Below are positions 1-55,314 of a stretch of DNA of 55,314 bases, one piece after another. Made by a program: the position numbers and the translations under genes. Position 1 is the first letter of the stretch, and each line of letters begins with the position of its first letter. The DNA is from a virus. The notes under the pieces were generated by a model that was not told the origin of the DNA, ran no database searches, and saw only the letters and a list, made by a program, of their open reading frames with translations. The stretch covers positions 1-55,314 of IMG/VR virus record IMGVR_UViG_3300034073_001667. One strand, written 5' to 3'.

Positions 1-2317
1 CTTCCGCCTCTTGCTCGGCTCCCTGACGAACTCCAGATTCAATTTGCTGTTCTTTGATTCCGTAGTCTCCCTGAAGCTTGGCGAGCTGCATCTTTAGAGC
101 GTACTCTACCTTCAGAAGCTCAGCCTTAGCCGTTGCCTCCAGCTGGATGCGTTGTTGTTCGAGCTGGGCCTTCATCTGCTCTTCTTGCATCTTGGATTGC
201 GAAGTTACCTGAGCAACCTGTGCATTGGCCTGTGCTTGGAACTGTGAGTTCTGCTGTGCCTGCTCCTGACGCATCTTCATACGCTTCTTACGGCGTACAA
301 TCAGCAGGCGCTCGGCCTGATCAATGTCACGCAGCTGACGGATGGCAATCGCATCCTCGATGTCAAGCTCACCCTGAGCGATAGACGCTTGGATGTTCTG
401 CTCAAGGTACATACGGTCCACCTCGTTCATATCTGCAACGACACGCACCCCGAAGTTGTACATCGGTAGGTTAGAGAAGCTAGACAAAACAGCCATATTC
501 TCGCGTCCAATCGCCGTCTCGTACGCCTTGTATAGGATGGACTTGGGCGGAAGGATTTGCAGACACTTGACGATGTCCTCACAGATTTTGCGGTAGAGAA
601 CAACAGATGCGTTGGTGATGTCGTACAGTGCGTTGTTCGCTGCAGCGAGCTGCTGCTGACGTACTCCAACAAGCTGGTCTCCCTTCGGAGACGTTCCGTC
701 CATCACCTCGTTGATTCCTGTAGCGTCACGAATCATACGCAGGTAGTGGTTGTACAGCGTGATGAGTTCGTTGATGTTTCGGATGCTGTTGTCCAGTGGA
801 CGAATGGGTGGGTTCTGGAAGCTTCCGTCTGGGTTCTTTGAGCGGTAGTAGAAGATACCAGTCTGCTCGTAGATGTCTTGGATGTCAAGAGGCTGAAGCT
901 CTCCACCGCGACCGAGCTGTACGTTCTCTAGTCCCTCGATGTCTACAATCAATCCATCGGGCTTGGCCTTAGCAATTGCCTGCTGAATCTTTAGGTGGGA
1001 CAGCTGAAGCTGATCGGCGAAGCCAATGATTCCACTCACCATAGACTTAGGAATCATACGGCGGATGTTGGTAGCCATCACGCTGTAGCTCATCTTCGTA
1101 CGGCTGAGGTCGTGTACGTTCTTAGGTATATTTTTCTTTACCCCGTAGTCGAAGATGTACTCGGTGCCAATGATGAACTTACCTCCGTAGAGCGTTTGGT
1201 TCTGCATATATACAGCCTCTCGGTCGTATACACTCTGCTGTGGTGCGTTGTACTTGTGGCCTTTGTAGTAGAACCCTACATTGCCAAAGCGAGACTCCTT
1301 CTTCTCGAAGATGATGTTGTCAACGCTTATGAACTCAAACTCCATCACGTCGATGGTGTACTCGTCGTATCCGTAGTAGTATCGCTCCATACCCACGTCG
1401 TAGCGCTGGTCCATAAAGCGACCAGAGTCGTTACCAAAGCGGTTCATCACCGTACGTGCCATTGTTTCGTACTGCTCTTCGGTAAACTCATCTCCTGCAA
1501 TGCGCTTGAGTTCGGCAATGCTCATCCGCTTGGTGTGGCCTGCGTAGATGATGTCGCTGAAGGTGGGGTCGTCGGTGAAGCTGTGGACGAAGTATGCTGG
1601 GTCAACGTACTCCTCTACGATTCCGTAGTTCGGGTCGTTGCTGCGCTTGGTGACAGCCATACCACAGGTGACGAGGTCCTCAACGTTGCGACGGAACACA
1701 CGCTCGTCAAAGTCGTTCCAGCTGAGGGTGAGGTTGATTCCAATCTGTGCGGCAATCTCTGCTGCGGTCTTGATGTTGGTCTCAAGAAAGATTTCGGTTT
1801 CCTCTGCGGTGTCTGGAAGTGCGTCTGGGTCTACCTCAGTACGTAACCCTGTTTCTTTGGCTTCCTTGAGTACGTCCTTGTTTTCGATGAACACCTTCAT
1901 CTTGTTCTTCTCGTAGTCCTTCTCACTGCGAGAGAGAGGATCAACAGCTTCTACGTTGGGGTAGAACTTGGATGAGAGAATCTTGTTTACTACAATCTTT
2001 ACAAACTTAGGAACAATGGGTACTGGTGTCCAGTCAAGGTTTACCAGTGAGCCGTCTCCGTTGTTTGGGTCAAGGGATGTGAGGATTTGTTTGTAGATGG
2101 ATGTGTCCTGCGTTCCGTTGGCGTAGTCACGTGAAATCTCAAATTCCTTCCAGCGTTTGCCGTATAGAGAGCCCTCCCACTCGGCGCTTCCCCATTGTCC
2201 GTAGATGGCCTTAGCGTACTGAAGGCCGTATCCTTTGTTTGCCTTTACCTCGTGTGAGGCAAGCGGATCAGGAAACGTAGAGTCGTACCCGTTGCTTTTT
2301 ACTGAGTATTGATCCAT
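1..2317 (-). CDS. Portal protein (3' end cut by window edge)
   Basis: The frame is open from ATG 2317 to base 1, giving about 772 codons with no stop. It follows the large terminase directly, is the size of a podovirus/crAss-like portal, and ends in a Gln-rich coiled coil (about residues 700-765), all usual for the dodecameric portal that forms the DNA gate and terminase dock. I recognise it by position, length and general resemblance, not by a short signature. A TAnnTTTG promoter core lies 17 nt upstream of the ATG. If the two window ends are joined, the frame runs on 25 codons to TGA at 55240-55238, giving 797 residues. The coding strand is therefore cut by an arbitrary linearisation point, not by a biological end. 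Confidence 0.8.
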   Translation of the reverse strand, partial: MDQYSVKSNGYDSTFPDPLASHEVKANKGYGLQYAKAIYGQWGSAEWEGSLYGKRWKEFEISRDYANGTQDTSIYKQILTSLDPNNGDGSLVNLDWTPVPIVPKFVKIVVNKILSSKFYPNVEAVDPLSRSEKDYEKNKMKVFIENKDVLKEAKETGLRTEVDPDALPDTAEETEIFLETNIKTAAEIAAQIGINLTLSWNDFDERVFRRNVEDLVTCGMAVTKRSNDPNYGIVEEYVDPAYFVHSFTDDPTFSDIIYAGHTKRMSIAELKRIAGDEFTEEQYETMARTVMNRFGNDSGRFMDQRYDVGMERYYYGYDEYTIDVMEFEFISVDNIIFEKKESRFGNVGFYYKGHKYNAPQQSVYDREAVYMQNQTLYGGKFIIGTEYIFDYGVKKNIPKNVHDLSRTKMSYSVMATNIRRMIPKSMVSGIIGFADQLQLSHLKIQQAIAKAKPDGLIVDIEGLENVQLGRGGELQPLDIQDIYEQTGIFYYRSKNPDGSFQNPPIRPLDNSIRNINELITLYNHYLRMIRDATGINEVMDGTSPKGDQLVGVRQQQLAAANNALYDITNASVVLYRKICEDIVKCLQILPPKSILYKAYETAIGRENMAVLSSFSNLPMYNFGVRVVADMNEVDRMYLEQNIQASIAQGELDIEDAIAIRQLRDIDQAERLLIVRRKKRMKMRQEQAQQNSQFQAQANAQVAQVTSQSKMQEEQMKAQLEQQRIQLEATAKAELLKVEYALKMQLAKLQGDYGIKEQQIESGVRQGAEQEAE

Positions 2318-2334
2318 TTATCGCAGTTTATGGA

Positions 2335-2342
2335 CAAAGGTA
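2335..2342 (-). promoter_or_regulatory. TAnnTTTG promoter core before portal
   Basis: The minus strand reads TACCTTTG, matching the Bacteroidota -7 element TAnnTTTG, 17 nt before the portal ATG in the 35 nt gap after the terminase gene. No clear TTG -33 element is seen. Confidence 0.5.
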
Positions 2343-2352
2343 CGAACTTAAG

Positions 2353-4464
2353 TTATCGCGTAATTTGCTTACCCTTACGGAAGAAAATCTTCTCGTTGAA
2401 GTTTGTTTTCTTTGCTTCCTTTACCTGCTTTTGTGCGCCCAAAAGTGCAAGTCCAGAGCTGATTGTTAAGTCAAACTTTGTTCGGTCGTCAATCTTAAAG
2501 TTAATCCAATCCTCCAGTGTTCTGTTGAAGTACATCCTTCCAAAGTTTCCTGTCTCGTTGTGAATGCCAACGTGGTCGTGGATGTATGCCTCAATCGCTT
2601 GGGCGTGTGCTTGGATTACGTCTTGGCTGTTGGATGGGATACCTTTTGTCTTTACGTTGACCTTCGCCGATGTGGACATTAGATGCGCTGGGCGGTCCAT
2701 CAGGTACTCGTCGTACCCTCGCGACTCAAAGTATCGTGCAATGCCGTACTTGTTGTTCTCTATAAGCACAGGATACCCGTAGAAGACAGCAGCCATTAGG
2801 ATGTCCTCGTAGAAAATTTTAGCAAGCGGTGGACGTGATGCGTATTCAGCCACAAACATATTCGCTGGATGCTCCATCGAGAACTTGTTGTAGATGTGGC
2901 AGGCACCCTTAGAGGATCTGTAGTCAATTGTAGTGTCAAGGTCGTAGGAGTCAACGCCCATCACCCCGAATGCCGAGTTTGGCGGAACTAGCTTGTTGTT
3001 TTCGGTCTTTCGTTTGTTTCGAATCTCTGGTGGCGCTAGCCAAGTGATTCTCCACCTTCCGTTAGGGTCTGGTGCAAAGACAACCTCTGTGTCCTGCTTG
3101 CCCTCCTTCCACTGGAAGTTTCCAACGATAACAGGATTAGGGAACAGCTCCTCGTTGTGCTGAATCTGTTCGTAGATTTTTTGGATGTTGAACAGCGAAG
3201 ACTTGGTCGAATCACGAAACGCTTCGTCCTCAGTGAATGGGAACTGACGAATGATTTCGTTGAGTTCGTAGCTGTTGTTTTGCTGTCCCTTTCTCTCGTT
3301 TTTCAAGAAGGTGCGTGCACCGATTGTAGTGAACGTTCCGTCCTCGGTCATCACTGGATCTTCGGGGTCGTCAACGATTGGCATTCCGTACTGATCAAAG
3401 AATCCTTCTAGTGCCTCGTACGCGGGGATGAAGATTTTGTACAGGCCGCTCTTGGTGCGTCCGTTGTCGTTGCGGTCGTTTGGGTCCGAGTCGTAGTACA
3501 GGTCGCGGAACTCTCTTCCTCCCTTGTCAAGTGGGTTCACGGTAGAGCCAACCATCGCCTTGCCAATCACGCGGCGTCCAACCAATAGACAGGTTCTGTG
3601 GATTCGCCACACCTCACGTATGTCGTTAGGGTTTAGCCACTTACCAGCCTCGTCTAGGAACAGCATATGCGTCTTGCTTCCGTCGTATGCGTTGTTGGTG
3701 GTATTCTTCCAGTTGATGATGGTGTCAAGCGCTTCTCCCCTTTGTGAGGTTTTGTTCTTCTTGGTAATACGCTTGGCAGGTTCACGAAACGCAAGCTCCA
3801 TACGTGGGTTGGTCGTACCATCCTGAATTGCTGTAAAGAAGAATGGGTAGCCCTTGTATATGGGTACAATCTTAGAGCCGAACACTGCCTCCTGAGCGTC
3901 CGTACCTGTCTTGCTCATAATACCCAACAGCTTCTCCTTCACCTGAGTACCTTCGTCAACTAATGTGGCAGCGCTCATATTGGTGTAGCCAGAGCGTCGG
4001 CACTTGGTGTATATCTGTCCTAGGCAACGAGGGTCTGCCTCACACGCAGCGAAGTGGGTGAACAGTTTTCTCTGGAAGTCTAGGTAGCCCGGATATCCGA
4101 TGTCAATCTTGCTCCACTGGAGGAACATATAGTGGTGGCCAGTGATGTATGTTTCAACACCATTATTCATAAACCACACACCTTCTCTACGTCGGCGGAA
4201 CTCCTCCTCGATGTACGGGCTCCAACGTTGCTGGAACTCGCGTGGTGATTCGTACCAGTCGTCCATAGATTTGATTTGGGACAGCTCTCGTGGCAGTTCC
4301 ATTCTTTGCCACCTTTGGTTCACCACTGGTAAACCTTTGAATAGAACGTCTTGTGGCTTGGGCAACTGAATCTTCAGCGACTCAATCTCAATGATAGGCC
4401 CGTCCGAATCGTTCGGACAGATGCTGATCACCTCATCTCCGTCTATCATCTTAAGCCCTGCCAT
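2353..4464 (-). CDS. terL: Terminase large subunit
   Basis: 703 residues. This is the packaging motor ATPase and headful/cos nuclease that docks on the portal. The ATPase half carries a P-loop-like segment at 151-162 (TKCRRSGYTN, where the usual GKS/GKT is GYT), Walker B with catalytic Glu at 266-274 (HMLFLDEAG) and a GSTVN coupling motif near 306. The nuclease half begins with GVDSYD near 503, the first acidic residue of an RNase H-like fold. The wording around the P-loop and the QDGTTNPRMELAFREP block at about 214-229 resembles crAss-like phage terminases. The ATG overlaps the stop of the small gene upstream (TAATG), so the two are translationally coupled. Confidence 0.92.
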   Translation of the reverse strand: MAGLKMIDGDEVISICPNDSDGPIIEIESLKIQLPKPQDVLFKGLPVVNQRWQRMELPRELSQIKSMDDWYESPREFQQRWSPYIEEEFRRRREGVWFMNNGVETYITGHHYMFLQWSKIDIGYPGYLDFQRKLFTHFAACEADPRCLGQIYTKCRRSGYTNMSAATLVDEGTQVKEKLLGIMSKTGTDAQEAVFGSKIVPIYKGYPFFFTAIQDGTTNPRMELAFREPAKRITKKNKTSQRGEALDTIINWKNTTNNAYDGSKTHMLFLDEAGKWLNPNDIREVWRIHRTCLLVGRRVIGKAMVGSTVNPLDKGGREFRDLYYDSDPNDRNDNGRTKSGLYKIFIPAYEALEGFFDQYGMPIVDDPEDPVMTEDGTFTTIGARTFLKNERKGQQNNSYELNEIIRQFPFTEDEAFRDSTKSSLFNIQKIYEQIQHNEELFPNPVIVGNFQWKEGKQDTEVVFAPDPNGRWRITWLAPPEIRNKRKTENNKLVPPNSAFGVMGVDSYDLDTTIDYRSSKGACHIYNKFSMEHPANMFVAEYASRPPLAKIFYEDILMAAVFYGYPVLIENNKYGIARYFESRGYDEYLMDRPAHLMSTSAKVNVKTKGIPSNSQDVIQAHAQAIEAYIHDHVGIHNETGNFGRMYFNRTLEDWINFKIDDRTKFDLTISSGLALLGAQKQVKEAKKTNFNEKIFFRKGKQITR

Positions 4465-4763
4465 TACCTGCGGGCGTTACGTTCTGCAAAGCCTCCCTTG
4501 AAGTCCTTCTCCTCCTCAATACCACCAGACTCCTCAAGGTCGCCAACCAGCTGTTCAAGTTTTTGTCGTTCAACGATTAACTCCTTGCAGGCCAAGGCCG
4601 TATCCTTTAGCGCAGAAAGTTCGGCTTTTCTTGCTGAGCCAGTAAGGTCTGGGTCAACAGGCTTCTTCAGCTCCTCGGTCATATTGTGGATGGCGGCCTC
4701 CATAGCCTCGATGAGGTTACGTGCCGCCTGAACGGTGGTAAAGCCCTTTACACTTTTGCGCAT
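4464..4763 (-). CDS. Possible terminase small subunit
   Basis: 99 residues from ATG 4763; an in-frame ATG at 4790 would give 108 residues but overlaps the upstream gene by 43 nt instead of 16. The protein is mostly helical, with an N-terminal basic stretch (MRKSVKGF) and a long charged coiled-coil region ending in Glu-rich sequence. It lies directly upstream of and overlaps terL, the usual place of the DNA-recognising small terminase. No helix-turn-helix is obvious, so the assignment rests on position and size. It could equally be a small scaffold or an unrelated coiled-coil protein. Confidence 0.5.
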   Translation of the reverse strand: MRKSVKGFTTVQAARNLIEAMEAAIHNMTEELKKPVDPDLTGSARKAELSALKDTALACKELIVERQKLEQLVGDLEESGGIEEEKDFKGGFAERNARR

Positions 4764-5326
4764 AACAACTGGTGGATTTGCATACGCCAAAGCTTACGTC
4801 CGTTGATGTCCATCTCGTAGTCTGCGTTCTTGGCAAAGAACACCACGTCCCCCACAGACAACCCTTCCTCGTCAAGCCATTTGCTTCCGTAGACGATACG
4901 TCCCCACCGCTTCTCTGGTTCCTTAAATGTAACTAATTCGATAACATCGCTCTTGAGTTCTGGCTCTACCTCAACGGGCTCAAGGAACACCCAGTCGGCA
5001 ACAGCCAACAACGTTCCGTCTGGTTTTTCAATCAGATAAGCCTGATTCCCTTGACCACCAAATGGGTCGTAGTTGACGCGGTAGACCTTTTTGTTGGGGT
5101 CAACAATTTGGTTGTCGTTCAGTGCTACGTGGTGGTGATGGAACACATAGTCTCCGACCTCTACCTGAGAGTCGAACTTAGCAGGAACGCCAACAACCTT
5201 CGCCTTCATCGTCCGGTGCTGGAACTCGTTGAACTTGGTGTCTACATAGATCTCCGTGTCGCCAATCTTCATAGTGTCGTTGACAGCTGACGGAATATGT
5301 ACAAGGATGTGATATAAGGGTGTCAT
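4748..5326 (-). CDS. Tandem GroES-like (Cpn10) co-chaperonin
   Basis: 192 residues that read as two GroES-like beta-barrels in a row. The first half has an opening strand (ILVHIP), then VEVGDYVFHHHH around residues 55-66, and closes with DGTLLAVADWVF near 103-114. The second has WGRIVYG, GLSVGDVVFF near 155-164 and KLWRM...LLCAKV at the end. The VGD-V-F and closing hydrophobic strand pattern is that of Cpn10 roofs. Phages such as T4 supply their own co-chaperonin (gp31) to fold capsid protein with host GroEL. The location next to the terminase and the late orientation fit a role in virion assembly. A clear mobile loop with the GroEL-binding hydrophobic tripeptide is not obvious. Confidence 0.6.
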   Translation of the reverse strand: MTPLYHILVHIPSAVNDTMKIGDTEIYVDTKFNEFQHRTMKAKVVGVPAKFDSQVEVGDYVFHHHHVALNDNQIVDPNKKVYRVNYDPFGGQGNQAYLIEKPDGTLLAVADWVFLEPVEVEPELKSDVIELVTFKEPEKRWGRIVYGSKWLDEEGLSVGDVVFFAKNADYEMDINGRKLWRMQIHQLLCAKV

Positions 5327-5361
5327 AATAAATTAAAATAAAAGTTGTAAGTCGGTTACAA

Positions 5362-5595
5362 CTAGAAGTTGCAGTCGTACTCTACGATGGTTGGCATACC
5401 TTCAATCGTCTTCCAAAGCATTATGCTGTTGTTCTTTATTAGGTATATCATATACCTGCGCTCTCCGTGACGTACAAGGTACTGCCCATCAAGCATAATG
5501 GCGTGTATTTCGCCATCTCCAGCCTTCTGACCCACATAGTAGGCCAAGGCTTTTAGCGGGTCATTGCCCGCAATAATTTTACGAATGAGTTCCAT
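5362..5595 (-). CDS. Hypothetical protein, 77 aa
   Basis: I do not recognise this family. It is a compact mixed alpha/beta protein with a beta-rich C-terminal half (QYLVRHGERRYMIYLI) and no membrane segment. It sits between an acidic small protein and the GroES-like gene in the late leftward run. A TAnnTTTG core 17 nt before its ATG, inside the last codons of the upstream gene, suggests its own promoter. Confidence 0.7.
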   Translation of the reverse strand: MELIRKIIAGNDPLKALAYYVGQKAGDGEIHAIMLDGQYLVRHGERRYMIYLIKNNSIMLWKTIEGMPTIVEYDCNF

Positions 5596-5606
5596 TTCAT
5601 TTTAAT

Positions 5607-5909
5607 TTAGTTCAAATTTAGCCAATAATCGGGATCAGACGGATCGGAGTCGTCATCGTCTTCATCCATCTCGGCGTATGATGTTGCTAGGTGCATCAGC
5701 AGAGAGTTCATCTCCTCGGTGTTTTCTACATCAATTGTAGATATAGACTCCACCACATTCTTTCCGTCAATCTTTCCTGTGACGATTCCCATAGTGGCAA
5801 TCATCATAAAGTCGTCGTAGAGACCAAGCTCTTGGGCCTTCTCCATAATCTCCTCGAAGCTGTTTCGTGCGAAGATGAACAGCTCTACCCTAGACTCTGA
5901 CTTATCCAT
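5607..5909 (-). CDS. Hypothetical acidic protein, 100 aa
   Basis: No family recognised. The N-terminal 75 residues look like a small alpha/beta domain and the C-terminus is an Asp/Ser run (DEDDDDSDPSDPD). Its ATG overlaps the stop of the tail-fibre-like gene (TAATG), so it is translated with it. Such acidic partners following fibre genes can be fibre chaperones, but nothing in the sequence proves this. Confidence 0.7.
   Translation of the reverse strand: MDKSESRVELFIFARNSFEEIMEKAQELGLYDDFMMIATMGIVTGKIDGKNVVESISTIDVENTEEMNSLLMHLATSYAEMDEDDDDSDPSDPDYWLNLN
5613..5620 (-). promoter_or_regulatory. TAnnTTTG promoter core before 77-aa gene
   Basis: The minus strand reads TAAATTTG inside the 3' end of the 100-aa gene, 17 nt before the ATG at 5595, the same distance as at the portal and fibre genes. 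Confidence 0.4.
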
Positions 5910-6814
5910 TAGAGCTTACGGATGTGGAATACGCTAAACTCGTTGACATTTGCCGCAGCAGCAGAAGCCAACGCCCTTATGGAAACCACGTCACCAGAGG
6001 CTCCGTTGATGATTGTAGACTGGGTTAGGAAGTGGTCACTGATTGTGGCAAAGCGAGTTTGAGATGTGCCAACTGTTGTTCCATTAATTTCGAATAAAAA
6101 CGTAACATCTGTGTTGGTAGATGTAGTTGTAATGTCTGCAGAGAGTGTAATCTCATACACGCCATCCACATTAAATCGGAATGATGTTAGGTTTCCTCCG
6201 TATACGTTACCTAGTGTGTATACTGTTGATGCGTCTCCAATTAGCACAGTGTCTCCTCCTCCAGTACCAACGCTAGCAAAGTCAAGGTATACTGCTGAGG
6301 TGGTGAGGTTAATGGTTGGCTTTAGTCGTGCCACAACCTCTGGGGCAGACTGGTACTGGTTTGGGTTAATCAGTGCAGCAAGAGCAGAATAATCGATACG
6401 CTTCCACGTGGTAAGCGACGCATCATAGATAAGGAATCTGTCACCTGCGGCAGGAGTGCCAATGTCAGAGATGGCCGACGGGTTGGCTAGACGCACATCA
6501 GAGCCAGATACCCCAAGAGGGAGAGATGCTGTTGTTAGTGCGCCACCAGAGAAAGCTGCAGCATTGAGGGTGCGCTTAACAACTTGGTTCGAAGCATTAA
6601 GCAAAAGCGCATCAACCTCTGTTGAGCCAGTGGCTGGAACAGTTGGGAACTCAAGGGTTCCGTTGACGCCAACCTTACCTGTTGCAAGCTGAAGTGCTGT
6701 TGCCACTCCATCGCCAGACTCTACGTTCTTCAGTGAGGTCGTAGCGGTGTTTGTCGCCAGCTTCAGCAGCGAAGCAAACGCATTCTTAACCTTCTGTCCG
6801 CTAAGTGTTGCCAT
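5909..6814 (-). CDS. Tail fibre-like protein with C1q/TNF-like C-terminal domain
   Basis: 301 residues from ATG 6814 (MATLSGQKVKNAF). A longer frame from 6868 would cover the promoter and is rejected. The N-terminus resembles virion-attachment segments of phage fibres. The middle is Ala/Thr/Ser-rich, and residues from about 205 to the end form a beta-rich block (FRFNVDGVYEITLSADI ... FSVFHIRKL) with the strand pattern of a C1q/TNF-like jelly roll, a common trimeric tip for receptor or glycan binding. It is therefore the best receptor-binding candidate in this arm. It is transcribed from a TAnnTTTG promoter shared back-to-back with the winged-helix gene on the other strand. Confidence 0.7.
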   Translation of the reverse strand: MATLSGQKVKNAFASLLKLATNTATTSLKNVESGDGVATALQLATGKVGVNGTLEFPTVPATGSTEVDALLLNASNQVVKRTLNAAAFSGGALTTASLPLGVSGSDVRLANPSAISDIGTPAAGDRFLIYDASLTTWKRIDYSALAALINPNQYQSAPEVVARLKPTINLTTSAVYLDFASVGTGGGDTVLIGDASTVYTLGNVYGGNLTSFRFNVDGVYEITLSADITTTSTNTDVTFLFEINGTTVGTSQTRFATISDHFLTQSTIINGASGDVVSIRALASAAAANVNEFSVFHIRKL

Positions 6815-6820
6815 ATTCTT

Positions 6821-6828
6821 TACTTTTG
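6821..6828 (+). promoter_or_regulatory. TAnnTTTG promoter core, rightward, before winged-helix gene
   Basis: The plus strand reads TACTTTTG 23 nt before the probable TTG start at 6852. It is separated by only 3 nt from the leftward core at 6832-6839, so the two form an inverted pair. Confidence 0.4.
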
Positions 6829-6831
6829 CTA

Positions 6832-6839
6832 CAAAGATA
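6832..6839 (-). promoter_or_regulatory. TAnnTTTG promoter core, leftward, before tail fibre
   Basis: The minus strand reads TATCTTTG 17 nt before the fibre ATG. The -33 TTG is not clear at the usual 17-23 nt distance. Confidence 0.5.
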
Positions 6840-6851
6840 CAATTTACTTCA

Positions 6852-7481
6852 TTGGCTAAAAAGTTCAAGAAAAAGGTGGACCTGAAGTTCAGGGACTTCG
6901 CCTACCGAGACGATCGCGGCACACCTGCGTACAAGTTCACGTGGCACGCAAACAAGTACATCAAGGCTAAGTATGGGATGATACCCATCCAGATAGAGTT
7001 CCTTCTGTTTGCGTACGACCTTGAGTTCTTCACCATCGAATGGATGGCTAACCAGCTGTCCAAGTCATACAACCAAACCAAGGATTGGCTAACGGTTAAG
7101 CTACGCAAAAAAGGGTTTCTGTTTGACTACTTCTCCAAGGATGACATCGACATCCACAAGGATACGTCTATGTGGTTTCGGGAGGAGAACAGGTGGAACT
7201 ACCGCAAACGGTACGCACTGACTCAAGAAGGAAGAAAGATTGTTGAAGAGTGGGTAGCGATAACCACCGGACAGGTAAAGGTCGACCTAGAGTACGATCA
7301 CAATGCTGTCAATAAGCAAATCAAAGACAGGGCAGAAGGTATACCAACAAAGATATTAGGACGCAAGCTAAAGGGCCACGAAGACACCCCTCTAGCAAAG
7401 AAGATAATAGAGCGTGCTAAGACTGATGGGCGGAGTATAGCCGGAATTTTGCCTCCTTCGAAGCCCCATCGTGGGGAGTGA
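6852..7481 (+). CDS. Winged-helix (MarR-like) DNA-binding protein
   Basis: 209 residues if it starts at TTG 6852. The open frame reaches back to 6747, but that part lies inside the fibre gene and is not protein-like, and no ATG occurs before residue 44. The first 130 residues contain helix-turn-helix-like segments (LSKSYNQTKDWLTVKLRKKG) followed by an aromatic wing (YALTQEGRKIVEEW), as in MarR-type winged helices; the C-terminus is lysine-rich. It faces the fibre promoter with overlapping divergent promoters, so it may regulate itself and the late genes. Its 3' end overlaps a convergent 57-aa gene by 65 nt. Confidence 0.65.
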   Translation: MAKKFKKKVDLKFRDFAYRDDRGTPAYKFTWHANKYIKAKYGMIPIQIEFLLFAYDLEFFTIEWMANQLSKSYNQTKDWLTVKLRKKGFLFDYFSKDDIDIHKDTSMWFREENRWNYRKRYALTQEGRKIVEEWVAITTGQVKVDLEYDHNAVNKQIKDRAEGIPTKILGRKLKGHEDTPLAKKIIERAKTDGRSIAGILPPSKPHRGE

Positions 7482-7590
7482 ACTTACCGTCCTTGTCAGG
7501 CATCAGGTAGTAGCGTCCCTTCTCTAGCATCCAGTGGTGGCCCTCAGGAGCCTGTACCATCATATGGGTCTTTTTCTTCTTGGCCTTCAT
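7417..7590 (-). CDS. Small basic protein, 57 aa
   Basis: ATG 7590, stop at 7417-7419. The protein starts with a lysine cluster (MKAKKKKTHMMV), continues with EGHHWMLEKGRYYLMPDKDG, and is lysine-rich like its neighbours. Its last 65 nt overlap the end of the convergent winged-helix gene. Small lysine/methionine-rich proteins of this type are common beside phage structural genes, but the function is unknown. Confidence 0.6.
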   Translation of the reverse strand: MKAKKKKTHMMVQAPEGHHWMLEKGRYYLMPDKDGKFTPHDGASKEAKFRLYSAHQS

Positions 7591-7626
7591 AAGATAAATA
7601 CTTTTATCGGTGATGAGTGAAGCGAA

Positions 7627-7845
7627 TCATTTCTTACTTCTGTTTTTAACAGCTGAGATAAAGCGACGCTCGTCGTGGTCGTAGTCCTTGTCATCTCCGT
7701 TTCCGTAGGTTCCGGCCTGACGGTTCTTCTTGTTTAGGAACGCACGATACTTCTTCCGCTCCTCTGTGGAGTGGTACTCCTTGTCGTACTTCTTCTTCTT
7801 TTCGTACGCCTTTGGATTGCCGTCGTAGTACTTCTTAGTTTTCAT
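7627..7845 (-). CDS. Small lysine/tyrosine-rich protein, 72 aa
   Basis: The start is placed at ATG 7845 (MKTKKYYDGNPKAYEKKKKYD) because it overlaps the end of the upstream 40-aa gene; ATG 7851 would add two residues. The protein is highly charged and rich in Lys, Tyr and Asp, with a GTYGNGDDKD turn. I recall similar proteins in marine phage genomes but no function. It is probably a DNA- or virion-associated minor protein. Confidence 0.6.
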   Translation of the reverse strand: MKTKKYYDGNPKAYEKKKKYDKEYHSTEERKKYRAFLNKKNRQAGTYGNGDDKDYDHDERRFISAVKNRSKK

Positions 7846-7957
7846 AAGCAATTTTGCTTACAATCTCAAGGTTACGAACGCCAACAGCAGCACGGTCCTT
7901 GCTTACGCGCTTGACTCCTCTGCTGTTTACTACTCGCTTTTTTGCTGACTTAGCCAC
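7835..7957 (-). CDS. Small basic protein, 40 aa
   Basis: Starts with GTG 7957, sharing its G with the TAG of the upstream gene (taGTG), and ends at 7835-7837 inside the next gene. It begins MAKSAKKRVVNSRGVKRVSK and is strongly basic. The tight stop/start overlaps on both sides support it as a real coupled gene despite its size. Function unknown. Confidence 0.5.
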   Translation of the reverse strand: MAKSAKKRVVNSRGVKRVSKDRAAVGVRNLEIVSKIAYEN

Positions 7958-8136
7958 TAGTCCTCTTCCTCCTCGTAGAAGCAAGCCTTGAACTTGTAGC
8001 TCGTTGGAGTCTTGCCTGATGCTTTGACGGCAGCCTCTAGCTGTTTCATCCCAGAGGCCATATCCATAGACTTGATCTCGATTTCCTCACCGGACATCTC
8101 CATCTTGCCTCCTTCGTTGTACTTCTTGATCTTCAT
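7957..8136 (-). CDS. Small protein with N-terminal KKYxxGGKM motif, 59 aa
   Basis: ATG 8136 to TAG 7957. The N-terminus MKIKKYNEGGKMEMSGEE shares the pattern K-Y-x-x-G-G-K-M with the genes at 8583, 8943 and 42825; the C-terminus is Glu-rich (CFYEEEED). A TAnnTTTG core lies 5 nt before the ATG. Function unknown; the shared motif suggests a common partner, perhaps in the virion. Confidence 0.6.
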   Translation of the reverse strand: MKIKKYNEGGKMEMSGEEIEIKSMDMASGMKQLEAAVKASGKTPTSYKFKACFYEEEED

Positions 8137-8141
8137 AGCAG

Positions 8142-8149
8142 CAAATTTA
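8142..8149 (-). promoter_or_regulatory. TAnnTTTG core before 59-aa gene
   Basis: The minus strand reads TAAATTTG 5 nt before the ATG at 8136. The short distance would give an almost leaderless transcript. Confidence 0.4.
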
Positions 8150-8171
8150 TGAATAATTCATTTAGCTGTTG

Positions 8172-8199
8172 TTGGAGTCAAATACTTTTCATATAATTG
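8172..8199 (+). promoter_or_regulatory. Rightward promoter of secreted 119-aa gene
   Basis: TTG at 8172-8174, a 17 nt spacer, and TATAATTG at 8192-8199, one mismatch from TAnnTTTG. This is a close match to the two-part Bacteroidota promoter in front of an isolated gene pointing against its neighbours. Confidence 0.5.
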
Positions 8200-8220
8200 C
8201 ACCATAAAACCAATGAAGCA

Positions 8221-8580
8221 ATGAAAAACACTGTTATCGCAATCCTTCTCTCTTGCTCTGGCGCCTTCGCTCAGAACGCATTTAAGTCAGACATAAGCAT
8301 CTACGACCACAACTACAGGTGTGTTGTAAACACCCCAACCTACGCCAAGTGGGTACTCGACGGACAGAAGACTTGGTATATGGCTCCCGACAGCACAACC
8401 TCAGAGGTGGTTACAATGATGGAGTGGAACATTAAAAGACAGGAGCTTCGCGTAGAAGGATTTAACGAGATTGACGCTCGCTACTACTGGAACCCATCCA
8501 CCAGAACAACGGTTATGCTGTTGCCATACGACGGTGTACGACACCACGTCTCAACCTCGTACGGAACAGATATCCGCTAG
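8221..8580 (+). CDS. Secreted moron-like protein with Sec signal peptide
   Basis: 119 residues from ATG 8221; an in-frame ATG at 8197 would spoil the signal peptide. Residues 1-17 (MKNTVIAILLSCSGAFA) form a classic Sec signal with an AFA-Q cleavage site. No lipobox follows, so the product should be periplasmic or outer. The mature part of about 100 residues is Trp/Tyr-rich and beta-like, family not recognised. It is a single gene on the opposite strand from the surrounding late genes, with its own two-part promoter, the typical layout of a moron. A role such as blocking superinfection or altering the cell surface is an inference. Confidence 0.75.
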   Translation: MKNTVIAILLSCSGAFAQNAFKSDISIYDHNYRCVVNTPTYAKWVLDGQKTWYMAPDSTTSEVVTMMEWNIKRQELRVEGFNEIDARYYWNPSTRTTVMLLPYDGVRHHVSTSYGTDIR

Positions 8581-8582
8581 TC

Positions 8583-8936
8583 TTAGCTGTTTTTCTTTTG
8601 GGATTCTTGAAAGGCTCGGAATGCCCGAACAGCATCCTGACGTGCTTGGTCGTAGACTCCGTACTCCTTAGCCTTCTTAATCGCTAGCGCGTAGTTACGC
8701 TCTGGCATCTGAGCGTTGCCCTGCTGTAAGATTTTTTCAGCACCCTTACGGCTTTTGTCGATCATCGTAACACCTCGCTTCTCGAGCTGTTTTACAGCTT
8801 CATTCCACGTGAGTCGCTCTAGGTATTCAGCATTTGTCATCTCGTCAACAGAGGCTGGGTCGTTCGGAGCCTTTCCCTTGCCGACCCAAGATGGCTTTGG
8901 CGTGGTGCCTCCGTTGCTGTACCTCTTGACCTTCAT
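8583..8936 (-). CDS. Hypothetical protein with N-terminal YxxGG motif, 117 aa
   Basis: Starts MKVKRYSNGG, the same pattern as the 59-aa and 137-aa neighbours. The rest is helical and basic (LTWNEAVKQLEKRG, LAIKKAKEYGVYDQARQ). Family unknown. Its stop lies 2 nt from the stop of the convergent secreted-protein gene. Confidence 0.65.
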   Translation of the reverse strand: MKVKRYSNGGTTPKPSWVGKGKAPNDPASVDEMTNAEYLERLTWNEAVKQLEKRGVTMIDKSRKGAEKILQQGNAQMPERNYALAIKKAKEYGVYDQARQDAVRAFRAFQESQKKNS

Positions 8937-8942
8937 AGCTGT

Positions 8943-9356
8943 TTACTTCTTCTTGGCCATCATCTTGAAGTCCTCACCAGTGATTTTGCCGTCCATATTT
9001 TTGTCCAGCTTAACCTGACCGCCCTTGAGGTACTTCATCATTCCACCCTTTCCGTACTTGGGCATCTTACCGCCCTTTTCGTAGTATCCGTCGACGTTCA
9101 TCTTTCCGCCACCCATCATCTTCTTGACGGGCTTCTTGACAACCTTGAAGCCTTTAGCCTTAAGTTCTTTGTCGAACTTGGCAAGCTCCTCAGGACCTTC
9201 GGCCTTGAGTGCGTTACGCATCTCGGTGAGGTTCTCAGCCTCACGTGAGCGAGCAGCAGCGTTAAACTTCTGGTCAGCTGGAGACAGCTTCTTCTTTGGG
9301 TCCGGAACGATTGGCATCTTGCCTCCCATCTGGTAAACAGTCATCTTTGGTTTCAT
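8943..9356 (-). CDS. GGKM-repeat protein with EF-hand-like loop, 137 aa
   Basis: A lysine/glycine/methionine-rich protein with several copies of the pattern Y-x-x-G-G-x-M (GGKMPKYGKGGMMKYLKGG in the C-terminal third). Near the C-terminus, residues 118-129 read DKNMDGKITGED, matching an EF-hand/dockerin calcium loop at positions 1, 3, 5, 6, 8 and 12. A TAnnTTTG core lies 5 nt before the ATG. It is probably a minor virion or assembly protein; calcium binding is predicted, not shown. Confidence 0.65.
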   Translation of the reverse strand: MKPKMTVYQMGGKMPIVPDPKKKLSPADQKFNAAARSREAENLTEMRNALKAEGPEELAKFDKELKAKGFKVVKKPVKKMMGGGKMNVDGYYEKGGKMPKYGKGGMMKYLKGGQVKLDKNMDGKITGEDFKMMAKKK

Positions 9357-9361
9357 AGCTA

Positions 9362-9369
9362 CAAAGTTA
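9362..9369 (-). promoter_or_regulatory. TAnnTTTG core before 137-aa gene
   Basis: The minus strand reads TAACTTTG 5 nt before the ATG at 9356, in the gap after the endolysin gene. Confidence 0.4.
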
Positions 9370-9370
9370 C

Positions 9371-9841
9371 CTATTTATAGGGTTTGTATTTTGTCTTACC
9401 AGCAGCGTCACGGTATGCGATAAGGATTTGCTTTCTGTTCGCTCCTTTACGGTATCCTACGTGTACCCAATCGAAATCACCATCTGCACGCTGGAATTCT
9501 CCGATGCATTGATCGAATTCAAGATTGTTGATGATGTAGTTAAAAACATCTTTGTTACGCACACCATTGCCGTGACCATCTTGATCCAAGTCCAACGCAC
9601 GTCCGTTGTTATGGTCAGAGGTGGCACTACCGCCAATCGCCTTGTTCAACGCAGCAGAGCGGTACCCACTAGAGATGTAGATTGGAACACCAAAGTGCTC
9701 ACGCACCTTGTCGAACACCTCATCACAGATCACCTTCAGGTTCTCCAGATGTTCTGCTGTTGGACTATTGTCAATCCCCTTGCGCTTGGCAGTATCACTC
9801 CGTGTTACCTCAGCCAACGATACGTACTTACTTAACTTCAT
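9371..9841 (-). CDS. Endolysin, peptidase M15 family (D-Ala-D-Ala/L-Ala-D-Glu peptidase)
   Basis: 156 residues. The zinc peptidase signature is complete: SGYRS at 58-62, His77 and Asp84 in the SDHNNGRALD segment, and His127 in WVHVGY. This is the M15 fold used by many phages to cut peptide crosslinks in peptidoglycan at the end of infection. There is no signal peptide, so it needs a holin or similar for export; no holin is certain, but the 71-aa membrane protein at 55051 is a candidate. It is the first gene of the leftward arm next to the control region, with a TAnnTTTG core 4 nt before its ATG. Confidence 0.9.
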   Translation of the reverse strand: MKLSKYVSLAEVTRSDTAKRKGIDNSPTAEHLENLKVICDEVFDKVREHFGVPIYISSGYRSAALNKAIGGSATSDHNNGRALDLDQDGHGNGVRNKDVFNYIINNLEFDQCIGEFQRADGDFDWVHVGYRKGANRKQILIAYRDAAGKTKYKPYK

Positions 9842-9845
9842 ATGG

Positions 9846-9853
9846 CAAAGATA
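9846..9853 (-). promoter_or_regulatory. TAnnTTTG core before endolysin
   Basis: The minus strand reads TATCTTTG 4 nt before the endolysin ATG. No TTG lies at the usual -33 distance. Confidence 0.4.
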
Positions 9854-10035
9854 GTAACAGCAATAATAGCTGTATTTGATAGCTGTTTCACTTATTTATG
9901 GCTCCGTAAGTAGAAATCGCATTAAGTGTGTACTGTAACACTTATACATTATTGACTGCAACTGCTTGATAAACAATTATGAACAAACATACTCTTATAT
10001 TTGCTTATTAACTTTTTCATTTGTAACTTCGCTAA

Positions 10036-10139
10036 GGCTAGAGCCGATAGACAGAACGCAGACTAACTAAGCTCTCTTATCATCGAGAGCCTACTTAGCC
10101 TACCAAACAAAGCAGGGGCGGCGCCTCAAGCAGAGCCCC
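10036..10139. ncRNA. Possible structured RNA or DNA element
   Basis: Nested complementary segments: GGCTA (10036-10040) pairs with TAGCC (10096-10100) around GCTCTC (10071-10076) with GAGAGC (10085-10090), and a separate stem pairs GGGGC (10115-10119) with GCCCC (10135-10139). A TATATTTG promoter core lies at 9996-10003. No tRNA fold and no coding frame is seen. It could be a small RNA or a DNA cruciform of the origin. Confidence 0.25.
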
Positions 10140-10250
10140 CACCCCACCGCCGATAGCAAACAAAACTCAAGCTCCTAGGGTCCGCTCAGCTACCTAGAAT
10201 ACAGGCGCACTATACCCTAACCATAGCTGTTCAAATCATAACAGCAATCT

Positions 10251-10291
10251 AGTTGGCTCTAATAGTTTTTTCTTTTTTAGAATAGCCAACT
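10251..10291. repeat. Large inverted repeat with T-rich loop
   Basis: AGTTGGCT (10251-10258) is the exact reverse complement of AGCCAACT (10284-10291). An inner CTAA/TTAG pairing closes a T-rich loop. There is no U-run after the stem, so it is not a normal terminator. Confidence 0.5.
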
Positions 10292-10524
10292 TGTATCTGG
10301 TGGCTGCAAATAAGTATCTAGCGTTAGATATAAGTACCTAGGGGATTATATACATAATCGATCGTTCGCGCGCGCGTACGGAAACCGATCCCCAGACGTA
10401 TGGGGTTGCGTTTGACAGCATTTCGTTCGTAGGTTTCAGCGTTTTACCCACGTGACTCTCGTGATGAACTGACTGATTTTGCTGAGGGTTTTGAGTTGAG
10501 TTCCTAGAGAAAAGGAGGAACAAT

Positions 10525-10571
10525 CCCCCCCCCACTTCACCCATTTCTCCCACTATCTCCCACCCTTGCCC
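10525..10571 (-). other. C9 tract and G-quadruplex motif
   Basis: The plus strand has nine C in a row (10525-10533) followed by CCC runs at 10540, 10549, 10559, 10563 and 10569. On the minus strand the four rightmost runs form the canonical GGG-3-GGG-1-GGG-7-GGG quadruplex pattern (10549-10571), with two more G-runs beyond. Strand asymmetry is strong. Confidence 0.6.
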
Positions 10572-10650
10572 ACGTGCTATGCACACTTGCACACGTGCTC
10601 ACGTACGTGCGTGTGTGTGTACGTGCGCGCATTATGCGCGTGCGCGAGCC
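10571..10650. repeat. Alternating purine/pyrimidine tract with palindromes (Z-DNA prone)
   Basis: About 80 nt of CACGTG, GTACGT, GTGTGTGT and GCGCGC steps. It includes the perfect 15-nt palindrome CGCGCATTATGCGCG at 10626-10640 and two CACGTG sites. Nothing similar occurs elsewhere in the window. Confidence 0.55.
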
Positions 10651-10666
10651 AAAGGAATTCGGTTAG

Positions 10667-10699
10667 CTTTATCCATCATTTTGAGCAATGGATATAAAG
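10667..10699. repeat. Inverted repeat with DnaA-box-like halves
   Basis: CTTTATCCAT (10667-10676) faces ATGGATATAAAG (10688-10699), an inverted repeat with a two-base insertion. Each half contains a sequence close to the DnaA box core TTATCCA, but neither is a perfect TTATCCACA. Confidence 0.4.
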
Positions 10700-10724
10700 T
10701 TTCGTTCAATTTGCGGTTTGCCTA

Positions 10725-10754
10725 TTGTGGGTTCGTTTCGGCTAACTACATTCG
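10725..10754 (+). promoter_or_regulatory. Early promoter
   Basis: TTG (10725-10727), 19 nt spacer, TACATTCG (10747-10754), one mismatch from TAnnTTTG. It lies 27 nt before the first early ATG at 10782 and would drive the rightward cluster. Confidence 0.5.
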
Positions 10755-10781
10755 CAGTGTTAACCACTTAAAACAATTGCT

Positions 10782-11096
10782 ATGACACCTTCATCACTTT
10801 ACAACACCCCCTCACTCGGAGACTTCATTAAGAGCACCTACGGCGAGATACCTTCGGTCGAGGTTTTGACTGAGCAGGTAGAGAACAACGTACGCCGCCT
10901 TGCTGAACTTGAGGCACGTGTTCCGAACTTCCTTAAGGAAAAAGAATTCGCCTTCGTTGACTTGCGTCGTGAGGTTATCACCTTGCAAGACATTGAGGAC
11001 TACGAGTACGACACTGCTGACGTGAACTACCACTGCAAACGTGCGAACGAACTTCTCACTGAGGTTGAGCAACGTGCGACTAAGTTAGGCTACTAA
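10782..11096 (+). CDS. First early gene, hypothetical 104 aa
   Basis: No family recognised. It is acidic and helical, with a Glu/Arg-rich coiled-coil segment (LTEQVENNVRRLAELEARV) and a second helix near the C-terminus. It is the first gene behind the presumed early promoter, so it should be made at once after DNA entry. That position fits host takeover or anti-defence proteins, but there is no direct evidence. Confidence 0.7.
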   Translation: MTPSSLYNTPSLGDFIKSTYGEIPSVEVLTEQVENNVRRLAELEARVPNFLKEKEFAFVDLRREVITLQDIEDYEYDTADVNYHCKRANELLTEVEQRATKLGY

Positions 11097-11128
11097 AAAA
11101 ATTAATCAACCGAAAAAACTGTTCTGCT

Positions 11129-11308
11129 ATGAAAACTGAAAATATCTATGGAATCGTCGAGTCTCAGATTGAGTTGCTGTTTGACTCAGTGTGCGAAGAG
11201 TTCAACCTTGAGTCGGGCGATATTTCGCCTGAACTTCAGGTGAGGTTAGATAAGTGTGTTGAGGAACTTGAGGCCATCGTCGAGGGGTTCATCAACCTAA
11301 ACAAGTAG
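11129..11308 (+). CDS. Hypothetical acidic protein, 59 aa
   Basis: ATG 11129, TAG 11306-11308. It encodes a helical, Glu-rich protein (MKTENIYGIVESQIELLF ... CVEELEAIVEGF). The leader AACCGAAAAAACTG...ATG resembles those of neighbouring genes, and the stop is 5 nt before the next ATG. Function unknown. Confidence 0.6.
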   Translation: MKTENIYGIVESQIELLFDSVCEEFNLESGDISPELQVRLDKCVEELEAIVEGFINLNK

Positions 11309-11313
11309 GTGCT

Positions 11314-11511
11314 ATGAAAGTGCATACGTATTCCTTTGGGGGTCTTGAAATCAGGGTTTGCTACCATCGTGATGCCGAAGGTGCGCTGAAGTGGGCTGTA
11401 AGTTCTCCTGAGTTCGATGTGTGTGAATATACTGACGAACTATGGGCAACGAAGGGTGAGGCGGTAGATGCGGGAATGTATGCCGCGAAGAGGTTAACTG
11501 ATGAGTCCTAG
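11314..11511 (+). CDS. Hypothetical protein, 65 aa
   Basis: A small alpha/beta protein (YSFGGLEIRVCYHRDAEG, then AVDAGMYAAKRL). Family unknown. It starts 5 nt after the preceding stop and belongs to the first early operon. Confidence 0.6.
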   Translation: MKVHTYSFGGLEIRVCYHRDAEGALKWAVSSPEFDVCEYTDELWATKGEAVDAGMYAAKRLTDES

Positions 11512-11558
11512 GTGGACGAAACGTCGCGAGACGTCTTAACCATAAAACAATCGAAACT

Positions 11559-11762
11559 ATGAACAATTCAATTGAAAGCATCATCGCATACGAGAACGGA
11601 GAGCTCACTGATCAGGAGGTAGTGTACTTCTTTGCCGAACTAGTTAAGAGTGGTCTGGCTTGGAATCTTCAGGGCCACTACGGACGGACTGCGAGTGCGC
11701 TGATTGACCACGGACTTATTGACGAGCAAGGAAACGTTTCTCTTGCTGTTCTAGAACTTTAA
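11559..11762 (+). CDS. Small conserved phage protein, 67 aa (DUF7417-like)
   Basis: Contains the pattern IIAYENGELTD...FAELVKSGLAWNLQG and HYGRTASALIDHGLI. I recognise this from many phage genomes, where a roughly 60-residue protein with GLAWQLQGxYGRxA occurs in early regions; I recall the name DUF7417 but am not certain of it. The function is unknown everywhere. A TTAACC...AAACAAT...ATG leader precedes it. Confidence 0.7.
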   Translation: MNNSIESIIAYENGELTDQEVVYFFAELVKSGLAWNLQGHYGRTASALIDHGLIDEQGNVSLAVLEL

Positions 11763-11785
11763 TAAACGCCAACGAAATCTAACCT

Positions 11786-11995
11786 ATGAAAACTTATCAA
11801 TTCATCGTGACTGTGAGCAACAGCACCATCGTCGAAGTTCAATCTGAAAACTACGAGGAGGCCGTCGGACTTGCTCTGAAGGAGTTCCACGAGAGTGAGG
11901 TCATCCACGACCTATGCGACCCACGCTCTATGGGTGTGGACATTGAGCTCGAAGAGGAGTTTGATGGTGAGGTACCAGAAATGTATCCACTTTGA
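11786..11995 (+). CDS. Hypothetical acidic protein, 69 aa
   Basis: A beta-alpha-beta pattern (TYQFIVTVSNSTIVEVQSENYEEAV split over two strands and a helix), then an acidic tail (ELEEEFDGEVPEM). Not recognised. Directly after its stop begins a promoter cassette that is repeated 540 bp further on. Confidence 0.6.
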   Translation: MKTYQFIVTVSNSTIVEVQSENYEEAVGLALKEFHESEVIHDLCDPRSMGVDIELEEEFDGEVPEMYPL

Positions 11996-11999
11996 CCGA

Positions 12000-12066
12000 A
12001 AATGTGTTTTGCCGAACAAACAATTCTTTTAACCTTTGACTAACCAACGAAATAATTAAAACTATG
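12000..12066 (+). repeat. Promoter cassette, copy 1
   Basis: Together with 12540-12608 this forms an imperfect direct repeat that begins at the upstream stop codon (GAAAATG..TTTGCC) and ends at the next ATG. The central 18 nt AATTCTTTTAACCTTTGA (12022-12039) are identical in the two copies. Confidence 0.65.
12009..12038 (+). promoter_or_regulatory. Promoter in repeated cassette, copy 1
   Basis: TTG at 12009-12011 and TAACCTTTG at 12030-12038 with 18 nt between. The -7 element has one extra base relative to TAnnTTTG. It precedes the 51-aa gene at 12064. Confidence 0.4.
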
Positions 12067-12219
12067 AAACAATTAGAATCAGGAGCGGCATCGCTCAAGG
12101 TGGAGCTAACCCACGGAGAAATCGTGGTATACCACGGAACGGACGGTACTTTGCTGTTTACCCGCCCTGCCTTCGAGGGAGATTGGAGCAAACTTTTTAA
12201 TCAACTTAAAAACAACTAA
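12064..12219 (+). CDS. Hypothetical protein, 51 aa
   Basis: ATG 12064 to TAA 12217-12219. It starts MKQLESGAASLKVELTHGE and is mainly beta-strand in character. It is preceded by the repeated promoter cassette and followed after 6 nt by the next gene. Function unknown. Confidence 0.55.
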   Translation: MKQLESGAASLKVELTHGEIVVYHGTDGTLLFTRPAFEGDWSKLFNQLKNN

Positions 12220-12225
12220 GAAACT

Positions 12226-12540
12226 ATGGAACGCTTTAACAAATATCAATTCACTGCCGACCTAGAGGCAGAACTTCTAGAGGCTGTAAACAACGACCAG
12301 ATTAGTGAGCTCGAAGAGGTCTTCGACTGGATGCATCAATCAATCGAGAACGCTATTATCTATGCGGCGGACTGCTTCGAAATCATTCGGGAACTTCACT
12401 TCACGAACTTCAAGGATAGCGACTTTGAGATCACTGACATCTACCAGGCCGCCTATGCCGCCTTGTACGAGTACGCCAACGAAAACATTGACCTAAGTGA
12501 TGTCGAGGAAGCGATTAAAAACAAGATAGAAAATGACTGA
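12226..12540 (+). CDS. Hypothetical acidic protein, 104 aa
   Basis: A helical, strongly acidic protein (LEAELLEAVNNDQISELEE, then ENIDLSDVEEAIKNKIEND). I recall similar small proteins in early regions of other phages without a function. High negative charge is also seen in DNA-mimic inhibitors, but this is only a compositional remark. Confidence 0.65.
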   Translation: MERFNKYQFTADLEAELLEAVNNDQISELEEVFDWMHQSIENAIIYAADCFEIIRELHFTNFKDSDFEITDIYQAAYAALYEYANENIDLSDVEEAIKNKIEND

Positions 12541-12608
12541 AAATGGGTTTGCCTATCTAAGTAATTCTTTTAACCTTTGAAAAACCAACAAAACAATTAA
12601 ACACAATG
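12540..12608 (+). repeat. Promoter cassette, copy 2
   Basis: Second copy of the cassette at 12000-12066, with AATTCTTTTAACCTTTGA at 12563-12580 and a very similar AACCAACAAAACAATTAAA leader. Confidence 0.65.
12549..12579 (+). promoter_or_regulatory. Promoter in repeated cassette, copy 2
   Basis: TTG at 12549-12551, 19 nt, then TAACCTTTG at 12571-12579, before the gene at 12606. Confidence 0.4.
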
Positions 12609-12986
12609 AAAAACACAATGAGCCTTTTAGAAGCCGTAGAATTCCTAGTAGGACTTCAGGACGGTGAGAACGACCAACTTGCTCAGGCAATAGATGTAGT
12701 CGTTGGCGGACTTAAGTTTGGCCACGAGGAATTCAATCAGGTGGAACTACCTTCCTTAGCCTGGACTGCGGAAGACTTTGATAACCACGTTGAGGGACTA
12801 TACGACCTAGGAAAGATTGACGAGTCAACAGCAAAGAAACTTATGGCCTATCGTGAGTCTGAAAAGCTAGGTATTGTCTCGAACGCAATCGAAGATATCG
12901 AGGACTCAATTATGGAGAAAATAAATGATAGCATTTTCTATCGTGTTCGTCTAGAAGCTAACCAAGTAAAAAATCAAAACCAATGA
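12606..12986 (+). CDS. Hypothetical acidic protein, 126 aa
   Basis: A helical protein with an acidic bias (AWTAEDFDNHVEGLYDLGKI; AIEDIEDSIMEKIND). Not recognised. Its end overlaps the next start (ATGA at 12983), indicating coupled translation. Confidence 0.65.
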   Translation: MKNTMSLLEAVEFLVGLQDGENDQLAQAIDVVVGGLKFGHEEFNQVELPSLAWTAEDFDNHVEGLYDLGKIDESTAKKLMAYRESEKLGIVSNAIEDIEDSIMEKINDSIFYRVRLEANQVKNQNQ

Positions 12987-13180
12987 GCACCCCATTATAC
13001 ATTGAAGCCTTCACCACTATTGATGAGTGTGTGTACTACCTCACTGAAAAGCTTGGCCTTAAGTGGGACTATGAGAAAGAGAAATCTTTGACGAGCAAAA
13101 TGTACTACGAACACAAGGACACCCTGGTGCTGTACGATCCCGCTCGAATCATCGCCGACTACGATCACGAACTGAATTAA
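12983..13180 (+). CDS. Hypothetical protein, 65 aa
   Basis: A short acidic alpha/beta protein (YIEAFTTIDECVYYLTEKLG). Its start overlaps the preceding stop by 4 nt. Function unknown. Confidence 0.6.
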   Translation: MSTPLYIEAFTTIDECVYYLTEKLGLKWDYEKEKSLTSKMYYEHKDTLVLYDPARIIADYDHELN

Positions 13181-13202
13181 TCTAACCTAAAAAATCAAAG
13201 CA

Positions 13203-13751
13203 ATGCCTAATTGGATGAGAACAGCCCTCGAAGTATCGGGCGATCAGAAACTACAGCAAGAATTCTTTGCCGCCATCGGCAACGGAATCGGGTCAGAACA
13301 GCCAATCGATTTCGAGAAGCTGATACCACCACCTGCGAATATCTTCAGGGGTAACTTCGGAGAGACAGAGCGAGTGTACTGCGAGGAGAACAACCTACCG
13401 AATTGGTACGATTGGAACCGCGAGAACTGGGGGACCAAGTGGAACGCGGCCTACGGAGAGCTTCGCCCTTCGAAGCAAGGAGACAGCACAGTGCTGTTCT
13501 TTGACACCGCGTGGAGCTTGCCTATGCCTATCCTCGAGAAGATTGAGGAGATGCTGATGAACGAGTTCCTTGGCCTTGAAATCTACGGAGAGTTCATTGA
13601 GGAGGGCTACGCAGTTGCGGGAGTTATCCTGATGGGTAAGGACGGCGGAGATATCCGCGAGATAGACATCGACTTCGACCAAGAGTCAGACCAACCAAAG
13701 ATTAACTTCTTTGATCAGGACGGAACAGAATTTAAATTTAAAAACCTTTAA
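13203..13751 (+). CDS. Api92-like / DUF1281 ferredoxin-fold protein
   Basis: 182 residues beginning MPNWMRTALEVSGDQ. The WYDWNRENWGTKWNA block (about 73-87) and FFDTAWSLPMPILEKI (about 103-118) are the signature of the DUF1281/YubB family, whose C-terminal half is the ferredoxin-like domain named after Api92. These proteins are frequent on plasmids and phages and have no established function. The length is normal and the protein appears intact. Confidence 0.8.
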   Translation: MPNWMRTALEVSGDQKLQQEFFAAIGNGIGSEQPIDFEKLIPPPANIFRGNFGETERVYCEENNLPNWYDWNRENWGTKWNAAYGELRPSKQGDSTVLFFDTAWSLPMPILEKIEEMLMNEFLGLEIYGEFIEEGYAVAGVILMGKDGGDIREIDIDFDQESDQPKINFFDQDGTEFKFKNL

Positions 13752-13754
13752 GCT

Positions 13755-13949
13755 ATGAAATCTTTCTTCGGGCAAATCTTCACTCCACTGCGCCAACCAA
13801 AGGTGCGCATTGACTACACAAACGGTGTGTTCATCCTGGTTGATGAGTCAGACCAAAGCTTGGGCTACGAGTTCAAGAACTTCAACGAGGCGTTCCGCTT
13901 CGCTAAGACGATGGGCTATGAGTTCAGTGATAACGACTACTTCATCTGA
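13755..13949 (+). CDS. Hypothetical protein, 64 aa
   Basis: A small alpha/beta protein (VRIDYTNGVFILVDE then helix NEAFRFAKTMGY). It shares the strand-helix design and an F-NEAF/EEEAFN-YAK pattern with the next gene, so the two may be diverged duplicates. Function unknown. Confidence 0.6.
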   Translation: MKSFFGQIFTPLRQPKVRIDYTNGVFILVDESDQSLGYEFKNFNEAFRFAKTMGYEFSDNDYFI

Positions 13950-13950
13950 T

Positions 13951-14100
13951 ATGGGGTTCATCGTTTCATACAACCCAGACAGCGAAACCTTCGACGTACT
14001 ACAGCAGAATCCGTTTCGACTTGTTCGTTCCTTCACCTACGAGGAGGAAGCCTTCAACTACGCCAAACAATTAGAATCTATTAAACAGCAAAAGAAATGA
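13951..14100 (+). CDS. Hypothetical protein, 49 aa
   Basis: ATG 13951 directly after the previous stop. It encodes MGFIVSYNPDSETFDVLQQ and a C-terminal helix EEEAFNYAKQLESI. An upstream extension in the same frame is a shadow of the previous gene. It ends in ATGA overlap with the next gene. Possibly a shortened paralogue of the preceding protein. Confidence 0.55.
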   Translation: MGFIVSYNPDSETFDVLQQNPFRLVRSFTYEEEAFNYAKQLESIKQQKK

Positions 14101-14702
14101 AAGACTACAGCGACAACCCTATCGAGACACGACTTCAGAACTGCACTGAGTGCGGACACGAGTTCGATCAGGACAACGACTACTACGAGTACAACGCCAA
14201 GGATGAAATCATCTGCAGTGACTGCTACTCTTCGCACTGGGATAGTGCGGTGAGCGTATACGAGTACGACCCAGAATTTGAATCTGTTGATCACATTCAG
14301 TACTCATACACACTGAATAAGACACGTAGTCTAGAGACATACGATGAGTTCGAAGAGTTGCCTAAGTGTATTAAGAGTGCCGGGTGGAAAAAGATAGATG
14401 GATGGAGAGGATACGTGGATGTAGAGATTGCCGATGGCTTCACCTGCGTTGCCGAAGGATGGTCTACTGATATGTACGATGATGTCAAGTGGAAGTGGGA
14501 CTTCAACGAGTTCGTTGACAAGGTACACTCAGGAGAACTTGTACCGCCAGTCGAGACATTCTTCATCTTCGCTCAGACGAGCAACGTATTTTCTACTGCC
14601 GCACAGCTTGTGGTACGTACGCACCAAGAGAACACATTCCTGAACTGGTTGGCTGATCAGGCAGGGCTTACTAAAGAACAACTTCAAAACGCATTAAAAT
14701 GA
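14097..14702 (+). CDS. Hypothetical protein with N-terminal zinc ribbon, 201 aa
   Basis: Two CxxC pairs (CTECGHEF near residue 16 and CSDCY near 40) make a zinc ribbon at the N-terminus. The following region is acidic and aromatic, with several Trp residues. The C-terminus has helices suited to protein contacts. Family not recognised. It overlaps its neighbours by 4 nt on both sides. Confidence 0.65.
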   Translation: MKDYSDNPIETRLQNCTECGHEFDQDNDYYEYNAKDEIICSDCYSSHWDSAVSVYEYDPEFESVDHIQYSYTLNKTRSLETYDEFEELPKCIKSAGWKKIDGWRGYVDVEIADGFTCVAEGWSTDMYDDVKWKWDFNEFVDKVHSGELVPPVETFFIFAQTSNVFSTAAQLVVRTHQENTFLNWLADQAGLTKEQLQNALK

Positions 14703-14905
14703 AAAACGGAATCTACATTGAACTAACTGAGTCGCTATCTTGGTCAGTTGATAACGACAACTATATGCTAACGGCAATGTTTTCGAGCTCGGAGGGGGAC
14801 ACAGTCATTGACTTCCCCCTTCACGAAGACTTCCTTGACTTTGCTTTGGCTTATGTCGAACAATACAAAAGACACATCAATAATAAAATCAACAATGAGT
14901 TATGA
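14699..14905 (+). CDS. Hypothetical protein, 68 aa
   Basis: A beta-rich acidic N-terminus and a C-terminal helix (LDFALAYVEQYKRHINN). Its start and stop each overlap the adjacent gene by 4 nt. Function unknown. Confidence 0.6.
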   Translation: MKNGIYIELTESLSWSVDNDNYMLTAMFSSSEGDTVIDFPLHEDFLDFALAYVEQYKRHINNKINNEL

Positions 14906-15039
14906 ATCGCAAGAAAACAAACGAGGAGTTCGGTGAGGTCTTTGACCTACTTGTTGAAAAAGCTATGTCGTTTCTGCAGGTGATTATTTTCGCTAACATT
15001 GTAGTGTTAATAGTGGCGCAGATACTCAAAGCATTATAA
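14902..15039 (+). CDS. Small membrane protein, 45 aa
   Basis: ATG 14902 overlaps the preceding stop; TAA 15037-15039. The product has a charged N-terminus (MNRKKTNEEFGEVFD) and a single hydrophobic helix (FLQVIIFANIVVLIVAQIL) at the C-terminus, so it is a tail-anchored inner-membrane peptide. Early timing makes it an exclusion or host-modulation candidate rather than a holin. Confidence 0.55.
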   Translation: MNRKKTNEEFGEVFDLLVEKAMSFLQVIIFANIVVLIVAQILKAL

Positions 15040-15041
15040 TT

Positions 15042-15356
15042 ATGAAGATGACCTACGAATCATTCACCTCAACAACCTTCCGCATCAAGTTCTGCATTGG
15101 CTCAGAACGTGCGGAGGTAACAATCGAACCGCTTGTCGATGACGAGTGGGTTACCACCTACGTGGGAAACGAGTGCTACGATGTTAACCTTTGGCTGGAT
15201 GATAACGTAGGCAAGGATCAGGAAGGGCTTGTGCGCTTTGGTGTGTACCACGTCAAGCCCGACCCTGACAACTCCCCAGATGGGATGTGGATTACCGACA
15301 GCAAGGTGGTCTGCAGTAGCGACTGTCCGGGATCTCAGATTGAGATTTGCTGTTAA
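15042..15356 (+). CDS. Hypothetical Cys-containing protein, 104 aa
   Basis: A beta-rich protein with a C-terminal cysteine cluster (VVCSSDCPGSQIEICC), which may bind metal. It contains WVTTYVGNECYDVNLWLDD. Not recognised. Early operon member. Confidence 0.6.
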   Translation: MKMTYESFTSTTFRIKFCIGSERAEVTIEPLVDDEWVTTYVGNECYDVNLWLDDNVGKDQEGLVRFGVYHVKPDPDNSPDGMWITDSKVVCSSDCPGSQIEICC

Positions 15357-15454
15357 TAACTTTATTTTTAATTCAACCAAAAAACTTGCAAGTCTCGAGA
15401 ACGAGCGCTAACTTCGCTTAGCTCAAGAGCGCAAGAGAAACCAAAATGATAACT

Positions 15455-15586
15455 ATGAGCGAGCACTTTCAGTCACTAGTAGAGTTCTACGTGCTACGGA
15501 TTAGCGCGATGGAGGCGGCCCTCAAAGCCGCCGAATCCGAGCGCGATGCCCTGCTAAAAGAGCTTATGGAGCGTAAGGCTTCCTGA
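15455..15586 (+). CDS. Small coiled-coil protein, 43 aa
   Basis: ATG 15455 (an upstream ATG at 15446 is possible) to TGA 15584-15586. The sequence MEAALKAAESERDALLKELM has an ideal heptad pattern, so the product should be an amphipathic coiled coil. An AACCAAAATG...ACTATG leader matches the early-gene style. Confidence 0.45.
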   Translation: MSEHFQSLVEFYVLRISAMEAALKAAESERDALLKELMERKAS

Positions 15587-15647
15587 CGCTTCGTTACCGA
15601 GCGCAATACAGGCGCACTGTGTCCAACCCGAAACAACCAATGAAACA

Positions 15648-15767
15648 ATGAGAGAACAGTTTATGAGGATAGCTATGGCTAGGTTACGTGCCGACTATCC
15701 GTTCCGACTACAACGTATTGCTGTTGCCGCAAAGATGTGGAGTAAACACCTTGAAAGAAAACAGTAA
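15648..15767 (+). CDS. Small basic protein, 39 aa
   Basis: ATG 15648 to TAA 15765-15767. It encodes MREQFMRIAMARLRADYPF and continues Arg/Lys-rich. The leader CGAAACAACCAATGAAACAATG fits the local pattern. Possible nucleic-acid binder; low certainty because of size. Confidence 0.4.
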   Translation: MREQFMRIAMARLRADYPFRLQRIAVAAKMWSKHLERKQ

Positions 15768-15774
15768 TAAACAC

Positions 15775-15805
15775 TTGCATATCAGAAAGATTGCTCGTAC
15801 TTTTA
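15775..15805 (+). promoter_or_regulatory. Promoter of recombination module
   Basis: TTG 15775-15777, 20 nt spacer, TACTTTTA 15798-15805, one mismatch from TAnnTTTG, 19 nt before the ERF ATG. It is one of the best two-part promoters in the window. Confidence 0.55.
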
Positions 15806-15824
15806 CTAAACAATTCAATTCACT

Positions 15825-16427
15825 ATGAAAGAACTAACGTTCCAACAGCGACTGATTAACGTCCAGTCGCGACTGAAGGCTCCCAAGTCTCAGTACAATT
15901 CGTTTGGTAAGTATTCTTACCGCAACCAAGAGGATATCCTCGAAGCAGTCAAGCCTCTGCTCGCAGAGAACGGACTGATTATGACTATCTCTGACGAGAT
16001 TGTTGACTCTGGATTTGATACCGCTATGCTGGTTGTCAAGTCAACTGTTACAATCACTGATGGGGAACACAGCGTCTCATCAACAGCTTGTGCAGGCATT
16101 GATCCGAACCGCAAGGGTATGGACATCGCACAATCATTCGGAGCTTCATCTTCGTATGCCCGTAAGTACAGCTTAAATGGCCTGCTATTGATTGACGATA
16201 CCAAAGATGCTGATGCTACAAATACTCACGGCAAGGACGCTCCGGCTTCGATGCCTACGGCGAAGCCAGCGTCCGTTGCCCCACCGAAGGACGATATGTT
16301 TCAGAAGGCTGTTGACCGAATGAAAGAGGTCGGAACGAAAGCCAAGTATGATGAGATTATCGCGGCTATCGGTACCCAGTTGTCTGAGGCACAGCGTAAC
16401 GCGCTGAGCAAATTCATCAAGAAGTAA
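15825..16427 (+). CDS. erf: ERF-family single-strand annealing protein
   Basis: 200 residues. The N-terminal two thirds carry the ERF pattern: FGKYSYRNQEDILEAVKPLL near 27-46, then a beta-rich core, and GIDPNRKGMDIAQSFGASSSYARKYSLNGLL, the most conserved stretch of the family. The Pro/Ala-rich linker at about 135-155 leads to a C-terminal helical domain. ERF proteins coat single-stranded DNA and anneal complementary strands during phage recombination. The overlapping downstream gene is a PD-(D/E)XK exonuclease, the normal partner. Confidence 0.88.
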   Translation: MKELTFQQRLINVQSRLKAPKSQYNSFGKYSYRNQEDILEAVKPLLAENGLIMTISDEIVDSGFDTAMLVVKSTVTITDGEHSVSSTACAGIDPNRKGMDIAQSFGASSSYARKYSLNGLLLIDDTKDADATNTHGKDAPASMPTAKPASVAPPKDDMFQKAVDRMKEVGTKAKYDEIIAAIGTQLSEAQRNALSKFIKK

Positions 16428-17215
16428 TGAGTGAGATTGTCTTACTTGACGGCACGTCGTGGGAGTTACCCACGCTGTTGGATGCGATGCTAGATGATGA
16501 CTTCTACTATGGATACCTTGGTGGCGCTTCACTATCATCTTCTTCTGACAAGTTGCTGAACGCAAGCCCGAAGGAGTATGCAAAGTCTTTGCGTGGCCAT
16601 CAGCTTGAAACGTCTGCGCTTTCCGTCGGTAAACTAATTCACACGGCAGTCCTTGAACCAGAGAAGGTAGATAGCCTTTTTGTTACTGTTGATGTATCCA
16701 CGAAGTCTACCAAGGCTTACAAGGAAGCAAAGCAACAGCTAGGCAAGGGGCAGACACTACTTACAGCAAACGAGTACGACTCAGCAATGTATGTTGTTGA
16801 CGCACTATTACGCAACGAGATAGTAAAGAATATGCTCAAGGGTGCAGAGTTCGAGAAACCAGCAATTGGTCACGTCGAAGGACTACCTCACAGAGCCAAG
16901 GCTGATATCCTACACCCAGGTGTTGCAGTTTACGATTTGAAGACAACCTCCGAGATCGGCGGTTTTAACTACAGCGCACGAAAGTATGGTTATCCCGCTC
17001 AAGTGTACATCTACTGCACGCTGTTTGGAATTGGCTACGAGAACTTTAAGTTCATCGCAGTCGATAAAGGTAGCAAGGACATCGGGGTCTTCTCCGTCTC
17101 CGAAGCCTTCTACCTCGAGGGTAAGCGCCTAGTTGAGAATGCTGTTCGTATTTATACGGACTACTTCATCAACGGCGAAGATCTCGACACTTACATCATT
17201 TACGGAGAACTTTAA
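16427..17215 (+). CDS. PD-(D/E)XK exonuclease (RecE/DUF3799-like)
   Basis: 262 residues. The fold signature is present in order: a GKLIHTAVLEP helix motif (His near 68), the HVEGLPHRAKAD segment with the first acidic residue near 155, and DLKTTSEIGGF, the D-x-K catalytic pair near 166-168, followed by the QVYIYCTLFG helix. This arrangement is that of RecE/DUF3799 nucleases that resect double-stranded ends for the annealing protein. It overlaps the ERF gene by one base. Confidence 0.8.
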   Translation: MSEIVLLDGTSWELPTLLDAMLDDDFYYGYLGGASLSSSSDKLLNASPKEYAKSLRGHQLETSALSVGKLIHTAVLEPEKVDSLFVTVDVSTKSTKAYKEAKQQLGKGQTLLTANEYDSAMYVVDALLRNEIVKNMLKGAEFEKPAIGHVEGLPHRAKADILHPGVAVYDLKTTSEIGGFNYSARKYGYPAQVYIYCTLFGIGYENFKFIAVDKGSKDIGVFSVSEAFYLEGKRLVENAVRIYTDYFINGEDLDTYIIYGEL

Positions 17216-17225
17216 TTCTAATTTT

Positions 17226-17522
17226 ATGTCAGACAAGCAGAAACCCAACTACTTCGGTAGTGTTTTCTATAACGAGTATGAAGGACAGTTCTCAGGATAC
17301 GCCCTCTTGCTCTCTCTAGCCCAACTCGAAGACGCGAAGCAATTCGTTGGCGAGAACGGACGCGTTCGTATCAATATCCGCAATGGAAAGATTGATCCGA
17401 AAAAGCCGTACGCTACGATTGCACCAGACAATTCGAAAGGCGGTGGTCAAGCACAGCAGTCTAAGCAGTATAACAATCGTCCTGCTCAGCAGAACGAGGG
17501 TACAAGCGACTTGCCGTTCTAA
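17226..17522 (+). CDS. SSB-tail protein, 98 aa (possible single-strand DNA-binding protein)
   Basis: The start is placed at ATG 17226. The N-terminal 60 residues could make a minimal OB-like barrel (NYFGSVFYNEYEGQFSGYA ... VRINIRNGKI). A Gly/Gln/Asn-rich linker and the terminal GTSDLPF follow. An acidic or polar tail ending D-L/I-P-F is the SSB C-terminal tip that recruits replication partners. The position after the ERF/exonuclease pair supports the call. The core is short for a canonical SSB, so it may be a diverged form. Confidence 0.6.
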   Translation: MSDKQKPNYFGSVFYNEYEGQFSGYALLLSLAQLEDAKQFVGENGRVRINIRNGKIDPKKPYATIAPDNSKGGGQAQQSKQYNNRPAQQNEGTSDLPF

Positions 17523-17893
17523 TGTTTGAGACCTCGATTGCATACCTGCTATCGATGGAGTGGGGGAGGGAGATTTCATCTCCCCCTACCTCCTCCTTCT
17601 CAGTGAAGAGCGACAGCGGACCGGATGTTACGTTCCTGATTACACAAGCCAAGCTTGTAGGGTCAGAGATTAAGTTCGTTCCGTTCTCTACACGACAAGA
17701 GTTTGTTGTGCTGTTCATATGGGGCAAGGACGGAGACAACTGCGTCACAATCCCAACAGCTAAAGTTCAAGACGAGCTACCGACTGGCTTAATCAGCGCA
17801 AAGAAGGTCGCCGAATCACTAATCCACAAGATACGCATCAATGCCTCGTCCGATTTTCTACCTTCAGGTACTGATATCCTACACAAAGGGTAA
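17522..17893 (+). CDS. Hypothetical protein, 123 aa
   Basis: A beta-rich middle (VTFLITQAKLVGSEIKFVPF) and a C-terminal helix (AKKVAESLIHKIRI). Not recognised. It starts on the stop of the SSB-tail gene (TAATG) and overlaps the next gene by 53 nt. Confidence 0.6.
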   Translation: MFETSIAYLLSMEWGREISSPPTSSFSVKSDSGPDVTFLITQAKLVGSEIKFVPFSTRQEFVVLFIWGKDGDNCVTIPTAKVQDELPTGLISAKKVAESLIHKIRINASSDFLPSGTDILHKG

Positions 17894-18083
17894 GCAGAAG
17901 CTCAAGAAGGAGGAATGGGTTGTCACCAAGTACGAAACCGCAAGGGAGATAATGGTGAACGACTCGAAGACAATGGATAGCTTGAGAGACCGCATCTACG
18001 GATCGAACTACAAGGGAGACAAGACCATCGTAATTGTAAAGATTAACTCAAGTAAAATCGTAGGCTATGAATCAAAGCAATAA
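17841..18083 (+). CDS. Hypothetical basic protein, 80 aa
   Basis: A basic alpha/beta protein (ISYTKGKQKLKKEEWVVTKYE cut by strands; then TIVIVKINSSKIVG). It overlaps 53 nt of the upstream gene and 17 nt of the downstream gene. Function unknown. Confidence 0.5.
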   Translation: MPRPIFYLQVLISYTKGKQKLKKEEWVVTKYETAREIMVNDSKTMDSLRDRIYGSNYKGDKTIVIVKINSSKIVGYESKQ

Positions 18084-18303
18084 GGAAGCAGGAAGCGATA
18101 TGAAGTTCCTGTTTTGGGACGATCCTGGCGACAGCCAAGAGAACGTAGACAACCAGAAAACACCTTGCTCAAATCACGCAAGAGACACTGATGAGGAAGA
18201 GCGTAAAGCCGAGGAGCGTATGATGATTATTATGCGGAATGGAAACCAAGGAAATCATTATGCTGAGTATCAAGACTATTTAGACGACACTGACGAAGAA
18301 TGA
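18067..18303 (+). CDS. Hypothetical acidic protein, 78 aa
   Basis: A highly charged, probably largely disordered protein (DTDEEERKAEERMM, ending YLDDTDEE). It overlaps its neighbours on both sides by short stop/start overlaps. Function unknown. Confidence 0.5.
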   Translation: MNQSNKEAGSDMKFLFWDDPGDSQENVDNQKTPCSNHARDTDEEERKAEERMMIIMRNGNQGNHYAEYQDYLDDTDEE

Positions 18304-19154
18304 AAACAATTAATTCACTAAGCGGAGGCAAGACTTCGTCATACATTGCGGCTAACTATCCTGCAGACTACAATGTGTTTGCACTCGTTCGTATCGAAGA
18401 CCAGAACTGTAAGTTTCCTGATGACAAGATTCGTCAGATTGTAGAAGACCGAATTCAAGCTCCGTTCATAGGTACTGCAGAGGATGACATCATCATCCAT
18501 ACAATGCTAGACCTTGAGCAGTTTATAGGTAAAGAAATAACTTGGGTTACTGGTAAGACTTTCGAAGAAACAATTCATCAATACAAGATGAAGAACGGAG
18601 GTTACTACTTGCCCAACAAGATGACTCGTTACTGCACAACTGATATGAAGACTAAGCCTATCGCTGAGTGGAGGTACAAGACTATTGAAGGTGATGCCGC
18701 TATGCGTTTTGGATTCCGAGCTAATGAAACATCTCGAGCGAACAAGATGATGGCTAAACTAAATGACCGAGGTATGACCGAGGTAAAGATTATCGTAGGC
18801 AAGGGAAGTACTGGCCGCAACAAGTGGAAGACCATTGAGTACTGCAAGCCAGAGTTTCCACTCATTGAGGCCGGAATCTACAAAGACACAGTAGAAAACT
18901 TTTGGTCCGACAAAGAAGTACGATTTGCCTATATGAACAACTGCGTTGGCTGTTGGTGGAGGTCACCTTTGCTGTTGAAGAAGATGAGCGAGAAGCACCC
19001 AAACAAGATGCAGTTCTTTTCGAACCTAGAGGAAGAAGCAGGGAGTACGTTCCGATCAGACGTAAAGTACTCTGAAATCATCAAATGGAAGTCTCAGATT
19101 GAGATGTTTGATGATGACTTCAATGAATGTGATGCAGGATACTGCGGACTGTAA
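18300..19154 (+). CDS. PAPS-reductase-like PP-loop protein
   Basis: 284 residues. The PP-loop nucleotide-binding motif SGGKTS is at 8-13. A cysteine in MTRYCTTDMK (about 112) and the NNCVGCWWRS and CDAGYCGL cysteines resemble phage and plasmid members of the phosphoadenosine phosphosulfate reductase family. Such proteins activate substrates by adenylation and may handle sulfur. In phages they are often found near DNA-modification genes. The true substrate is unknown; sulfate assimilation is unlikely here because no other pathway gene is present. Confidence 0.75.
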   Translation: MKTINSLSGGKTSSYIAANYPADYNVFALVRIEDQNCKFPDDKIRQIVEDRIQAPFIGTAEDDIIIHTMLDLEQFIGKEITWVTGKTFEETIHQYKMKNGGYYLPNKMTRYCTTDMKTKPIAEWRYKTIEGDAAMRFGFRANETSRANKMMAKLNDRGMTEVKIIVGKGSTGRNKWKTIEYCKPEFPLIEAGIYKDTVENFWSDKEVRFAYMNNCVGCWWRSPLLLKKMSEKHPNKMQFFSNLEEEAGSTFRSDVKYSEIIKWKSQIEMFDDDFNECDAGYCGL

Positions 19155-19301
19155 TTATTCCAAGAATGCGTGGTGATGGATTGTTGAGTTCTCACAGCCT
19201 TCAATTCGACAGGTGCTTACATCAGCAAAGCCAGTCATAGGCTCAACTGAAGCACAAGATGTAGCAAGCAACGCTACGAAAGCCAAGAAAAGTTTCTTCA
19301 T
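19155..19301 (-). CDS. Small lipoprotein on the strand opposite to the early cluster, 48 aa
   Basis: ATG 19301, TAA 19155-19157. The first residues MKKLFLAFVALLATSC form a lipoprotein signal with lipobox L-A-T-S-C, Cys16 being the acylated residue. A 32-residue mature peptide follows, with two more Cys and three His near the end. It is the only leftward gene within 22 kb of rightward genes and starts 1 nt after the upstream stop on the other strand. Isolation and lipidation fit a superinfection-exclusion moron. TTTATTTG upstream (+ strand 19321-19328 region) is close to a promoter core. Confidence 0.6.
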   Translation of the reverse strand: MKKLFLAFVALLATSCASVEPMTGFADVSTCRIEGCENSTIHHHAFLE

Positions 19302-19337
19302 AGTATGTTAATTTAATGTTAAATGTACAAATAAAAA

Positions 19338-19571
19338 ATGAAAATCGAGTTAACAATGACCGAGCTGTTGCTAATCGTTGATATGATTAAGAACGGCACT
19401 GAACAAGACAACGAGGGTACGGACACTTACACCGTCAAAGAACTTTATGATGCGTTTATTAACGGAGCTGACACCAAGCTGAGGTGTACTGTCTGCGGCT
19501 CTACGGATGACGTTAAACTTTCAGCCACAAGAAACTTCAACGCTTACTGCAAAAAATGTCTATCCAAATGA
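19338..19571 (+). CDS. Hypothetical protein with C-terminal zinc ribbon, 77 aa
   Basis: A helical N-terminus (MTELLLIVDMIKNG) and two CxxC pairs at the end (CTVCGSTDD ... CKKC) that make a zinc ribbon. Not recognised. ATGA overlap with the next gene. Confidence 0.6.
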   Translation: MKIELTMTELLLIVDMIKNGTEQDNEGTDTYTVKELYDAFINGADTKLRCTVCGSTDDVKLSATRNFNAYCKKCLSK

Positions 19572-19699
19572 ACAATGACCAAATAGATGAAGCCTTGAAC
19601 GAGGCATACAAGAAGGGTTGGGAGGATGCCTTTACACTTTTCAAACGTCACTACTACCTTGTGAAAGGTATTGCTGAACCACTAAAAGAAGACAAATGA
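19568..19699 (+). CDS. Hypothetical protein, 43 aa
   Basis: ATG 19568 overlaps the previous stop and TGA 19697-19699 overlaps the next start. It encodes MNNDQIDEALNEAYKKGWED, a helix with the Y-x-x-G-x-x-D/E pattern also found in small phage proteins. The overlaps on both sides are the main support. Confidence 0.5.
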   Translation: MNNDQIDEALNEAYKKGWEDAFTLFKRHYYLVKGIAEPLKEDK

Positions 19700-19962
19700 A
19701 AACACCAATGCAAGAACTATTGGACTTTGAGTTAGAACTAACACGGATGTTTGACTCAGACGAAAGAGTGGCTATGGCTATCCTTGATAAGATTAGAACC
19801 ACTCGCAATGAGATGCTTGAGAAAGAGAAGGATGTGATGTGTGACTTCGTAGAATACTGCGATGAAGCAAACCGAAACTACCAAGAGACTGAAGAGTCTT
19901 GGTGTGAGGACTTGACTATTGATGATATGTTTGACAAACGATTTAACACTAAACAAAAATGA
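19696..19962 (+). CDS. Hypothetical acidic protein, 88 aa
   Basis: A helical acidic protein (ELELTRMFDSDERVAMAILD; CDEANRNYQETEESWCEDL). Not recognised. Coupled by 4-nt overlaps to both neighbours. Confidence 0.6.
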   Translation: MKTPMQELLDFELELTRMFDSDERVAMAILDKIRTTRNEMLEKEKDVMCDFVEYCDEANRNYQETEESWCEDLTIDDMFDKRFNTKQK

Positions 19963-20255
19963 AACAGAGCAGTATTGAATGGATTTACAACAACCTTAAG
20001 TCACACTTTGAACACGATGGTGATTTACTTGAGGCTGTTAAGATGAGCTTTGAACAAGCCAAAGCAATGCACAAGGAGGAGATTGAGAATGCAGTTAAAC
20101 AAGGTTGGGATTACAATGAAGAAGGTCTTGTGCAATGGATGGGCGAAAAGTACTACAACGAAACCTTTAACACCAATCAAGAAAATCTACAGGATAGTAC
20201 GAATGGTTATACCTACTACCCACAGGAAAACAAAACAGTCTTTAACACCAAATGA
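19959..20255 (+). CDS. Conserved small phage protein, 98 aa
   Basis: Begins MKQSSIEWIYNNLKSHFE and contains FEQAKAMHKEEIENA and KYYNETFN. This pattern (MKQSSIEWL ... EQAKxMHKEEI ... YYxETF) is familiar from many Bacteroidota phages and prophages, always without function. A short helical protein that commonly sits in replication or early clusters. Confidence 0.65.
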   Translation: MKQSSIEWIYNNLKSHFEHDGDLLEAVKMSFEQAKAMHKEEIENAVKQGWDYNEEGLVQWMGEKYYNETFNTNQENLQDSTNGYTYYPQENKTVFNTK

Positions 20256-20419
20256 AAATAGAACTTGAAGCATACGACCACACTTGTTCAGATGGATGCT
20301 GCGCCACCTACGGATACGATGTGTTCGTGGATGGTGAGAAAATAGGATTCACCACAGGTGAAGATGCAACCGAATTGGCAGAACTATTGAACGAACACTT
20401 TAACCCAGAAAAGAAATGA
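20252..20419 (+). CDS. Hypothetical acidic protein, 55 aa
   Basis: ATG 20252, TGA 20417-20419, overlapping both neighbours by 4 nt. It encodes MKIELEAYDHTCSDGCC and an acidic helix; three Cys and one His near the N-terminus could hold a metal. Function unknown. Confidence 0.55.
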   Translation: MKIELEAYDHTCSDGCCATYGYDVFVDGEKIGFTTGEDATELAELLNEHFNPEKK

Positions 20420-20592
20420 GTCTTTACAATCTTGATTTGCACGAAAAAGTTACTATACATAGAATTAGAACTGAAGTAATTCGGGTTCCGGGAGGATTGA
20501 TTTATATCTGTGCTGACAATAATCCGGTTTTTGTTCCTCTATTTGCTCCTCCTGTAAGGAAGAAGCCAAAGAAGAAGAAGAAGAAGAGTTAA
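20416..20592 (+). CDS. Hypothetical protein with polylysine tail, 58 aa
   Basis: ATG 20416, TAA 20590-20592. Beta-rich body and a lysine-rich end (VRKKPKKKKKKS) that may bind nucleic acid. It overlaps the previous stop by 4 nt. Confidence 0.5.
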   Translation: MSLYNLDLHEKVTIHRIRTEVIRVPGGLIYICADNNPVFVPLFAPPVRKKPKKKKKKS

Positions 20593-20607
20593 ACACTTTG
20601 AAACCAA

Positions 20608-20748
20608 ATGAAACGATTGTTGGATTGGTTTACAATAAAGAGTGACTGTTGTAACGCACCAATGAAGAATACCGATATACATATCTTGCCAAACTATTCA
20701 GAGATGAACATCTACGAGTGTCAATCGTGTAAGAAAAAGTGGCTATGA
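20608..20748 (+). CDS. Small zinc-ribbon protein, 46 aa
   Basis: ATG 20608, TGA 20746-20748. Two cysteine pairs (SDCCNAPM and YECQSCKKKW) spaced as in a minimal zinc ribbon. Family not recognised; small size limits certainty. Confidence 0.5.
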   Translation: MKRLLDWFTIKSDCCNAPMKNTDIHILPNYSEMNIYECQSCKKKWL

Positions 20749-20806
20749 CGCTACAACTCCTTCTATTTCATATCTAATAAATCAGTTACAACCTTACAAT
20801 AACCCT

Positions 20807-21190
20807 ATGAAATGTGAATCCTGCGGAGGCGAAGGCTACCACAAGCTAAGTTGTAGCCACAACCCAGACAGACAACCTAATATACCTATGGAACAGATTA
20901 AAGAATACGTCAACCGATACGGAGATAAGTACACCTTCTCGCTCAATGAGAAAGGCAACGTAGACTGGCGTGGGCCTTTTAGTTGTTGCCGATATGCGTG
21001 TGCAAGCGACACAGACGGAACACCTGATTGGAGCATCATCACTATGGTAGACCCAAGCGGTGGCCCTTACATTACTATTGACTACCCACTTGAGGTCGCA
21101 GGAATCGACCGAAAGGTTGTTGGGTTTAAAGAGCATACAGAAACTCACTGGGAGATTCTACTTGAACCAACCTCGCCAAATGTGCCATAA
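20807..21190 (+). CDS. Hypothetical cysteine-rich protein, 127 aa
   Basis: Starts with CESCGGEGYHKLSC, similar to half of a DnaJ-type zinc finger, then a second Cys group (FSCCRYACASD). The rest is beta-rich. Not recognised. A 137-bp gap with an inverted TCGGA/TCCGA repeat follows. Confidence 0.6.
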   Translation: MKCESCGGEGYHKLSCSHNPDRQPNIPMEQIKEYVNRYGDKYTFSLNEKGNVDWRGPFSCCRYACASDTDGTPDWSIITMVDPSGGPYITIDYPLEVAGIDRKVVGFKEHTETHWEILLEPTSPNVP

Positions 21191-21327
21191 AAACACAGTT
21201 TTGGCAGATTATAAGGTGACAGACCTATAAGTGTCAACTAAAAGTCTGTATCCTTATGTACGCTAATTCGGATAATGTCCGATTAACTATACAAAATGTT
21301 ACAGTTTTGTGCAATTAAATACACATT

Positions 21328-21627
21328 ATGGCTAAGAGACTAACCAAACAAGAGAAGTGGAACAAGGCAAGTGAAGACCTCATCAATAAGATGTTTGAGA
21401 TTGCTGGCCACAACGTAACCTATGATGACATCAAGGGACGAACAGACGACTGGTACACCGACTGGACTATGACCGTTGCTCAAGGAGAGCAGTGGAAGGA
21501 GTGGGGGATGGAGTACCTACAGAAGAATATGAAGCTTAACAAGAAGCTTGCAGATATTGAGATGAGAATGTTTAATGTAATGTACGGATTAAAGTATTCA
21601 GACTGGTATGGAGACGATCAAAAATAA
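21328..21627 (+). CDS. Hypothetical protein, 99 aa
   Basis: A helical, Trp/Tyr-rich protein (WYTDWTMTVAQGEQWKEWG ... MYGLKYSDWYGDD). I recall similar small phage proteins with DWYxxWTMT but no function. Overlaps the next gene by 20 nt. Confidence 0.6.
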   Translation: MAKRLTKQEKWNKASEDLINKMFEIAGHNVTYDDIKGRTDDWYTDWTMTVAQGEQWKEWGMEYLQKNMKLNKKLADIEMRMFNVMYGLKYSDWYGDDQK

Positions 21628-21763
21628 AAGAACACTAGCCGAGCAGTACCGCAAGGCTCAGTACAACCGCAACGTATGCAAGTACAATCGTCAGCGAGAG
21701 CAGGAGATGTACTGGCACGGATACGTACAAGCACTAAGTTTAATTATAGAGACACAATCGTAA
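21608..21763 (+). CDS. Small basic tyrosine-rich protein, 51 aa
   Basis: ATG 21608, TAA 21761-21763. It encodes a basic helix (RKAQYNRNVCKYNRQREQEM) with regularly spaced Tyr and Arg. Its stop shares bases with the next ATG (TAATG). Possible nucleic-acid binder. Confidence 0.45.
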   Translation: METIKNKRTLAEQYRKAQYNRNVCKYNRQREQEMYWHGYVQALSLIIETQS

Positions 21764-22101
21764 TGGAAATAACTTATTGGGAGGCTATACCTGAGCCCAA
21801 GTATGGCTATAGAATGGTTGAGGTATGGGATGACTCCATAAGTGAACTAAATGCTGTATTTAAATGCACTGGTTGTGATACGCCAAACGATGGAAAAGTC
21901 GGACACGGATCTGCTGGCGAATGCTATTGGTGTGGTAAATTAGGTTATTGGCATTTAGTATCTATTGAGGTAGACGGCGAATACCTTAGGTATAGGAATG
22001 CAATTGCATTACTTAAAAGGAAAAAGTTAATATACCGCGAAAAGGAAAAGGTAATTGAATCAATAGATTATACATTTAAACCAATCCAAACAGAACAATG
22101 A
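21763..22101 (+). CDS. Hypothetical zinc-ribbon protein, 112 aa
   Basis: The start at ATG 21763 is preferred over a longer frame from 21676 because it gives a TAATG overlap. A zinc ribbon is formed by CTGCDTPN and CYWCGK. The codon use is noticeably more AT-rich than in neighbouring genes, which may mean recent acquisition. Function unknown. Confidence 0.6.
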   Translation: MEITYWEAIPEPKYGYRMVEVWDDSISELNAVFKCTGCDTPNDGKVGHGSAGECYWCGKLGYWHLVSIEVDGEYLRYRNAIALLKRKKLIYREKEKVIESIDYTFKPIQTEQ

Positions 22102-22391
22102 CCGAATCAAGCACAGAGCTTAAGCTCGTTAAGCTGTTGATCGTTATGCAGGTTCACCTCGAACTTCTTGACGAGCTACAGACAACACCTATCTATCGCC
22201 ACAACATCAAGCGATCAGTCAACAACCTATCAAAGGATCTCGAACTACAGCTTAATATGCTGTACAAGAATATGAAGACTGACAACGACGTAGAGGAGGC
22301 ATACAACGCAGTCAAGCACGGGGTAGACATACTACTTGCCGCTGACACAGACACATTGTACAACATCGGGTACCGCCCAACTAACAACTAA
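22098..22391 (+). CDS. Hypothetical protein, 97 aa
   Basis: A helical protein (LKLVKLLIVMQVHLELLDEL; two more helices) with no transmembrane segment. Not recognised. It sits directly before the MazG-like gene. Confidence 0.6.
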   Translation: MTESSTELKLVKLLIVMQVHLELLDELQTTPIYRHNIKRSVNNLSKDLELQLNMLYKNMKTDNDVEEAYNAVKHGVDILLAADTDTLYNIGYRPTNN

Positions 22392-22395
22392 AAAA

Positions 22396-22698
22396 ATGAC
22401 AGCAGACGAACTATTCAGAAACGTAGAGCAGTGGGCAATCATCCGAGGCCTCGGAGACCCATCACTCTCAAACCGCCAAGCACTAAAAGTTATGGAAGAG
22501 GTTGGCGAGACTATGGCCGCACTAGCTCGAGGCCGCAGAGCAGATCTCAAGGACGGTATTGGAGACTCGATTGTTACGCTGATTATTCTCGCACTCCAGT
22601 CAGGCCTTAGCGCAACTGAATGCCTTGAGTCAGCATACAACGAAATCAAGGACCGCAAGGGTCGTATGGTGGACGGAGTATTCATCAAGGAGCAATGA
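22396..22698 (+). CDS. MazG-like NTP pyrophosphohydrolase
   Basis: 100 residues from ATG 22396. The all-alpha NTP-PPase signature is present: KVMEEVGETMAALARG with the E-x-x-E pair near 35-39 and KDGIGDSIVTLIIL with Asp near 53 and 57. The family hydrolyses NTPs or dNTPs to monophosphates; in phages it is thought to clear non-canonical nucleotides or lower alarmones. Its place among replication genes fits nucleotide-pool control. Confidence 0.75.
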   Translation: MTADELFRNVEQWAIIRGLGDPSLSNRQALKVMEEVGETMAALARGRRADLKDGIGDSIVTLIILALQSGLSATECLESAYNEIKDRKGRMVDGVFIKEQ

Positions 22699-22952
22699 AG
22701 ACTTGGAAGCAGTATGGTGTTAACCACACCGAGTACGACCGCGTTGGTTCGTACGCCATCGTAACGATGAGCTTTGACCAACCCAATTGTCCTTTCTATC
22801 TAGGGCTTTTCGGGGTCGCAAAGTCAGGTAGATATAATTTCATTTGCAACTTGCGTATCTCGGAGGGTTGGAATACTTTTGATGAGGCGAAAGCCCAACT
22901 TTGCAACAAAGCAATTAAACTCAATGAAAATAAACCAACTAGACCTGTTTAG
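22695..22952 (+). CDS. Hypothetical protein, 85 aa
   Basis: A beta-rich small protein (YAIVTMSFDQPNCPFYLGLF). Not recognised. Its 3' end overlaps the start of the methyltransferase by 29 nt. Confidence 0.55.
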   Translation: MKTWKQYGVNHTEYDRVGSYAIVTMSFDQPNCPFYLGLFGVAKSGRYNFICNLRISEGWNTFDEAKAQLCNKAIKLNENKPTRPV

Positions 22953-24207
22953 CGGAATCGGTGGATTCCACCTAGGCTTTGAACGAGCAGGCTATAAGGT
23001 GAACTCTTTCTTCTCGGAGATAGACCCACACGCTATTGCTGTCTACAAACACAAATTCCCAAAATCAACTTATGTCGGATCAGTTACAGATGTTCGAGGA
23101 GCAGACCTCCCACGCATCGACCTTATCACCTTTGGAAGTCCTTGCCAAGACTTCAGCCTTGCTGGAAAACGTAAAGGAATGGATGGAGACAGATCAAGCC
23201 TTATCCTTGAAGCAATTCGCCTCATTGGGGAATGCCGACCAAGAGTATTTGTCTGGGAAAATGTTAAAGGAACTTTCTCCTCAAACTCTGGCGAAGACTT
23301 TGCGGCAATCCTCCAAGCGTTTGCCAACATTGGGGGCTATCGACTTGAATGGCAACTGCTTAATACATCGTGGTTTCTACCCCAAAACAGAGAGCGCATT
23401 TACCTTGTCGGATATTCTGCAGAACCCAAGCGAAATTGGAGAGGAGTTTTTCCTATCGAAGTTGAGTCAGGAAAGAATTATGGGGTATCGGGACAACAAG
23501 CAAACACCAATACAATCCTACAGCGATACGGAAACGACGCACAAGGAAGCTATATTATTGAACGTAAACTCAATGCACAAGTAAAGCAGGTTGGTACTCG
23601 TCTTGATTCCAATGGCGGCACACAGCCATACCAGCAAGACAGAGTCTACGATGCTGAAGGAATTGCTCCTGCGCTCAACCAAGGAAAGAGCGACCTAATT
23701 CTACGAGTGAAGTCTGCAACATCTGTTGGCTATGAGGAGGCTACATATGGTGACAGCGTAAACCTAGCACAGCCTAACAGCGACACACGCCGTGGACGAG
23801 TTGGTAAACAGAAGGCTCAAACGCTAGAGACTAGTTGCAACCAAGGCGTAATAGAGCCAATCTTTACCTACGAAGCGGCTAACGAAACTGTGCGGAGAAA
23901 TACCTTCATTGAGGGAGAAATCAAAGCACTTGACTTCTACAACAAAGCTGTTCGTGATGAGTCTCCAACACTGACTGACCCTAAGCATAACAGCGTAGGG
24001 TTATTTGATGGATACCGAATCCGTAGGCTTACTCCCATTGAGTGCGAACGACTTCAAGGATTCCCTGATGATCACACATCATTCGGAAACTACGATGGAG
24101 AAGTCAAGCTTATGAGTAGGAACCAACGCTACAAGCAGTGCGGCAACGCAGTAACTGTAGATGTAGTTCAGGCCGTAGCAGAACAAGTAAAACCGCTATT
24201 TAAATGA
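22924..24207 (+). CDS. DNA (cytosine-5) methyltransferase
   Basis: 427 residues from ATG 22924. All core motifs are visible: I DLFSGIGG (7-14), IV GSPCQDFS with catalytic Cys74, VI ENV (112-114), VIII QNRERIYLVG (154-163), IX RLTPIECERLQGFP (about 368) and X QCGNAV (about 405-410). The region 170-360 is the target-recognition part. It is intact and has no restriction partner nearby, so it probably protects phage DNA from host enzymes. A 170-codon open frame inside it in another phase (23072-23584) is discussed separately. Confidence 0.93.
   Translation: MKINQLDLFSGIGGFHLGFERAGYKVNSFFSEIDPHAIAVYKHKFPKSTYVGSVTDVRGADLPRIDLITFGSPCQDFSLAGKRKGMDGDRSSLILEAIRLIGECRPRVFVWENVKGTFSSNSGEDFAAILQAFANIGGYRLEWQLLNTSWFLPQNRERIYLVGYSAEPKRNWRGVFPIEVESGKNYGVSGQQANTNTILQRYGNDAQGSYIIERKLNAQVKQVGTRLDSNGGTQPYQQDRVYDAEGIAPALNQGKSDLILRVKSATSVGYEEATYGDSVNLAQPNSDTRRGRVGKQKAQTLETSCNQGVIEPIFTYEAANETVRRNTFIEGEIKALDFYNKAVRDESPTLTDPKHNSVGLFDGYRIRRLTPIECERLQGFPDDHTSFGNYDGEVKLMSRNQRYKQCGNAVTVDVVQAVAEQVKPLFK
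23072..23584 (+). other. Overlapping open frame inside the methyltransferase (possible overprinted gene)
   Basis: From ATG 23072 a 170-codon frame runs in a different phase from the methyltransferase. The translation is well mixed (SLKQFASLGNADQEYLSGK, PKTESAFTLSDILQ, EEFFLSKLSQERIMGYRD) and resembles, from memory, small phage proteins with the pattern SLSDILExxVPxKYFLS. That pattern can also arise simply by reading conserved motif VIII out of frame, so this may be only a shadow. Confidence 0.3.
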
Positions 24208-24650
24208 ATGACTCAGCAAATAAAATAACTAGAACAGCAAACGCAGTACGCGACCTTCTACTTGAGAAGAACGCAGCATACGGAGACTCAGCCCTTAAGC
24301 CGTCCAACATCTTTGCTCGTGGCTCTGCTGTTGACAACATCGCCTGCCGTATCGACGACAAACTGATGCGCATCAAAAACAAAGGGCTAAACGATGCAAC
24401 AGAAGACACACTACAAGACCTTATAGGTTACTTAATCCTACTTAAAATAGCAATTGAAGATGAGCGTGCTCAGCCAACCAATAACAATCTTTCCGAGCGT
24501 AACACAAACGGATACACCAACGTACATAACAGTAGCTTCAGCGCTCCAAAGAATCTCGACTGGTGGGAAACACCTGCAGTTGGTAGAACAAGTAAGGCAA
24601 GGGCAGAAGGAAGCAAAGAAGAAGCTTCCGGTGATCCTATGGGCAGGTGA
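24204..24650 (+). CDS. Nmad1/DUF1599-like protein with overprinted tail
   Basis: 148 residues. The first 90 match the DUF1599 (nucleotide modification associated domain 1) pattern: LLEKNAAYGDSALKPSNIF near 19-37, RIDDKLMRIKN, and EDTLQDLIGYLILLKIA. This domain is found next to DNA-modification genes; its chemistry is not settled. The last 60 residues are low in structure and are encoded in the 190 nt that also encode the primase N-terminus in another frame, so the tail may be read-through after loss of the original stop. It overlaps the methyltransferase stop (ATGA). Confidence 0.7.
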   Translation: MNDSANKITRTANAVRDLLLEKNAAYGDSALKPSNIFARGSAVDNIACRIDDKLMRIKNKGLNDATEDTLQDLIGYLILLKIAIEDERAQPTNNNLSERNTNGYTNVHNSSFSAPKNLDWWETPAVGRTSKARAEGSKEEASGDPMGR

Positions 24651-26286
24651 GTTTGAGTCGCGGCGTGATGACGCAATAAAGAACCATAGCGGACTGATTG
24701 TCCTTGACTTCGACCACATCGACGTTGAGGGTAGCAAGAACGTTCTGTCTACGGACAAGTTCGTGTTTGCTTGTTGGATATCACCATCAGGAGAAGGACT
24801 CAAGGCGCTTGTACGCATCTCAAATCCTAGCCTACACCGCGACCACTTCCGTGCGCTTCAAGCCTACTTCGATAAAGAGTACGGACTTGAGGTGGACCCA
24901 TCGGGAATCAACGAGTCTCGTGCCTGCTTCGATAGCTACGACCCTGAGATTGTAGTCAACGAAGATTCGCTAATCTTTGGGCAGATGCTGTCGGAGAAAG
25001 CCATCTCACAGAAGGCTGAGCAGAAGGACCACTACACCGACTACAACAAGTTAGCCATTGTCTCTTCAATGGTCCGCCGTGCAGAGGATGGAGAGAAGCA
25101 CGCTACCCTACTGAAGGCCGCAATGCTTTGCGGTGGTTATATTGCTGTTGGTCGCATAGAGGAGGACGAAGCCATCCACGTACTTGAGCGTGAGATACTA
25201 CGTCGTGATGTAGACTCTATCGAGACAGCAAGGAACACCATCCGTGATGGTATCGAAAAGGGCAAAACAATGCCCATCCGGGAGGTACTCGAGAACGAGA
25301 ATGCTGTCAAGCTAGAGATGATGATTAACGATGGCGATATGTCGTTCATCTCATCCGATGACGAAGACTATCGTTGGATTCAGGACTACATCGATGGCAA
25401 GCTACAAGTAGGTCTAAGCACTGGTTGCGAAAACCTAGACAAGCACTTCTTATTTAAGCGGGACTTTACCATCATCAATGGTATCTCAAACATCGGTAAG
25501 TCTACCTTCGCTCTCTATATGATTGCATCTTCTGCGGTACGCCACAATTGGCGATGGATTATCTACTCTGCTGAAAACAAAACAGCATCAGTGAAGATGA
25601 AGCTTATTCAGTTCGCATCCAATATGCAGATTAAGGATATGAACCAAATGCAGCTGAAGAAGGCATACCAATGGGTTAACGAACACTTTACTATTATCAG
25701 TAATAAGAACACCTATTCGTACACCGACCTTATGGTCTTCGCTGAGAAGCTCATCCGCCAAGGGAACTACGATGGATACTTCATTGATCCATACAACAGC
25801 CTGAAGATTCAGATGAGCAGTGGCACACCGCTGTCCACCCACGACTATCACTACGAGGCGGCATCTGAGTTTCTTACGTTTACTCAGTCACACAATATGG
25901 CGCTATGGTTATCTACCCACGCCATCACAGAAGCCCAACGCCGTAAGGGTATGGATGGCTTACCTCAGGCTCCGTTTGCAGAAGACACTGAAGGTGGTGG
26001 TAAGTTCGTTAACAAGAGTGACAATTTCTTGACGTTCCACAGAAAGATTCAGCATCCTGAAGCGGATATGAGAAGGACGGTAGAGGTCCACGTTCGTAAG
26101 GTTCGTGAGGTGGAATCAGGTGGGGAGCCCACAAGCCTTGACTTCCCGGTTCTATTTGAGATGAATAGACAGAATGTAGGGTTCCTAAACAAGTTCACTG
26201 GTAAGCATATGTTTCAATCCATACTCAAGGATGAGCCTGTGCAAAAGTTTGTCTTTGAGCCAAGCGATATTCACGATATCTTCTAA
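24460..26286 (+). CDS. Primase-helicase: VirE_N/BT4734-like domain plus RecA-type ATPase
   Basis: 608 residues from ATG 24460. The N-terminal 150 residues match the BT4734-like/VirE N-terminal domain (LPVILWAGEFESRRDDAIK, SGLIVLDFDHID, FACWISPSGEGLKALV), a primase-type domain common in Bacteroidota mobile elements. The C-terminal part is a RecA/AAA_25-like ATPase with Walker A GISNIGKST (341-349), Walker B YDGYFIDPYNS (about 437-447) and a following THAIT sensor-like motif. It is the only visible replication primase/helicase and therefore the probable core of phage replication. Confidence 0.8.
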   Translation: MSVLSQPITIFPSVTQTDTPTYITVASALQRISTGGKHLQLVEQVRQGQKEAKKKLPVILWAGEFESRRDDAIKNHSGLIVLDFDHIDVEGSKNVLSTDKFVFACWISPSGEGLKALVRISNPSLHRDHFRALQAYFDKEYGLEVDPSGINESRACFDSYDPEIVVNEDSLIFGQMLSEKAISQKAEQKDHYTDYNKLAIVSSMVRRAEDGEKHATLLKAAMLCGGYIAVGRIEEDEAIHVLEREILRRDVDSIETARNTIRDGIEKGKTMPIREVLENENAVKLEMMINDGDMSFISSDDEDYRWIQDYIDGKLQVGLSTGCENLDKHFLFKRDFTIINGISNIGKSTFALYMIASSAVRHNWRWIIYSAENKTASVKMKLIQFASNMQIKDMNQMQLKKAYQWVNEHFTIISNKNTYSYTDLMVFAEKLIRQGNYDGYFIDPYNSLKIQMSSGTPLSTHDYHYEAASEFLTFTQSHNMALWLSTHAITEAQRRKGMDGLPQAPFAEDTEGGGKFVNKSDNFLTFHRKIQHPEADMRRTVEVHVRKVREVESGGEPTSLDFPVLFEMNRQNVGFLNKFTGKHMFQSILKDEPVQKFVFEPSDIHDIF

Positions 26287-26298
26287 TATCTTTGATTA

Positions 26299-26817
26299 AT
26301 GACAATTGATTGTAATGAAATTGAAGTATCAATACCAAAGCCTCCGTCACTTAATCAGCTCTACTCTGGCAAGTTTTGGACGTACCGCGTCAAGCAAAAA
26401 GAACAGTACTATGAGGGTATTGCCAGAGCGCTTGAAGGATTTGATAGGTGGACTATGGACCGCTTTGCTATCCATCTACGCTACAATTCTCGGTATGACC
26501 TTGACAACTCTGTTGTTGCTGTTAAGTTTCTTGCAGATTATCTACGGTATAATGGATACGTTCACGACGATACTCCTAAATATTTCGTGGACCTTAGAAT
26601 CACATACGATGGCAACCTTAAGAAGGATCAGTACCTTGCTAAAATAATTTGTTACAACTATACTTTAATTGAAAATGACTCTAGAACAACTGAGCCGAAT
26701 CTACTTCATAGCGACCAGCCGGATTTCGGCAGCAAGCGCAGACCTGTACGAAGACCTACACGACCAAAAGGGAAGCCCGCTACTCGACCAAAAGCAAGTA
26801 AGCGAAATAACAAATAA
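26299..26817 (+). CDS. RusA-like Holliday junction resolvase with basic tail
   Basis: 172 residues. Residues 1-120 carry the RusA pattern: PPSLNQLYSGKFW near 15-27, RYDLDN with Asp67 and Asp69, VKFLADYL (Lys76, Asp80) and GYVHDD with Asp90 and Asp91. This enzyme cuts four-way junctions during replication or packaging. The last 50 residues are Arg/Lys/Pro-rich (RPVRRPTRPKGKPATRPKA) and are encoded over the first 143 nt of the next gene in another frame, so the tail is overprinted. Confidence 0.8.
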   Translation: MTIDCNEIEVSIPKPPSLNQLYSGKFWTYRVKQKEQYYEGIARALEGFDRWTMDRFAIHLRYNSRYDLDNSVVAVKFLADYLRYNGYVHDDTPKYFVDLRITYDGNLKKDQYLAKIICYNYTLIENDSRTTEPNLLHSDQPDFGSKRRPVRRPTRPKGKPATRPKASKRNNK

Positions 26818-26893
26818 GTATTCGCGCTCATTCCGCATCGAACTTGATATGATTCGTGCGGCTCTGACAGAGTACAACGAACAGCACGGATGA
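26675..26893 (+). CDS. Hypothetical protein, 72 aa
   Basis: ATG 26675. A helical protein (MTLEQLSRIYFIATSRISAA ... ELDMIRAALTEYNEQHG) with good composition, so the frame is likely real although two thirds of it overlap the RusA tail. ATGA overlap with the next gene. Function unknown. Confidence 0.55.
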   Translation: MTLEQLSRIYFIATSRISAASADLYEDLHDQKGSPLLDQKQVSEITNKYSRSFRIELDMIRAALTEYNEQHG

Positions 26894-27852
26894 TAACCGT
26901 AGTACACCTTGACAGCCTCAGTGGTGTAAACTACCACAGATTGATTGTGCCACTTCGTCGACTTCAGTCGCAAGGAGTCAACCTGCATTGGATACAATCA
27001 CTCGCAGAGCTTAAGGATATGAACCTTGACTTGGTTGACAATCTGATTGTGTCGCGCAAGGTTTCTGTCAACAGCCACAAGGAGTTCAGCCGTATGCTAA
27101 AGAAGCACGGCGTACGTCTAATCCTTGACAACGACGACTATTGGGTCCTCAATCCAGAGAATCCAGCGAAGAAAGCGTACGAAATTTACTACGGCCCAGA
27201 CATTAAGAAGACCATAAAGATTGCTGATGTAGTCTGGACCCCTTCTACATATCTGGCCAAGTTAATGAAGGACGAAAACCCAAAGGCAACCATTGAATTT
27301 GTAAACAATGCAATCGACACTACAGAGGAACAATGGGCCGAGCAATCCAAACGACGCTCTTCTACTGTTCGCTTTGGCTATGTTGGTGCTCTGGCTCATA
27401 TACACGACGTCAAATCTATAGGCTACGACTTCTCCAACGTCTACACGTTTGGCGTAGAAGGAATGGAGTACGACGACATCTTTAAGTACAACAAGACATC
27501 GCCACCTCGTGAGATATGGCACTACGGAAAGCTGTACAAAGAGTTTGACGTAAGCCTTGTGCCACTAGTAGGCAACAGGTTTAACTGGAGCAAGAGCGAC
27601 CTTAAGATTACTGAAGCCGCAGTAACAAAGACTGCTGTAATTGCCAGTAATACAAGACCTTACAACTCTGTCATTACTGATGGAGAGACTGGCATACTTG
27701 TGTCTGACCAACAGCAGTGGAAGGAAGCCATCGAGTCTATGGACAAGAAGAAGGCTAAGAAGCTTGGAGAAAATCTTCACGAGTCGCTTAAAGATTCTCC
27801 AGACCACAACCTTGACCTTGTAAACGAGAAACGATTAAAGTATTTGGTATGA
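26890..27852 (+). CDS. Glycosyltransferase, GT4-like
   Basis: 320 residues. A Rossmann-like N-terminal half (VVHLDSLSGVNYHRLIVPL; LILDNDDYWVL) and a C-terminal half with KITEAAVTKTAVIASNTRPY and ITDGETGILV, the acceptor/donor-binding pattern of GT-B, GT4-type enzymes. It begins a three-gene surface-sugar module with the DUF3431 and UDP-galactopyranose mutase genes, overlapping the next gene by 4 nt. It may decorate virions, phage DNA or host surface glycans; the acceptor cannot be told from sequence. Confidence 0.75.
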   Translation: MITVVHLDSLSGVNYHRLIVPLRRLQSQGVNLHWIQSLAELKDMNLDLVDNLIVSRKVSVNSHKEFSRMLKKHGVRLILDNDDYWVLNPENPAKKAYEIYYGPDIKKTIKIADVVWTPSTYLAKLMKDENPKATIEFVNNAIDTTEEQWAEQSKRRSSTVRFGYVGALAHIHDVKSIGYDFSNVYTFGVEGMEYDDIFKYNKTSPPREIWHYGKLYKEFDVSLVPLVGNRFNWSKSDLKITEAAVTKTAVIASNTRPYNSVITDGETGILVSDQQQWKEAIESMDKKKAKKLGENLHESLKDSPDHNLDLVNEKRLKYLV

Positions 27853-28415
27853 TAGACGTAGTAATTGCATCGTACAAAGAGGATCTGTCTTGGACAGATA
27901 GACTTAATGCCAACAAAGTCATCTACGACAAGGGAGAGACAGGCAATGGAATCCCATTGGCAAACATTGGTCGCGAGGCACACACTTACGTCCACCACAT
28001 TGTAGAAAACTACAAGAACCTTCCCGAGTGGACAGCGTTCGTTCAGGGCAATCCGTTTGACCACGCACCCCACGTTCTTACGCTAATAAACGACTTTGAG
28101 AAGATTTCTGGAGACAACAAGAAAGAAAAGTTCTACTTCCTTGGTAAGATGATTGTTCAGTGCGACATCAATGGGCTTCCACACCATCCGGGACTAGACT
28201 TAGCTGGATTTCAGGTAGCGCTGTTTGACACAATCGTACAGATGGATATGGTGTTTGTTGCTGGTGCTCAGTTTATCGTTCATCGTGACTTAATCAAAAA
28301 CAAGAAGCTGGCATTTTGGAAGCGTATGCTAAAGACATTTGATGGAGACAGCTACCCAGATGCCCCTTGGTGTGCCGAGCGTTTGTGGACATACATCTTC
28401 AACTACCACAAGTAA
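27849..28415 (+). CDS. DUF3431-like protein (putative glycosyltransferase)
   Basis: 188 residues. IDVVIASYKEDLSW at the start, NIGREAHTYVHHIVENYKNL near 38-57 and WTAFVQGNPFDH near 61-72 are the DUF3431 pattern, a family usually found with polysaccharide genes. Further on GAQFIVHRDLI and the WCAERLWTYIF end are typical. It overlaps the glycosyltransferase and mutase genes by a few bases, so the three are one unit. Confidence 0.75.
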   Translation: MIDVVIASYKEDLSWTDRLNANKVIYDKGETGNGIPLANIGREAHTYVHHIVENYKNLPEWTAFVQGNPFDHAPHVLTLINDFEKISGDNKKEKFYFLGKMIVQCDINGLPHHPGLDLAGFQVALFDTIVQMDMVFVAGAQFIVHRDLIKNKKLAFWKRMLKTFDGDSYPDAPWCAERLWTYIFNYHK

Positions 28416-29494
28416 TGTACGACTTTCTGATTGTGGGTGCAGGGCTGTACGGTAGCGTTTGTGCACGCGAACTCACCGACAAGGGGTATAACGTTTTAGT
28501 TATAGACAAGCGTCCACACATTGGCGGCAACTGCTACACATCGCGTCAGAAGGGCATCGATGTCCACGTGTACGGTCCTCATATCTTCCACACATCCAAC
28601 GAAGAGGTGTGGGAATACATAAACAGATTTGCAAGCTTTGAACCGTACAAGTTTAGCCCAGTTGCCAACTACCTCGGGGAGCTGTTCTCTCTTCCGTTCA
28701 ACCTCTGGACATTCAAGCAGGTCTACAACCTGAGCACACCTCAAGAGGTTAAGCAGAAGCTTGAGGATATGAAGAAGTTCGACGAGCCAAATAACCTTGA
28801 GGAGGTGGCCATCAACTCAATTGGTTGGCTGATGTATCAAAAATTGGTATACGGATACACCAAGAAGCAGTGGATGAGAGAGCCAAAGGAACTGCCTGCT
28901 GAAATCATCAAGAGGCTTCCTGTCCGTCTTACCTTCGACAACAACTACTTCAACGACAAGTATCAGGGCATACCTGTTGGCGGATACACCAGCATATTCG
29001 AACAGCTACTTGATGGCATCGAGCTAGAGCTTGGCGTAGACTTTAAGATGACCCACCACCGCATCAAGGCAAAGAACATCATCTACACTGGCAAGATTGA
29101 TGAGCTGTTTGACTACGAGTACGGAGACCTTGACTACAGAAGCCTACGCTTTGAACAGAAGACCTACCAGACCGACAACCATCAGGGCACGGCTGTGATA
29201 AACTACACCGACGACGTGACGAAGTTCACTCGTTCTATTGAGCACCGACACTTTGTTCGCAACGCAGACTCTGACGTTACGATTGTGACCAAAGAGTACC
29301 CATCGGAATACTTCCGAGGTGCCGAACCATACTACCCCGTTGACACTACACAAAACAGAATCAGGTACACCCAATACAAAGCAGCGGCAGACGCAGTTGA
29401 TGGGCTACATCTTGGTGGACGACTAGCGGAGTACAAATACTACGATATGCACCAAGTAATTGAGAGCGCCCTAAACTTCTGCAAGCAATGGTAA
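28415..29494 (+). CDS. glf: UDP-galactopyranose mutase
   Basis: 359 residues from ATG 28415 (TAATG overlap). An FAD-binding dinucleotide fold starts at residue 3 with VGAGLYG (7-13) and IDKRPHIGGNCY. YGPHIFHTSNEEVWEY, PFNLWTF, YGYTKKQW and the C-terminal GGRLAEYKYYDMHQ are hallmark UGM segments. The enzyme converts UDP-galactopyranose to UDP-galactofuranose, the donor for Galf transfer. It is full length and appears active. Its presence with two transferase-like genes implies Galf-type sugar modification during infection. Confidence 0.93.
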   Translation: MYDFLIVGAGLYGSVCARELTDKGYNVLVIDKRPHIGGNCYTSRQKGIDVHVYGPHIFHTSNEEVWEYINRFASFEPYKFSPVANYLGELFSLPFNLWTFKQVYNLSTPQEVKQKLEDMKKFDEPNNLEEVAINSIGWLMYQKLVYGYTKKQWMREPKELPAEIIKRLPVRLTFDNNYFNDKYQGIPVGGYTSIFEQLLDGIELELGVDFKMTHHRIKAKNIIYTGKIDELFDYEYGDLDYRSLRFEQKTYQTDNHQGTAVINYTDDVTKFTRSIEHRHFVRNADSDVTIVTKEYPSEYFRGAEPYYPVDTTQNRIRYTQYKAAADAVDGLHLGGRLAEYKYYDMHQVIESALNFCKQW

Positions 29495-29895
29495 AGTACG
29501 AAAGAGAGCTGTTCAAGCTCATCAAAGAACGACTAGCTCCAGACTTGGAGCTGAGCGAACACCAGATGTCCAAGTATGACTGCTACTCAATTAGCTACAA
29601 CGCCGACATTGAACTCAAGTGCAGGAACCGACACTATAACGATTTAGTTATAGAGAAGATTAAGTACGACGCACTTGTCGCTCGGGCCGCTATGTTTGGA
29701 ACAGTGCCAGTATACATCAACTCAACTCCCATCGGGGTGTGGTCGTTTCGTTTGACGGAACTTCCTGAGCCAGCGTGGGAGGAGCGTCGAATGCCAAAGA
29801 CTACCCACTTCTCTAATAACAATATGATTGTCAAGGTGGTAGGGTACTATAATATTTTGCAAGGAAAAGACATCACAGACTTGCTAGGTTTGTAG
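29488..29895 (+). CDS. Putative PD-(D/E)XK-type nuclease, 135 aa
   Basis: Contains SISYNADIELKCRNRHYNDLVIEK spread over a strand and helix, with an E-x-K catalytic-type pair (ELK near 41-43) after an acidic residue, followed by a helix IKYDALVARA and strands (PVYINSTPIGVWSFRL). I recall similar phage proteins with this order, which suggests a small restriction-endonuclease-like fold. The nuclease assignment is an inference. A hairpin terminator follows its stop. Confidence 0.5.
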   Translation: MVKYERELFKLIKERLAPDLELSEHQMSKYDCYSISYNADIELKCRNRHYNDLVIEKIKYDALVARAAMFGTVPVYINSTPIGVWSFRLTELPEPAWEERRMPKTTHFSNNNMIVKVVGYYNILQGKDITDLLGL

Positions 29896-29921
29896 GCTGT
29901 TCATATCTTCGCATTCCGTTT

Positions 29922-29945
29922 GGGTCACGCGTGTGGCCCTTTTTT
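29922..29945 (+). terminator. Rho-independent terminator
   Basis: Stem GGGTCAC (29922-29928) with GTGGCCC (29933-29939), one T-G wobble, 4-nt loop, then six T. It separates the sugar module from the ribonucleotide reductase genes. Confidence 0.75.
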
Positions 29946-29969
29946 GTCTCTAACTTAAAACCAATCAAT

Positions 29970-30965
29970 ATGGGACTGTTCGATGAACGTACCGCATATA
30001 AGCCATTCGAGTACCCAGTGTACTTTACAGAGGGATGGCTACCTCAGGCTCAAGCCTTCTGGCTTCACACAGAAATTCCAATGATGGGAGACGTTAAGGA
30101 CTTCCGTGAGAACCTAACAGATTCAGAGCGCAATCTAGTTGGCAACATCCTGATTGGCTTTGCCCAGACAGAGACTGCTGTTGGCGACTACTGGACCAGT
30201 ATGGTAACCAAGTGGTTCCCCAAGCACGAAATCAAGCAGATGGCTATGATGTTCGGATCTCAGGAGACTATCCACGCTGCAGCCTACAGCTACCTCAACG
30301 AAACGCTTGGCCTTGAGAACTTCGAGGCATTCCTTCACGAGCCATCAACAGCTGCACGCTTTGAGAACCTCGTCAACACGAAGGCAGGATACGACCATAA
30401 CATCCTTAAGATTAGCCCGAAAGCGCGTCAAGATGTTGCTCGTTCTATCGCTGTGTTCTCTGCGTTTGCAGAGGGAGTAGCGCTGTACTCATCATTTGCT
30501 GTTCTCTACTCGTTCCAGATGCGTAACCTACTGAAAGGTATTGGACAGCAGATGAAGTGGAGCGTACGTGACGAGAGCCTCCACAGCAAAATGGGTTGCG
30601 TCCTGTTCAATCATTTGTGCCAAGAGCATCCAGAGATTCGTGTTGCCGTACGTGCACAGATTGAGGAAGCCGCACGTATTGCTGTTGAGCTAGAGGTTAA
30701 CTTCATAGACAAGATGTTTGAGATGGGAGACCTTGAGAACCTAAAGGCAGACGACCTCAAGGAGTTCATCAAGATGCGTGCAAACGAGAAGCTTGTTGAG
30801 CTTGGCTACGAGGCCATCATTTCATACGATGCTGATAAAGCTGCTGAACTTGAGTGGTTCAACCACCTGTCTGGAGGCGTAACACACACCGACTTCTTTG
30901 CTGTCCGCCCTACGGACTACAGCAAGGCAGGAGAAGGAGAAGACTTTGAGGACATATGGACGTAA
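29970..30965 (+). CDS. nrdB: Ribonucleotide reductase small (beta) subunit, class I
   Basis: 331 residues from ATG 29970. The metal ligands and radical tyrosine are visible: Glu68 in QTETAVGDYW, Glu99 and His102 in GSQETIH with Tyr106 at the expected +4, Glu in FSAFAEGVAL and Glu/His in RDESLHSKMG. It supplies the radical that lets the large subunit reduce ribonucleotides to dNTPs. The acidic/aromatic C-terminus (GEDFEDIWT) is the docking tail for NrdA. It lies behind a terminator and thus likely has its own promoter. Confidence 0.93.
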   Translation: MGLFDERTAYKPFEYPVYFTEGWLPQAQAFWLHTEIPMMGDVKDFRENLTDSERNLVGNILIGFAQTETAVGDYWTSMVTKWFPKHEIKQMAMMFGSQETIHAAAYSYLNETLGLENFEAFLHEPSTAARFENLVNTKAGYDHNILKISPKARQDVARSIAVFSAFAEGVALYSSFAVLYSFQMRNLLKGIGQQMKWSVRDESLHSKMGCVLFNHLCQEHPEIRVAVRAQIEEAARIAVELEVNFIDKMFEMGDLENLKADDLKEFIKMRANEKLVELGYEAIISYDADKAAELEWFNHLSGGVTHTDFFAVRPTDYSKAGEGEDFEDIWT

Positions 30966-31261
30966 TAGATAAAATCGAAATCATTCTCAATACTGTTTGC
31001 TACGGGTACGAAATCAAACCTATAGCAATCAGAGCAAAGAATAGGCAGTCTAACATTCGTGAGGCAAGACAACTCGTTGCCTACCTCGTTAGAGAATACA
31101 CAGATTTATCCCTACCTAAAGTTGGATTCGTGATTAACAGGGACCACACAACAGTAATCCACTCAATAAAGGTGGTGCGAAACGAAATCGAGTTCAACAA
31201 GGACTATCGACGCAAGTACGAACTTATTAACGAAATAATTAAAACTAGAATCTATGGCTAA
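30956..31261 (+). CDS. Free-standing DnaA domain IV-like DNA-binding protein
   Basis: 101 residues. It matches the C-terminal domain of DnaA: a basic helix with REARQLVAYLVREYTDLSL (35-53), then PKVGFVI and the DnaA signature NRDHTTVIHSI (61-71), followed by a closing helix. In DnaA this part recognises DnaA boxes (TTATNCACA) at origins. The AAA+ ATPase is absent, so it can bind but not unwind by itself. It overlaps nrdB by 10 nt and nrdA by 8 nt, so all three are co-translated. It may repress host initiation, mark a phage origin or regulate nrd. Confidence 0.82.
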   Translation: MDVIDKIEIILNTVCYGYEIKPIAIRAKNRQSNIREARQLVAYLVREYTDLSLPKVGFVINRDHTTVIHSIKVVRNEIEFNKDYRRKYELINEIIKTRIYG

Positions 31262-33032
31262 GAACTACGGAGACGAATACGGATGGGTGCTCGGAGTAGA
31301 CTACCCCGAGTGGGGTAACACCGATGTGTACTGCAAAACAATCTCAAAAGGATATCTGCTTCCGGGCGAAACACCGCGTGATGCCTATTGGCGTGCGGCT
31401 AACGCTGCAGCTAAGCGCCTCTACAAGCCTGAGCTTGCGGAGAAGTTCTTCTCGTACATCTGGAACAACTGGCTTGGACTTGCCACACCAGTGCTAGCAA
31501 ATATGGGTACAGATCGTGGACTACCCATCAGCTGTTTTGGTATTGACGTTGCAGACAGCATTCACGACATTGGGTCCAAAAACCTAGAGATGATGATGCT
31601 TGCCAAACACGGAGGAGGCGTAGGCATCGGAGTGAATATGCTTCGCCCATCAGGGTCACCCATCTCCAACAGCAATGGCACAACCGATGGCGTGGTTCCG
31701 TTCTGCAAAATCTACGACTCAACAATCCTTGCCACATCTCAAGGCAACGTACGTCGCGGTGCTGCATCTGTCAACCTAAACATCGAGCACGGAGACTTCT
31801 GGGACTGGATTGAGATTCGAGAGCCTAAGGGCGACGTGAACCGTCAGTCTCTGAACCTACACCAGTGTGTAGTTGTGTCAGACAAGTTTATGCGTAAGCT
31901 AGAGGATGGCGACGAGGAGGCCCGCAAGCGTTGGTCTAAGGTCATCCAAAAGCGTAAGGCTACTGGTGAGCCTTACATTATGTACCGAGGCAACGTAAAC
32001 AAGCAGAACCCTGAGCCGTACAAGCACAACGGTCTGAAGGTTTATATGACCAACATCTGTTCGGAGATCACACTCCACACGGATGAGTCACATAGTTTTG
32101 TCTGCTGTCTTTCTTCACTCAACCTCGCCAAGTACGACGAGTGGAAGGACACAGACCTAGTCTACTACTCCACGTTCTTCTTGGACGGGGTGTTGGAAGA
32201 GTTCATCCAGAAAGCCAAGAATATGAAGGGCTTCGAAAATTCGGTTCGCTCCGCTGAAAAGGGACGGGCACTTGGACTGGGTGTACTCGGATGGCACACC
32301 TACCTGCAGCAACGTGGAGTACCCTTTGAGGGCCTACAGGCCCAGCTTGAGACCCGTAAGATCTTCTCACACATTAAGATGGAGAGCGATCGTGCGAGTC
32401 GTGATATGGCACGCATCTACGGGGAACCTTTGTGGTGCCGTGGGTTCGGTGTGCGTAACACCCACCTGCGTGCAATCGCACCAACCGTATCCAACAGCAA
32501 ACTCAGCGGTAACGTAAGTGCAGGCATTGAGCCGTGGGCAGCGAATGTGTTTACCGAGCAGTCAGCTAAGGGTACGTTCATTCGTAAAAACCCCACATTG
32601 GAGCGCTTACTGAAGAAGATTGGTGCCAACACTAAAGAGGTTTGGGATCAGATTCTTGCCGACGGAGGCTCTGTTCAGGAGGTTGCTGCGCTTGAGCCTT
32701 GGTTCTACCAACGCGGTAAGCTTATACACCAAGATGAACTTGATGCTATGATTGATAGCGTTCCAGTAAAGGACGTGTACAAGACCTTCAAGGAGATTAA
32801 CCAGCTTGACCTTGTAATCCAAGCAGGTCTACGTCAGCAGTACATTGACCAAGCTGTTAGTCTAAACCTTGCGTTTCCATCGGAGGCAACTCCTAAGTGG
32901 ATCAACCAAGTCCATATGGAGGCTTGGCGTCAAGGTGTGAAGACGTTGTACTATATGCGAACTGAATCAGTGCTGCGTGGAGATATCGCAGCCAGAGCTA
33001 TGGACGTAAGTTGTTTATCCTGCGACGGTTAG
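31254..33032 (+). CDS. nrdA: Ribonucleotide reductase large (alpha) subunit, class I
   Basis: 592 residues. Catalytic residues are present: Cys94 in PISCFG, the N-x-C-x-E set Asn267, Cys269 and Glu271 in NICSEI, and Cys285 in CCLSSLN as redox partner. The C-terminal tail ends CLSCDG with Cys587 and Cys590, the thioredoxin/glutaredoxin-accessible pair. No N-terminal ATP-cone is seen, so overall activity is probably not shut down by dATP, a common phage trait. Short for the bacterial family, as usual in phages. A strong terminator begins 76 nt after the stop. Confidence 0.93.
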   Translation: MAKNYGDEYGWVLGVDYPEWGNTDVYCKTISKGYLLPGETPRDAYWRAANAAAKRLYKPELAEKFFSYIWNNWLGLATPVLANMGTDRGLPISCFGIDVADSIHDIGSKNLEMMMLAKHGGGVGIGVNMLRPSGSPISNSNGTTDGVVPFCKIYDSTILATSQGNVRRGAASVNLNIEHGDFWDWIEIREPKGDVNRQSLNLHQCVVVSDKFMRKLEDGDEEARKRWSKVIQKRKATGEPYIMYRGNVNKQNPEPYKHNGLKVYMTNICSEITLHTDESHSFVCCLSSLNLAKYDEWKDTDLVYYSTFFLDGVLEEFIQKAKNMKGFENSVRSAEKGRALGLGVLGWHTYLQQRGVPFEGLQAQLETRKIFSHIKMESDRASRDMARIYGEPLWCRGFGVRNTHLRAIAPTVSNSKLSGNVSAGIEPWAANVFTEQSAKGTFIRKNPTLERLLKKIGANTKEVWDQILADGGSVQEVAALEPWFYQRGKLIHQDELDAMIDSVPVKDVYKTFKEINQLDLVIQAGLRQQYIDQAVSLNLAFPSEATPKWINQVHMEAWRQGVKTLYYMRTESVLRGDIAARAMDVSCLSCDG

Positions 33033-33156
33033 AGCACTTAGCATACTCGCAGTTACCATCACAAGCTGTTGGTCTGGTTTCACACCAACCTACCACAGCA
33101 GGATCGAGAGGCTCGTCGTAGGACGGGCCTTTCTTTTTAGCCTTGACCGCGTCCAA
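32998..33156 (-). CDS. Possible Cys-rich mini-protein (TTG start or frameshift product), 52 aa
   Basis: A frame from TTG 33156 to TAG at 32998-33000 encodes a 52-residue product with WCETRPTACDGNCEYAKC, four Cys in a compact zinc-knuckle-like spacing. It overlaps the end of the 46-aa gene in the +1 frame and, on the other strand, the last 35 nt of nrdA and its terminator. It could be made from the TTG or by a +1 shift near AAA CTT G from the upstream gene. The overlap with the terminator argues against it. Confidence 0.3.
   Translation of the reverse strand: MDAVKAKKKGPSYDEPLDPAVVGWCETRPTACDGNCEYAKCSNRRRINNLRP
33109..33138 (+). terminator. Strong rho-independent terminator after nrdA
   Basis: Stem AGGCTCGTC (33109-33117) with GACGGGCCT (33122-33130), one wobble pair, 4-nt loop, followed by TTCTTTTT. 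It ends the rightward cluster where it meets the leftward arm. Confidence 0.8.
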
Positions 33157-33277
33157 GTTTCTTGTACAACTTAGATGTCTTCAGTTTACTAGTCTTAGTT
33201 TTAGAGTGGACGCCCGGTCGACTGACCTTTGGCTTGGCCTGATACGTAGAGGCCGTCTGTGTTTTTGTCTTTGCCAT
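33137..33277 (-). CDS. Small basic protein, 46 aa
   Basis: ATG 33277 (overlaps the spanin stop as TAATG) to TAA 33137-33139. A Lys/Thr/Ser-rich protein (MAKTKTQTASTYQAKPKV ... KTSKLYKKL). Last well-supported gene of the leftward arm. A minor virion or DNA-binding protein is possible; unknown. Confidence 0.55.
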   Translation of the reverse strand: MAKTKTQTASTYQAKPKVSRPGVHSKTKTSKLKTSKLYKKLGRGQG

Positions 33278-33690
33278 TACTTAAAACGATATAGAAACAT
33301 CATCAGGACAAGTGCCCCTCCTAAAAACAAAAGTAAATAATTCTTTACCTTTTCTGTTTTACCCTCAGGCTGAACAAGTTGCGGAGGGCACTCAGCTTGT
33401 ACGCTCACTGGGACCTCGACCTCCTTAATCTGAGTCTTCACTATCATCTTGTCTTGAAACTTTGTGATGACAATACGCACGGTGTCGTTTTCAATCACCG
33501 AGGAATCGCCTTCAGTAGGCACGCTGACGGTGTCAACCAAATACACTGGTGGTGTCACAATCGTGTCCCATATCGTAACAACCGTGGGCTTCAAGATGGA
33601 AGGGTCCTTCTTGGCTGCTTGATTCAGGTGCCAAGTTGCGCTGCAGCCAGTAAGTAATCCAGCTACTAATAGGGTCGATATGTGTTTCAT
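33277..33690 (-). CDS. Unimolecular spanin (u-spanin) lipoprotein
   Basis: 137 residues. The N-terminus MKHISTLLVAGLLTGC carries a lipoprotein signal with lipobox L-L-T-G-C (Cys16). The C-terminal 21 residues contain a transmembrane segment (YLLLFLGGALVLMMFLY) ending in RFK. An outer-membrane lipid anchor and an inner-membrane helix joined by a periplasmic beta-rich linker are the definition of a u-spanin, which fuses the two membranes as the last step of lysis. The gene is far from the endolysin but in the late arm, overlapping the giant protein gene by one base. Confidence 0.75.
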   Translation of the reverse strand: MKHISTLLVAGLLTGCSATWHLNQAAKKDPSILKPTVVTIWDTIVTPPVYLVDTVSVPTEGDSSVIENDTVRIVITKFQDKMIVKTQIKEVEVPVSVQAECPPQLVQPEGKTEKVKNYLLLFLGGALVLMMFLYRFK

Positions 33691-36600
33691 TAGAGTTCAT
33701 TTATTTTATAGTTTTCATATGCTTTCTGGAACTTAGCTAGTTGTGCGTAGCGCATACGCTCCAATTCTAATAACCTATCCTCCTTAGTGTTTTCATCCTT
33801 AATGTTTTCTGCGGCCTTCTCCATCTTTCTGATATTGCGAAGAGCCGCGTCTACAGACTTAGATACCACATACATAGAGCGAACCTTTGATGCGTCCTTA
33901 GGCTCTAGTTTGTTTGACTTAGCCTCGTCCATAAACTGATTGACCTCAATGCGCCTATCAAAGTAAGACTGAAGGTCTACAAACTTGCGGGGCTGTCCAT
34001 AGAATACACGAGCAAAGGGAACTTGATTTGATTCCATCTGATCCCAATTACCAGTCACAAGATTACCAACAGATTCTGTAGTGCGCAATCCAAATCGTCC
34101 TGCACCACCGCTAAGCGTCTCAAGTACAAAGTCAATCTTATCAGGATTGATGTCAACGATTCCACTCCTAAACTCAGATCCACCAGTCAATTTATTAAGC
34201 TGCTTAGCAATCCAAACACTTTGAGGTGTAGCACCCTTACGACCTAGTTCTGACTCTGGCTTAGGTGTTGGGTCAGTTGGGAAGTTCTCATTGTAAATCG
34301 TGCGCCCGAAGTAGTCTTCGTTAAGCGCAAGGGACAACGGAATCTGTCCAATTGTTGGCGTAACAAACTTGATGAGCCAAGAGGATAAGTCCTCGCTAGA
34401 TGGGAAGTTAATCGGTGAGAACGAACCAATGGCGGCCTCAAAGATGTTTGATGCAACCTCGCCCACAGACTTGATTCCCTGTCCTGCATCAGCCATTGCA
34501 TTTCCTGCAACGTAAAAGACGTTAAGACCATATGGAAGAGGAATCTTAACATAGTCCTTTCCGTTTGGAGCCATAATGATTATGTTACGCTCCTTTTCAA
34601 AGTCTGGAATCTTAGAGTAGAATGACTTGTCATCCTCATCGTCATCACTAATAAGTTCGTTGATGACTGACATAATGCTTCCAGCCACAAACATTGAGAT
34701 AGCAATCTTCTGTGCGTTGGTAACCTGAAGCGAACGAGTTCCGTCGTCGTTCTTCTTGAATTGAGGCTTAAGGCTTCGAACCAAGCGAGATGTGCCCTGA
34801 ACAGACGCGTTGAAGAACAGATACAAAGAGTTAGCAACGGGACCAATTGATCCGCTCTTATTGAAGTTAACAGTCAAGCCCTTCGCTAGCTCTGCTGCCT
34901 TTTCTCTTGCTAGACCTGCCTTTCGAGACTCAATGTATGCAGCTAAACGAACACCATTCTCTACAGATGTGTTGATGCGCTCGACAAAGTTTCCAGCAGC
35001 CTGAAGAGCACCATCGCCCTTGCCGCTCATAAGTTTGTCTACATCCTTACGGAGTTCATCCACAGACTTGCTGTAGAACCACTCCGTCTTAGCACCATCT
35101 TCAATAAATTCGCTGTAGTAACGCTCAAACTCATTGGTCGCCTGAGCATCTTTACCAGACATCTTAAAGATTGCCTTGATTGAAGGGAATACAGACTTTA
35201 CAATCTTACTAGTAATGTTCTTGCCTTTAAGTATACCACCCTCAATCTCTTGTTCGCTCACAGCATTAACAACAGCAACCTGAATGTCTCGAGAGAAGTT
35301 GCGAAGTACAAACTCAGGGTCGTACGTAGTGATGAATGAACTCAATAATCGGTTGAATCTACCCAATGACTGCACTAGGAAGTCTGCCTTTACCACATTC
35401 GTACCACGAAGTGCCTCCGCAAGTTTAGGGTCTGCAAACTGAACAAACTTATATTCGCCATCAATACGAACAGCAAAATTTCTGTCGTCAAGTACGTAGT
35501 CCGATATCGTCTTTGCTACATCCTTGATTCCTTTTGTTGTAGCCTTCTTCTTGTACTCCTTGTTTACAGATGGGTCAATAACCTTCCAAATGTCATCGTT
35601 GGGGTTTTCCTTGGCAAGTTTGTACAACTTCTGAGCAACCTCATTCTTACGAGCACGAATAATCGTAGATTGATTCTGAGCAACAGCATTTAAGAATGGA
35701 GAGTCCGCCTTAGACTTACGGCCCATTGCACGCTTCTCCCGCCCGCGAACCTCAAGCCCACGACCTCCACCAATTATCTCACTTGCTGAATCCTCTCCCT
35801 CAAACCCACGTAGTGGTACGTAGTATTTATACGTATCCTCAAAAGCAAGTAGGGTATCAAATGTTTCAAGACCAAAGTCAAACATACGACTACGTGTGTC
35901 TGCGATGATTTCTTGCGTTCCCTTTACTGCATCGCGAAGTGCAGGTTTTAGGGAGTTTATGTTTGGATTGTATGAGTCGAGCCCATATGAGTTAAGAATC
36001 GCTTGAGCCTCAGCATCGGTCATACCAGAGCCAGCATTCTCTCGGGTGTACTGAGTGAAGAATTGGTTTGGAGTGAGCCCGTATATTGATAGTATATCGT
36101 TCAACTCCTTTGTGCTGATACCTCCCTTTGCTGTTCCTGCCTCTAGCTCTCGATAAGTTTCTAGGTCTATGCCAGCTAACTGAGCAGCCTCTGATGGCTT
36201 TAGATTGTTCTTCTTGCGTAGGTCAGTAATAGATTCTGCAATATCAGTACGCTGTACTCGGATGTATCTGTTACGCTCTTGAGCGTGGAGAGCATAAAGA
36301 AGATTATCAAACTCTTCAAGAGTTACTCCTGCTTTCTTGACACTAGCAACGACATCCTCTGCTTTCTTCGTTGACTCTGCAATGTCATTCGCTGCCTTTC
36401 CGTGCATCAAAACCTCAGCATTACGGAAGTCTTGGTCAAGACCTACTGGCTTACCAGTTGAATACTCAACATCTTCCTGAAGCTGTATTACACCATAAAG
36501 TCGGTCCTGAATTGCAATACGAGCAAGGTCAGTATAGCGCTCCATAGGAGTTCTGTCTCGCTGCTGCCAAGACTTAGAGTCCGCTAGTTGGTCCTCAATG

Positions 36601-39600
36601 TCGTAGTTTATCTGTGAGGCTTGGAACCCAAGCTGCACTTTCTCTTTCGATGAGCTGTCTAATAGTTCATCGTATGGCTTGTTTGCCCGACGAGAAGATG
36701 ACTCTGATAGTTCTGAGTCTAGAGCGTTATTACGCTCATCAAGAATTTCTAAGGCTTGGTTGAGAAGCTTAAGCGCACCTTCCCTTCCATCTCCTTCGTA
36801 GCGTTTGGAATCCCGCGCTTCTTGAAGAATTCGTCCATAATAGTCCTCGGACTCTCTGTCTGAGTTGGGGAACTTGATTTCTGCTTCATAGTACTTGATT
36901 GATTTTTCATCGATTAGGTTGTTTTCTTGAGCAAATGTAAGTAGATTATCTAAATTATCACGCAACTGATCCATAGAAATTTCTTCGCTAGGAATCATTG
37001 CAAGGCTAAATGACTTGTCAGATACCACATACGTGAATCCACCACCAAATCCGTAATCGTTAAGTGCGTTGATAATTTGCTTTGCAGATGCGTCGCTCTT
37101 AGCGTTAAATGTTACCTCACTTCCTTCTGCTCCAGACTTGTATTCCACAAGCATAACTCCGTTTTGGAAGTCTTCCTTCTTTACGGGTGCCATAATACCA
37201 GCAACGGCAGACATAGCAAGGATGTCTTCCTTGTTGCCAGCAATAGCAGGGCGCATTGATACCTCCTGAGTAACAGAGTTTAACTCGGAGTCGTACCAGC
37301 CGCCAATAGTCTTTTCGATTCCGTATACTTGAACATCGAACTTTTTTGCGATGTCCCTAAATCCCTTAACAAAGCGCTCAAATGATGGCCTCTTATACTC
37401 ATCGCGAGCCTCAGATATCTCGTTAACGTACTTAGCACGATATGGGGCAATGCCTACAATAGACTTGACAATATTGTTGTTAATCTCAAGGTTGTTTGCT
37501 GATGCACCACCAGTAACGACAGCACGTGCAGCACGAATCTTAATTCGCTTCTTAAGCTCTGGGTCGCCCTTCTCTTCAGCCATCTTAGAACGATAATCGC
37601 CAAAGACATTTCGTACGTCTACAAACTCATTAAGAATCTTTAGGTCCTTGAATCCAGTGATAATCCAAGGGTATGCAGGGTGAACCTTAGCGCCTTCAAT
37701 TGTACGAGAATCTTTGACCTCCACCTTCTTTGGGTCAAACTCAAGGACAGCAACAATGTCACCGTACTGCGCATTCGCAAGCAGGGGCTCATTGACGTAG
37801 TCTAAGATAGTTTCAATTCTAGGCAAACCAAATCGCTTGTTGGCCTCTGCAGAAAACAGAGCCTCATTGAACTCTGCACGAACTTCATATCCAACCTTCT
37901 TTGGACCATCGTTTGGCATAAGGTTCTTAAGTTCGGACAGCTTCTTGATTTGAAGTGGCAAACCTTTCTCCTCTAGCGCTGACTGAATTGGTTTTTTCTT
38001 TAACTTGGAGTTGATATACTCAACAAGTTCAGCCTCAGTAGCACGCTTGTCCTTAACAGCCTTATTAACCTCCTCAAGCATATAGCCCCAGAACTGGAAG
38101 TTGCCACGGATTCCACGGCTGTCCTGAGACATAAGCAATACTCGTCCATCAAACTTCTTGAGCTTGCTCAATATCTTCTTTGCTGTTTTTTCGTCGGTGA
38201 ATGCCCAACCTCCTTCTCCGAGGAGCGGGTAAAATACGCCGCCATCAAACGTATATGCAACACCTGTTGGTGACTTTATAATACCAGTAACAGCAAGGTC
38301 CATAGCGTACGTTATAGCAGGTTTGCCAACGTACTCCGAAAGGTCAGCGTACTTAATTTTATTCTTATCAAAGGTGCGCTCCACATAGGATGCATCCTTT
38401 CCTTGTCTAGACTTAGATTCTTGAATCTGTGGGATTGCATTGACTACTTCAGACTCTAATCCAGTGTATGTTTGGTCGTCAATTACTGACTCGAACAAAG
38501 CACCAGAGAACGAGTTCATAAAGTCGATAAACTCACCACGGCTGTTGATCTTAAGACTTGGTGCAATCTTACCAATAAAGTTGTTAAGCCACTGGATAAG
38601 CTTGTCCATTGTAGACTTGCTGATTCTCTCTCCAGATGTAGATATGAATCCAGCAACCTGAGCCATAAACTCCTCTGGCGTTTCTTTCGCTGTATACTCA
38701 CCTGCTTTAACAAATGATTCAGCGGCATCAGCCAACAATTGGTCCTGCTCTGATCCGTTACGAAGTATTTTTAATAACCCTGAGTAGAAATCCTCTGCTG
38801 ATTTTTGACGAGCCTTCTGACTTCCTTTCGCAAAACGATTTACAAAAGCTGCGTGGAATACTTCGTGAAAAGGAACAACAGCATCCATATCTTCAAGGTT
38901 GATGTGGATTTCATTTCGTGAAGGAATGAATCGTCCACTCTCTACGCCAGCTTCATCAAGGCTGGCCTTAGATACTGCACTAACGTTTTCGTTATATTCT
39001 TTTCTGCTGTTGTGAGTGATGATGGTAACAGGAAGCCCAAGACGCTTTGCTAAGCGATCAGCTTGAGATACAGCTTCTGTGACTTCAGCCTCACTTAAGT
39101 TTTTTCTGTTCTTAGGTTTCTCTTCCTTGATTGTTTCAACTACCTCTTCCTCTACAGCTTCAGTCGGAAGAACAACCCTAGCCCCTCTTCTCTCTGGTCG
39201 CTCAGCAACTGGAACACGCTCTTTAGTTGTAACATCACGAGTAACAGTTTCGTACTCCTGCATCCAGATTACTTCTGGTACATCTCCGATTTCCTTTTTG
39301 CGTGCATCAATGGCGATATCTAACGCAAGTTCTGGACGATTTACTACCTCGACGCGTAGTGGGGAAATGTCTTGGCCCTTTGGCGTCTTTGGACGCATAA
39401 CAACTCCTGTAACGTTCCCAGCGTCGTCAAGGATTGACTCCACATACTCAAGACCCAAGATATTGTCAGCAACTTTTGGCTGTCGTCCAACCTCTTGCTT
39501 TGTGGTCTTATCATATGTTACAACATCAATCGATCCATCGTCTTGTGTCTCAATTACAGATGTTTGGTTGTCTGCCTCAGTTCCTACAGCGACCTCAAGA

Positions 39601-41561
39601 TTGTCTAACCTTTCGAAGAGGCGGAACTTTCCGCGTCGGACTTCTGGCTCGACAACCGTGCGGCTACCCGCTCGAGGAGCTCCAACTGGGACTTCTTCGG
39701 TAACTTGTTCAGTTGTAGTAATTGTTCTGTTGTCATAGTATTCTATATCGTCAAATTTATCTTCTAGCGTTTGAATGTACGCAGTCTTTACATCGTCTGC
39801 AATGTCAAGAGACTCTACCTCGTCAATTGCATCTAAGATTTGCTGTTGTGCATTTGTCGCCTCAGCATTGTCTACCTCTTGTCCTTCGGCTATTTTTTTG
39901 AAGACTTCTTGCTGCTCAAGTACTTGAAGAACTCGACCTGCTTCAGGCGACGTTCCGCTTGCGACTTGGACAGGCTCGGCTTCGACAACGGCTTCCCCTT
40001 CGACGACAGGACTTGGTACCCTGACTTCTTCTTGACTATCATACTCGTATACTTTAATGTTTGGATCGTACTTGGATTCAATCTTTGTCTTCTCAGAGTA
40101 AAGCTGTTTTACCTTCTCTTGAAGCGCATCCTTTGCTTGATCGCTGTTAAGCTCAGGGTAAATCAACTGAGCCATAGACAGCTGTTGATTTAGTGAAATA
40201 ACATTGTCGCGATCTTCCTCGCTGAACTCTTCGTAGAATGATGCAAGATTGTTTTCTACTTGCTTAAGTTCTGCAAGCTTGTTTATGATTTGACCCCTTA
40301 CAACAGATTTCTCTGATGCGTTAGTGTTGGGGTCTTGGTGAACGTCATATAGGTTATTTATCTCTTCTGAGATGTTTCGACGCTTGTTGATGTCTTTTGC
40401 TGTTCCAATAGCACTTGGTCCCTTTGAAAGAAGTGTTATCGGAGAACCAATTGCAGAACCAAGAATGAATGCGTCAGCCATCCCATAGATGTTCTTCTTT
40501 GAAAGCATATCCTCACCATATACAAGCGCATCAAGTGCGTTGCTTGAAATCTCAACAGCAAGTTCTTCTATGCCCTCTTGAAAACCTTCGGTTGCTACAT
40601 CTTTGCCTACTTGCTTAGCGGCTTGAAGCGTCGGGCGAGTAGACTTTGCAATGTCAGACACTAAACCTTTACGGAATCCTCCACGAATCAAGTCATCAAC
40701 GCTAGTGCGGAACAAAAGTTCAGATGCAATCTCACCAGTGCCCTTATATGTAGCAACAGCTAAATTTGATATAACGTCAACCCAATCCTCTTCTGGATTC
40801 TTTTCTGCAGACTCTAGATATGCTTGACCTGCCGCTGACAAACCAAGTGGTACCATAGGTGCAACATCTTCAGCTATTGTCTTTACAAGCTTTGTGCGAG
40901 GAGTAAGGATGGCTCCAGTCCTAAGTCCAGCTGCAGTAGCACCCTCGGCTGCCATAGCTGAACGACCAATGGCCCCAAGTGCAATCATCTGCGGAAGTTG
41001 ATACGCAGCCTCAAACGCCAATAGCTTAGCGCCCTCAGATGGGCTCTCTTGAAATGCCTCTACTATTCCCTTATTTGCGGATTCGGGTCCTACATATGCA
41101 GCCTTAAGGCTGTTTTTATTTTCCTTAAGTGGTTCGAGCAGCTTTGCTGAGTTGGAAGAAAAATAGTTGGTGTTGCTGCCGAGCAATGTCGCCTCTACAA
41201 CTCTGTTTAGAAATGTGTTTGCAGAAACGACACCTTCTGCAATAGATCCACCGACTAAAGAACCTAAGTCCTTGAATTTTTGTAGTGGATCACCAACCGC
41301 CCTCTTTACTGCGGCCTCAGGATCGAAGCCAACCTTATCACTAACTGATGTATCCGATGCAGAAGGTTTTTCCGAAGAGCTTGAAACGGATGCCTCTGAA
41401 GGTTCTTTTTTTTTTACGTCAAAATCTACTTGATTAGCATAGATTGGATATTTGTCGACCATCTTGCTTACCAACAGTGAGTCATCAACGTCAGCGTATT
41501 GTGGATACTTTGACTTTACCTTAGCCGCAAATTCAGCTACTGATAACTTAGGTTCTGGCAT
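33690..41561 (-). CDS. Giant polyvalent virion protein (metalloprotease, HTH and LPD38-like domains)
   Basis: 2623 residues, the largest gene. The N-terminus has the FAAKVKSKYPQY / MVDKYPIY repeat seen in phage polyvalent proteins, then amphipathic and Gly/Ala-rich helices (residues 70-370), charged coiled coils, and a zinc-protease motif HEVFH at 899-903. Beta-rich domains of unknown role fill about 1050-1650. An XRE-like helix-turn-helix lies at about 1775-1845 (LKPSEAAQLAGIDLETYREL). Hydrophobic helices after about 2240 (YLFFNASVQGTSRL) resemble the LPD38 domain. Such proteins travel in the capsid and are injected with the DNA. This would make it an ejection protein that also acts on host targets. 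Confidence 0.75.
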   Translation of the reverse strand: MPEPKLSVAEFAAKVKSKYPQYADVDDSLLVSKMVDKYPIYANQVDFDVKKKEPSEASVSSSSEKPSASDTSVSDKVGFDPEAAVKRAVGDPLQKFKDLGSLVGGSIAEGVVSANTFLNRVVEATLLGSNTNYFSSNSAKLLEPLKENKNSLKAAYVGPESANKGIVEAFQESPSEGAKLLAFEAAYQLPQMIALGAIGRSAMAAEGATAAGLRTGAILTPRTKLVKTIAEDVAPMVPLGLSAAGQAYLESAEKNPEEDWVDVISNLAVATYKGTGEIASELLFRTSVDDLIRGGFRKGLVSDIAKSTRPTLQAAKQVGKDVATEGFQEGIEELAVEISSNALDALVYGEDMLSKKNIYGMADAFILGSAIGSPITLLSKGPSAIGTAKDINKRRNISEEINNLYDVHQDPNTNASEKSVVRGQIINKLAELKQVENNLASFYEEFSEEDRDNVISLNQQLSMAQLIYPELNSDQAKDALQEKVKQLYSEKTKIESKYDPNIKVYEYDSQEEVRVPSPVVEGEAVVEAEPVQVASGTSPEAGRVLQVLEQQEVFKKIAEGQEVDNAEATNAQQQILDAIDEVESLDIADDVKTAYIQTLEDKFDDIEYYDNRTITTTEQVTEEVPVGAPRAGSRTVVEPEVRRGKFRLFERLDNLEVAVGTEADNQTSVIETQDDGSIDVVTYDKTTKQEVGRQPKVADNILGLEYVESILDDAGNVTGVVMRPKTPKGQDISPLRVEVVNRPELALDIAIDARKKEIGDVPEVIWMQEYETVTRDVTTKERVPVAERPERRGARVVLPTEAVEEEVVETIKEEKPKNRKNLSEAEVTEAVSQADRLAKRLGLPVTIITHNSRKEYNENVSAVSKASLDEAGVESGRFIPSRNEIHINLEDMDAVVPFHEVFHAAFVNRFAKGSQKARQKSAEDFYSGLLKILRNGSEQDQLLADAAESFVKAGEYTAKETPEEFMAQVAGFISTSGERISKSTMDKLIQWLNNFIGKIAPSLKINSRGEFIDFMNSFSGALFESVIDDQTYTGLESEVVNAIPQIQESKSRQGKDASYVERTFDKNKIKYADLSEYVGKPAITYAMDLAVTGIIKSPTGVAYTFDGGVFYPLLGEGGWAFTDEKTAKKILSKLKKFDGRVLLMSQDSRGIRGNFQFWGYMLEEVNKAVKDKRATEAELVEYINSKLKKKPIQSALEEKGLPLQIKKLSELKNLMPNDGPKKVGYEVRAEFNEALFSAEANKRFGLPRIETILDYVNEPLLANAQYGDIVAVLEFDPKKVEVKDSRTIEGAKVHPAYPWIITGFKDLKILNEFVDVRNVFGDYRSKMAEEKGDPELKKRIKIRAARAVVTGGASANNLEINNNIVKSIVGIAPYRAKYVNEISEARDEYKRPSFERFVKGFRDIAKKFDVQVYGIEKTIGGWYDSELNSVTQEVSMRPAIAGNKEDILAMSAVAGIMAPVKKEDFQNGVMLVEYKSGAEGSEVTFNAKSDASAKQIINALNDYGFGGGFTYVVSDKSFSLAMIPSEEISMDQLRDNLDNLLTFAQENNLIDEKSIKYYEAEIKFPNSDRESEDYYGRILQEARDSKRYEGDGREGALKLLNQALEILDERNNALDSELSESSSRRANKPYDELLDSSSKEKVQLGFQASQINYDIEDQLADSKSWQQRDRTPMERYTDLARIAIQDRLYGVIQLQEDVEYSTGKPVGLDQDFRNAEVLMHGKAANDIAESTKKAEDVVASVKKAGVTLEEFDNLLYALHAQERNRYIRVQRTDIAESITDLRKKNNLKPSEAAQLAGIDLETYRELEAGTAKGGISTKELNDILSIYGLTPNQFFTQYTRENAGSGMTDAEAQAILNSYGLDSYNPNINSLKPALRDAVKGTQEIIADTRSRMFDFGLETFDTLLAFEDTYKYYVPLRGFEGEDSASEIIGGGRGLEVRGREKRAMGRKSKADSPFLNAVAQNQSTIIRARKNEVAQKLYKLAKENPNDDIWKVIDPSVNKEYKKKATTKGIKDVAKTISDYVLDDRNFAVRIDGEYKFVQFADPKLAEALRGTNVVKADFLVQSLGRFNRLLSSFITTYDPEFVLRNFSRDIQVAVVNAVSEQEIEGGILKGKNITSKIVKSVFPSIKAIFKMSGKDAQATNEFERYYSEFIEDGAKTEWFYSKSVDELRKDVDKLMSGKGDGALQAAGNFVERINTSVENGVRLAAYIESRKAGLAREKAAELAKGLTVNFNKSGSIGPVANSLYLFFNASVQGTSRLVRSLKPQFKKNDDGTRSLQVTNAQKIAISMFVAGSIMSVINELISDDDEDDKSFYSKIPDFEKERNIIIMAPNGKDYVKIPLPYGLNVFYVAGNAMADAGQGIKSVGEVASNIFEAAIGSFSPINFPSSEDLSSWLIKFVTPTIGQIPLSLALNEDYFGRTIYNENFPTDPTPKPESELGRKGATPQSVWIAKQLNKLTGGSEFRSGIVDINPDKIDFVLETLSGGAGRFGLRTTESVGNLVTGNWDQMESNQVPFARVFYGQPRKFVDLQSYFDRRIEVNQFMDEAKSNKLEPKDASKVRSMYVVSKSVDAALRNIRKMEKAAENIKDENTKEDRLLELERMRYAQLAKFQKAYENYKINEL

Positions 41562-41571
41562 ATCTTAACGT

Positions 41572-42825
41572 TTAAAGGCCGAGTCCAAGAGGATCACTTC
41601 CTGATTGCGAAGGTACGGCATTTTGTTGAACTGGTCCCCCAATGTAGGCGTCATATGCGCCAAACGTTTGCTGACGAAGATTTGAAACATCTACATCCCC
41701 AGCACGAACAGTCGACTCTACTATTTGAGTCTTAGGTATTGGGTTAGCTGCAGTTGGCTCTGGTGTTATCCTTTCCCGAACAGTAACTACATTTTGACCG
41801 CCAAGATTTCCGAATCCAACAATATCTCTATTGTTTGATGTCTTAACTGGTTTATTATCAATTCGATACATAATACCACCAGCCTGTCCACCTACATTTA
41901 TTGGTTTTAGGTCAAGGTACTCTTTAGGTATTTTTGTTTTTGATTCTTGCTGCAGCTTCTTGAGTTCAAGATTAATCTTTTGCTGTTGGAGTCGCATCTC
42001 TGCAGGGTTCACACCCATACGCGGTATAATTGCCATAAATGCATCAACAGCATCGTTGCTGAATTTACCAGCAAGACGATCACGCTGTGGCGCAAACTGT
42101 TCAGTATCAATAATATCTAAATCTGTACGGCTTGTAATCTGTCCATTGCGACCAATTGTCCCCTCGCGTACACCCTCGTATACAATAGCATTCTTTACTT
42201 GGTTCGGGTCAATGTACCGAGCCTCCATAAAGTTCATCATATATTCACGAGCCTTTTTCTGATCAATGGTTCCATCAGGGCGGATGTAGTCATTGATGTT
42301 TTTGCGAAAGTTGTTAGCGGCTTCATCAGCAATTTGTGTTGGGCTCTGCATATCGTACTTGTAGCGAGGCAACAAAGTAAACGGATTCGCCGCTAGCGAC
42401 ATAATCTGATTGGCGTCACGCTTTGTAGAGCGCTCACGATTGAACAAGTCAATGGCTTCCTGTCCACTAACGCCAAACTTGTCTGGCTCTGTGTTGTATG
42501 CTGACCACTGCTGACGGTAATTGTCGGCCAAGAACTGAGCTGTTCCTGCAATCTCGTTGTATGCAGCATTTGCCTCACGAACCTTACGGCGTAGCTCTAC
42601 GTTGTCTGGGTCACGAGCTAAATCTTTTAGCGCCTTCTCTACCCCGGTGTATGCTGTTTGAACAGCTTCCTTGTCTCCGTCTAGATACGTGCCAGCCTTC
42701 TTGTCAAACTGAGACGACCACTCGTCGAACTGCAGTTGCTTCTGGCGTTCACGTTCGTTAAGGTTGTACTGAAGCTCTGCGAAGTTTGGCAGGTTTACTA
42801 CGCCACTCGGTATTAGTTTCGCCAT
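41572..42825 (-). CDS. Virion protein, probably internal/tail, 417 aa
   Basis: A helical protein with a long coiled-coil N-terminus (LNERERQKQLQFDEWSSQFD) and a Gln/Pro-rich C-terminus. It lies between the Ala-rich protein and the giant ejection protein and overlaps the former by one base, the usual place of internal core or ejection proteins in podoviruses. No enzymatic motif is visible. Assigned by position. Confidence 0.6.
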   Translation of the reverse strand: MAKLIPSGVVNLPNFAELQYNLNERERQKQLQFDEWSSQFDKKAGTYLDGDKEAVQTAYTGVEKALKDLARDPDNVELRRKVREANAAYNEIAGTAQFLADNYRQQWSAYNTEPDKFGVSGQEAIDLFNRERSTKRDANQIMSLAANPFTLLPRYKYDMQSPTQIADEAANNFRKNINDYIRPDGTIDQKKAREYMMNFMEARYIDPNQVKNAIVYEGVREGTIGRNGQITSRTDLDIIDTEQFAPQRDRLAGKFSNDAVDAFMAIIPRMGVNPAEMRLQQQKINLELKKLQQESKTKIPKEYLDLKPINVGGQAGGIMYRIDNKPVKTSNNRDIVGFGNLGGQNVVTVRERITPEPTAANPIPKTQIVESTVRAGDVDVSNLRQQTFGAYDAYIGGPVQQNAVPSQSGSDPLGLGL

Positions 42826-43808
42826 TACTTCTGCTTATTGAATTTCTTTAACAGACTACGGAAGTAAGCACTCTCCTTGCTGAGTTTCTTTTGTTGCGAT
42901 GGATTGAGAATCACCTCTCCGCCAGTCATCTCTCCAACCTTACGTCCCTTCTGAACGATATCGATAGGATTGGTTTTGTGGTCAAACTTACCCCCAGTAA
43001 TCATACCACCATCCTTTAGTTGAGATGGAAGTTGAAACAGTCTGCTTCCGAGATTAAATTCCTCTTCTTCTGGTGCGAGTATATTCGCAACCTTAGATCT
43101 ACTTGCTGCAAGGAGCGGAACTTGGTCTTCGTCAAGCTGACCCTGAAGGTCAACTAAGCTTTCTCCAATTTTATTACGCTCTCTTTGCGTCTTGTTCAAA
43201 GACCTCATAGTTTCTTTCCGAATAGTAGCCTCGGAGTTTGGTGAAACTTCTTTTGCTACGTCCTTAGCTGTACTGCCTAAACCGCTGTAAATAGCAGCTG
43301 AACCAATCTGACCAAGTCCACCAGCAACATTTTGCAGTCCGCCTTCGATTGCAGATTGAGCAGCGCCACGCTCCATCATCTCACGCTGGAACTCACGACC
43401 AATCTCGCGCTCAGATGCAGCACCAGCAACTCCAAGTGCCTGCATTGTGTCTGCCTGACGCTTGGCAAGGATGTCCATCGCTCCGACGTCAGCAGCACGA
43501 AGCATACCCGGAAGTGCGCCAACAACTGCACGACCACCAGCTCCTTGAGCGGCAGCAATACCAGTTCCAATTGCACGATTAAGTTCCTCCAAACGCTTTT
43601 GCTCTAAGTCCGCATTACGTGCCTGCTTTAGCAACTCTGCGTATTCAGAAGGACGGGCAGTAGATGCCTCCTTGATTCGGCTAGCGGCAGCTTGACCTGC
43701 GAGCATTTGTCCAGCACCAAGTGCCGACTGAAGGGCTCCTAAAGCGCCAGCGGCAACGAAGCCTCCAACAGCATATTTTTTGGGTTCTTTACTCTTCTTT
43801 GGTCGCAT
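42825..43808 (-). CDS. Ala/Gly-rich virion protein, probably ejection protein, 327 aa
   Basis: The start MRPKKSKEPKKYAVGGFV carries the KKYxxGG motif also seen in the small proteins at 7957-9356. Ala/Gly-rich amphipathic helices (about 15-170) could insert into membranes, like internal core proteins that form the DNA-ejection channel. The C-terminus has GGMITGGKFDHKTNPIDI and GGEVILNPSQQKKL, a block I recall from other Bacteroidota phages. A TAnnTTTG core is 4 nt upstream. Confidence 0.6.
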   Translation of the reverse strand: MRPKKSKEPKKYAVGGFVAAGALGALQSALGAGQMLAGQAAASRIKEASTARPSEYAELLKQARNADLEQKRLEELNRAIGTGIAAAQGAGGRAVVGALPGMLRAADVGAMDILAKRQADTMQALGVAGAASEREIGREFQREMMERGAAQSAIEGGLQNVAGGLGQIGSAAIYSGLGSTAKDVAKEVSPNSEATIRKETMRSLNKTQRERNKIGESLVDLQGQLDEDQVPLLAASRSKVANILAPEEEEFNLGSRLFQLPSQLKDGGMITGGKFDHKTNPIDIVQKGRKVGEMTGGEVILNPSQQKKLSKESAYFRSLLKKFNKQK

Positions 43809-43812
43809 ATTA

Positions 43813-43820
43813 CAAAGGTA
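43813..43820 (-). promoter_or_regulatory. TAnnTTTG core before 327-aa gene
   Basis: The minus strand reads TACCTTTG 4 nt before the ATG at 43808, in the 16-nt gap after the 1619-aa gene. Confidence 0.35.
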
Positions 43821-43824
43821 CTAA

Positions 43825-46800
43825 TTATTGTCCCAGTTCGTTGTGTAGATTACTTTTTGCAAAAACCATATTAACAGCATACAATTCAATCTCAGAGGTT
43901 GAGCTGTTGGTTAGTTTTACCTTAGCGTAGTAGTCTCGAATCTGATCGCCTTCGATGGCTCCGTTTCCGATGACTACAATCGTGTCTCCGTTGTTTACAC
44001 CAGTGACGCTTCCACTGGCAGTGATTTGCTTGTCTCCGCTAATTGATGAAACAGTGAGAGACAACGAAACAAGCGTTGCCCCGCTTACCTTGTAAAGACT
44101 TCCACCCATCGGGAATGGAACGTCTCCAACGGGAGTGGTGAACGTGATGGTTGAACCGCTAACTCCTCCAGTCGCTACATTGCCCAACACAAACACCTCA
44201 GAGCTTCCGCTAAGTGCAGTGATGGTTGCTGTTCCTGTGTTCGCGCTAGAGTCACGTGGCACATAGGCGTACCAGTTGCGCTCTCGCTGGCTAAAATCAG
44301 CAGCAAGGATAGAGGTGGACTGGTCTGTGTTTGACACCTCAGCAGCCCAAGCATTTGTCCCCTCGAGGCTGATGGCCTCGTAAGACTTAACCATAGATGG
44401 GTTCTGATTGCTAATCACCTCTACAACAGAGTTGTATGGGTTGCCGTAGTACGTTGCCCTGTTTGCAGTATCAGAGTGCTTGTACATAATGCCCGCAAAG
44501 AACGTAAACAGCGTGTCGTCTACAGAGACAATTGACTCTGGTCGGTATGAGTAGAATGTATTCCAAACGTTGTTTGTTACATCGTACGAAACAGTAAAGT
44601 CATTGTCTAGATTCGTTGGTAATCCAATTGATGCGCTGTAGCTTTCACAATCATTAACGAAAGAAAACTCACCAGTAGAAATGTTTAAAGAAATAGTAAC
44701 AAAGAAGTCGTAGTTTGTGTTGGTGGCCACCCCATAGATGGTCCCACTCTGACCGAGATATTCCTCGCCAACATAAGCAGGCTGCCCATCGATGATTTTG
44801 TCTAGGAATACGATAGCATTTAAGCTGTCGTCGAACTCATCACAGATGTCTTCAAACTCACGAATCTCAGTAGAGAATGTAAACAAGTCATCGTCGTCAA
44901 ACTCTAGGCCAACAATAACTTGGGTGCCAGCAGAATTAGTTTGAGCATTGTAAACAAAAGTGCTTGCCCCATCGGTCACTGTAATTTCAGCATTATTGAT
45001 AGCATCAACAGAGACAATGTATTCGTCTGCCTCAATGTCAACACCTGCAATTACCTTTTGGCTCGAGGTGTTGTTGGTAATGAATCGGAAATTATCCTTA
45101 AAGAACGCGTCCATAAACTCTTCACTGATGAGGCTAATTCCATCACGAGAGATGCGAACAATCTTTCCAGTCCGCACATCAGCGAAGTATATACGCCCAC
45201 GATCAACAGCAAGAGACTCTGGGTTGTCGTTGATTCCGTAGTCGCCAAGGTAGTAGTTCGGTACGCCCACGACAGAGCGTGACAATGCTAGGCTTTGAGC
45301 GCCGTCTGTTGACTCAATGATGTTTCGACCTATTGGTGCCCATCCAGACTTTCTTTCTTGGACAATGTAAACCCTATCGTCGTCTCCAACTAGCTGTTTA
45401 ATTGTTCCGTGTTGGTAGTCGAAGTCGTAGAAGTTAGCGAGTGATGGGTTGAAACTAGAAAGACCCAAGTACTTGCTGTCGATGATGAACGCATCAGAGT
45501 ATGTGACAGAGCCTTTGCGGAATACCGTCTTCGCCTCTGGCTGAACTACGTGTGGTCGACCTACTGAGGTGGACTTTGAAGAGAAGAAGTCACTTGCGGA
45601 GTAGTCCTCAATGAATAAGAAGTTGTAGTTGTTTGCATACGCCTTATCTCCAACTTTCAATAGACGCGGCCTGTAGTATACGTCGCCTTGAGAGAACTGA
45701 ACAACAGCATCAGAGCTGTTTGTAATATTTAATGTGTATGTGGTGGCTGAGAAACTCCCGGATATCGTAGAAGCATAGAACACGTAGTTGTACGGGCCAT
45801 TAACTTCTTGGTATACGTTCTTTACAATTAATGTGCGTCCCGAGCCGTCCGTCAAGATGTCCCCCTTGTACGCAATGATGTTGGAGTGGACCTCAAGATT
45901 GTTTCTATCGCTGTCGTCAACAACATCTACACTAAACGAACTAATAGTAGTGCGCTGTCCTTGGTGTACCCCATTTACAACAGCAAACGACTCTCCAATC
46001 TCATAGAAAATCTGTTCGCTAGATGGTTTGTTTTCTCTATAGATTTCAATGACACATTCATCTTTCCAATTATCAGTCTGACTAATGATGCTGTAGTTGT
46101 CCCAGCCTAATAGGTCCACGGCTTTAATTGCTAAAAACTTACCCGTAGTGTTAAACGTTTCTTCGTCGCTAGTTAGGTCTAGTATTGGGTTAGTGTCAAT
46201 GTCATTAATGAACTCAAAATATCCAACAACATCAACATTAATCTCAGATCGCTGTAAAGCCCCATATTGGATTATTCGAAGTCTGTCCCCTTGTTGGTAT
46301 ACATACTCCAAGTTTGCACCATACGATTCTTTGTATGAATCGCTTTTCCCCTCAAGTGAGCGAAGAGACAAGTATGTAACTTCCTCAAATGAAGATACGC
46401 CAGAAAAAGGCTTTGCCTTAAGATTTGTAGCGGTATAAGCCCCGATTATAGAGTACTGAAGTTTATTGGTTATGCTGTTGATTGGTGCATAAACTGGAGC
46501 CCAACGAACAGCCCAAGAAGGGGCCGTATGCTTGACTCGAAACACAGAATCAACTCGACCATACAAATTGTTTTCTACAGCACGATTGTCGTACCAGTTC
46601 ACGTACATATCAGGAACAGTCTGTACCCCTCCGTTACGATTGAATTGATCGTAGTATACAATACCGAAAGAGTGGGTTGCTCCAGCTTTAAATGTACCAT
46701 ATCCATTCACATCACCGCTAGACAGAAATGATGCATCTACATACTCAGCATTAGTGACATCATCGGGCAACGTCAAGAACGTAGACAACATAACACTAAT

Positions 46801-48684
46801 GGTAGGCGTAGATGGAGTTGGCGAGAGAAAATCACCACCATTTACATCAACACCAGTGTATCTGTTGTACTGCTCTAAATCACCTTTATAGATAATCGAA
46901 GGAACGTCAGCAAATATAATCTTATTAAAGAGCCTATTCGTTGCTGGGAATGCCTCATTGATTGCCTCACCTCTAGTGAATAGAGAGTTAATCATACGAA
47001 TTGGCGGGAATGAGCCAACAGCATTAAGGATGTTTCCAGTATTAAAGTTGTAACCATCTTTTGCTGAAAGCACCGCACTAATAACACTCATACTGAAGCG
47101 AAGCAGCGATGAGTCTTCGTTCGCTATCTCTGTAATCACTTGGCCCGCACCAGAGAAGTACATAAACTTGTTAGGCTTTGAATGTACGTTAGCCTGAAGT
47201 TCTTTTACTTCTTCGATTTCTGTGGCGTATTCAAAGTCAGTTACGTCAGAGTCAAAAATAACATTGTATGTGTCGACAACTGAAGCTTTAATTGCGTCAA
47301 CAATTTCAGCCTTAGTGTCGCCAGCATTGACGTATATCGTCTTGTTAATCGACAAAGGAGAAGCATTAAGATTTACAAACTCCTTAATAAGACCACCATA
47401 GTCATTATCTTCCTGTGTAGCCTTATCTGTTTGTACCCACTGCACGTAGAACCCCTTCATAATAAGCTGTACTCGCCCAATGTCAAGGCCGATGCTTATG
47501 TCAAGTACTGAATCAGTAGCAGCAACAGCTGGAAGTCCAGATATGTCTAAATCAAAGTGTAGCGCCTTATTCGCGTCATTTGTTCCGGTTGCTGAAGGAT
47601 ACGTAAGCTCAATTGGGTACTCTCCAGATTGCGGGAAATAATTTGGAATTACGTCAACATCAGTTCGGATGTTCTCGTAACCTTCTGTATATCCACCCAA
47701 CATCAAACGATTACCTGTAATGTCAATCGCTTCTGCTGTTTGTGGTACGTTGTCGTAGATTTTGTTTACCTCATCCTGAGAGATGGGTGTGTACAATTTG
47801 CTGTTGTCAAACTGAATTGACTGAGTTGCTACGTTTGGATCGTTTTGTATTGTTCCAATCTCGTAGAACGCACCAGCGTTACCATTGCGAGCAATAACAA
47901 TAATCTCAGCCACATCAGCAGTTGACGTAGGTACAGAAATCGTGAGTGTGTTGTTCTGAAGTTTCTGTTGCTCGTCAATGATCCCACCAAAGAACTGAGT
48001 CTGAGAAACAGCTAACTCAGAGTACGGAGAAATTGCTGACCGCTCACCATCCTGATATATGTACTGAGCAGCGAACTGAAATGTGGACTCGTACAGATTG
48101 TTTTGCTTTAAACCAACGTTAGTGGTAAACACAAACGTAGGCGGCGTCATAGGAGGCTGTTTGGCTAGCGCAATGTTGGCTAATTTCTCAGCATCGGTAC
48201 CGCTAGTGAAGGATGCGGGGTAGAGACCCAAAAGAGCCCTCGTTACGTTGATTTTCTTTGGTTCAGTATTAGCATCTGTAAAGTACAGCAAAGTCTCTCC
48301 AGCTAGGTTGCGAACAACAGTTGCTCGGATGTGGTAGAAGCTAGAGAAGTCAAGGATGCTGTCGCGGTACACCAACTGAGCCTCGTCTGAAGATGCAGAG
48401 TATCGGTAGATAGAGTGATTGTTGTTGCTGTTCCAAACAAAGAAGAAGACCTCCCCTCCATCGCTGTTAGCAATCGAACCAATAACCTTGTTCGTACCAG
48501 AGGGCAACTCGTCACCAGAGCGAAATGATACAGCAGCGTTGCCGTAAGCATTTTTGATTACACCACCATCGCCATCGGAGTCAGATGACAGACGGACGTT
48601 TAGGGCATCCGTCATCTCAACAGACTTTACCAGACGCTGGTCATCCTCAAGGTTGAGGTATCTTGGTACGAGTTTATCAATCAT
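43825..48684 (-). CDS. Large tail protein, 1619 aa (crAss-like stabilisation/tail-stem type)
   Basis: Begins MIDKLVPRYLNLEDDQRLVK and VEMTDALNVRLSSDSDG, then a beta-rich body with propeller-like repeats (YFTDANTEPKKINVTRALLG; YQDGERSAISPYSE near 210). The opening and the YxDGExSAxSPxSE block match, from memory, the tail stabilisation protein of crAss-like phages. The C-terminal 500 residues are repetitive beta sequence (Ser/Thr/Gly-rich), suitable for a fibrous or nozzle part. It is the major tail gene by size and follows the neck genes in order. Confidence 0.65.
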   Translation of the reverse strand: MIDKLVPRYLNLEDDQRLVKSVEMTDALNVRLSSDSDGDGGVIKNAYGNAAVSFRSGDELPSGTNKVIGSIANSDGGEVFFFVWNSNNNHSIYRYSASSDEAQLVYRDSILDFSSFYHIRATVVRNLAGETLLYFTDANTEPKKINVTRALLGLYPASFTSGTDAEKLANIALAKQPPMTPPTFVFTTNVGLKQNNLYESTFQFAAQYIYQDGERSAISPYSELAVSQTQFFGGIIDEQQKLQNNTLTISVPTSTADVAEIIVIARNGNAGAFYEIGTIQNDPNVATQSIQFDNSKLYTPISQDEVNKIYDNVPQTAEAIDITGNRLMLGGYTEGYENIRTDVDVIPNYFPQSGEYPIELTYPSATGTNDANKALHFDLDISGLPAVAATDSVLDISIGLDIGRVQLIMKGFYVQWVQTDKATQEDNDYGGLIKEFVNLNASPLSINKTIYVNAGDTKAEIVDAIKASVVDTYNVIFDSDVTDFEYATEIEEVKELQANVHSKPNKFMYFSGAGQVITEIANEDSSLLRFSMSVISAVLSAKDGYNFNTGNILNAVGSFPPIRMINSLFTRGEAINEAFPATNRLFNKIIFADVPSIIYKGDLEQYNRYTGVDVNGGDFLSPTPSTPTISVMLSTFLTLPDDVTNAEYVDASFLSSGDVNGYGTFKAGATHSFGIVYYDQFNRNGGVQTVPDMYVNWYDNRAVENNLYGRVDSVFRVKHTAPSWAVRWAPVYAPINSITNKLQYSIIGAYTATNLKAKPFSGVSSFEEVTYLSLRSLEGKSDSYKESYGANLEYVYQQGDRLRIIQYGALQRSEINVDVVGYFEFINDIDTNPILDLTSDEETFNTTGKFLAIKAVDLLGWDNYSIISQTDNWKDECVIEIYRENKPSSEQIFYEIGESFAVVNGVHQGQRTTISSFSVDVVDDSDRNNLEVHSNIIAYKGDILTDGSGRTLIVKNVYQEVNGPYNYVFYASTISGSFSATTYTLNITNSSDAVVQFSQGDVYYRPRLLKVGDKAYANNYNFLFIEDYSASDFFSSKSTSVGRPHVVQPEAKTVFRKGSVTYSDAFIIDSKYLGLSSFNPSLANFYDFDYQHGTIKQLVGDDDRVYIVQERKSGWAPIGRNIIESTDGAQSLALSRSVVGVPNYYLGDYGINDNPESLAVDRGRIYFADVRTGKIVRISRDGISLISEEFMDAFFKDNFRFITNNTSSQKVIAGVDIEADEYIVSVDAINNAEITVTDGASTFVYNAQTNSAGTQVIVGLEFDDDDLFTFSTEIREFEDICDEFDDSLNAIVFLDKIIDGQPAYVGEEYLGQSGTIYGVATNTNYDFFVTISLNISTGEFSFVNDCESYSASIGLPTNLDNDFTVSYDVTNNVWNTFYSYRPESIVSVDDTLFTFFAGIMYKHSDTANRATYYGNPYNSVVEVISNQNPSMVKSYEAISLEGTNAWAAEVSNTDQSTSILAADFSQRERNWYAYVPRDSSANTGTATITALSGSSEVFVLGNVATGGVSGSTITFTTPVGDVPFPMGGSLYKVSGATLVSLSLTVSSISGDKQITASGSVTGVNNGDTIVVIGNGAIEGDQIRDYYAKVKLTNSSTSEIELYAVNMVFAKSNLHNELGQ

Positions 48685-48690
48685 AAGTGC

Positions 48691-49434
48691 TTAAGCCTTA
48701 GGAGATTGCTTGAAATTTTTGCGAATCGTCTTAAGTGCTTCATCCTTGCTGAATGCCTTGAGACGTGAGTTAGCCAAACGGCGCTCGTTAAAGTACTCCT
48801 GACGAGCACGGCCCTTCTCTCCAAGCGGCACATTGCTCTTGCGTTCAATCAAGTGGTAGTAGATGTACGAGCGAAGCGCCTGCTCAGCATAGATGTGAAC
48901 AGTTGGGCTAGCAGCACGAGCTTCGTCTGCAATGTACTCGATGTAGACCTTGTCGACACTTGTTCCAGTGGTAAGCTCGATTCGGTTCTGTTCGGTGTTT
49001 ATTCGGTACTCACCGCTGTAGTGTCCACCCCCATAGCCATACAGACGGCCGTCAGTTGTGGCGTACAGGTAGTTGCGATAAATAAAGTCGTCAAAACCCA
49101 ACAGATAATCAGGAATTTGGTAAGGCTGCTGGTTGGGTAAGATGTTTTTGTTCTTGTTCTCTCCGAAAATGTATACAAGTCCATCTGATCCAATGATTCC
49201 AATCTTCACCAAGTCAACGTAGTCCGCAGGAAGCGTTACGGTGTTGGTGGAAAGATCAATGTTAAGTTCTGTTGCCTTGAGGCGCTTGAGGATGTCGAAC
49301 CCCATCTCACGAATACCACGCAGTGCGAGGTTACGGATAAGGGTGTCGGATGCGGTGTTTGCATAGTCATCACTCTCCATCGAGATGACGAAGTCCGTAA
49401 TGACCTGCTCAAGCGATACGGTGTCCTGTGCCAT
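48691..49434 (-). CDS. Neck/tail ring protein, 247 aa
   Basis: A helical N-terminus (LEQVITDFVISMESDDYANT) with RNLALRGIREMGFDILK, then beta strands (NTVTLPADYVDLVKIG) and a helical end. This order resembles the gp4/tubular-A type head-to-tail connectors of podoviruses and the ring proteins of crAss-like phages. It overlaps the preceding neck gene by one base. Assigned by fold-like pattern and position. Confidence 0.6.
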   Translation of the reverse strand: MAQDTVSLEQVITDFVISMESDDYANTASDTLIRNLALRGIREMGFDILKRLKATELNIDLSTNTVTLPADYVDLVKIGIIGSDGLVYIFGENKNKNILPNQQPYQIPDYLLGFDDFIYRNYLYATTDGRLYGYGGGHYSGEYRINTEQNRIELTTGTSVDKVYIEYIADEARAASPTVHIYAEQALRSYIYYHLIERKSNVPLGEKGRARQEYFNERRLANSRLKAFSKDEALKTIRKNFKQSPKA

Positions 49435-50147
49435 TATTGCTGTTGAGTTTCTTGTTTAGCATAGGTGTACACATCGGTGTCGCGAAGGTTGACCCCAATG
49501 AGCTTAGCAATCTCCACCACAAGCTCAGCAAAGTAGTGCTCGGGTAGCTCGAAGTCTACGCTGTTTGTTGCGTCGTAAACCTCCTTGCCTGCGACCACCG
49601 TGTAGCCAAAGCGAGGAGATGATGTGGTACGAGCTCCAGTGGCAGGAACAAGTCCCTGAGGAATCTTGTAGTAGCGCATATACACGCTAGCGATAGATGT
49701 TGGGTACACATAAATCTCATCGCCTACCATTGCAATTGGATACGTGGCAGAGGGAGCACTTAGCGTAGAACGCAGGATGTACTCTAGCTTCTCCTCGTCA
49801 TAGATAAGTTCAAGGTTCTTTGCTGTTGCGTCGGTTGTAAAGATGGAAATTACACGAGCCAAGTCAGTAGGCTTGTCACCAACGCCAGTTGTGAGGTTGA
49901 TTGTCCCACGCTTAGAGAAGTACGCTAAATCTTCATTGGTCTGCTTTACACGTGACTTGTCACGGCCTGCATCAATCTGTGACTGACGCAGTCGCTTGTT
50001 AAGTGCGCCGTCGCTGAACATCTTGTTGAAGAGGTTCATCTGTGCGACCTGTGCAAAGTTGTTGAAGACAGCAGGCGTAACGAATCCTCGCTGGTCTTTA
50101 TTCACCAGATCCTTTAAGGCTGAATATACTCGATTTACACTTGCCAT
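49434..50147 (-). CDS. Neck/head-tail connector protein, 237 aa
   Basis: A helical N-terminal part (VNRVYSALKDLVNKDQRGF, then FNNFAQVAQMNLFNKMF) followed by beta-rich sequence (TINLTTGVGDKPTDLARV; DEIYVYPTSIASVYMRYYKIP). It appears to be related in design to the next gene, as in a pair of ring proteins. It has its own TAnnTTTG promoter behind the HNH gene. Confidence 0.55.
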   Translation of the reverse strand: MASVNRVYSALKDLVNKDQRGFVTPAVFNNFAQVAQMNLFNKMFSDGALNKRLRQSQIDAGRDKSRVKQTNEDLAYFSKRGTINLTTGVGDKPTDLARVISIFTTDATAKNLELIYDEEKLEYILRSTLSAPSATYPIAMVGDEIYVYPTSIASVYMRYYKIPQGLVPATGARTTSSPRFGYTVVAGKEVYDATNSVDFELPEHYFAELVVEIAKLIGVNLRDTDVYTYAKQETQQQ

Positions 50148-50167
50148 AGACTTGTTTTATTCTACAG

Positions 50168-50175
50168 CAAAGATA
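50168..50175 (-). promoter_or_regulatory. TAnnTTTG promoter core before neck gene
   Basis: The minus strand reads TATCTTTG 20 nt before the ATG at 50147, in the gap after the HNH gene. Confidence 0.5.
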
Positions 50176-50182
50176 CTAATAC

Positions 50183-50725
50183 TTAAAGCACGCGATTCCC
50201 CTTAGACATATTGTCAAACGCCCATAGTGGCTGAAGATTAGAGTAGTGATTTAACGACTTTATGTCTTCCTCGCTTAATGCTGATGAAATTGGAATTATA
50301 TGATCGATATGCCACTCCCCATAATTATCCCAAGACATACCAACCATAAACTTAGATTCAATATACACTTTAAAATCATCAACAGAACAGCCAATAAAAG
50401 ATAGACTACTTTGTTTTTTATTCATTTTTACTTTTCTGCAAAATATGGTAACCCTGCTCCTGAAGTTGTCTATCATTCTAAATGTTGGATCTAATTCACG
50501 TCTTCTTTTTTTATACTGAACCGCTGACTTTATTACCTTATCTCTATTTTCGGCCCGGTATTTTCTTTGATAATCTATATACCACTGTTTGTTAGCATCC
50601 CTGTAAGCTTTCCTACAAGACTTGCATTGGCTAAACAATCCGTCTTTTGAATTTTTATTTTTAGAAAAGTCGTCAGCTGACTTTAATGATTTACACTTAC
50701 TGCAAGATTTCTTGTGCTCTTTCAT
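50183..50725 (-). CDS. HNH endonuclease (free-standing, homing type)
   Basis: 180 residues. The start is placed at ATG 50725 (MKEHKKSCSKCKSL) because the longer frame from 50812 runs through a terminator hairpin. An N-terminal zinc finger (CSKC ... CKSC) is followed by a basic region and the HNH motif HIDHIIPISSA ... LNHYSNLQPL ... N. The gene is clearly more AT-rich than its structural neighbours and sits alone between two of them, the classic insertion pattern of a homing endonuclease. It is complete and probably mobile. Confidence 0.85.
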   Translation of the reverse strand: MKEHKKSCSKCKSLKSADDFSKNKNSKDGLFSQCKSCRKAYRDANKQWYIDYQRKYRAENRDKVIKSAVQYKKRRRELDPTFRMIDNFRSRVTIFCRKVKMNKKQSSLSFIGCSVDDFKVYIESKFMVGMSWDNYGEWHIDHIIPISSALSEEDIKSLNHYSNLQPLWAFDNMSKGNRVL

Positions 50726-50736
50726 ATTCTTTAAGA

Positions 50737-50765
50737 AACAGAAAAGGGCCTCATTGCTGAGGCCC
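50737..50765 (-). terminator. Rho-independent terminator, leftward
   Basis: GGGCCTCA (50746-50753) pairs perfectly with TGAGGCCC (50758-50765) around TTGC. On the minus strand CTTTTCTGTTT follows. It ends the 255-aa gene before the HNH gene. Confidence 0.75.
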
Positions 50766-50834
50766 AATTCAGAACCAATCAAAACAATCCACCTATGAAA
50801 ACGTAGGCGCAACTATTATGACTGCAAATATATG

Positions 50835-51602
50835 TTACAATTCTAGTTTATGCAACTCTTCCTTCAAGGTTTCGTAAACCGTTCCTCCCTTTTCTGTCAA
50901 ACAGAACTGAGTCATAACACTCACGGTGTCCTGACCCACTGGCGTAGCTACGATAAGTCGGTTGCTGTCGAACCAATACATACCGTCCTCACGAGCATTC
51001 AGTAGTTGGAAGTCAACAGCTTTCTTAACTGTTGCTCGGGTTGCAACTGTTGGATTGTCGAACAACTCAATGAAACGCTTTGGGCGAGCCTTAGCCTCAA
51101 GCAACAGCTCACGCTTGAGTTCTGCATTCTTCTGGTTGGTGTCAATACCCAAGTAGATTGCAATTGGCATCAACTCGTCAATAGACTTGTTGCGGACCAA
51201 GCCAATAGCGTCGTGAAGGACAAACTCCTCGTTGATGTCTACCTCTGCCTTAAACTCAGTGTTCACCTCCTCAAACAATCCACCACCATTGGCTCGGTTG
51301 CTGGGATGGAGGTCAAGAAAGCGCTGAAGTGTAGGCTGCTCTGCTGGTACATAGATTGAACCATTCTCAAAGACAATGTGCTTGCGAACAGCAAATGAAG
51401 ACTGCTCGTCAGAGAACACAGAGGCTTCGTTTGGGCAGTAACGAATCTGTCGGTTTGTGTTGGTCTCAGGGTCGTAGATGATAGCCTCAGACTTTACGGT
51501 TGCAATGATACCACCGCCCTTTGGCATATGGTAAATCTTTGCCTTGCGCTCTGATACGCTTTCCACTTTAGGAGCTGTGGTTGCTCGTGCTGGACGTGCC
51601 AT
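50835..51602 (-). CDS. Structural-region protein, 255 aa
   Basis: Mixed alpha/beta with an N-terminal basic segment (MARPARATTAPKVESVSERK) and strands (GGGIIATVKSEAIIYDPETN). It follows the major capsid gene but is separated from it by a terminator and has its own TAnnTTTG promoter. A head auxiliary or head-completion protein is the most likely role by position; no motif proves it. Confidence 0.55.
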   Translation of the reverse strand: MARPARATTAPKVESVSERKAKIYHMPKGGGIIATVKSEAIIYDPETNTNRQIRYCPNEASVFSDEQSSFAVRKHIVFENGSIYVPAEQPTLQRFLDLHPSNRANGGGLFEEVNTEFKAEVDINEEFVLHDAIGLVRNKSIDELMPIAIYLGIDTNQKNAELKRELLLEAKARPKRFIELFDNPTVATRATVKKAVDFQLLNAREDGMYWFDSNRLIVATPVGQDTVSVMTQFCLTEKGGTVYETLKEELHKLEL

Positions 51603-51631
51603 AGTTAAATAGAATTTAGTTAATAACTATG

Positions 51632-51639
51632 CAAAATTA
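51632..51639 (-). promoter_or_regulatory. TAnnTTTG promoter core before 255-aa gene
   Basis: The minus strand reads TAATTTTG 29 nt before the ATG at 51602, just after the capsid terminator. A TTG lies 15 nt further upstream. Confidence 0.5.
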
Positions 51640-51666
51640 GATGTTACTTCAATGCAAAATTTTGCT

Positions 51667-51692
51667 AATAAAAAAGGGGGCCGAAGCCCCCT
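51667..51692 (-). terminator. Rho-independent terminator after major capsid gene
   Basis: On the minus strand AGGGGGC-TTCG-GCCCCCT followed by TTTTTTATTAG: a 7-bp GC-rich stem with the stable UUCG tetraloop and a U-run (stem 51675-51692). It will limit read-through from the highly expressed capsid gene. Confidence 0.88.
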
Positions 51693-51713
51693 CTCAAGTA
51701 CTAGCTGTTGCTA

Positions 51714-53132
51714 TTACTTCTCAAGCAACACGTGCTGGTTGGCAGCGCGAGTTACCAGTGCGAACTCCGAGCGGTAGTTGAACTGCAGGGCGTCCGTGTT
51801 GGTGTTGGTTACACCAAGGATAGAACCTGTCATCCAGTGCTCCATTTCGCGGCTGTAACCGTTGGTGGCCTTGTAGTTGAGCTCCAGAGCAGGAGACTTC
51901 TCTCCGGTGCGTGGGTCAGCAACTTTGGTCAACGGAATCATAACACCTTGGAAGTCGCTTCCAGCCAACAACGTAGGATCGTTGAGGAGCTTCCAGCTGT
52001 GCTTGTGGAAGGTGTAAGAGCCACGCATAAATGAAGAGAAGCCAAGCTTCACCATATCGTCTGCGTTGGCGAACTGTCCGAACTGAGTGGTAACACCAGC
52101 GGTGATGTTAGCAGCCGTAGACGTACCGTTGGCGATCATATCGTCAATGGCGAGGTCTTGGAGGCGGTTAACGTACATAGCGTACTCAGGCATAGCACCC
52201 TGCTTGTCAAGAGCTGTGATAACAGCATCAAGCTCGTCAAGGGTAGCGATGGCAGCAGTAGTAGTTGCACCAGAGTTAACAACGATACCGCGATCTTGGA
52301 TGGCAGAGAAGTAACCCTCAGAACCAGCGATTGAACCCAAAGAGGTCAAGCCAGTGTTGGTTACCTGCTGACCAAGCAACATCATCATCTCACGCTTGTC
52401 GAGGAAGCGCTGACGGGTGTCGTTCTCAGACTTGATGAACCAGCGGTAGTCGCCGTTGCCCAAGTTGATCCAGCCGATGTTGGTAGCCTGTGAACCAGTA
52501 ACCTTGTAAACCTCTTTGAGGATTTGGTATGGGTTCGTACGCTTAACAACGTTAGACTCGAGGTAGCCAGTGTTCTGGTCGGTACCCTGAGCAAACATAT
52601 TACCAACGATGGGGAAGTTAGCAGCAGCAGTAGCAGCAGAAGCGCTCAAACCAGCAGACGTCAGAGCAACAGCAGTTGCAGCAGCAGTAGCAGTCTGAGA
52701 GTATTCACCAGCAGAAACAGCAGTGATGATGAAGCGGTCTACACCACCAACCAAGATCACGTCGTTTACGCGTAGGTACTTCTGAGCAGCAGCCTTGGTA
52801 GCACCAGTGGCTGAAGTAGCGGCAGAGGCCAAGTTCAACACGATAGAGGTAGCGCCAGCAGCAGCGGTAGCAGCAAGGGTAGCTGTCTGAAGCTGGTGCA
52901 GGCGAGTCTCCTCCCAGTACTGAACCTCGTCAGCAACACCATTTGACTTCACAGCTCCTACCATCTGGAGGAAGCCAGTGATGCCTTGGTTGCCGTAGGT
53001 CTTCACAAGAAGGTCACGGTTGTCGGGCTTGTTTACCTCGTTGATGAAGTCACCAAGAGATACGTATTTGGTCGGGTCTAACCGACGAAAACTGTTGGGG
53101 GAAAAATCCAACGGAGTTGAAGTAGTTGACAT
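51714..53132 (-). CDS. Major capsid protein (HK97-type)
   Basis: 472 residues. It starts MSTTSTPLDFSPNSFRRLDP with KYVSLGDFINEVNK and DLLVKTYGNQGITGFLQMV, and later EVQYWEETRLH, a layout like crAss-like/Bacteroidota podovirus capsid proteins. Residues about 85-200 are an unusually Ala/Thr-rich segment that looks like an inserted surface domain. It lies directly after a scaffold-like gene and before a strong terminator, as expected for the most abundant late product. The fold is assigned from context and pattern, not from a single motif. Confidence 0.78.
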   Translation of the reverse strand: MSTTSTPLDFSPNSFRRLDPTKYVSLGDFINEVNKPDNRDLLVKTYGNQGITGFLQMVGAVKSNGVADEVQYWEETRLHQLQTATLAATAAAGATSIVLNLASAATSATGATKAAAQKYLRVNDVILVGGVDRFIITAVSAGEYSQTATAAATAVALTSAGLSASAATAAANFPIVGNMFAQGTDQNTGYLESNVVKRTNPYQILKEVYKVTGSQATNIGWINLGNGDYRWFIKSENDTRQRFLDKREMMMLLGQQVTNTGLTSLGSIAGSEGYFSAIQDRGIVVNSGATTTAAIATLDELDAVITALDKQGAMPEYAMYVNRLQDLAIDDMIANGTSTAANITAGVTTQFGQFANADDMVKLGFSSFMRGSYTFHKHSWKLLNDPTLLAGSDFQGVMIPLTKVADPRTGEKSPALELNYKATNGYSREMEHWMTGSILGVTNTNTDALQFNYRSEFALVTRAANQHVLLEK

Positions 53133-53146
53133 TGTATAGTCGTTTT

Positions 53147-54289
53147 TTAGATTTTGAGACGAAGACCATCACCATTATTCAGATAGTTGAATATCTGAGA
53201 GGCGACGGAATCAGCAGCCTTCGACTGAGCAGGACGTGGATTGGAAACATCCACATTCGCAGCTGTCTCTACGAGCTTGCGCTGTCCATCACTGAGACCT
53301 TGCTTGTAGATTGCACTGACAATTTCGTCAATGTTGTCCACCAAGGCTCGGTGAGAGTTCAGCAGCTCAAAGTTCCAGCTTCCGCTGTCGTCGACATACT
53401 GATCGAAGAACTCATCAAGACGTGCGTTCTTATCCTTTAGGCTCGACTTGTACTGGTCGTTGATGCCAAAGTTGAACTCTTGGTCGCCAAGCTGAAAGCT
53501 CAGCGCTTCGAGTGAGTCAACCTCTTGGCTCATCGTGCGAATCCAGTTCTCGTCAATGGGACTTTGAACTTCTTCCTTAGAGGCTTCTTGCTTCACAGGC
53601 ATACGATAGTTTTCGCGCAACTTTTCGATATCCCGTTTAGCTTTATCCGCATCAATCTTCAATTGAATCTTTGACAGCCGAATCTCTTCATCGCTGTACA
53701 GGTCCTCGTCTACTTTGTACTTGGACTTCACCAGCAAATCGATGTCTTCGTTGGAGAGGTTAGGATACTCAACAGCCATCTGTAGTTTCACAGAACTGAT
53801 GTCATCCATCTCGGACGGATTGATTGACTGGTAGCGAAACCAGTCGAACGGATCACGTCCCGTCTCCTCAACGAAGTCGGCAATCGCCTTGACTCTCTCG
53901 TCAATTGATGGGCTTTTTTGAGCTTCAAGAAGCTGGGTAAGCTGTTCGATGCTATCGATAGATACGCCAAGCCTTTCACTGACGTAGTTTGCGATTGCAG
54001 CCTCGAACTCTTGCTCAGACATCTCTGGCTCAGGTTCATTTGTTAAAGAACTTTGAGCAATCACTTGCTCGGGTTGCTGTTCTGGCTCTGGCGTTGAGAT
54101 TGATTCCTGCGTTGCCTGCGGCTCTGGTGTTTGCTCCTGTGGCTGCTCTACTGCACCACTGAAGTCTAAGACCTCTGAACCTTCTGGCGGCGAGAAGGTG
54201 GGGGCGTCTAGTTGCGTTCCCTCTGGCACCTCTCCGCTGGTTACCTCAAATCCCATTGCTCCAAGAGCGTTTTCAATTTCTGTACTCAT
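53147..54289 (-). CDS. Scaffold-like protein, 380 aa
   Basis: A disordered N-terminus rich in Glu, Gln and Pro (PEPEQQPEQVIAQSSL), then acidic helices and coiled coils (IQLKIDADKAKRDIEKL) with a short beta-like end. It lies directly upstream of the major capsid gene. This composition and place fit a head scaffolding protein that guides capsid assembly and leaves before packaging. No protease domain is seen. A TAnnTTTG promoter 25 nt before the ATG would drive scaffold and capsid together. Confidence 0.65.
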   Translation of the reverse strand: MSTEIENALGAMGFEVTSGEVPEGTQLDAPTFSPPEGSEVLDFSGAVEQPQEQTPEPQATQESISTPEPEQQPEQVIAQSSLTNEPEPEMSEQEFEAAIANYVSERLGVSIDSIEQLTQLLEAQKSPSIDERVKAIADFVEETGRDPFDWFRYQSINPSEMDDISSVKLQMAVEYPNLSNEDIDLLVKSKYKVDEDLYSDEEIRLSKIQLKIDADKAKRDIEKLRENYRMPVKQEASKEEVQSPIDENWIRTMSQEVDSLEALSFQLGDQEFNFGINDQYKSSLKDKNARLDEFFDQYVDDSGSWNFELLNSHRALVDNIDEIVSAIYKQGLSDGQRKLVETAANVDVSNPRPAQSKAADSVASQIFNYLNNGDGLRLKI

Positions 54290-54314
54290 ACGAAATAAAT
54301 TTTAATTACAAAAG

Positions 54315-54322
54315 CAAAATTA
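54315..54322 (-). promoter_or_regulatory. TAnnTTTG promoter core of scaffold-capsid unit
   Basis: The minus strand reads TAATTTTG 25 nt before ATG 54289. A near-repeat TAATTTG lies just upstream. The gap 54290-54365 is very AT-rich. Confidence 0.55.
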
Positions 54323-54365
54323 CTGCAAATTACTATTGCATATTTTGCAAGTGTATCGTATGAGG

Positions 54366-54755
54366 TTACTTACGAAACTTAGCTGTTTTCTTTGCGATGG
54401 ATTTGGGCTGAGCTACGAACTGCTTGCCCTGTTTTGTGCCCTCACGCTTAGCTCTAGTAGTTGCTGCGTACTCTTGGGGGCTTAATGATTTGATTGCTTT
54501 TTCTGGCAGGTAGCGTTCACCTGTTTCTGATGATGGCTTACCACTTTTTGTACGCCAATTCTGACGGGTCCACTTTGAGAGAGAAGTCGAGCGCTTGGGT
54601 CCCTCGTAGGTACCTCCTGCTTTCTTGTATAACGAAACTGCTAATTGTGCCTTCCTCCCGCTCCAAGCCCCAGAGTCCCCTCCCTTCGAGCCAGCCTTGA
54701 CTCGGGCAACTATGCGTTTCCAAAGCTCTGGGTTCTTTTTCTTTGCTGTTGCCAT
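54366..54755 (-). CDS. DUF5872-like basic protein, 129 aa
   Basis: Starts MATAKKKNPELWKRIVARV, followed by KAGSKGGDSGAWSGRKAQLA and YKKAGGTYEG, then SLSKWTRQNW, RYLPEKAIKSLSPQEYAAT and GTKQGKQFVAQP. I recognise this order as DUF5872, a short basic protein found in algal giant viruses, cyanophages and other marine phages. Function unknown, probably virion- or DNA-associated. The gene is 4 nt from the next one upstream. Confidence 0.75.
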   Translation of the reverse strand: MATAKKKNPELWKRIVARVKAGSKGGDSGAWSGRKAQLAVSLYKKAGGTYEGPKRSTSLSKWTRQNWRTKSGKPSSETGERYLPEKAIKSLSPQEYAATTRAKREGTKQGKQFVAQPKSIAKKTAKFRK

Positions 54756-54758
54756 CTC

Positions 54759-55049
54759 CTACCATTTCTTCCAGCTCCAATATGCAGCTGATAGTTTATT
54801 CTTAATAGCCTGCTTTCCGCTCTTGTCTTTGATAGCAGCGTGGCGAGCACGATATGATGCTCTGCGCTCTGGATCCTTATGCATCGTAAAGTCCTCAGCT
54901 CCTTGCTGACCGAAACGAACTAGACGAATCTTATCTCCCTGCTTTGCTAAGACAACGTACTTCTTAGTGGGGTGCGACGGAGTCCTCTTCGGAGAGTTAG
55001 TTGACTTAAGGCCATATTTGGCTAGCATATTTTTAATTCGATTGTCCAT
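54759..55049 (-). CDS. Conserved small basic protein, 96 aa
   Basis: KKYVVLAKQGDKIRLVRFG, then DFTMHKDPERRASYRARHAA and a C-terminal AYWSWKKW. This pattern (beta strands, D-F-T-x-H-K-D-x-x-R-R, R-H, W-S-x-x-x-W) is shared by a family in marine phages and giant viruses that I cannot name with certainty (I recall DUF5754). Function unknown. It is packed tightly with the DUF5872-like gene. Confidence 0.7.
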   Translation of the reverse strand: MDNRIKNMLAKYGLKSTNSPKRTPSHPTKKYVVLAKQGDKIRLVRFGQQGAEDFTMHKDPERRASYRARHAAIKDKSGKQAIKNKLSAAYWSWKKW

Positions 55050-55050
55050 C

Positions 55051-55266
55051 TTACGGCTGTATTACTAGGAATGTACCAAACATTGAAATGACAACAGTCA
55101 TCACAATGTCCGTAGTGGTCATTGGTCGGAACTTTTGCTTGATGAGGAGTTGTCGATTGAGTTCAGCAATGACTGAATCTTGGCGATCCAAGGCTTTAAT
55201 TGCTTGACTATGCTGATGATATTTAAACTTGTAAGCTTCATCGTATGCTTTGATTGTTGAGTCCAT
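55051..55266 (-). CDS. Small tail-anchored membrane protein, 71 aa
   Basis: The start is placed at ATG 55266 (MDSTIKAYDEAYKFKYHQ); the frame is open to the window edge, but that part is probably the end of the portal gene in another frame. A helical, coiled-coil N-terminal part (KALDRQDSVIAELNRQLL) precedes one hydrophobic helix (DIVMTVVISMFGTFLVI) at the C-terminus. It could be a holin-like or virion membrane protein. It overlaps the presumed portal end by 29 nt. Confidence 0.6.
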   Translation of the reverse strand: MDSTIKAYDEAYKFKYHQHSQAIKALDRQDSVIAELNRQLLIKQKFRPMTTTDIVMTVVISMFGTFLVIQP

Positions 55267-55314
55267 AGAAAGATAGCGATGGTTTATCGCCACCGCTTGA
55301 GCCTTGGTCATCAC
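55238..55314 (-). other. Probable 3' end of the portal gene across the circle
   Basis: Joining base 1 to base 55314 keeps the portal frame open for 25 more codons, rich in Gly, Ser and Asp (GDDQGSSGGDKPSLSFYGLN), to a TGA at 55240-55238. The total portal would be 797 residues and exactly in frame. Confidence 0.5.

Follow-up and report, generated by a model that had tools for sequence, protein, structure and literature searches.

A gene for a lone DnaA domain IV at the nrdB-nrdA junction of one phage clade

The ribonucleotide reductase locus and the product of dnaA4

The window analysed here is the whole stretch of 55,314 nucleotides of a linear virus record (IMG/VR IMGVR_UViG_3300034073_001667). 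The relatives of its terminase are found in Flavobacterium, Cellulophaga and Maribacter phages, and this kinship makes a member of the Bacteroidota the likely host. Between the genes for the two subunits of a class I ribonucleotide reductase lies a small gene, here called dnaA4, and the locus has the following features (positions of the window):

29922..29939, plus strand: hairpin resembling a terminator, with a T run after it, shortly before nrdB; retained across the clade, where changes in its stem compensate each other
29973..30965, plus strand: nrdB, class I ribonucleotide reductase small subunit (PF00268, E 7.1e-57)
30956..31261, plus strand: dnaA4, stand-alone DnaA domain IV gene, 101 aa (PF08299, AlphaFold2, 3pvp/1j1v)
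31043..31045, plus strand: codon of Arg30, which corresponds to the minor-groove contact Arg399 of E. coli (alignments; invariant among the copies between nrdB and nrdA)
31142..31153, plus strand: codons of Asp63-His64-Thr65-Thr66, which open the recognition helix and correspond to E. coli D433-T436 (alignments, model)
31254..33032, plus strand: nrdA, class I ribonucleotide reductase large subunit (PF02867, E 4e-91; PF00317, E 1.3e-9)

The start of nrdB at ATG 29973 is the likely one, picked from the sequence. The flanks of the hairpin (TTCGCA..TCC and GTCTAAC) are conserved across the clade. Just upstream of the operon, at 26890-29494, lie a glycosyltransferase-like gene and a gene for UDP-galactopyranose mutase (GLF), and the minus strand at 33690-41561 is occupied by a single 2623-aa open reading frame, possibly encoding a virion-borne multifunctional protein.

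The dnaA4 product matches PF08299 (Bac_DnaA_C) with residues 7-73, which cover positions 1-68 of the 69 in the profile (E 1.8e-21, 76.4 bits, the curated cut-off being 31.5 bits), and it also matches DnaA chains in the PDB. Together with the Pfam matches of the flanking reductase genes, this bears out the first-pass annotation, which had placed DnaA domain IV as a separate gene between nrdB and nrdA. No other PF08299 match occurs in the window record. The box-recognition domain indeed stands without its ATPase, as had been claimed, the AAA+ domain PF00308 being absent from the window record and from 12 relatives. All 101 residues are domain IV, and the N-terminal domain I, responsible for helicase loading, is absent from dnaA4. 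The gene therefore encodes the whole of DnaA domain IV and no other part of the protein; both the AAA+ ATPase and the domain I of a full DnaA initiator are missing.

The AlphaFold2 model of the protein, with 12 homologues from the same position as alignment input, has a mean pLDDT of 95.9 and predicts a six-helix fold with a helix-turn-helix, the recognition helix comprising residues 64-80. The top VIA-align matches to this model were complexes of DnaA domain IV with DNA, namely 3pvp (Z 18.0, rmsd 1.3 over 96 residues) and 1j1v (Z 17.4, rmsd 1.2 over 93 residues); the best non-DnaA chain reached a Z of 5.9. Among predicted viral structures, 57 matched with E values up to 1e-3, and the named ones are nearly all DnaA C-terminal proteins, which argues that the stand-alone kind is well populated.

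Gene order, junctions and divergence in the clade

A query with NrdA led to 80 IMG/VR loci. In the closest of these, whose NrdA is 81% identical or more, the interval between nrdB and nrdA contains a gene for DnaA domain IV; this position is referred to below as the nrd slot, and Pfam confirmed the domain in 12 of the 12 nrd-slot records tested, including the loci L018 and L019. By contrast, 13 of the 14 more distant NrdA records tested are without PF08299, and the remaining one has it far from nrd; the order nrdB-dnaAIV-nrdA thus belongs to one clade. Combined with a further scan, made with the dnaA4 alignment, the NrdA scan gives a total of 29 IMG/VR contigs of this clade that carry the order, L018 and L019 counted; such a search in other phages had been proposed in the first-pass annotation. 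In the distant set, the nrdB-nrdA junction is either empty or occupied by genes whose sequences read as GIY-YIG, MazG-like or collagen-like, and therefore it appears to be a place that tends to receive genes. GIY-YIG-like, collagen-like and MazG-like junction genes are found in L004 (3353-3709), L020 (792-1505), L022-L024, L034-L036, L059 and L066. Elsewhere, at 3947-4612 of L200, a DnaA domain IV is fused to a C-terminal part that by eye has the look of a VRR-type nuclease.

In the window, the first 10 nt of dnaA4 also belong to nrdB and its last 8 nt to nrdA. The overlap with nrdA is 8 nt in all 16 loci in which the nrdA start can be placed (the window and 15 relatives), whereas the nrdB/dnaA4 junction varies among relatives: the two genes overlap by 10 nt or 1 nt, lie 10 to 11 nt apart, or have another gene between them. 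Translational coupling had been assumed for both reductase genes; because one overlap is constant and the other junction variable, the gene architecture makes coupling well supported for dnaA4 and nrdA, but not for nrdB and dnaA4.

The protein sequence of dnaA4 has diverged far more than those of its neighbours. Relative to the other subclades, L018 set apart, the dN of the window is 0.54-0.73 for dnaA4 versus 0.09-0.14 for nrdB and nrdA, and the identity to the window protein is 33-41% for DnaA4 versus 81-89% for NrdA and NrdB. With the exception of the sister copy, the nrd-slot homologues are 23-42% identical to DnaA4 of the window. Ranked by identity among the shared genes, dnaA4 is the lowest or second lowest in the comparisons with genomes G002, G003, G007 and G009 and the fourth or fifth lowest in those with G004-G006; in the closest relative, G001, it is 99% identical. 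Judged from its coding sequence, dnaA4 is under purifying selection (dN/dS of 0.03-0.17 in close pairs). In the phylogenetic tree, all nrd-slot copies except that of L018, which is very diverged and of which L019 is a near-copy, form one supported clade (97/94). Repeated replacement of dnaA4 by unrelated copies was therefore rejected, L018 excepted, and fast vertical divergence fits better. Descent of the dnaA4-nrd pair from a host dnaA-nrd neighbourhood was considered and set aside: one fecal 'Bacteriophage sp.' entry, MT835965.1 (L086), does encode a full-length DnaA close to a large reductase, but the reductase is of a different type and the entry is a piece of a bacterial chromosome. Several MT83xxxx sister records of this entry may represent the same contamination.

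In E. coli DnaA, R399 contacts the minor groove and the helix 434-451 the major groove, and the R399A and T435M variants are defective (PMC5742627). In the nrd-slot set, R30, R38, H64 and T66 (equivalents of R399, R407, H434 and T436) are invariant, Q39, R62 and D63 (equivalents of Q408, R432 and D433) are nearly so, and the equivalent of position 435, T65 in the window, is Thr or Ser. It should be noted that L018 has an Asn at the D433-equivalent position and that the equivalent of P423 is not conserved in the set. With the further contact positions, which we take to be those of the 1J1V complex, the mean pairwise identity in the nrd-slot set is 0.70 at contact positions versus 0.37 at the rest (permutation p 3e-4). 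Loss of the base-contact residues in homologues, named in the first-pass annotation as a refutation, was thus not found.

DnaA boxes and the proposed function of DnaA4

The recognition helix starts with RDHTTV in the window and with RDHSTV in the homologues. The 16 cellular DnaA proteins of Bacteroidota that were read have DHSTV (12), DHTTV (2) or DHATV (2) at this place, and this agreement makes host-type boxes a plausible target of DnaA4. A full-length DnaA was present in 80 of 80 Bacteroidota genomes; only two of these have an additional short match, which exceeds the cut-off in one case. A free domain IV therefore seems to be rare in these cells.

We tentatively propose, at a probability that we place just short of even, that DnaA4 is an ATPase-less DnaA-box binder that vies with host DnaA for host sites and is expressed together with the enzymes of dNTP supply. 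The free domain IV would bind DnaA boxes and, being unable to form an ATP-DnaA filament because the ATPase, oligomerisation and helicase-recruiting domains are missing, would occupy the boxes at oriC and at DnaA-controlled promoters of the host with no replication start. It would thereby act as a competitor of host DnaA, and its co-production with ribonucleotide reductase would steer dNTPs and the host replisome towards phage DNA. A polymerase gene was not recognised in the window, so the phage probably needs the host replisome. The competitor reading draws on the DnaA-DNA complexes as the closest structures, the retained contact residues, the lack of an AAA+ domain and the purifying selection, and also on the position of dnaA4 and its overlap with nrdA, both fixed in the clade. 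A block of host oriC, one of the outcomes suggested in the first-pass annotation, is possible on this analysis, and the fixed position and fast evolution of dnaA4 hint at an interference with host replication control. A more elaborate version, a dominant-negative DnaA operon in which translational coupling would fix the ratio to NrdA, DnaA4 would switch host oriC off, the reductase would feed the phage, and the divergence would reflect adaptation to hosts, appears somewhat unlikely.

The distribution of boxes in the phage genomes bears on where such a protein might act. The scan was made with the consensus TTATCCACA, so that sites departing strongly from it lie beyond its scope. The window contains no perfect TTATCCACA and six sites with one mismatch, all apart from each other, and clusters of consensus boxes are absent from all 11 genomes scanned (the window and ten related ones). 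Six NrdA relatives without dnaA4 in the nrd slot also have box counts at chance and no clusters. The number of boxes in the window is low (6 versus about 12 expected), but the pooled count of the 11 genomes, 119, is at the expectation of 108-115, and the idea that the phage genome avoids boxes was therefore rejected. Boxes at chance level and unclustered argue against a target in the phage genome.

The main rival is that DnaA4 is the phage's origin-recognition factor: bound to sites of a phage origin, it would assist the loading of host DnaA or of the phage primase-helicase (24454-26286). Homologues in other phages are located near DnaB helicase, ERF, PolA and DUF1376/Lin1244-type genes, and their records are labelled 'DNA replication initiation'; this neighbourhood would fit a role in phage replication and speaks against the competitor reading. 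Furthermore, the phage has its own primase-helicase while no polymerase gene was recognised, and co-evolution with changing sites in the phage could explain the fast divergence, whereas host boxes change slowly, so that such divergence is no obvious prediction for a simple box competitor. However, dnaA4 lies outside the replication gene cluster, and the lack of box clusters in the 11 genomes of the clade extends to the region 9842-10781, which the first-pass annotation had named for a DNA-binding assay. This region contains no site within one mismatch of TTATCCACA; its six sites with two mismatches compare with 3.3 +/- 1.7 in shuffled sequences, and in G001, where the region is 81% conserved, at most two positions keep a two-mismatch site. 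These sites are weak, near chance and poorly conserved, and a DnaA-box origin at 9842-10781 is therefore unsupported. The region itself, 940 bp long, separates divergent gene blocks, has no clear gene and includes palindromic parts rich in CACGTG and GCGC. The origin factor is thus favoured by neighbourhoods in other phages and by no site in the clade, and we consider it unlikely.

Alternatively, DnaA4 might be a small transcription regulator of the phage nrd operon, or of host nrd and other DnaA-regulated promoters. The precedent invoked in the first-pass annotation is real, as E. coli DnaA controls nrdAB through promoter boxes (PMC8203912), and dnaA4 lies inside the nrd operon downstream of the conserved terminator-like hairpin. 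Nevertheless, no site within one mismatch of TTATCCACA is present in the operon (29.4-33.1 kb of the window), and this role is distinctly improbable. That dnaA4 is a passenger in a nrdB-nrdA hot spot with no tie to dNTP supply is very improbable. In its favour, unrelated genes, the GIY-YIG endonuclease among them, are found at this junction in other phages, so that the location may reflect no more than an insertion hot spot, which also counts against the competitor reading; in T4-like phages, moreover, nrd genes are accompanied by mobE, a homing endonuclease gene. On the other side, dnaA4 is kept with its nrdA overlap across the 29-contig clade, and its low dN/dS and conserved contact residues argue that it has its own function, be its position accidental or not.

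Comparison with known systems

The rarity that the first-pass annotation implied for a lone domain IV was overstated, as stand-alone domain IV proteins are widespread in phages and already known from annotation, usually among replication genes. A DnaA gene is listed as common to HTVC010P-related phages (PMC6811365), and phage DnaA C-terminal proteins (Cellulophaga phi19:3, Flavobacterium mumin/tooticki, Pelagibacter HTVC, many uncultured Caudovirales) are single domains with a fold like that of DnaA4. The other stand-alone genes examined have replication or unknown genes as neighbours; the position between nrdB and nrdA was seen in the present clade alone, whose copies group in the tree on a supported branch that excludes L018/L019. 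The kind is therefore known and the nrd location is a clade-specific variant. In the open-licence papers searched, neither an earlier description of the nrdB-dnaAIV-nrdA order with its contrast in rates nor experimental work on any phage domain IV protein was found; what is new is that dnaA4 occupies a fixed place between the two reductase genes and evolves fast. The clade offers a clean case, with a small, well-folded protein, a fixed operon that suggests a purpose, 29 contigs, and recognition residues that are held while the rest diverges.

With domain IV of cellular DnaA (PF08299, 1J1V, 3PVP), DnaA4 shares the whole fold, the base-contact residues and the helix-turn-helix; unlike E. coli DnaA, it is free-standing, without domains I-III, and one residue shorter before the recognition helix. 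The control of nrdAB in E. coli (PMC8203912) shares with the phage locus the link between DnaA-box binding and ribonucleotide reductase, but it is exerted by full-length DnaA at promoter boxes, whereas the phage nrd operon is without consensus boxes. Other phage proteins are known to act on host initiation: YfdR binds DnaA (PMC4776307), a phage protein is directed against S. aureus DnaI (PMC4887207), and lambda P acts on DnaB (PMC3640518). The outcome, restraint of host initiation, is the one also proposed for DnaA4, but these three bind host proteins, whereas DnaA4 would compete for DNA sites. If host DnaA is indeed displaced in this way, the clade would provide a simple means by which a phage stops host initiation, via competition for DNA instead of binding to a host protein.
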